DNA of 25,151 nucleotides from Armatimonadota bacterium. GTDB lineage: Bacteria > Armatimonadota > JAAZEB01. The DNA is taken from NCBI GenBank assembly GCA_012841485.1, contig DUUU01000287.1, forward strand, positions 1 to 25,151. Reading direction: 5' to 3'. Numbering within the stretch: position 1 is the first letter of the stretch; the number at the start of each line of letters is the position of its first letter. Position numbers and translations under genes: made by a program. Under the pieces are notes generated by a model. The model saw nothing but the letters and a program-made list of their open reading frames with translations, searched no databases and was not told the origin of the DNA. Shown piece after piece: positions 1 to 25,151 of this stretch.

Positions 1-38
1 CGGACGCATCCACCGGGGCGCCGGGGGCAATCAGAGGA

Positions 39-1592
39 TCACTCCTCCAGCGGCTTGATCGGTATCGTCTGGCGGATGGGCGTATCGCCACCCAGATAGC
101 GCGAGATGCGAACGAAGAGTAGCTCCTTCTCCTTAAGCGCATCCACGATGCGCCGGAAGGAGTCCACGCTGCTCACAGGCTTGCTGTTGGCCCGCGTGAT
201 GATATCGCCGGCGCGCAGGCCGGCCTCTTCCGCCGGGCTACCCGGCTGCACGCGGGTGATCACGATCCCCTTGAGGTTCGCCGGCAGCTTGAGGCGCTGC
301 GCGATCTCAGGGGTGATCTCTTCCACGCTCAGGCCCAGCTTCGCCGCGCGATCGCCGCCCTGCTCTGCGCCGGAGGCCACCGTGGTCTCTTCTGACGGCA
401 GCTCTCCCAGCTTCAGGCGCTTCATCACGATCTGGCCCTTGCGCACGATCTTCAGCTCCACGTCCGTGCCCGGCGCGGTGCTGCTCGCCAGCTCGATGAG
501 CTCTTCCTTCGTACGCAGTGGCTTCCCGTTGAATGCGACGATGGCATCCTCTGGCTGGATGCCGGCCTTCTCCGCAGGCCCTCCGGCCGTCACATCCTGG
601 ACGAAGACCCCCTCTTTCACCTTCGCGAGCTGCTGCAGGTCCTCCGTCAGGTCGCCAACAAGCACGCCGATGAAGCCGTGCGCCACGCGCCCAGTGGCGA
701 TGAGCTGCTCCATCACGCGCTTTGCCTTGTTGATCGGGATGGCGAAGCCGACACCGGCGCTGGAGCGCGTGCCGCCGGTGGCAATCGCCGTGTTAATGCC
801 AATCACCTCGCCGCGGATGTTCACAAGCGCGCCACCGCTATTGCCCGGGTTGATCGCCGCGTCTGTCTGGATGAAGTTCGTATACGTGGTGTCCTGGATC
901 GTTTGCGCACGGCCCAGCGCGCTGATGACGCCCACGGTGAAGGTGGAAGCTAGGCCGAAGGGCGAACCAATCGCCACCGCCCATTGGCCCACGCGCACCT
1001 TATCCGAATCGCCCAGCTTTGCCTGATAGTGCTTGGGGCTGAGCGGCTTCTCGGTGATCACCTTCAACACCGCCAGGTCGGTCTTCGTATCCATACCGCG
1101 CACCGTGACCTTCGACTTGCCGGAGATGGCTGTGCCATCCTGCAAGACCACGGTGATCGCGTCGTTGGGCGCGCCGTTCACGACGTGCGCGTTGGTGAGG
1201 ATGTAGGCCTCATGGCCATCGATTTTGACGATGACGCCCGAGCCGGTTCCGCCCGCTCCACGCGGGGGCACCGGGCGCAGGTTCGGACCGAACGGAAACT
1301 GGCGGAAGAAATCCTCCGGACGCTCCGGCGTGCCCTGATTCTCCTCGTTACGGCGGGGTCGCGGGCGTGCCGCTTCAACCTTGATCTGCACCACCACCGG
1401 CTCGACGACGTCGGCGATAGCGGTGAACGCTTCCTCCAGTACCTCGAGGGGTCGCGTCTGCTCCCGCGTCAGCGGGCCGCGCTCCTGCGCGCCTGCTTGC
1501 CGGGTGGTCGTCACACCCAGCAATGAGATCACGAGCGCAAACGCGCTGATCCACAGCGCCGCTCCCCTGATCCGTTCCAGCATTTCGCTCAC
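39..1592 (-). CDS. htrA: HtrA/DegP-family serine protease with two PDZ domains
   Basis: Envelope protease/chaperone expected to degrade misfolded exported proteins. The product is 517 residues from a GTG start at 1592, chosen because GGGAGGT (1601-1607) sits 8 nt upstream; an in-frame ATG at 1583 is the alternative. An N-terminal hydrophobic segment (about residues 10-35, ending near AGAQ) is a signal peptide or membrane anchor. The trypsin-like domain shows the full triad: His136 in LTNAHVV, Asp172 in TDLAVLKV and Ser252 in INPGNSGGAL. PDZ1 spans about 306-391 and PDZ2 about 418-513, the DegP/DegQ architecture and length. A charged Arg/Pro-rich linker (about 75-105) precedes the protease domain. 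It lies 218 nt downstream of the lyase-like gene on the same strand, so it may have its own promoter, though none is clear. Family assignment is secure; the DegP versus DegQ subtype is not. Confidence 0.93.
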   Translation of the reverse strand: MSEMLERIRGAALWISAFALVISLLGVTTTRQAGAQERGPLTREQTRPLEVLEEAFTAIADVVEPVVVQIKVEAARPRPRRNEENQGTPERPEDFFRQFPFGPNLRPVPPRGAGGTGSGVIVKIDGHEAYILTNAHVVNGAPNDAITVVLQDGTAISGKSKVTVRGMDTKTDLAVLKVITEKPLSPKHYQAKLGDSDKVRVGQWAVAIGSPFGLASTFTVGVISALGRAQTIQDTTYTNFIQTDAAINPGNSGGALVNIRGEVIGINTAIATGGTRSSAGVGFAIPINKAKRVMEQLIATGRVAHGFIGVLVGDLTEDLQQLAKVKEGVFVQDVTAGGPAEKAGIQPEDAIVAFNGKPLRTKEELIELASSTAPGTDVELKIVRKGQIVMKRLKLGELPSEETTVASGAEQGGDRAAKLGLSVEEITPEIAQRLKLPANLKGIVITRVQPGSPAEEAGLRAGDIITRANSKPVSSVDSFRRIVDALKEKELLFVRISRYLGGDTPIRQTIPIKPLEE

Positions 1593-1810
1593 TGTTGCCA
1601 ACCTCCCGCTCTCAGCATTCAACACCTGGGTATGCGCCTCGGGTCTGCTCCCAAGAGAACCTTCTCTGCCGGTTACTCTAATAGACCCCTGCTGCCGTCC
1701 CGCGTTCCCAAAGGGACTTTTCTGCGAGGGAGCGCATCGCAGGGCCGGTGGGAGACGGCATCCGGCCATGCCACCGGCATCCTTTCAGACGCGACGGCAC
1801 TCGCAAGGGT

Positions 1811-4800
1811 TCACCGCGCGGCCAGCGCCTCGTCCGTGACCACGATCCGGCTCAAACGCGCATCCTTTCCCACCAGACGCGCGGTGATGACGCATTCGCC
1901 GGCAGGCAGCCGGAGCGGGCGTTCCCAGCGGACCCAGCTCCACTCCCCTTCCGCGGGCTTGAGAGAGGCAACCATATCTCCTATCCGGATCTCCACCCCG
2001 GCACCCGCCACGCGCGCCCAAAGGGAGTACTCTCCCTCGCGCGGCACCCGGAGCGTCCAGCGGGCTTCACCGCCAGAAAGAGCGGGGAACCCAAGGGGTG
2101 GCGAGACGCGCTCCCGCGTTGTTCCTTCACCGAGCGTCGCCGTGGCGGCGTCCACCACCAGGCGCAGCGGCGTCGTCACCGCGCCCGAATCGGCCGGGGC
2201 CAGGCTCCAGTCATCCACGCTCAGATCGATCTCGACCTCATCGCGCGTGTCCGTGTTCACCGCGACATAGGCGGAATAGGCATAGTCGGGCACCTGGAAG
2301 ACTCGCTCCAGGCGCTGCCAGGTGCCGAGGCGGCTCAGATCATAGGCGTTGGAGACGAAGCTCTCGCGCGTGCGCTCGCGGTCGCGCAGCGAGCAGCGGA
2401 TGCTGGGCGCGGGCGCGCCAGGGGTGATCCGGTCCACCTTCAGCCAGGCAGAGACGCGATACGACTTGCCCGGCTCCAGGCCGGTGATCTCCATCGGGTT
2501 GGTGCCACGGGTGTCATAGATCGTCACCAGGTATTCATTCTGGCCCCTGCCCTTGCCCGTGACGCGAGCACCGGCGCGCCCGGCATGCGCGCCCTCCGGC
2601 ACGATGGCAAGCGAGAAGCCGGTCCGAGTCACCCAGCCATCGTGTCCCTCTTCGTAATCCGGGTTGCCGAGAGGTCCTGGGTACGGCCGGCGCGCGGGCG
2701 AGCGCACAAGCGCCTCCATGCGCCGGCGATAGTCATCGAAAGAGGGTCCAGGCAGGGCGGCGACGGCATCGAGCATCTGCGGCGCGGAGCGCAGGTAGAA
2801 GCCCATCCCCTTCCCCGCGCCGGTGAGGGTCGGCAGTGCCGCAGCGAGCGCCTGTCGACACACCTCTGCCAGGGCCGGGTCGTTCGCGCGGCGCGCGGCA
2901 AAGGCGATTCCCTCCAGTTCAATCGTGGCGGAGGAGTAGGTGACGTTTGTCTTCGGACAGGACGTGTAGCGGAATCCGAGCTTCTCCGGCTCCCACATCG
3001 TCTTCACCAGGAAGCGCGCCGCCTTCACAATATCATCGGCTACCCGCTCGTCTCCGGTCACCTCGTAGTACATCTTCATGCCGGTCATCAGCACGCCCAT
3101 CATGAAGCCGGCCTCGCCACGATGCGGCGGGTCGCACTCGCAGTGGCCACGGGGAAGCGGGTGGGCATAGAACCCTTCATCGGGGTGCGATTTCTCACGC
3201 ACGCGTTCGATCATCCGCTTCGCGGCATTGAGGTAGAACGGGTCACCGGTGGCGTTGTAGGCGCTCATGACGAGAATGAGCATCCACCCGGGCTCGCGCG
3301 CGTTGCCGAAGTCGAAGTTGGTGATCTGCGGGCCCGCCGCCCAATCAGCGATGCGCGTCGCCACCTCCCAGGCGCGCCGGTCGCCGGTGAAGAGCGCCGC
3401 GTCGAAGAGGCCCCCGGCCCAGACGTGGCCGCGATTGTCCGACCACCCCTCCGCGGCATACCGGCCCATCCCCTGGAACTCCTTCGGGTAGTAGCCGGCG
3501 GTATGCATCACCGAGTGGATCCACTGCTGGCCGACGCGCGCTGGCTCGCGGTGATGATGGATCGTATCCACATCCATCTGATGGCGCGCGCTGATCACCG
3601 CCTGGTCGAAGAAGCGCCGGTCACCCGTGCGCGCAAACTGCAGGAAGAGACCGTGATGGAGGTCATACTCCAGGTTGCCCCAGTTCCAGGTGCGCTCGCC
3701 GTACCAGTCGCCGAAATGGATGACACCAAACTCGCGCCCGGCTTCGCGATGCTGCAGCAACGTCTCCAGGTTGCGCGCGGTGATCGCGTTGTAGTCGGCC
3801 CAGCCCGGCTCCAGCGGTCCCAACGCGCGCAGAGCGCCACGGGCGTACCACTCCGGAGGCGCGGCCAAGATCAACGGCTCGTCAAGGCGCGTCTGGGCGC
3901 GCGCGTCTCCCGACACATCGACATACAGCTCATGCGTCTTGGCAAAGCCCTGGCGGAAGGTGTAGCGGCCGCCGCGCAGGTGAGCGAAGAGCTTCGACTC
4001 CTCGGGCCGGCCATCGTAGATCGCACCGGGAAGCGCCGGAAGCAAGCCCACCACCGTGGCGTCGGGCCCCGCCTCGATGCTCTTCGGATACTGCTCGCGG
4101 AAGTGGCGCACCCCGATTCGCGCGCCTTGCGCCGTGTTCACCCACCCGGCCGCGTGCTTCCCCTTGCCGGTGGCGGGTGCTGTGAGCACGTAGGAGTTAT
4201 CCTCCTGCTGGAAAAGCCGGGCGCCGGCCGGCAGCGGATGCGTGCGCTCGCCCAGAACGGTGGTCGCCACCGCGCCCGGGAAGCGCAGCTCCAGCGCCTG
4301 GAAGGCCGTCATCTCTTGCGCGACATGATCGTTCTCGAAGGTGTGGAAGACGCGGAAACCGGAGGCGCCAGCACACGCGTGGATCCGCAGAGTGAATGGG
4401 TAGCGCGGTCCTGCCTGTCCCTGCGCGGCGTGCTCGCCATCCACCCGAACCACCGCCCGCAGCGCCGGTGCGGGGCCGTTTTCCACCTCCGCGCGGAGGA
4501 TACGGCCCTGCAAGCGGTGGCCCTCGGCATCCACCAGCACGGAGACGGGGAAGCCGGCGCGGCGCTCCTGGCCGCGGAAGAATCCACCTGCGACCCCCTC
4601 GCGCCGGGGGACCACCAGTCGCGCACCCCCCGTATCCAGGGTGATCGCATCAGGGCTCTCGCTCACGCGGAGCGGCGTTTCAGGGGCGACGGCTGGCGCG
4701 CCATACTCGAGCGTCACCTCCGGGCCCGGCGCGGGCAGGGCCGCCAGGATCCATTTGATGCTGCCGTCGCCCGGCCAGCGGCTCCATACATCGGCCTGCA

Positions 4801-5350
4801 CAGGCACCAGGCGCCCATCTTGGGCGCGCGCGCGCAGCCGTGACGCATCAAAGAGCGCCCCCTTCGGGAATGGAATCCCCGTCGCGGCCACCTCTCCCCT
4901 TCGCTCTGGTCCATACCCGAGTATCCTGAGCGCGATCTTGCCTTCCTCGCCCTTCTGGGCGGGCGGCTCCATCGTGGCGGTGGCAACCCGCTCGGTGGCA
5001 CGGCCTTGGGGATCGGTGGCAGTGATGCGGATGCGCCAGGGCCCCTTGCCCGGTACGCCCGCGAGCGTGGCGCGGTGGTTGTTGGCCCATCCCTCGCCCC
5101 GGTCGCGCGCGTTCGTCGAGCCCCGCAGGCAGGAAGGATCTTCTTCCACTACAAGCCTGCCATCAGCCAGGGCCACGCGCCCGCGAGTGGGCGTGGGGGT
5201 CGTCCAGCGCACCTTCAGATCCACCTTCTCTCCCCGGAGCTCAGGAAGGATGTAGAGGTCGCGGATCTCCGGGGCGGGCAGGTTGCTTTGAGGCGCCGCG
5301 GCAGCGGCAGCCAGAGGGAGCATCAGGATCCAGAGCATCAGATAACGCAT
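1811..5350 (-). CDS. Secreted exo-rhamnogalacturonan lyase-like protein (PL26/YetA-like), multidomain
   Basis: Predicted extracytoplasmic carbohydrate-active enzyme of 1179 residues. The ATG at 5350 follows GAGAGGT. Residues 1-19 form a signal peptide ending in an alanine run. A small beta-sandwich of fibronectin/Ig type spans about 25-128. From about 137 the sequence matches my recollection of the PcRGLX/YetA-like fold: a beta domain with TGIPFPKGALFD (157-168) and SRWPGDGSIKW (190-200), a second beta domain (about 260-480), and a helical (alpha/alpha) domain (about 495-870) containing FGDWYGERTWNWGNLEYD (546-563). Residues about 898-1052 look like a CBM4/9-type module and about 1060-1179 like a second beta-sandwich of CBM6/35 type. 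Known relatives remove unsaturated disaccharides from rhamnogalacturonan chain ends by beta-elimination; the exact substrate here is inferred. The two C-terminal modules make it longer than a bare PL26 enzyme. No frameshift is seen. Confidence 0.72.
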   Translation of the reverse strand: MRYLMLWILMLPLAAAAAAPQSNLPAPEIRDLYILPELRGEKVDLKVRWTTPTPTRGRVALADGRLVVEEDPSCLRGSTNARDRGEGWANNHRATLAGVPGKGPWRIRITATDPQGRATERVATATMEPPAQKGEEGKIALRILGYGPERRGEVAATGIPFPKGALFDASRLRARAQDGRLVPVQADVWSRWPGDGSIKWILAALPAPGPEVTLEYGAPAVAPETPLRVSESPDAITLDTGGARLVVPRREGVAGGFFRGQERRAGFPVSVLVDAEGHRLQGRILRAEVENGPAPALRAVVRVDGEHAAQGQAGPRYPFTLRIHACAGASGFRVFHTFENDHVAQEMTAFQALELRFPGAVATTVLGERTHPLPAGARLFQQEDNSYVLTAPATGKGKHAAGWVNTAQGARIGVRHFREQYPKSIEAGPDATVVGLLPALPGAIYDGRPEESKLFAHLRGGRYTFRQGFAKTHELYVDVSGDARAQTRLDEPLILAAPPEWYARGALRALGPLEPGWADYNAITARNLETLLQHREAGREFGVIHFGDWYGERTWNWGNLEYDLHHGLFLQFARTGDRRFFDQAVISARHQMDVDTIHHHREPARVGQQWIHSVMHTAGYYPKEFQGMGRYAAEGWSDNRGHVWAGGLFDAALFTGDRRAWEVATRIADWAAGPQITNFDFGNAREPGWMLILVMSAYNATGDPFYLNAAKRMIERVREKSHPDEGFYAHPLPRGHCECDPPHRGEAGFMMGVLMTGMKMYYEVTGDERVADDIVKAARFLVKTMWEPEKLGFRYTSCPKTNVTYSSATIELEGIAFAARRANDPALAEVCRQALAAALPTLTGAGKGMGFYLRSAPQMLDAVAALPGPSFDDYRRRMEALVRSPARRPYPGPLGNPDYEEGHDGWVTRTGFSLAIVPEGAHAGRAGARVTGKGRGQNEYLVTIYDTRGTNPMEITGLEPGKSYRVSAWLKVDRITPGAPAPSIRCSLRDRERTRESFVSNAYDLSRLGTWQRLERVFQVPDYAYSAYVAVNTDTRDEVEIDLSVDDWSLAPADSGAVTTPLRLVVDAATATLGEGTTRERVSPPLGFPALSGGEARWTLRVPREGEYSLWARVAGAGVEIRIGDMVASLKPAEGEWSWVRWERPLRLPAGECVITARLVGKDARLSRIVVTDEALAAR

Positions 5351-5506
5351 CGTTTACCTCTCGTCACGGGCAGAGCACCCGCCGATGTAGCCACAGGCTC
5401 GCCGCGGGGTGGCCCCGGCACGGCCTGGATGCCTTCCGGGCGACAACGCGCGGCTGCCCCCTCGTTCGCCGCCATCGACGGCAGCTCCTGGTGCCGCAGT
5501 GCGCTC

Positions 5507-6406
5507 TCACTCGAAGAAGCTGGCAAAACGCTTGATGAAGGCGCCCAGTCCCTTGGGGCGCACGCCCTCTTGCTCCTGGTGGATGAGTTTGGCGGCCACC
5601 TGGTCCACCGAGCGGGAAACGCGCGCCGAGGGCTGCATCAGGAAGAACGGCTGCTGCGCCCGAACCGCGCGCGCCACCAGCGGATCCTCTGGCAGATGGC
5701 CCAGCACGCCGACCTCTCGGTTGAGGAAGCGGCGCGCGGCGCGCTGCACGCCGCGTCCCACGTCGATTGCCTCCCGGTCGTTCACCGCGCGGTTGATCAG
5801 GAGAGAGAGAGGGATCTGACGTTCCCCGGAGCTCACCGTCTTGATCACGCCATAGGCATCGGTGATTGAGGTGGGCTCGGGCGTGCAGACGACAATCGCC
5901 TCATCGGCGGCCTGAATGAAGCTGACCACCGTGCGCGAGATGCCCGCCCCGGTATCGATCAGCAAGATGTCCGTCGTGGCGTCCAGCTCGCCAAAGGAAG
6001 CGACCAGCGAGTGGAGCTGCTCCGCGGTCAAATCGGCGAGCTCGGCGACGCCGGAGCCCCCGGAGATCCAGCGTAGGCCGCGCGGGCCCTCCACCACCAC
6101 GTCGCGCAGGCGCTTCGTCCCCCGGATGACGTGCAGCAGGTTATCTGGGCTGCTCGTTCCCAGAAGGACTTCCACGTTCGCCATCCCGAGATCGGCGTCT
6201 AGAACGAGCACGCGCGCGCCACGCTGCATCATCGCATAGGCCAGACTCAAGGTGACACTCGTCTTCCCCACGCCTCCTTTGCCGCTGCAGATCGTGATCA
6301 CCCGTGCCGCTTCACCGGATGATGGACGCGTCCGCCTCACCTCTTGCGTCTGGCGCATCAAATTGCGCAGACCATCCGCCTGGTCCCTCACAGAAGCCGT
6401 CTCCAT
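5507..6406 (-). CDS. flhG: FlhG/YlxH-like MinD-type ATPase
   Basis: P-loop ATPase of the MinD/ParA (SIMIBI) class, 299 residues. The N-terminus carries DQADGLRNLM (8-17), which matches the DQAxxLR motif that FlhG uses to stimulate the FlhF GTPase. A deviant Walker A with signature lysine is SGKGGVGKTS (41-50), the switch/A' region is DADLGMANVEV (70-80), and Walker B is ILLIDTGAG (147-155). The last residues, LGAFIKRFASFFE (287-299), form an amphipathic helix like the MinD/FlhG membrane-targeting sequence. In known systems FlhG sets flagellar number and placement with FlhF. No flhF, flhA or other flagellar gene lies in the window; the downstream neighbour is a polysaccharide lyase-like gene. 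The ATG at 6406 has only a weak purine-rich site upstream. The alternative is another MinD-like positioning ATPase, for example for pili, but the DQAxxLR motif favours FlhG. Confidence 0.82.
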   Translation of the reverse strand: METASVRDQADGLRNLMRQTQEVRRTRPSSGEAARVITICSGKGGVGKTSVTLSLAYAMMQRGARVLVLDADLGMANVEVLLGTSSPDNLLHVIRGTKRLRDVVVEGPRGLRWISGGSGVAELADLTAEQLHSLVASFGELDATTDILLIDTGAGISRTVVSFIQAADEAIVVCTPEPTSITDAYGVIKTVSSGERQIPLSLLINRAVNDREAIDVGRGVQRAARRFLNREVGVLGHLPEDPLVARAVRAQQPFFLMQPSARVSRSVDQVAAKLIHQEQEGVRPKGLGAFIKRFASFFE

Positions 6407-6849
6407 CTAGCCACGCCCAAGGCTCTCCCCGGATCACCGTGCGAAAGCCGCACCTGCCGCCTATGATGGCTCGTTGGACAGACCCACTCTCTTCCCGGTG
6501 GGGATGCTCAACCGCTTCTGGAAGTTCGACGCGCACTGGCCGATGCCTGCCCGAAATCGCGCGAACGCAGCGTGATCCGCAGGTGAATACAGAGGGACAC
6601 AGACAAATGGGATCAGAAGAATTGATGGGCTTTGGTGTGATGCCGTGTGCTGGCAATAGATCCTCCGGCATAGCATCCGCCCCCACCCGTGGCCGGAGGG
6701 CAAACACGGATGGGCCCAAGGAATCGTCCGGCGAGAGCGTGAACTGCAGTGGGGGGCATGCCTTGCCACGGATCGCGATAGCCCCCTTGCCACGCGGGGG
6801 GGGCGGCGTAGAGGCAGCAGCGCGCCACTCCTGGAGGGGGAGCACAGCA
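6407..6849. other. Divergent intergenic region, no gene seen
   Basis: This 443-nt gap separates the FlhG-like gene (leftward) from the dehydrogenase gene (rightward), so it should hold both promoters. No convincing -35/-10 pair is visible on either strand. The rightward reading frame stays open through the gap, but it has no ribosome site of its own and its composition is unlike a protein, so I treat it as chance. It contains a G8 run (6796-6803) and the short motif ACACGGATGGG (6704-6714), which recurs at 20212-20222. Confidence 0.5.
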
Positions 6850-7815
6850 ATGAGAGCACTACAGATCCAGGCCCCGGGGCGGGCCGAAGTGGTCGATATC
6901 GCCATGCCCCAACCGGGCCCCGGCGAGGTACGGGTGCGGGTGAGCCTGGTGAACACCTGCCCGCAGTGGGATCTCCACCTCGATGCCGGCGAGCCGATGT
7001 TTGTCGGGCAACAGATCCCCTACCCCTACACCTCCGGCCAGCCCGGCCACGAGATGGTGGGCGTGGTGGATGCCATCGGCGAGGGCGTCACCGCTTTCCG
7101 GGTGGGCCAGCGCGTGGCTGCCTGGCGAGATGCCGGGCACCACCGCCAGGGCTGCTATGCCGAGTATGTCAACCACCTGGAGGCAAACATCCTGCCTGTG
7201 CCCGACCCTGTCGAGGATCCCGCCATCGCCTCGCTGGAACTGGCGATGTGCGTGGCCGTCTCGGTCTTACCTCTCAAGCGCTTGGGGGCTATCGCGGGAA
7301 AGCGCGCCGCCGTCAACGGACTCGGGCCCGCGGGGATGATTGCCGCCCAGATGCTCCGCGCCGAGGGCGCTTCCTCCGTGACCGGCTTCGAGCCTCACCC
7401 CGGGCGCCGCGACCTGGCCACCGGCTATGCCGTGGATGAAGCCCTCGACCCCCGCGACCCCGCTACCAATGAGCGGTACCCACACCGGCACTGCGCGGAG
7501 TGCCTGGAAGTTGGGATCGATTGCGCCGGCTACCCGGATGCCGTCCGCTTCTTCATGGACCGCGTGCGCTGGCATGTGGCCCTCTTCGCCGTCCAGCGGC
7601 ACGATTACACCTACGCCAGGACTCACTCGGGGCTCACGGTCGTGGGATACGCCGGGCACCACCGCGCGGCGGCGGAGTATGCCCTGGAGCTGATCGCCGC
7701 CGGCAAGCTAGATCTCCGCCCGCTCATCTCCGTGGAGCTCCCCCTCGAGCGCTACGCGGAGGGCGTCGCCCTCCTCCGGCAGCAGCAGGCCCTGAAGATC
7801 GGCTTCCGGCCCTGA
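6850..7815 (+). CDS. Zinc-dependent medium-chain dehydrogenase (sorbitol/threonine-dehydrogenase-like)
   Basis: Predicted NAD(P)-dependent alcohol/polyol dehydrogenase of 321 residues. GGAGGGGG ends 9 nt before the ATG, fixing the start. The GroES-like catalytic domain shows Cys37 (NTCPQWD) and the GHE motif at His67-Glu68, the usual catalytic zinc ligands. The Rossmann domain has GLGPAG (157-162) followed by an acidic patch. The four-cysteine structural-zinc loop of classical alcohol dehydrogenases is absent, which explains the modest length. A histidine-rich segment (RYPHRHCAEC, 209-218) and two further cysteines (Cys215, Cys218) follow the nucleotide-binding fold. The substrate cannot be read from sequence. 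The neighbouring Gfo/Idh oxidoreductase, which converges on it, suggests sugar or polyol catabolism. The stop is 120 nt from the stop of that neighbour. Confidence 0.85.
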   Translation: MRALQIQAPGRAEVVDIAMPQPGPGEVRVRVSLVNTCPQWDLHLDAGEPMFVGQQIPYPYTSGQPGHEMVGVVDAIGEGVTAFRVGQRVAAWRDAGHHRQGCYAEYVNHLEANILPVPDPVEDPAIASLELAMCVAVSVLPLKRLGAIAGKRAAVNGLGPAGMIAAQMLRAEGASSVTGFEPHPGRRDLATGYAVDEALDPRDPATNERYPHRHCAECLEVGIDCAGYPDAVRFFMDRVRWHVALFAVQRHDYTYARTHSGLTVVGYAGHHRAAAEYALELIAAGKLDLRPLISVELPLERYAEGVALLRQQQALKIGFRP

Positions 7816-7935
7816 GGACGCGGGACCATCGAGCCCCGAAATGGAGTGGGAGGTTCGCGGCATGCGCGCGCAAGCCTCACCCCGCCATTCGGTGGCAGGG
7901 CGAGGCCCGCTCACTCCAGACAAGCCGCGCGTTTC

Positions 7936-8952
7936 TCAGCGGACGAGCTCGGAGAGGGCGACGGGAGCGCCCCCGCGCTTGACCGACTCGTACCCGGCCA
8001 GCGAGACGGCAAGGCTGCGCACCCCTTCCGCGTAGGGGATCTCCGTCTTCTTGCCGGCCATGACGGCATCGAAGAACTCGTAGAGCACGTAGGCGGGATA
8101 GTTGGCCCCGGCCTTCATCTCGCCCTCTTCATCTCCCACCCAGCGCGCGTTGGCGCCTTCAATGGTGACCAGCAGGCCATCTGCCACCACTTTGAAGCCG
8201 ACATCCCAGGACTTCTGCGGCACCAGCGAGCAGCTCAACGTGCCGAGAGCCCCACTTTCGTACTGCATCACGAGGGCGGTGGTATCCGGGATCTCGAAGG
8301 TGTCCGAGTATTTCAGCAAGCCGGAACCAGGCTGATAGTTCGCCGGCGGCGTCCAGTCGCGCACGCGCGCGGTGCGCCCGGTGACCGTAGCCACCTCGCC
8401 CGCCAGGAAGCGGCCCAGGTCGAGCATGTGCGTTGCCTGCTCGACGAGCTGCCCGCCGCCCAACTCCATCTTCGGCCACCATCCGGGAGAGGGAAGCCCG
8501 GGCATGTAGTAGTGCGCCTGCACCATGGCGATGGCACGCGTGGATAGGAGCTCGCGCACCTTCTTGATTGGCTCGGCAGTGCGGTACATGTAGCCCACCT
8601 GGGTGATGATCCCGGTCTCCTCGACGATCCGGGCGATGCGGTTCGCCGTCTCCATGTTGACGGCGACGGGCTTCTCGACGAAGAAGTGGATGCCGCGGCG
8701 CGCCGCCTCCTCCTCGATATCACCGTGCGCGAAGGGGGGCGTACAGATGATGACGGCGTCGGGCTTCTCTTTGTCGTAGAGCTCAACGAAGCTCTCGTAG
8801 GCGTTGCCGTTGAACTCCTCGGCGCACTTGCGCGCGCGCTCCGGCACCACGTCGCAAAAAGCGACCATGGCGATATCCTCGCGCTTGCGCGCGCTCTCCA
8901 GGTGCCGGCGGGCAATGCCACCGACGCCGATGAAACCAACCTTCAGAGCCAT
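7936..8952 (-). CDS. Gfo/Idh/MocA-family NAD(P)-dependent oxidoreductase
   Basis: Cytoplasmic oxidoreductase of 338 residues, probably acting on a sugar, inositol or sugar acid. The start at 8952 is set by GGGGAGGAG ending 7 nt upstream; the 26 residues that could be read further upstream lack a site and are not protein-like. The N-terminal Rossmann fold has FIGVGGIARRH (7-17). The family EKP motif is at 93-95 (FVEKPVAVN), with the lysine expected to contact substrate. The conserved GGGQLVEQATHMLDLG (165-180) supplies His175, the usual catalytic histidine. The C-terminal alpha/beta domain is complete. Members oxidise or epimerise many sugars, so the substrate is unassigned. It converges with the zinc dehydrogenase, leaving a 120-nt gap with only an imperfect hairpin between the stops. 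Confidence 0.9.
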   Translation of the reverse strand: MALKVGFIGVGGIARRHLESARKREDIAMVAFCDVVPERARKCAEEFNGNAYESFVELYDKEKPDAVIICTPPFAHGDIEEEAARRGIHFFVEKPVAVNMETANRIARIVEETGIITQVGYMYRTAEPIKKVRELLSTRAIAMVQAHYYMPGLPSPGWWPKMELGGGQLVEQATHMLDLGRFLAGEVATVTGRTARVRDWTPPANYQPGSGLLKYSDTFEIPDTTALVMQYESGALGTLSCSLVPQKSWDVGFKVVADGLLVTIEGANARWVGDEEGEMKAGANYPAYVLYEFFDAVMAGKKTEIPYAEGVRSLAVSLAGYESVKRGGAPVALSELVR

Positions 8953-9043
8953 CCGATTACTCCTCCCCAGTGGACGAGAGAAGCGGGCGGGGCCATTCCG
9001 AGCCGTGCTTCTCCTCGCCGCCGTTGACACCGAGGCGCGCTCC

Positions 9044-9080
9044 CCGCAGGCAGGGACCCCTCGTATCTCCGCAGGCAGGG
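9044..9080. repeat. 12-bp direct repeat, two copies
   Basis: CCGCAGGCAGGG occurs at 9044-9055 and 9069-9080, a 25-bp period, in the gap upstream of the Gfo/Idh gene. A near copy (CCGCAGGCAGGA) lies inside the lyase-like gene at about 5123-5134. It may be part of a dispersed genomic repeat or a tandem protein-binding site. Confidence 0.4.
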
Positions 9081-9090
9081 CTTCCTTCCA

Positions 9091-9115
9091 GCGGGCGATA
9101 TAAAGTTATGCCCGC
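9091..9115. promoter_or_regulatory. Possible operator: inverted repeat with AT-rich centre
   Basis: The arms GCGGGC (9091-9096) and GCCCGC (9110-9115) flank a 13-bp spacer, GATATAAAGTTAT, which is strikingly AT-rich for this genome. The site lies 138 bp upstream of the leftward Gfo/Idh start and 137 bp upstream of the rightward promoter. It could be a repressor site for the Gfo/Idh gene, or the spacer could hold that gene's -10 element. Evidence is symmetry and composition only. Confidence 0.3.
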
Positions 9116-9251
9116 AGCCACCCGGCTCCTCTTTCAGCCGGCACCCGGAAGACGTGCCAGCTCTCGGATAACCTGGCGGGAAATGGCTTTCCGATACGCC
9201 CGCGAGATCCGGCGAGACCGCGCCGCGGGTGTATTCATCTGGCACGATTCA

Positions 9252-9260
9252 TGCTATAAT
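9252..9260 (+). promoter_or_regulatory. Extended -10 promoter of the zinc-ribbon gene
   Basis: TGCTATAAT (9252-9260) combines a perfect TATAAT hexamer with the TGn extension, in an otherwise GC-rich sequence. The -35 position (about 9232-9237, TATTCA) is poor, as is usual for extended -10 promoters. Transcription should start near 9267, giving a leader of about 146 nt before the zinc-ribbon start at 9413. Confidence 0.7.
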
Positions 9261-9412
9261 AGGCGCCAGTCTATACCCCGGTGTGGCTCTGATGACGAAC
9301 AGCCCCTTACAGGAGTGTGGCTGCCATCGGTTTCCCATGCTCTCCGGACGTTGGGCGATACGGGCGAGCGCCTCGCACCGGGAACGCTTTTACGAAAGGA
9401 GGTCGGGAGGAG

Positions 9413-9691
9413 ATGGCAGCAGATAAGACGCTGGCCTGCCGTGACTGCGGCACGGAGTTCGTGTTCACCGCCGGTGAGCAGGAATTCTTCGCGCAGAAAG
9501 GCTTTAGTGACCCCACGCGGTGCCCGTCCTGCCGTGCCACGCGCAAGATGGAGCGCATGCGCCAGCAGAACGACGCGATGAGCGCGCCGATGAGTGGCGG
9601 CTTCAGTAGCCGCGGACGCGACCGCGACCGCCGCGGCGGCCGCGATGACGAATTCGACTACGACGAGCGCCCGCGCCGCGGACGCTGGTAA
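9413..9691 (+). CDS. Small zinc-ribbon protein with Arg/Gly-rich tail
   Basis: The protein has 92 residues. AAAGGAGG lies about 10 nt upstream of the ATG. Residues 8-42 form a zinc ribbon: CRDCG (9-13) and CPSC (about 36-39), separated by the conserved TEFVFTAGEQEFFAQKGF stretch. This matches the 'probable zinc-ribbon domain' family (PF13451 from memory), common in several phyla and of unknown function. The rest is low-complexity and charged: Gly, Ser and Arg/Asp (SRGRDRDRRGGRDDEFDYDE), resembling RGG-type RNA-binding tails. This suggests a nucleic-acid or ribosome-associated role, but that is inference. It is monocistronic, with a strong promoter and a long leader. Its 3' side now abuts an antisense group IIC intron. 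Confidence 0.85.
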   Translation: MAADKTLACRDCGTEFVFTAGEQEFFAQKGFSDPTRCPSCRATRKMERMRQQNDAMSAPMSGGFSSRGRDRDRRGGRDDEFDYDERPRRGRW

Positions 9692-9703
9692 CGGTCGGAT
9701 CCA

Positions 9704-10044
9704 ATCGGGTAGGCGGGGTCGTTGCCGGCCCCGCCCCCCACACCAACCGGCATGCGGGTCCGCACCGGGCGGGTAGCCAGTCATCTGGCGGGAAGACAAA
9801 CCTCCTGGGATAAGCCTACGTTCTTTCGCCCCGCACCTGCTGGATCTACCGAGAGCCGGTCTTGGGAATCACGGGTGAGTTGCCCTCGGCCTACTATCCG
9901 GTTTCTGTTCGTCAGGTCGTGGCTGTGGCTCGGGCTTCCTCCGGACCCCGTCTCATGGCGATGCCCTTGCCTCCGTAACAGTTCCGATTCCCTGGACTGT
10001 AGAGGACTTTCACCTCCGAGAACGTACGCATGCCCAGCGTACAC
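9704..10044 (-). mobile_element. ORF-less group IIC (bacterial class C) intron
   Basis: Read on the minus strand, this 341-nt segment has group IIC intron landmarks. It starts GTGTACGC (10044) and folds at once as GTACGC/GCGTAC (10037-10042 with 10024-10029). It then carries GGAGGTGAAAGTCC (about 10018-10004), GGAGGAAGCCC and CCTGACGAACAG in domain I, in the same order as I recall for the Oceanobacillus iheyensis intron. Domain V is 9743-9772: a CGC triad rather than AGC, a 2-nt UG bulge, and a short UGCG-GACC-CGCA tip, all IIC traits. Domain VI is the hairpin 9712-9735, followed by CTACCCGAT with a candidate branch-point A and an AT 3' end at 9704. No maturase/reverse transcriptase ORF is present where domain IV should carry one. 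Mobility or splicing would need a protein in trans. Boundaries are inferred. Confidence 0.82.
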
Positions 10045-10049
10045 CGATG

Positions 10050-10072
10050 AAGGGAGCCCCCAGGGCACCCTT
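10050..10072. terminator. Terminator-like hairpin beside the intron 5' end
   Basis: AAGGGAGCCC (10050-10059), loop CCA, then GGGCACCCTT (10063-10072) pair at 9 of 10 positions with one A-A mismatch. In intron orientation the hairpin ends 5 nt (CATCG) before the intron start. Class C introns are known to insert just downstream of Rho-independent terminator stems, so this is probably the target. With the intron removed, the hairpin would lie about 18 nt after the zinc-ribbon stop, fitting an original terminator of that gene. The U-tract is poor. Confidence 0.55.
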
Positions 10073-10230
10073 CGCGCGTCGAGAGCCCCCTGCGCGCCTT
10101 CCACTCAGAAGCACGGCCCCTCATCCGCGCCGCCAATCGCCCACGGGAGGATCGACATACTCGCGATGAGAGGAGCTTGCATCCGGCGCGGTGAAATCGC
10201 TCTTGAACCTTCTGTGTGAGGAGACTGCGG

Positions 10231-12006
10231 TTGGGCATTCTTTCATGCTTTCGGGAGTTCGGCGCGCGGACGCGCCGTGTGGGTCAATTGCTTGTCGGCC
10301 TTTCGCTCTGCTCGTGCCTTCCCGTCGCCGCCCAGGAGGTGGCCGGTGTGCCGGGATGGCAAGTGAGAGAGCCGACCCCGGGGACGCACCGCGTCTGTAC
10401 AGAGGTGGGGGGCGCGCTCGCCGGACGGGGCAGCGTGAAGATCACGGGCCTCACCCATGAGGGGAACGCGCGCGCCTGCCTCATCCAGGAGTTCATGCGC
10501 GAGACGGCCCTGCCCACCGGCACAACATACCGATACGCCTTCTCCTATCGCACCGCTCCGGAGCTCACCGGCACGCCCATGGTGATTCTTGACTCCTACA
10601 CCCGCGAGGGCGAGAAGGGGCGCACGCAACTCGCGCTCCAGCGGCTGGAGCCCTCGATGGAATGGAAGCGTGTTGAGGGCGAGGTTCAGGTAGGCGAAGG
10701 CGTGGTACGCACGCGGCTTCTCCTCTATCTTTACGGCGCGGGCACTGTTTGGTACGACGATGCCTTCTTCGGCGAGGCCGAACCGGGCGCGGCAAACCGG
10801 TTGAAAAACGGCGGCTTCGAACCGCCTTTCTCCTCCGTGTATGACCTCGCCCCGGAGCAGCGCAGCGGGCCCGTGCGCCTGGTCGCCGGCTTCGATAACG
10901 CCGCGCTGGGCACGGTGAAGCAGATCGGCCCTGATGAGTTCTACCTCCACGCCGTCCCGGCGGAGGGCCGGCGCTCTCCCTTCCTGTGGTTCCACTTCCG
11001 GGTGGAGGGGTGTGCCGGCCGCGAGATCACCTTCCACGTCAACCCGGCGCCCTTCTCCCGCGAGGAGACTGCGGGCAACGGCACGCGCATTCCGGTCGTC
11101 AGCGAAGATGGCGAGCGCTGGACCGGCGTCACGGAGAAGTCGTGGAGCGAGGATGGAAGCTGCCTCACCTTCACGCACCGTTTCACGCGCTCGCCGGCGT
11201 GGGTCTGCTCCTTCTTCCCCTTCACAGAGGAGCATGTGACACGCTTCACCACCCGGAACGCGGCCAGTCCCTACTTCGCGGCAGGCGTGCTTGGCAAGAC
11301 TCGCGAGGGCCGGGACCTCCGCTACTACACGATCACCGACCCGGCCGTGCCGGAAGCTGAGAAGCGCGTCCTCTTCTTCACATCACTCCAGCACGATCTG
11401 GAGACGACCGGTGCGCTCGCCCTGGAGGGGATCTGCCGCTATCTTCTCTCGGATGACCCCGGCGCGGCCCGGCTTCGCCGCTCCTGCGTCACCTACGTGG
11501 TGCCGATCATGAACCCAGACGGCATCGCCGGCGGCAACCTCTACTGTCCTGTCGGGAATATGAATCGCCAGTGGGGCCTTGGCACCACGCCGGAGGTGGG
11601 GCACGTGGAGCGCTTCGCGAAGCAGCTCGCGGCGCGCGGGCGCCCGATCGATCTCTATATGGATTTCCACGGCTGGTGTACCCCGGATCACACCACCCTC
11701 TTCATGACCTTCGGCAAGGAGATCACGGACGCCGCTACCGAGTCGGACGCCCTGCGGCTGGCCGATTGCATCAAGAAGCGACTGGAGGGGAAGTCGCACA
11801 ACACCATCTGGCGCAAGATGGAGAGCTTCGTCACGTCCGGCGTGATCGACCTGCGCCGGATGGCGCCCGGGTGGATGCGCTTTGAAGCGGGCGCACGCCT
11901 GGCCTACTCCATCGAAATCTTCGGCGAGGGCGAGTGTACTCAGCAGGGCTATCTCGATTGGGGCCGGGCGTTCGCGCAGGGCATGGATGAGTTCTACGCG
12001 CGGTGA
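10231..12006 (+). CDS. Secreted M14-family zinc carboxypeptidase-like protein with N-terminal carbohydrate-binding-like domain
   Basis: Predicted exported metallopeptidase, 591 residues from a TTG at 10231, chosen because GAGGAG lies 7 nt upstream; an in-frame GTG at 10216 lacks a site. A signal peptide (about residues 17-35) ends near VAAQ. Residues about 40-200 resemble a CBM-type beta-sandwich and about 215-335 a second beta domain like the N-terminal domain of AGBL-type M14 peptidases. The catalytic domain (about 345-590) keeps the zinc ligands His388 and Glu391 (QHDLE, an HxxE) and His480 (DFHGW). It also keeps NPDG (428-431), Asn445-Arg446 and the general-base Glu562 (YSIEIFG), so it should be active. 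The usual HPGE is replaced by HDLE. The target could be peptide or cell-wall cross-links. It converges on the glycosidase with 5 nt between stops. Confidence 0.82.
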   Translation: MGILSCFREFGARTRRVGQLLVGLSLCSCLPVAAQEVAGVPGWQVREPTPGTHRVCTEVGGALAGRGSVKITGLTHEGNARACLIQEFMRETALPTGTTYRYAFSYRTAPELTGTPMVILDSYTREGEKGRTQLALQRLEPSMEWKRVEGEVQVGEGVVRTRLLLYLYGAGTVWYDDAFFGEAEPGAANRLKNGGFEPPFSSVYDLAPEQRSGPVRLVAGFDNAALGTVKQIGPDEFYLHAVPAEGRRSPFLWFHFRVEGCAGREITFHVNPAPFSREETAGNGTRIPVVSEDGERWTGVTEKSWSEDGSCLTFTHRFTRSPAWVCSFFPFTEEHVTRFTTRNAASPYFAAGVLGKTREGRDLRYYTITDPAVPEAEKRVLFFTSLQHDLETTGALALEGICRYLLSDDPGAARLRRSCVTYVVPIMNPDGIAGGNLYCPVGNMNRQWGLGTTPEVGHVERFAKQLAARGRPIDLYMDFHGWCTPDHTTLFMTFGKEITDAATESDALRLADCIKKRLEGKSHNTIWRKMESFVTSGVIDLRRMAPGWMRFEAGARLAYSIEIFGEGECTQQGYLDWGRAFAQGMDEFYAR

Positions 12007-12011
12007 CTGCC

Positions 12012-13514
12012 TCACCGGAACCGGAACGCGTAGAGGTCAGCATCACTCAGCTCGAAGCGGAGGCGCACCGGCCGCCCGGCGAGGGCGCTCACATCGCTCC
12101 CCCGCTTCCAGACCACCGGGCGCTCGACGGAGTCACCGAACATCTCATGGCAGTCGGCCAGGGCAAACCCGGGAATCGGCGAGCCGGCCGCGTCCTGGAT
12201 CTCGACGCGCAGCGTGCCGGCCGCCGAGGTGGCGAAGTTGATCCATAGGTGGCTCCCCTCGAAGCGGATCGGCTTTGTGAGCACCGCGCCACCGCTCAGG
12301 GGCGCGTTCACCGAGACGAACCCATCCAGGCGCACGGTGTAGCGTCGGAGGAGGGTTTGGGTGCCGGTCCAATAGCTTTCCGTAGCGTAGAGGGACAGTT
12401 CGTTCGCCGCGCCGGGAAGACTCGCGGCAGTCTCGACCGGATGCCAGGCAATGTACTGGTGGCCATAGTTCCAGGTATCGGGGCGCTCGGGTCCGGGGCG
12501 CAGAAACGCCTCCCCCCACCGACGGAAGGTGCGCCCGTCACGGCTACTCATGAAGAGGCCCTCCGTGAGCGCCATGCCATACCGGTCGCACGCACGCGAG
12601 CGGTGCCGGCGGTGCTCCAGCTCCGGCAGCGCCTCCATCGAGGGCGACCATCCCCGCTCCACGTAGCGCGTGGGAAAGCCCAGAAGGAGATGCGGCGCGC
12701 GGTGGTGCGGCTTGACCTGGTTCGTATAGAGCTGCTCTCTTGGTGCGCCGGGATACTCCAGGGGCACCGGCTCGGTCCAATGGAGAAAATCCGGCGACGT
12801 TGCCGTGAGGATTCCCCGGCAGCCGCCATCGAAGAAGCGGACGTAGGCGCGGTACTCACCGCGCGCCGAATCCCAGAACGCCAGGTTTTGCGAGTCGAAC
12901 GCGCCCTTCGTAATCACCGGCTCCTTCGAGAGGAGACGCCAGTGAAACCCGTCGGGCGATCCCAGCGCGTTCAGCCCCTTCAGTTCCCACGAGACCGCGA
13001 GCGCCTTGTAGCGCGCGTTCGGCGCGGCGTCGGGGTTCTCATCCTTGCACAGGGCGATGTGCCCGGCGCAGATCGGCACGCCATCGAGCTCGCCGGTCGC
13101 GAGCACGATGTTGTTCGCCCGCGAACCCTCGTACTCCACCAGGCCGAGCGACGGCTTCTCCCAGTGGATGCCGTCCCGGCTCTCGGCGTAGCAGGTGACC
13201 AGCGGATGCGGCGTGTCCGCGACGCCCTTGGGCGAGCCCAGCTGCCAGCCGTGGTAGTACATTCGGTAGAGGTCGCCGTCGCGGAAGACGCTGTAGTAGT
13301 TGCACCCGCTCCCTTCCCAGGGCGCGTCGTGCACCAGGACGACCTCGCGCGGGATCGGATGGTGCAGCACCTGCCGGGCGCCGCCCTCCAGACGCTCAAT
13401 CAGGAAGTCATCCACCATCAGCTCCAGGCGCGAGCCGATTGGAATCGCGGCATCCCTGCCAGCGCCTGGCGCCATCAGCGATGCGCTCATTCCCTGCGAG
13501 AGAAGTGTCGCCAT
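12012..13514 (-). CDS. Five-bladed beta-propeller glycosidase-like protein (GH32/43/130-type fold)
   Basis: The protein has 500 residues from ATG 13514, with GGAGG 9 nt upstream. No signal peptide is visible, so it is probably cytoplasmic. After a short N-terminus comes LELMVDDFLIERLEGGARQV (30-49), followed by repeated blade motifs of the propeller glycosidases: DGDLYRMYYHGW (79-90), CYAESRDGIHWEKP (108-121), SPDGFHWRL (186-194), DSQNLAFWD (207-215) and TATSPDFLHWTEP (237-249). A C-terminal beta-sandwich (about 400-500) follows, as in GH32-like enzymes. Catalytic acids cannot be assigned confidently. Members of the clan hydrolyse or phosphorolyse fructans, arabinans or mannosides; the substrate here is unknown. 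It is the last gene after argH (123-nt gap) and may be co-transcribed by read-through, although its function is unrelated to arginine. It could instead have its own promoter. Confidence 0.7.
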   Translation of the reverse strand: MATLLSQGMSASLMAPGAGRDAAIPIGSRLELMVDDFLIERLEGGARQVLHHPIPREVVLVHDAPWEGSGCNYYSVFRDGDLYRMYYHGWQLGSPKGVADTPHPLVTCYAESRDGIHWEKPSLGLVEYEGSRANNIVLATGELDGVPICAGHIALCKDENPDAAPNARYKALAVSWELKGLNALGSPDGFHWRLLSKEPVITKGAFDSQNLAFWDSARGEYRAYVRFFDGGCRGILTATSPDFLHWTEPVPLEYPGAPREQLYTNQVKPHHRAPHLLLGFPTRYVERGWSPSMEALPELEHRRHRSRACDRYGMALTEGLFMSSRDGRTFRRWGEAFLRPGPERPDTWNYGHQYIAWHPVETAASLPGAANELSLYATESYWTGTQTLLRRYTVRLDGFVSVNAPLSGGAVLTKPIRFEGSHLWINFATSAAGTLRVEIQDAAGSPIPGFALADCHEMFGDSVERPVVWKRGSDVSALAGRPVRLRFELSDADLYAFRFR

Positions 13515-13637
13515 CTCCCTCTCCCTCCGTGCCGCCAGCGGTGCCAGGGTGTTCGCCACCACCGGGCAGCTTCCTGCGCCAGGAGAGGTTTTCTTTGCTC
13601 CCGCGAGAGAGCGCGGTGCGCGGTGTGGACGCGGAAC

Positions 13638-15017
13638 CTACACGCCGCCGAGGAGCTCTCGTGCCAGGGCAATCTGCTCGCGGACGCGCTCGGGTGCGGT
13701 GCCCCCCTCACTCGTCCGCCGGGCGGCGCTTCGCTCGGGTGAGACCTCCAGGAGGGCATCCTCCGCAAAGAGCGGGCTGTAGGCGCGCAGCTCGTCCAGG
13801 GAGAGATCCTCCAACGCCCGGCCCTGCTCCAGGCAGGCCATGACGATCCGGCGGGAGACGTCGTGCGCGTCGCGGAATGGGAGGCCCTTGCGGACCAGGT
13901 AATCGGCCAGGTCGGTCGCCGTGGAGAAGTCGCCCCGGGTGGCTGCCGCGAGGCGGTCACGATTGAAGCGCGCGGTCTGGATCATCGCGGCCATCACCTT
14001 GAGGCACCCGCGCGCGGTATCCGCCGCGTCGAAGAGCGGCTCCTTGTCCTCCTGCATATCCTTGTTGTAGGCCAGGGGCAGGCCCTTCACCATCATGAGG
14101 AGAGAGACGAGGCTGCCGGTCACGCGCCCGCTCTTGCCGCGGATCAGCTCGGCCAGGTCGGGATTGCGCTTCTGGGGCATCATGCTGGAGCCGGTGGTAA
14201 AGGCGTCGTCCAGCCGGCAGAAGCCGAACTCGCGGCTGGTCCAGAGGATCAGCTCCTCGCAGAGGCGCGAGAGGTGGACCATCAGCAGGGCGCTGGCGGA
14301 GACGAACTCGATGATGAAGTCGCGGTCGGAAACGGCGTCGAGGCTGTTGGGGGCCACGCGCGAGAAGCCGAGCTCCCGGGCCACTTGCTGCCGGTTGATG
14401 GGGAAGGTGGTGCCGGCCAGGGCGCCCGCGCCGAGGGGCATCCAGTCGGCGCGGTCGATCACGCCGCCGAACCGGGTATAATCACGCTCGATCATCCAGA
14501 AGTAGGCCATCAAGTGGTGCCCGAGAGAGACCGGCTGGGCGTGCTGCAGGTGAGTGTAGCCGGGAAGGATGACGTCCGCCAGCTCTTCAGCGCGTTCGAC
14601 AAGAACCTGCTGGAAGTGGCGAATGCCGGCGCGCACCTCACCGGCGGCGTCTTTGACGAAGAGGCGGGCGTCGAGCGCCACCTGGTCATTTCGCGAGCGC
14701 GCCGTGTGCAGCTTGCGCGCGGTCTCGCCAATCTTCTCGGTCAGCCGCGCCTCGACGTAGGTATGCACATCCTCGTACTCGGTGACGGGCACCGTCGGGT
14801 CGGCTTCCCACTCGCGCAGGATCTCCTCCAGGCCGGCGACAATGCGGGCAGACTCCTCCGGGGTGATGATCCCGGTTGCGCCCAGCATGCGCGCGTGCGC
14901 GATCGAGCCGCGCACATCGTAGGGAAGCAGCCGCGCGTCAAACGCGAACGACGCGCCCCACTCCTCGGCCAGCACCTCCGCCGGCCGCTCCTCGCCATGG
15001 CTCCACAGTGTTCTCAT
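13638..15017 (-). CDS. argH: Argininosuccinate lyase
   Basis: Cytoplasmic enzyme that splits argininosuccinate into arginine and fumarate, the last step of the pathway. It has 459 residues, the normal length. The fumarase/ASL superfamily signature GSSMMPQKRNPD (276-287) carries the catalytic serine loop. HTARSRNDQV (104-113) and GYTHLQHAQP (153-162, with the catalytic histidine) are both intact. The ATG at 15017 begins MRTLWSHGEE, close to the usual start of the family, although the ribosome site (GAAGG, 5 nt upstream) is modest. It lies 86 nt after argG in the same operon, so substrate production and use are adjacent. No anomaly is seen. Confidence 0.97.
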   Translation of the reverse strand: MRTLWSHGEERPAEVLAEEWGASFAFDARLLPYDVRGSIAHARMLGATGIITPEESARIVAGLEEILREWEADPTVPVTEYEDVHTYVEARLTEKIGETARKLHTARSRNDQVALDARLFVKDAAGEVRAGIRHFQQVLVERAEELADVILPGYTHLQHAQPVSLGHHLMAYFWMIERDYTRFGGVIDRADWMPLGAGALAGTTFPINRQQVARELGFSRVAPNSLDAVSDRDFIIEFVSASALLMVHLSRLCEELILWTSREFGFCRLDDAFTTGSSMMPQKRNPDLAELIRGKSGRVTGSLVSLLMMVKGLPLAYNKDMQEDKEPLFDAADTARGCLKVMAAMIQTARFNRDRLAAATRGDFSTATDLADYLVRKGLPFRDAHDVSRRIVMACLEQGRALEDLSLDELRAYSPLFAEDALLEVSPERSAARRTSEGGTAPERVREQIALARELLGGV

Positions 15018-15103
15018 CTTCGCCTTCGGGGATGGAATGGCGCGGGCGGCGGGCAGGAGCCCCCACCCGCCGCCGATATCGCGCCTTATTGGGATAACGC
15101 CAC

Positions 15104-16297
15104 TCAGTCGAGCTTCGACTTGAGTTGCAGGTACATCCGGCTCTGCATGCCGTGATTTTTGACCATACCAAGCGCCTCGCGCTGGTCGAAGGTCTTGCTA
15201 TCGAACGACGCCAGGTCCTCGCTATAGAGCGCCCAGGGGCTGCGGCGCCCGATCACCTTCGCGTGTCCCTTGAACAGCTCGAGGAAGACGGTGCCGGTGA
15301 CGCGGCGCTGGGTGGCGGCGATGAACGCATCGAGGTCTTCCTTGAGCGGGTCGAACCACAAGCCCTGATAGGCGAGCTCGCCCCACTTGCGGTCGACGAC
15401 CGCCTTCATACCGAGCTCCGGGCGCGTAAGCACCAGGGCTTCGAGGGCACGATGCGCCGTGAGAAGGGCGACGGCCGCCGGGCACTCGTAGTTCTCGCGC
15501 ACCTTCAGGCCGAGCATGCGGTCTTCCATGATATCGATGCGGCCGACGCCGTATTCGCCCGCGATGGCGTTCATCTGCTTCACGAGCGCCAGGCCGTCCA
15601 TGCGCTCATCGTCCAACGCCACGGGCACGCCGTCCTCAAACGTGATGGCGATGCGGCGCGGGGTGTTCGGGGAGGCGTCGTGGCCCTTGGTCCACTGGAA
15701 GATCTCCTCGGGCGGGGCGAAGTCGGGCTCTTCCAGGCGCCCACCCTCAATGGAGCGGCCCCAGATATTCTCGTCGATGGACCAGATCTTCTCCACGCTC
15801 TGGCTGATGGGCACGCCCTTCTGCTTCGCGTACTCGATCTCCTCGGAGCGCGTGAGGTTCTTCTCGCGCATCGGGGCCAGGATCGGCATCTCCGGGCAGA
15901 ACGCCCGCATCGGGAACTCGATGCGGAACTGGTCGTTCCCCTTCCCCGTGCAGCCGTGGCAGAAGGCGTCCGCCTTCAGGCGCGTCGCGATCTCGACCGC
16001 CTTCAGGCCAATCAGCGGCCGGGCGATGGACGTGCTGATCGGATAGCCCATATAGTCGCCGTTGGCGCGGATCGATGGGAAGATGTAATCGCGGACAAAC
16101 TCGTCCTTGGCATCGATGGTGTAGTGCTCGGTGCCCAGCGCGCGCGCCTTCGCCTCTGCCTGGCGAATATCTTCCGCCGGCTGACCCACATCCACCGTCA
16201 CGGTAATCACGTGATCATAGCCATAGTCCTCGCGGACCATCGGTATGCATACGGAGGTATCCAGCCCTCCGCTATAGACAAGCACGATCTTCTTCAC
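15104..16297 (-). CDS. argG: Argininosuccinate synthase
   Basis: ATP-dependent condensation of citrulline with aspartate to argininosuccinate, in the cytoplasm. It has 397 residues from the GTG at 16297, giving (V/M)KKIVLVYSGGLDTSV, the standard family start. An ATG six codons upstream (16315) has no ribosome site. The PP-loop is YSGGLDTS (about residues 8-15). The citrulline/aspartate-binding stretch HGCTGKGNDQ (about 113-122) is intact, and the body is collinear with type I ArgG proteins. It lies 79 nt after argF and 86 nt before argH, consistent with one transcript. Assignment is secure; only the start choice is uncertain. Confidence 0.97.
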   Translation of the reverse strand: MKKIVLVYSGGLDTSVCIPMVREDYGYDHVITVTVDVGQPAEDIRQAEAKARALGTEHYTIDAKDEFVRDYIFPSIRANGDYMGYPISTSIARPLIGLKAVEIATRLKADAFCHGCTGKGNDQFRIEFPMRAFCPEMPILAPMREKNLTRSEEIEYAKQKGVPISQSVEKIWSIDENIWGRSIEGGRLEEPDFAPPEEIFQWTKGHDASPNTPRRIAITFEDGVPVALDDERMDGLALVKQMNAIAGEYGVGRIDIMEDRMLGLKVRENYECPAAVALLTAHRALEALVLTRPELGMKAVVDRKWGELAYQGLWFDPLKEDLDAFIAATQRRVTGTVFLELFKGHAKVIGRRSPWALYSEDLASFDSKTFDQREALGMVKNHGMQSRMYLQLKSKLD

Positions 16298-16376
16298 AGG
16301 AACCCCCCAGTCCATCGAGGACGGCAGAGTGCGAACAGCCGCTCGGGCCTTCCCTTTCGGCTATCCGAGGTAGACT

Positions 16377-17405
16377 TCACATCAGTAGTACGAGCACTGC
16401 TTTCTGCGCATGGAGGCGGTTTTCCGCCTCATCGAAGACGACGGAGTGCGGGCCGTCGATCACCTCATCGGTGATCTCCTCGCCGCGGTGCGCCGGCAGG
16501 CAGTGGAGGACGATGCTCTCTGGCTTGGCGAGATTCACGAGGGCCTGATTCACCTGGAAGCCCTGGAAGGCGCGGGCGCGTTCTGCCTGCTCGGCTTCCT
16601 GGCCCATGCTCGCCCAAACATCCGTGAAGATCACATCCGCGCCTTTCACCCCCGCGCGCGGGTCATGCGTCACGGCGATGCGCGAGCCGCTCTCGCGGGC
16701 AATCGTCTGCGCTGTCTCCAGGATCTCCGCGTCCGGCTCGTAGCCTGCGGGGCAAGCCACGGTGAAGTGCGCCCCAAACTTGGCGGCGAGGAGCAGGTTG
16801 GAGTGGCAGACGTTGTTGCCGTCGCCCACCCAAGTGATCGCGAGGCCCTTCAGCTCGCCCAGTCTCTCCTGGATGGTCATGAAATCGGCGAGCGCCTGGC
16901 AGGGATGCTCGCGGTCGCTCAGCCCATTGATCACGGGCACGCCGGCGTGCGCGGCCAGCTCCAGCACCGTCTCGTGGGCGAAGGTACGCGCCATAATGCC
17001 GTTGCAGATGCGGCCGAGGGTGGTGGCGGCATCGCCGATGCTCTCGCGCTTGCCCAGCTGGATCTCCGCCGGCTGCAAGTTGATCGCGTGGCCCCCGAGC
17101 TGCGTCATCCCGGTCTCGAAGCTCACGCGCGTGCGCAGGGAGGGCTTCTCGAAGATCATTGCCAGCGTCTTCGCTCGCAAGAGCGGAGGCATCACCGGAG
17201 GCGTCCGCTTGAGCTGCTCCTTCAAAGCCGTCGCCGTGTTCAGGATCAGCCCCAGATCGGCGAGCGACAGGTCGGCAATCGACGTCAGGCACCGGCCCCG
17301 GAGGGCATCCGACACGTGAAACTTCCCCTCACCCGACTCGGCCAATGCCGCGTGCAGGCCAGCGATAGCACTTTCCAGTTCCTTCAGCGCGCGCTCAAGA
17401 GACAC
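16377..17405 (-). CDS. argF: Ornithine carbamoyltransferase
   Basis: Makes citrulline from ornithine and carbamoyl phosphate. Motifs are intact (numbering from the GTG at 17405): EKPSLRTRVSFE for carbamoyl phosphate (SLRTR at 89-93), HPCQALADF (167-175), the ornithine loop DVWASMGQE (SMG at 266-268) and HCLPAHRG (301-308). The start is debatable. The GTG at 17405 has AAGGGGAG 7 nt upstream and gives 342 residues, with a helical 30-residue extension (SLERALKELESAIAGLHAAL). A GTG at 17315 has GAGGGGAAG upstream and gives 312 residues, the usual family length. I report the longer form because its site is stronger. The gene sits 159 nt after the Clp-N repeat gene and 79 nt before argG. Confidence 0.94.
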   Translation of the reverse strand: MSLERALKELESAIAGLHAALAESGEGKFHVSDALRGRCLTSIADLSLADLGLILNTATALKEQLKRTPPVMPPLLRAKTLAMIFEKPSLRTRVSFETGMTQLGGHAINLQPAEIQLGKRESIGDAATTLGRICNGIMARTFAHETVLELAAHAGVPVINGLSDREHPCQALADFMTIQERLGELKGLAITWVGDGNNVCHSNLLLAAKFGAHFTVACPAGYEPDAEILETAQTIARESGSRIAVTHDPRAGVKGADVIFTDVWASMGQEAEQAERARAFQGFQVNQALVNLAKPESIVLHCLPAHRGEEITDEVIDGPHSVVFDEAENRLHAQKAVLVLLM

Positions 17406-17564
17406 TTGCCTACTCCCCTTCGATGGCGACCTCGTCGCCGCAGCCGACCACTCCCAGAGTGGTGCCTTCCTTCCCTTCCCATGGCGACGAGAGCCGTCCC
17501 CAGGCCTGGCGCGTCTCCAGGGCACACGCCCATGCGGCCCGGCGGCGACCCACGCCAGCGCCGA

Positions 17565-18563
17565 TCACGCCGTGCCAGGTTGCTCCTCATCCGCCTGAGC
17601 CTTCTTAGGCGCGCGCTGCCGCTCCAGGGACGCGGCCACCCGCTGCCGCACCACCGTGCGCAACGAGGCAAAGCCACTCAGGGTGGCCGCCGCTTCCCGG
17701 CGTGCCCTCTCCAGGCTCACTCCTGCGGCGCCAAGCGTGGCGGCGGCGATACCCTCGCTCTCTCGGATGATCCCGAGGAGGAGGTGCTCCGTACCGACGT
17801 CACTCTCGAAATCGCTCCAGGCTTCCTCGACCGCCGCGCCCAGAACGCGGCGCGTGCAATCATCCAGGTCAGCGTTCTTCCCCGAGCCGATTCCCCGCTG
17901 ACCCAGCTGAGCCTCGATCTCCTCGCGGAGCCGGTCCAGACTGGCACCCAGGCGCGTGAGCACGCGGGCCGCCAGGCAATCCTCCTCGCGCAGCAGCCCG
18001 AGGAGCAGGTGCTCTGGGGCCACTCGCTCCTGGCCGAAGGCAAGCGCCTCATCTTGCGCCAGCGAGATCACCCGGCGGGCGCGGGCCCGGAAACGCTGCC
18101 ACCCGGGAATCTCTAACGGGTTTTCGTGCCCGCCGCTTACGAAATAGACGACCTCGCGACGAGCGCGCTCCAGATCGACGCCCAGATCGGCGAAAAGCTG
18201 CGCGGCCTCGCTGCTCCCATGGCGGAGGATGCCCAGCAACAGGTGCTCCGGGCCAATGTCCTCGTAGCCCAGGGTTCGCCCCTCCTCCAGCGCCAGGTGG
18301 ATAATCTCGTTCACGCTGGCATCGAGGGCAAGCTCACCGGCCGGCATCTCCTGGCGCGCCGCGATCCGCTTCATCATCTCCTGGCGTACCCGGGCGCCAG
18401 AGAGCCCCAGGCGACCCAACACACGCGCGGCGACGCTATCGCGATCTCTCGCCAAACCGAGGAGGAGGTGCTCCGCGCCCACTCGCTCGGCGCCCAGGCG
18501 CGCTGCCTCCGCGTAGGCGAAGAAGAGCGCCCGGCTGGTGCGATCGGTGAACTGCTCCCACAT
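17565..18563 (-). CDS. Clp-N repeat protein (four repeats, no ATPase domain)
   Basis: The protein has 332 residues and consists almost wholly of four Clp N-domain repeat motifs. Each contains the (P/A/T)EHLLLG(L/I) core, at 31, 106, 184 and 259, spaced 75, 78 and 75 residues apart; this equals two complete double-repeat Clp-N domains. There is no Walker A, AAA+ module or M-domain, so it cannot itself unfold proteins. Stand-alone Clp-N proteins (ClpS-like adaptors, ClpC-N homologues) are thought to bind substrates, adaptors or phospho-arginine for the ClpC/ClpP system; that role is only inferred here. The C-terminal tail (from about 310) is basic then acidic. The start is ATG 18563, with GAGAGAGGG upstream; an ATG eight codons earlier is possible. 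It lies 41 nt after argD and before argF, suggesting co-expression with arginine enzymes. Confidence 0.85.
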   Translation of the reverse strand: MWEQFTDRTSRALFFAYAEAARLGAERVGAEHLLLGLARDRDSVAARVLGRLGLSGARVRQEMMKRIAARQEMPAGELALDASVNEIIHLALEEGRTLGYEDIGPEHLLLGILRHGSSEAAQLFADLGVDLERARREVVYFVSGGHENPLEIPGWQRFRARARRVISLAQDEALAFGQERVAPEHLLLGLLREEDCLAARVLTRLGASLDRLREEIEAQLGQRGIGSGKNADLDDCTRRVLGAAVEEAWSDFESDVGTEHLLLGIIRESEGIAAATLGAAGVSLERARREAAATLSGFASLRTVVRQRVAASLERQRAPKKAQADEEQPGTA

Positions 18564-18604
18564 GGCAACCCTCTCTCTCATCAGCAAGGCGAGCCATCAA
18601 ACGG

Positions 18605-19792
18605 TCATAACGAGTCGTCGAGGATCTCGACGGCCCGGTCGATCTCGTTTCGAGTCACGATCAGCGGCGGCAGGAAGCGCAGGACGGTGTCGCCCGTCGC
18701 ATTGAGCACCAGGCCCTTCTCAAGGCAGCGAAGCATCACCGCTTTCGCCTCCGGCACCTGGAGCTCCACGCCTACCATCAGGCCGAGGCCGCGCACTTCC
18801 TTGATCTGGGCGTGCTTCTCGCGCAGGGCGTTCAGCCGGCCCATGAAATAGCGTCCCATCTCGTCCGCGTGCTCCGGCAGGCGCTCGTCGCGCATCGTCT
18901 CCAACACGGCCGTCGCCGCGGCACACGCCAGGTGCGTGCCCCCGAAGGTGCTGCCGTGGTCGCCCGGCTGGAACGCTTCGGCCACGCCCGGCCGTGCCAT
19001 CACCACGCCCATCGGCACGCCATTGGCAATCGGCTTTGCCAGCGTGAAGATATCCGGCGCGACGCCGTAGCGCTGCCACGCGAAGAACGCGCCCGTCCGG
19101 CCAAGGCCACACTGCACCTCGTCCAGGATGAGCAGCATCTTCCGCTCGTCGCACAGGCGGCGGACCGCCTTCACATACTCGGGGTCGCACAGGTGGATGC
19201 CGCTCTCGCCCTGCACGAGCTCCAGCATCACCGCCAGGGTGTTCTCGTCCACGGCGGCTTCCAGCGCCGCCAGGTCGTTCAGGGGCACGTGCGCGAAGCC
19301 GGGCACCAGCGGGTCGAAATTCTTCTTTACCTTCTCCTGGCCGGTGGCGGAGACGGTGAGCAGCGTGCGCCCGTGGAACGAGTTGAGCGCGGTGAGGATC
19401 GTGACGCACTCCGGGCCGCGGTTCAGCTTGCCCCACTTGCGCGCCAGCTTGATCGCGCCCTCATTCGCTTCAGCGCCCGAATTTCCGAAGAACGCCCTAT
19501 ATCCACCGGAAAGCTCGCCGAGGAGCTGGGCAAGGCGCGCCTGCTCGGCGTTGTAGTAGAGGTTGGAGGTGTGTACCAATCGGCCGGCCTGCTCGCGGAT
19601 CGCCTCCGTCACCCGCGGGTGGCAGTGGCCTAGGGCGCAGACCGCGATCCCTGCCAGGAAATCCAGATACTCCTTGCCCTCCGTATCCCACAGCCGGGCT
19701 CCCTCGCCGCGCACGAAGCAGATGGGCAGCCGGGCGAAGCAATGCATGATGTGGGCGTGATCAAGCTCCTGGATCTCCTGCAACGTGGACAA
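18605..19792 (-). CDS. argD: Acetylornithine aminotransferase
   Basis: PLP-dependent class III aminotransferase that converts N-acetylglutamate semialdehyde and glutamate to N-acetylornithine and 2-oxoglutarate. It has 395 residues from a TTG at 19792, chosen because AAGGAG (19802-19807) lies 9 nt upstream and the resulting start, STLQEIQELDHAHIM, resembles known ArgD proteins; the reading frame stays open further upstream without a site. GNSGAEANE (103-111) binds PLP phosphate, LDEVQCGLGRTG (223-234) carries the cofactor aspartate, and TLAKPIANG holds the Schiff-base Lys253. It is the first coding gene after the long structured leader. A succinyl-ornithine or GABA aminotransferase is possible by family, but the arg context settles it. 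Confidence 0.95.
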   Translation of the reverse strand: MSTLQEIQELDHAHIMHCFARLPICFVRGEGARLWDTEGKEYLDFLAGIAVCALGHCHPRVTEAIREQAGRLVHTSNLYYNAEQARLAQLLGELSGGYRAFFGNSGAEANEGAIKLARKWGKLNRGPECVTILTALNSFHGRTLLTVSATGQEKVKKNFDPLVPGFAHVPLNDLAALEAAVDENTLAVMLELVQGESGIHLCDPEYVKAVRRLCDERKMLLILDEVQCGLGRTGAFFAWQRYGVAPDIFTLAKPIANGVPMGVVMARPGVAEAFQPGDHGSTFGGTHLACAAATAVLETMRDERLPEHADEMGRYFMGRLNALREKHAQIKEVRGLGLMVGVELQVPEAKAVMLRCLEKGLVLNATGDTVLRFLPPLIVTRNEIDRAVEILDDSL

Positions 19793-20125
19793 CGTACCTG
19801 TCTCCTTCTCTCGGCATCTATCCGACAACGCCCTCTGCCCGCGCCCGACTCCCCCAAAGATCACGAGTGCCCGTTGAAAAGAGGAAGCCAGGCGCCATTC
19901 GGAGGGAGCTGCTCCTCACCCGAGTGTCTTGGCACACCCAGCCCACAGCCCGGCCCTACCAGAGAACTCGGAGCAGCACGGGATCGTCGCCAGTACGGAG
20001 CGGCATGACACCACGAGAGCGGCCAGGGGTGTCGGGCTAACCGTACCAGTCTGGAGGAACGACGGAGGCGACCGGCGCCACCCGCTTTCACCGGAAGGCA
20101 TACTCCCGCCGGTTCTCCTGCCTAC
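19793..20125 (-). ncRNA. Highly structured 5' leader RNA of the arginine operon (unclassified cis-regulatory RNA)
   Basis: About 330 nt lie between the predicted transcription start and argD. Inverted repeats fill it. CGCCGGT (20107-20113) can pair either with ACCGG (20090-20094) or with ACCGGCG (20071-20077). GTACGG/CCGTAC (19993-19998 with 20041-20046) encloses GACACC/GGTGTC (20007-20012 with 20028-20033). CCGAGT/ACTCGG (19920-19925 with 19966-19971) stacks on GCTGCT/AGCAGC (19908-19913 with 19972-19977). Near the 3' end another hairpin is followed by UUUU. I compared it by eye with T-box, cobalamin, FMN, TPP, glycine, lysine and SAM classes and found no match, apart from a T-box-like GGGTGGCGCC in the wrong place. 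A 61-codon ORF (19916-20101) also spans it. The ligand is unknown. Confidence 0.55.
19877..19917 (-). terminator. Candidate attenuator hairpin in the arg leader
   Basis: On the minus strand, GAGGAGC (19911-19917) pairs with GCTTCCTC (19881-19888), with one bulged base, and is followed at once by TTTT (19877-19880). The upstream arm shares bases 19911-19913 with the long-range GCTGCT/AGCAGC stem, so the two cannot coexist. This is the layout of a terminator and its antiterminator. The stem is short and the U-tract has only four residues. Confidence 0.4.
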
Positions 20126-20131
20126 AGGTCG

Positions 20132-20160
20132 ATTCTACACGAAACGAAGAAGGGTGTCAA
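20132..20160 (-). promoter_or_regulatory. Sigma70-type promoter of the arginine operon
   Basis: On the minus strand, TTGACA (20155-20160) and TAGAAT (20132-20137) are separated by exactly 17 bp, one mismatch from consensus overall. Transcription should begin near 20125, about 333 nt before argD. No other element of this quality is visible in the gap. No ArgR-type ARG box is apparent around it. Confidence 0.8.
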
Positions 20161-20602
20161 GCAAAATAACCGGGCCCTGGGTGGCGTCGATACCACGGTT
20201 GAAGGAGATGGACACGGATGGGGCCTGCCTGCCCCGTGGACCCCATCGCCGCGGAGCTGAAGCCCCGTGCTGCTTCTCAGCAAAGCCCTTCGGGCTCCCC
20301 CTCCCAACCCTCGCCCGACCTGTCCGGTTGCCGGTGCGTGCAGCCCAAATCAGCCCGGCAGGGCTTCACCTCCAAACAGGGCAGGCTCTCCGCGCGACCC
20401 GCGCGGCGCGGTTTTCTTGCCCCCAGCCCTTTCCCCACCCTCCGATCCCGCGTCACACCCAGGGATAGGGAGCTACTGCGTGGCCCTCGCAGAGTAGCCA
20501 TTCGGGTCGCCGGGCGGATGGGGAGGTCGATCTTCTGGATCCGGATATGGCCCGATTCTGCTAATGTCTGGCCTGAAGAGGAAGGCGGAAAGGAATCCTG
20601 GG
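20161..20602. other. Intergenic region between divergent arg and sulfate operons
   Basis: No protein gene is seen; open frames here lack ribosome sites and read like GC-rich chance ORFs. The plus strand carries a series of small hairpins: AGCCC-TTC-GGGCT (20284-20296), CCGG-TTG-CCGG (about 20324-20334) and AGCCC-GGCA-GGGCT (20352-20365). A GC-rich stem followed by a T-tract (20390-20418) comes next. The motif ACACGGATGGG (20212-20222) repeats one in the gap at 6407-6849. Confidence 0.4.
20390..20418 (+). terminator. Possible orphan intrinsic terminator
   Basis: CCGCGCG (20390-20396), loop ACC, CGCGCGG (20400-20406), then CGCGG and TTTTCTT (20412-20418). The stem is perfect, but five bases separate it from the T-run. 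No plus-strand gene lies upstream before the divergent promoter, so it would serve an unannotated small transcript, stop antisense reading, or be chance. Confidence 0.35.
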
Positions 20603-20611
20603 TGATACAAT
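20603..20611 (+). promoter_or_regulatory. Extended -10 promoter of the sulfate transport operon
   Basis: TGATACAAT is a TGn extension plus TACAAT, one mismatch from the -10 consensus, 61 bp before the sbp start. The -35 region (about 20583-20588) is poor. The predicted transcription start near 20618 gives a leader of about 54 nt. The family normally responds to sulfur supply, but no regulator site is recognisable. Confidence 0.5.
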
Positions 20612-20671
20612 GTGCCAGGCTGCGGGCTTCACCGAAACGCGGTGGAACGCCTTGGACGCGCGAGGAGAGAG

Positions 20672-21688
20672 ATGCGACACCGACTAAAGAGCGCCATCGG
20701 TCTGCTGCTGGCCGCGGCTCTGGGGATGCTACCTGCCGCGAGCGCGCGCGCCGATGTGACGCTGTTGAACACCTCCTACGATCCCACCCGCGAGTTCTAT
20801 CGCGAGTTCAACCGGGCTTTTACTCGCCATTGGAAGCAGAAGTCGGGGCAACGCGTGTCGATACGCCAGTCGCACGGGGGATCCGGCAAGCAGGCCCGCG
20901 CCGTGATGGATGGCCTGGAGGCCGATGTCGTCACCCTGGCGCTGGCGTATGACGTGGACGCGCTGCAAAAGGCTGGCCTGCTTCGCCCGGGATGGCAGAA
21001 GCGGCTCCCCCACCAGAGCGCGCCCTATACCTCCACCATCGTCTTCCTGGTGCGCCGCGGCAATCCAAAGCGGATTCGCGATTGGAGCGATCTGGTTCGC
21101 CCCGGTGTCAAGGTGATCACGCCCAACCCCAAGACCTCCGGTGGCGCGCGCTGGAACTACCTGGCTGCCTGGGGGTTCGCGATGAGGCAATCGGGCGGCA
21201 ACGAGGCCAAGGCGCGAGAGTTTATGGCCCGACTCTTCAGGAACGTGCCGGTCCTCGACACCGGCGCGCGCGGCTCCACCACCACGTTCATCGAGCGCGG
21301 GATCGGCGATGTGCTCCTGGCCTGGGAAAACGAGGCGTTGCTGGTGATGAACAAGCTGGGCAAAGGCCGGTTCACCCTGGTCACCCCGCCCACGAGTATT
21401 CTGGCCGAGCCGCCCGTCGCCGTAGTCGACCGCGTGGTTGATCGCCGGGGCACGCGCCGCGTCGCCGAAGCGTATCTGCACCATCTCTACAGCCGCGAGG
21501 GCCAGGAGATCGCGGCGCGCCACTACTACCGTCCCCGACTGGCTGAAGTGGCCCAGAAGTACTCGCGGCAGTTCGCGCGCACGCGCCTCTACACCATCGA
21601 TCAGATCGCCGGGGGATGGGCCAAAGCGCATGCCAAGCACTTCGCGGATGGTGGGATCTTCGACCGGATCTACGTGCCCGGACGGTGA
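20672..21688 (+). CDS. sbp: Sulfate/thiosulfate-binding periplasmic protein
   Basis: Solute-binding component of the sulfate ABC importer, 338 residues. AGGAGA lies just upstream of the ATG. A signal peptide (1-27: basic MRHRLK, hydrophobic core, cleavage after SARA) directs export. Mature [15 protein letters not shown] (29-43), [11 protein letters not shown] (64-74) and [16 protein letters not shown] (152-167) are the classical Sbp/CysP signatures, and the similarity to E. coli Sbp is visible along the whole length. It binds sulfate (or thiosulfate) and delivers it to CysTW. It is first in an operon with cysT, cysW and cysA, 121 nt before cysT. Sbp and CysP subtypes cannot be separated firmly. 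Confidence 0.95.
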
Positions 21689-21809
21689 CGGCGCGGGGCT
21701 TTTCCGGGAGTGAGCGGCGCCGGCGCGCGTTCTGCCCTATGGCTACCGCCGATGCCGCGACCCGCCCACGAGGCCGCCCCCGATGCCATCTGAGGAAAGG
21801 AGGTTCGCG

Positions 21810-22643
21810 TTGCCCAGCCGGCGCCCTCGCCGAGGCGTTCTACCAGGTTTCGGACCCGCCTTGGGCCTCAGCCTCTTCTACCTGTGCTTGCTCGTGCTGC
21901 TCCCGCTCTCCACGATCTTCCTGCGGAGCTCCACCATGGGCTGGTCAGCGTTCTGGGAAGCGGTCACCGCGCCCCGGGTGCTCGCCTCCTACCGGCTCAG
22001 CCTGCTCGCCTCGCTGGGCGCGGCGCTGATCAACGCCTTCTTCGGGTTCCTGGTCGCCTGGGTTCTGGTGCGCTACCGCTTCCCGGGCCGGGAGGTCGTG
22101 GACGCCCTGGTCGACCTTCCCTTCGCGCTGCCTACCGCCGTCGCGGGAATCGCGCTCACCGCCATCTACGGGCCGGAGGGGTGGCTGGGCCGGCCCCTCG
22201 CCCGGCTGGGAGTGCAGGCGGTCTTCAATCCGCTGGGGATACTCATCGCTCTCACTTTCATCGGTCTGCCGTTCGCGGTGCGCACAGTGCAACCGGTCCT
22301 GGAAGGGCTAGACAGAGCGGTAGAAGAGACGGCGGCGAGCCTGGGCGCCAGTCGCTGGCAAACCTTTCGTCGGGTGATTCTGCCGCCTGCGCTGCCGGCG
22401 GTGCTCACGGGGTTCGCGCTGGCGTTCGCCCGTGCCCTGGGCGAATACGGCTCGGTGATCTTCATCTCGGGCAACATGCCGATGCGTACCGAGGTGGCGC
22501 CGCTCCTCATCATGACCAAGCTGGAGCAGTTCGATACCGAGGGCGCGACCGCCATCGCCGTGGTGCTCCTGGGGCTCTCCTTCACCCTGCTGCTGGTCAT
22601 CAACCTGCTGCAGGCGCGGCAACAACGCCTCATCGGCCAGTAA
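21810..22643 (+). CDS. cysT: Sulfate ABC transporter permease CysT
   Basis: Inner-membrane permease, 277 residues. The TTG start at 21810 is chosen because AAAGGAGG lies 6 nt upstream; the ATG nine codons earlier has no site. Hydrophobic segments lie at about 15-38, 62-88, 100-120, 140-160, 195-220 and 245-265, giving six helices. The EAA loop that docks the ATPase is EETAASLGASRWQTFRRVILPPALP (its core GASRWQTFRRVILP is at 179-192). The C-terminal half contains GFALAFARALGEYGSVIFIS (201-220), typical of the CysT/ModB group. It pairs with CysW, whose start is 16 nt downstream. Because the operon starts with Sbp, sulfate rather than molybdate is the likely substrate. Confidence 0.94.
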   Translation: MPSRRPRRGVLPGFGPALGLSLFYLCLLVLLPLSTIFLRSSTMGWSAFWEAVTAPRVLASYRLSLLASLGAALINAFFGFLVAWVLVRYRFPGREVVDALVDLPFALPTAVAGIALTAIYGPEGWLGRPLARLGVQAVFNPLGILIALTFIGLPFAVRTVQPVLEGLDRAVEETAASLGASRWQTFRRVILPPALPAVLTGFALAFARALGEYGSVIFISGNMPMRTEVAPLLIMTKLEQFDTEGATAIAVVLLGLSFTLLLVINLLQARQQRLIGQ

Positions 22644-22659
22644 TCTTGGAAGGGTGTGC

Positions 22660-23529
22660 ATGGAGATGACGAGGAGCAAAACGCTTCCAGGCGGCGTGAC
22701 GGAGGATCCCCCGTGGGTGCGCCGGCTGCTGATCGCCACGGCGCTGCTTTTCCTGGCGCTTTTTCTGTTCGTGCCCCTGGCAGCCATCTTCACTCAGGCG
22801 TTCTCCAATGGCCTGGCCGAGTACTGGTGGGCCATCAGCGACCCGGACGCGCTGGCCGCTATCCGGCTCACGCTGCTCGCCACGGTCATCGCTGTCCCGC
22901 TGAACCTGCTCTTCGGGATCGCGGCCTCTTGGGCGATTGCCAACTTCGAGTTTCGGGGCAAAAGCGTGCTCGTCAGCCTGATTGACCTGCCGCTCGCCGT
23001 TTCGCCGGTCATCGCCGGCATGGTGTTCGTGCTCCTCTTTGGAACGAACGGCCTGCTCGGCCCCTGGATAGAGGCGCACCACTTGAAGATCATCTTCGCC
23101 ACGCCGGGCATCGTGCTGGCGACCGCCTTCGTCACCTTCCCCTTCGTGGCGCGCGAGCTGATCCCGGTGATGCAGGCGCGCGGGAGCGAAGAGGAGGAGG
23201 CCGCGCTCGTGTTGGGGGCCAGCGCGTGGCAGATGTTCTGGCGTGTGACCCTCCCCAACATCCGCTGGGGCCTGCTCTACGGCACGATTCTCTGCTGCGC
23301 GCGCGCCATGGGCGAGTTCGGCGCCGTATCGGTCGTCTCGGGGCATATCCGCGGGCTCACCAACACCATGACGCTGCACGTGGAGATTCTCTACAACGAG
23401 TACAACTTCGCCGCGGCCTTCGCCGTGGCGTCGCTGCTCACGCTTCTCGCGCTGGTCACCCTGGCGGCCAAGAGCCTGCTCGCCCGACGGTCCGGCCGCG
23501 CCGGACAAGACTCCGAGGAACTCGCATGA
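22660..23529 (+). CDS. cysW: Sulfate ABC transporter permease CysW
   Basis: Second inner-membrane permease, 289 residues. The ATG at 22660 follows GGAAGG by 6 nt; a GTG two codons earlier is too close to the site. It has six hydrophobic segments, the first at about 24-46. The EAA motif lies at 179-203 (core [16 protein letters not shown]), and [19 protein letters not shown] (about 214-232) with [16 protein letters not shown] are CysW hallmarks. It forms the translocation channel with CysT. The stop overlaps the cysA start in ATGA, implying translational coupling and fixed stoichiometry. Confidence 0.94.
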
Positions 23530-24629
23530 GCATCCAGATTGATCGCCTGACAAAGCGTTTTGGATCGTTCACCGCGCTGAACGAGGTCTCGCTGACGATT
23601 CCCACGGGCCAGCTCGCGGCGGTACTCGGCCCGTCCGGCTCGGGGAAGACGACCCTCCTCCGCATCATCGCGGGCTTGGAGATGCCCGACGAGGGCCAGC
23701 TCTTCCTTCACGGCGTGGATGCCACGCCGCTCAGCGCGCGCGACCGCCAGGTCGGCTTCGTCTTCCAGCACTACGCCCTCTTCCGACACATGACGGTGTT
23801 CGAGAACGTGGCGTTTGGCCTGCGCGTGCAGCCACGGCGCTCCCGGCCTTCGGAGGAGGAGATCCGCGGGCGCGTGAAGGAGCTGTTGCGCCTGGTGGAG
23901 CTGGAAGACTACGCCAGCCGGATGCCCTCGCAGCTTTCGGGCGGACAGCGCCAGCGCGTGGCCCTCGCCCGCGCGCTCGCCGTGCGCCCCAAGGTGCTCC
24001 TCCTCGACGAGCCGTTTGGCGCCCTGGATGCCCGCGTTCGCCGCGACCTGCGCGCGTGGCTGCGCCGGCTCCATGAAGAGCTGAAGATCACGAGCGTCTT
24101 CGTCACCCACGACCAGGAGGAGGCGCTCGAGGTAGCGGATCAGGTGGTGGTGATGAACGCCGGGCGCGTCGAGCAGGTGGGCACGCCCGAAGAGGTCTAT
24201 CACAAGCCGGCCACACCCTTTGTCTACCAGTTTCTGGGCAGCGTGAACCGGCTGCGCCTCCGCGTGCGCGGCAGATACGCCCACCTGGGAACGCTCGCGC
24301 TCCCGCTTCCGAACGGCCTGGCGAGGGAAGAGGGCACCGCCATCGCCCTCACCCGCCCGCACCTGTTGGACGTCTCGCGCGAGGCGAATGGCGAGGGCCA
24401 TTTCCGGGCGCGCGTGCGCCACGTGAACGCCGCGGGCCCCCTGGTAAAGCTCGATCTCGTCGCGGAGTGGGGCGATCCGGTGCACGTGGAGCTTCCCCGC
24501 GAGCGCTACCACGAGCTCGCGCTCGCGCCGGAGATGGTCGTCTGCGTGCGTCCCAAGGAACCAGGCGCGCTACTTCTCCAGCCGCCCGACGAGGAGCACA
24601 ACGCCCCAGCCGAGATGTACTACATCTGA
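23526..24629 (+). CDS. cysA: Sulfate/thiosulfate import ATPase CysA
   Basis: ATP-hydrolysing subunit of the importer, 367 residues, on the cytoplasmic face. It has Walker [10 protein letters not shown] (35-43), Q-loop Gln81, ABC signature LSGGQRQ (137-143), Walker B VLLLDEP (157-163), D-loop ALD and H-loop His195. From about 235 the sequence forms the TOBE-like regulatory domain seen in CysA and related importers, including FLGSVNRL (236-243). The start overlaps the cysW stop by ATGA, with GAGGA upstream. It ends 10 nt from the stop of a convergent gene, with no clear terminator between them. Confidence 0.95.
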
Positions 24630-24639
24630 AGCGAGCGGG

Positions 24640-25151
24640 TCAGTTGTTGAGGCTGACCAGGGGCGCGGGAATCCGCCCGCCCAGGCGAACGAAGGCATCC
24701 GAGGCACCGGTCGGGATCGCGAGGATCGGGCTCTCGCCGAAGAGCCCGCCAAAGACGGCCCGGTCACCCGCGCACTTGCCGGGTACCGGCACCAGGCGCA
24801 CCGCCGTTGTCTTCCGGTTGACCACGCCGATGGCCAGCTCGTCGGCGGCCAACGCGGCGAGGGTCTCCGCCGTGGTGTCGCCGGGGAGCACCACCATATC
24901 GAGGCCCACGGAGCAGACGGCGGTCATCGCCTCCAGCTTCTCCACGCGCAGGTGGCCGGCCTCCGCGGCGGCCGCCAGAGCAGCATCCTCCGCCACCGGG
25001 ATGAACGCCCCGGAGAGACCGCCCACCGACGACGAGGCGAAGGCGCCTCCCTTCTTCACAGCATCGTTGAGGAGCGCCAGCGCCGCGGTCGAGCCCGGGC
25101 CGCCAACGTGGCGCACACCCATCGCCTCGAGGATCTCGCCCACGCTGTCGC
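24640..25151 (-). CDS. UPF0210 (PFL/DUF711) family protein, C-terminal part, cut by window end
   Basis: C-terminal 170 or so residues of a protein that continues past the window end; the family is usually about 450 residues. Recognised by [41 protein letters not shown] and the glycine-rich [19 protein letters not shown] stretch, which match UPF0210/DUF711 proteins as I recall them. The GTG at 25143 is only an internal valine (preceded in frame by Asp-Ser), not a start. Function is unknown; the family is structurally related to glycyl-radical-type folds without proven activity. It converges on cysA with a 10-nt gap. No link to sulfate transport is implied. Confidence 0.8.

Follow-up and report, generated by a model that had tools for sequence, protein, structure and literature searches.

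The analysed stretch of DNA (25,151 nucleotides, hereafter the window) carries on its minus strand an element of 339 nt, which is very likely the dead remnant of a once mobile intron of group IIC, degraded in place, and not a working, stripped-down form of one. The copy lies between two genes of the opposite strand, and its parts and surroundings are listed here by position.

9413 to 9691, plus strand: zinc-ribbon protein gene (Pfam zf_Tbcl; start codon putative), with its stop 12 bases before the element.
9704 to 10042, minus strand: full extent (339 nt) of the ORF-less group IIC intron, delimited by the empty site of genome G001 and by ends that agree with those of relatives.
9704 to 9711, minus strand: 3′ end TACCCGAT, common to relatives.
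9712 to 9735, minus strand: domain VI hairpin, from comparison with G264:C63.
9742 to 9774, minus strand: domain V, with T at 9746 facing the last C of the triad, a position where G is usual, from comparison of domains V.
9774 to 9807, minus strand: domain IV remnant, from alignment with relatives.
9814 to 9962, minus strand: domain I to IV core, Rfam RF02001, 79.9 bits.
9873 to 9885, minus strand: stub GGGCAACTCACCC of the EBS1 arm, EBS1 loop missing, from alignment with eight relatives and the EBS1-IBS1 test.
10023 to 10042, minus strand: 5′ terminal stem GTACGC..GCGTAC, from alignment and sequence inspection.
10043 to 10048, minus strand: expected IBS1 (ATCGGT), the six bases that close the 5′ exon, positioned by analogy with relatives.
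10049 to 10073, minus strand: stem-loop GAAGGGTGCCCTGGGGGCTCCCTTC, presumed IIC target hairpin, common to G001.
10216 to 12006, plus strand: M14 zinc carboxypeptidase gene (Pfam; start codon putative).

Judged by its sequence, the minus-strand element is a genuine group IIC intron lacking an ORF. An Rfam scan matched 9814-9962 to RF02001 (group-II-D1D4-3) with 79.9 bits against a cut-off of 32 (E 9.7e-15), the sole above-threshold match in the whole window; six further local Rfam hits, all far under their own cut-offs, were discounted. As originally predicted, this strand carries the domain I motifs GAGGTGAAAGTCCTC (10002-10016) and GAGGAAGC (9934-9941), the domain VI hairpin, the 3′ end, and a domain V hairpin in which the CGC triad, a UG bulge and the tip GACC can be recognized. 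The stem-loop upstream of the intron, the truncated EBS1 arm and the base opposite the triad had been overlooked. The CGC triad and the short domain V are those of class C. The exact 25-nt core of this domain V recurs in no fewer than 119 genome-contig stretches, whose titles point to several phyla, and in 13 viral ones; among the matches listed, most of the 133 core sites run on to an intron-like end, ...CCGAT. The longest open stretch in the three sense frames of the intron is 86 codons, and the class C reverse transcriptase, which is optional for membership of the IIC RNA class, is absent from this copy. The RF02001 match, the domain V core and the short sense frames bear out the original prediction of an ORF-less group IIC intron, and Pfam matches on both sides bear out its location between the zinc-ribbon and M14 genes. 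The element belongs to a known kind, the ORF-less or decayed bacterial group II introns.

Two of the checks proposed with the original prediction came out negative and would suit a chance or convergent match, in which a GC-rich intergenic stretch merely looks like an intron. Folding of the 341-nt stretch 9704-10044 gave no extra stability over shuffled sequences (z 0.08; 49 of 100 shuffles equally good). The covariance-model check succeeded for the domain I to IV core, but the Rfam domain V family gave no hit on the element with E values up to 10 allowed, a model that may miss this subclass. Against these stand the 79.9 bits to RF02001, an exact insertion into a locus that is colinear apart from it, an alignment of 165 positions with an intron start in G260 (85% identity), and matches of 75 to 79% identity in G004, G046 and G260 that span 241 to 271 nt of the query. 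The empty site and the homologues refute a chance resemblance, the probability of which is practically nil.

The boundaries were set by comparison with G001, the closest genome compared, which has 28% of sampled 31-mers in common with the window. In G001:C209 the matches to both flanks, 88 to 91% identical to the window, are contiguous and form an uninterrupted site reading CATCGGTTGGATT. With slashes marking the junctions, G001 reads GCGCGAAGGGAGCCCTGGGGGCTCCCTTCATCGGT/TGGATT where the window reads ...CATCGGT/GTACGC...CCCGAT/TGGATC. Because the flanks meet in G001 without interruption, the intron spans 9704-10042, a precise insertion with defined ends. Placement at 9705-10043 is equally compatible with the empty site and was set aside because relatives start with GTAYGC and end with CCGAT; the regular expression that listed the junctions of 21 relatives itself demanded GTAYGC, so these do not prove the start independently and the empty site is the independent evidence. 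The 5′ end initially placed at 10044 (GTGT), for a length of 341 nt, is two bases too far out: these two bases stay unexplained against the G001 site, and the true start is GTACGC at 10042.

The target of insertion is also visible. A hairpin sits 6 nt ahead of the intron, with a stem of 11 bp that has no mismatch in G001 and one T-T mismatch in the window; 45-nt stretches containing it have raw fold energies of -25.3 kcal/mol in G001 and -18.9 kcal/mol in the window. The hairpin of the window has no T run, which several relatives have, and at 16 of the 21 junctions of relatives the upstream 45-nt stretch folds at -20 kcal/mol or lower (raw energy). The intron is antisense to both neighbouring genes. 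Group IIC introns typically insert at intrinsic terminator motifs, as stated in a passage of a 2015 article (PMC4424553). A stem-loop directly before the site, present in G001 too, is the placement expected of them.

Intact-looking relatives are found within the phylum. A DNA search gave matches in 26 of 291 genomes, some of which are the domain VI end alone; searches of these 291 genomes scored few candidates per genome, one of them with stricter filters, so that negatives are weak. Copies with the same ends, 1862 to 1935 nt long and with open frames of 464 to 505 codons, are present in G263, G264, G046 and G047, and a copy of 1780 nt in G155 has an open frame of 509 codons. The G263 protein combines RVT_1 and GIIM domains, and its closest solved structure is the GsI-IIC RT (E 2.9e-145), followed by another group II intron reverse transcriptase/maturase. 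Full-length IIC copies with a reverse transcriptase frame, which the original prediction proposed to seek in the rest of its own genome, were found in other genomes of the phylum. Since G004 contains ten intron 3′ ends and G047 twenty-nine, the family has multiplied in some genomes. In G047, the 29 copies of the string formed by domain VI and the 3′ end, several of them at contig ends, represent a heavily multiplied intron, and its domain VI string is shared with the Chthonomonadales contigs L060, L081, L102 and L103, from which the phylum of the relatives is presumed to be Armatimonadota. A plasmid hit (H1) that had looked like an ORF-less intron, covering 52% of the query in 274 nt, was rejected, as two successive introns contribute to it, the first with its end and the second with its start. 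Closer to G001, a genome of the same family (G002) has an RF02001 match of 42.8 bits near a contig end (L010 1501-1661).

Alignment of the window copy with eight relatives, of which one (L221) has an arm broken by its own deletion and another (L233) was cut past its true 3′ end, reveals three lesions. First, a deletion has taken about 1.5 kb out of domain IV, the ORF with it, and extends as far as the opening bases of domain V. Second, the arm of domain I carrying EBS1, the loop recognizing the 5′ exon, is reduced to a 13-nt stub, GGGCAACTCACCC. In most relatives this arm reads roughly GGGTGAGCYGG-loop-ACAGTGAAACCC, the exceptions being L221, with its own deletion, and L224, with a different sequence. 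Third, domain V of the window reads CCGGTTGGT where L214 and L261 have CCGGGTGGT, and the altered base opposes the last C of the CGC triad, so that the pairing of the catalytic triad is no longer intact.

It is through EBS1-IBS1 pairing that the active site receives the 5′ splice junction. The loss of the arm was examined through complementarity to the exon. In the 10 copies whose loop was captured by a regular expression (one loop being longer than the others), the loop pairs with the end of its own 5′ exon in a mean run of 4.3 bases versus 2.9 with exons swapped, and 6 of 10000 shuffles reach the observed mean. Three of the ten score just 2 or 3, and the copies are not independent, as G047 contributes two of them and a single genus (G263, G264) another two. 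By this pairing, the arm loop of the relatives behaves as EBS1. The stub of the window pairs 3 bases with its exon, about the mean for swapped exons, and thus lacks EBS1 complementarity; a 5-bp pairing to the exon exists elsewhere, within a 40-nt stretch of domain I of the window.

At the base opposite the last C of the triad, 149 other matched domain V sites have 148 G, 1 A and 0 T; these sites are regular-expression matches, mostly in loci picked by a 25-nt pattern that excludes this position, they omit strongly divergent domains V, and a place present in two loci may count twice. Fold energies of domain V are -15.7 versus -23.2, for 38 and 42 nt. Domains V and VI together are 68/69 identical to G264:C63, the nearest relative in these two domains, the sole difference being the T at 9746.

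These observations suggest how the copy may have arisen and died. An intact ancestor of about 1.86 kb would have inserted just past the palindromic hairpin downstream of the zinc-ribbon gene, probably by retrohoming, on the strand opposite that gene and after the split from G001; a precise loss of the intron in G001 would be an alternative route to the same difference. Later deletions would have taken away most of domain IV along with the reverse transcriptase, as well as the EBS1 arm of domain I, and a base change would have broken the pair at the catalytic triad. Recognition of the 5′ exon and a normal active site are expected to be lost. Because the EBS1 arm is gone and the triad pair is broken, the window copy should neither splice nor move. 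Domains V and VI have otherwise hardly changed, and this would suit a young copy with weak activity as well.

This conservation bears on the view that the intron is still active and spliced with the help of a protein from another copy in the same genome. Passages of the 2015 article state that bacterial ORF-less introns nearly always coexist with related IEP-bearing introns (PMC4424553), and the 68 of 69 positions shared with a relative in domains V and VI would suit an assisted ribozyme. Moreover, a 660-nt ORF-less copy with both EBS1 arm and domain V in G115 indicates that such forms arise in this family. Nevertheless, the window copy lacks the EBS1 arm and has the altered base opposite the triad, and a maturase acting in trans would be unable to replace the lost EBS1. 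The G263 reverse transcriptase has no match in G001, the nearest genome compared, and G003 and G002, of the family of G001, have just distant matches to it (37% and 31% identity). The long frame just upstream of the intron that has a Pfam match, M14, lies on the opposite strand, and a 330-codon minus-strand open frame lies opposite the M14 gene. Splicing assisted in trans is consequently very unlikely. Of the two fates originally envisaged, dependence on a protein in trans is not supported, whereas a dying copy is supported by the lost EBS1 arm and the changed domain V base.

Judged by the arm and domain V that it keeps, the ORF-less copy of G115 (L220 350-1009) is the more promising candidate for an ORF-less IIC intron that still works. 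The same genome has three reverse transcriptase matches, all partial, and an 809-nt copy (L221 1719-2527) in which a different deletion left domain I fused with the 3′ portion of the gene for the reverse transcriptase.

A further reading, compatible with a dead copy, is that the domain VI hairpin now acts as the 3′-end hairpin of the zinc-ribbon gene, which the intron split from its old hairpin. The plus strand at 9701-9745, 12 bases past the zinc-ribbon stop, folds at -26.4 kcal/mol (raw energy), but no T run follows the hairpin. Elsewhere, 12 places with tails lacking a detected domain I were compared, and in 8 of them the tail lies at most 35 bases from the stop codon of a long open frame. 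Frames of at least 120 codons were counted as putative genes, and two of the eight tails match the hairpin alone. No function follows from these positions, because IIC introns land near gene ends anyway, and a role of this kind for the hairpin is unlikely.

Such tails are nonetheless recurrent. In G001, G003, G265 and G261, the domain VI hairpin together with the 3′ end of the intron, either perfect or altered at one to three positions, occurs without domain V; the place in G261 is the same DNA as one of those in G001, and in G001, G003 and G265 isolated tails ending at the intron 3′ end are the only pieces of the intron found. Isolated tails at most 35 bases from stops of long frames are L001 1501-1545 and L002 1501-1550 (G001), L202 (G265) and L205 (G003), and isolated domain V-VI pieces lie 6 and 7 bases past the stop of a long frame in L201 1501-1555 (G259) and L207 1501-1549 (G008), respectively. 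The stretch around the tail is identical in L002 and L204/L229, from genomes of different families (G001 and G261), pointing to contamination or transfer.

The three look-alikes without domain V in G001 raised the question of a mere terminator repeat. The hairpin plus intron 3′ end, with up to 3 mismatches, matches in 12 of 291 genomes, whereas the reversed control has 0 among the matches listed. Of 35 distinct sites, in loci gathered by such patterns and hence a non-random sample, 31 carry domain V upstream and 4 do not. The repeat explanation was rejected. A pattern for the hairpin alone matched in 4 of 4 genomes and its reversed control once each in G003 and G004, so that a bare hairpin is weak evidence; L003 and L208, which match the hairpin alone, may be unrelated terminators. 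It is a speculative and quite improbable extension that dead IIC introns are whittled from the 5′ side to domain VI tails, kept as the 3′-end hairpins of their neighbours, with the window copy as an early stage. Were the tails in use by host genes, they would trace a route from retroelement debris to regulatory sequence.

With its empty site, intact-looking relatives and individually visible lesions, the window copy provides a clean case of a group IIC intron dying in place. It also illustrates that a strong domain I match and an intact-looking triad are insufficient to call an ORF-less bacterial intron functional.

Among known systems, the nearest are the IIC introns of G263, G264, G046 and G047, which share with the window copy the GTAYGC start, the domain I motifs, the CGC-triad domain V, a domain VI ending in TACCCGAT and insertion after a stem-loop. 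In contrast to it, they still have a complete EBS1 arm, a G facing the triad and a frame of 464 to 505 codons. In domain I, the introns of G004 (507-codon frame; protein 70% identical to the G263 reverse transcriptase) and G260 are nearer to the window copy. The EBS1 arm of the relatives presumably resembles that of the IIC intron of Oceanobacillus iheyensis. The latter intron has the same CGC triad (C358-G359-C360) but is an intact ribozyme, whereas the window copy has no EBS1 and a change in the strand that partners the triad. Sections of one article on its crystal structures describe EBS1 (AUAA) paired with the native 5′ exon UUAU, and a triad change, G359A, that disturbed the active site enough to prevent binding (PMC3669008).

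Mutational decay of resident copies is likewise known for RmInt1 in Sinorhizobium meliloti 1021, a different and full-length intron. As passages of the RmInt1 study report, resident copies carry point mutations by which splicing or mobility is impaired, and a domain V triad mutant served as a splicing-deficient control (PMC4496777). The same study mentions decay in which the 3′ terminus is lost; in the window copy, by contrast, this terminus is the best-kept part. Group II intron fragments are described in Enterobacteriales in part of another article (PMC3522654), and no paper was found with group II intron and Armatimonadetes, with either term in title or abstract. ORF-less bacterial introns were termed rare in a passage from 2015 (PMC4424553), and a section of a 2022 survey based on an automated pipeline counts 888 of 13,041 detected group II introns without an IEP, giving no verdict there on their competence as ribozymes (PMC8919778). 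Like the introns so counted, the window copy has no IEP, and it appears in addition to have lost exon recognition.
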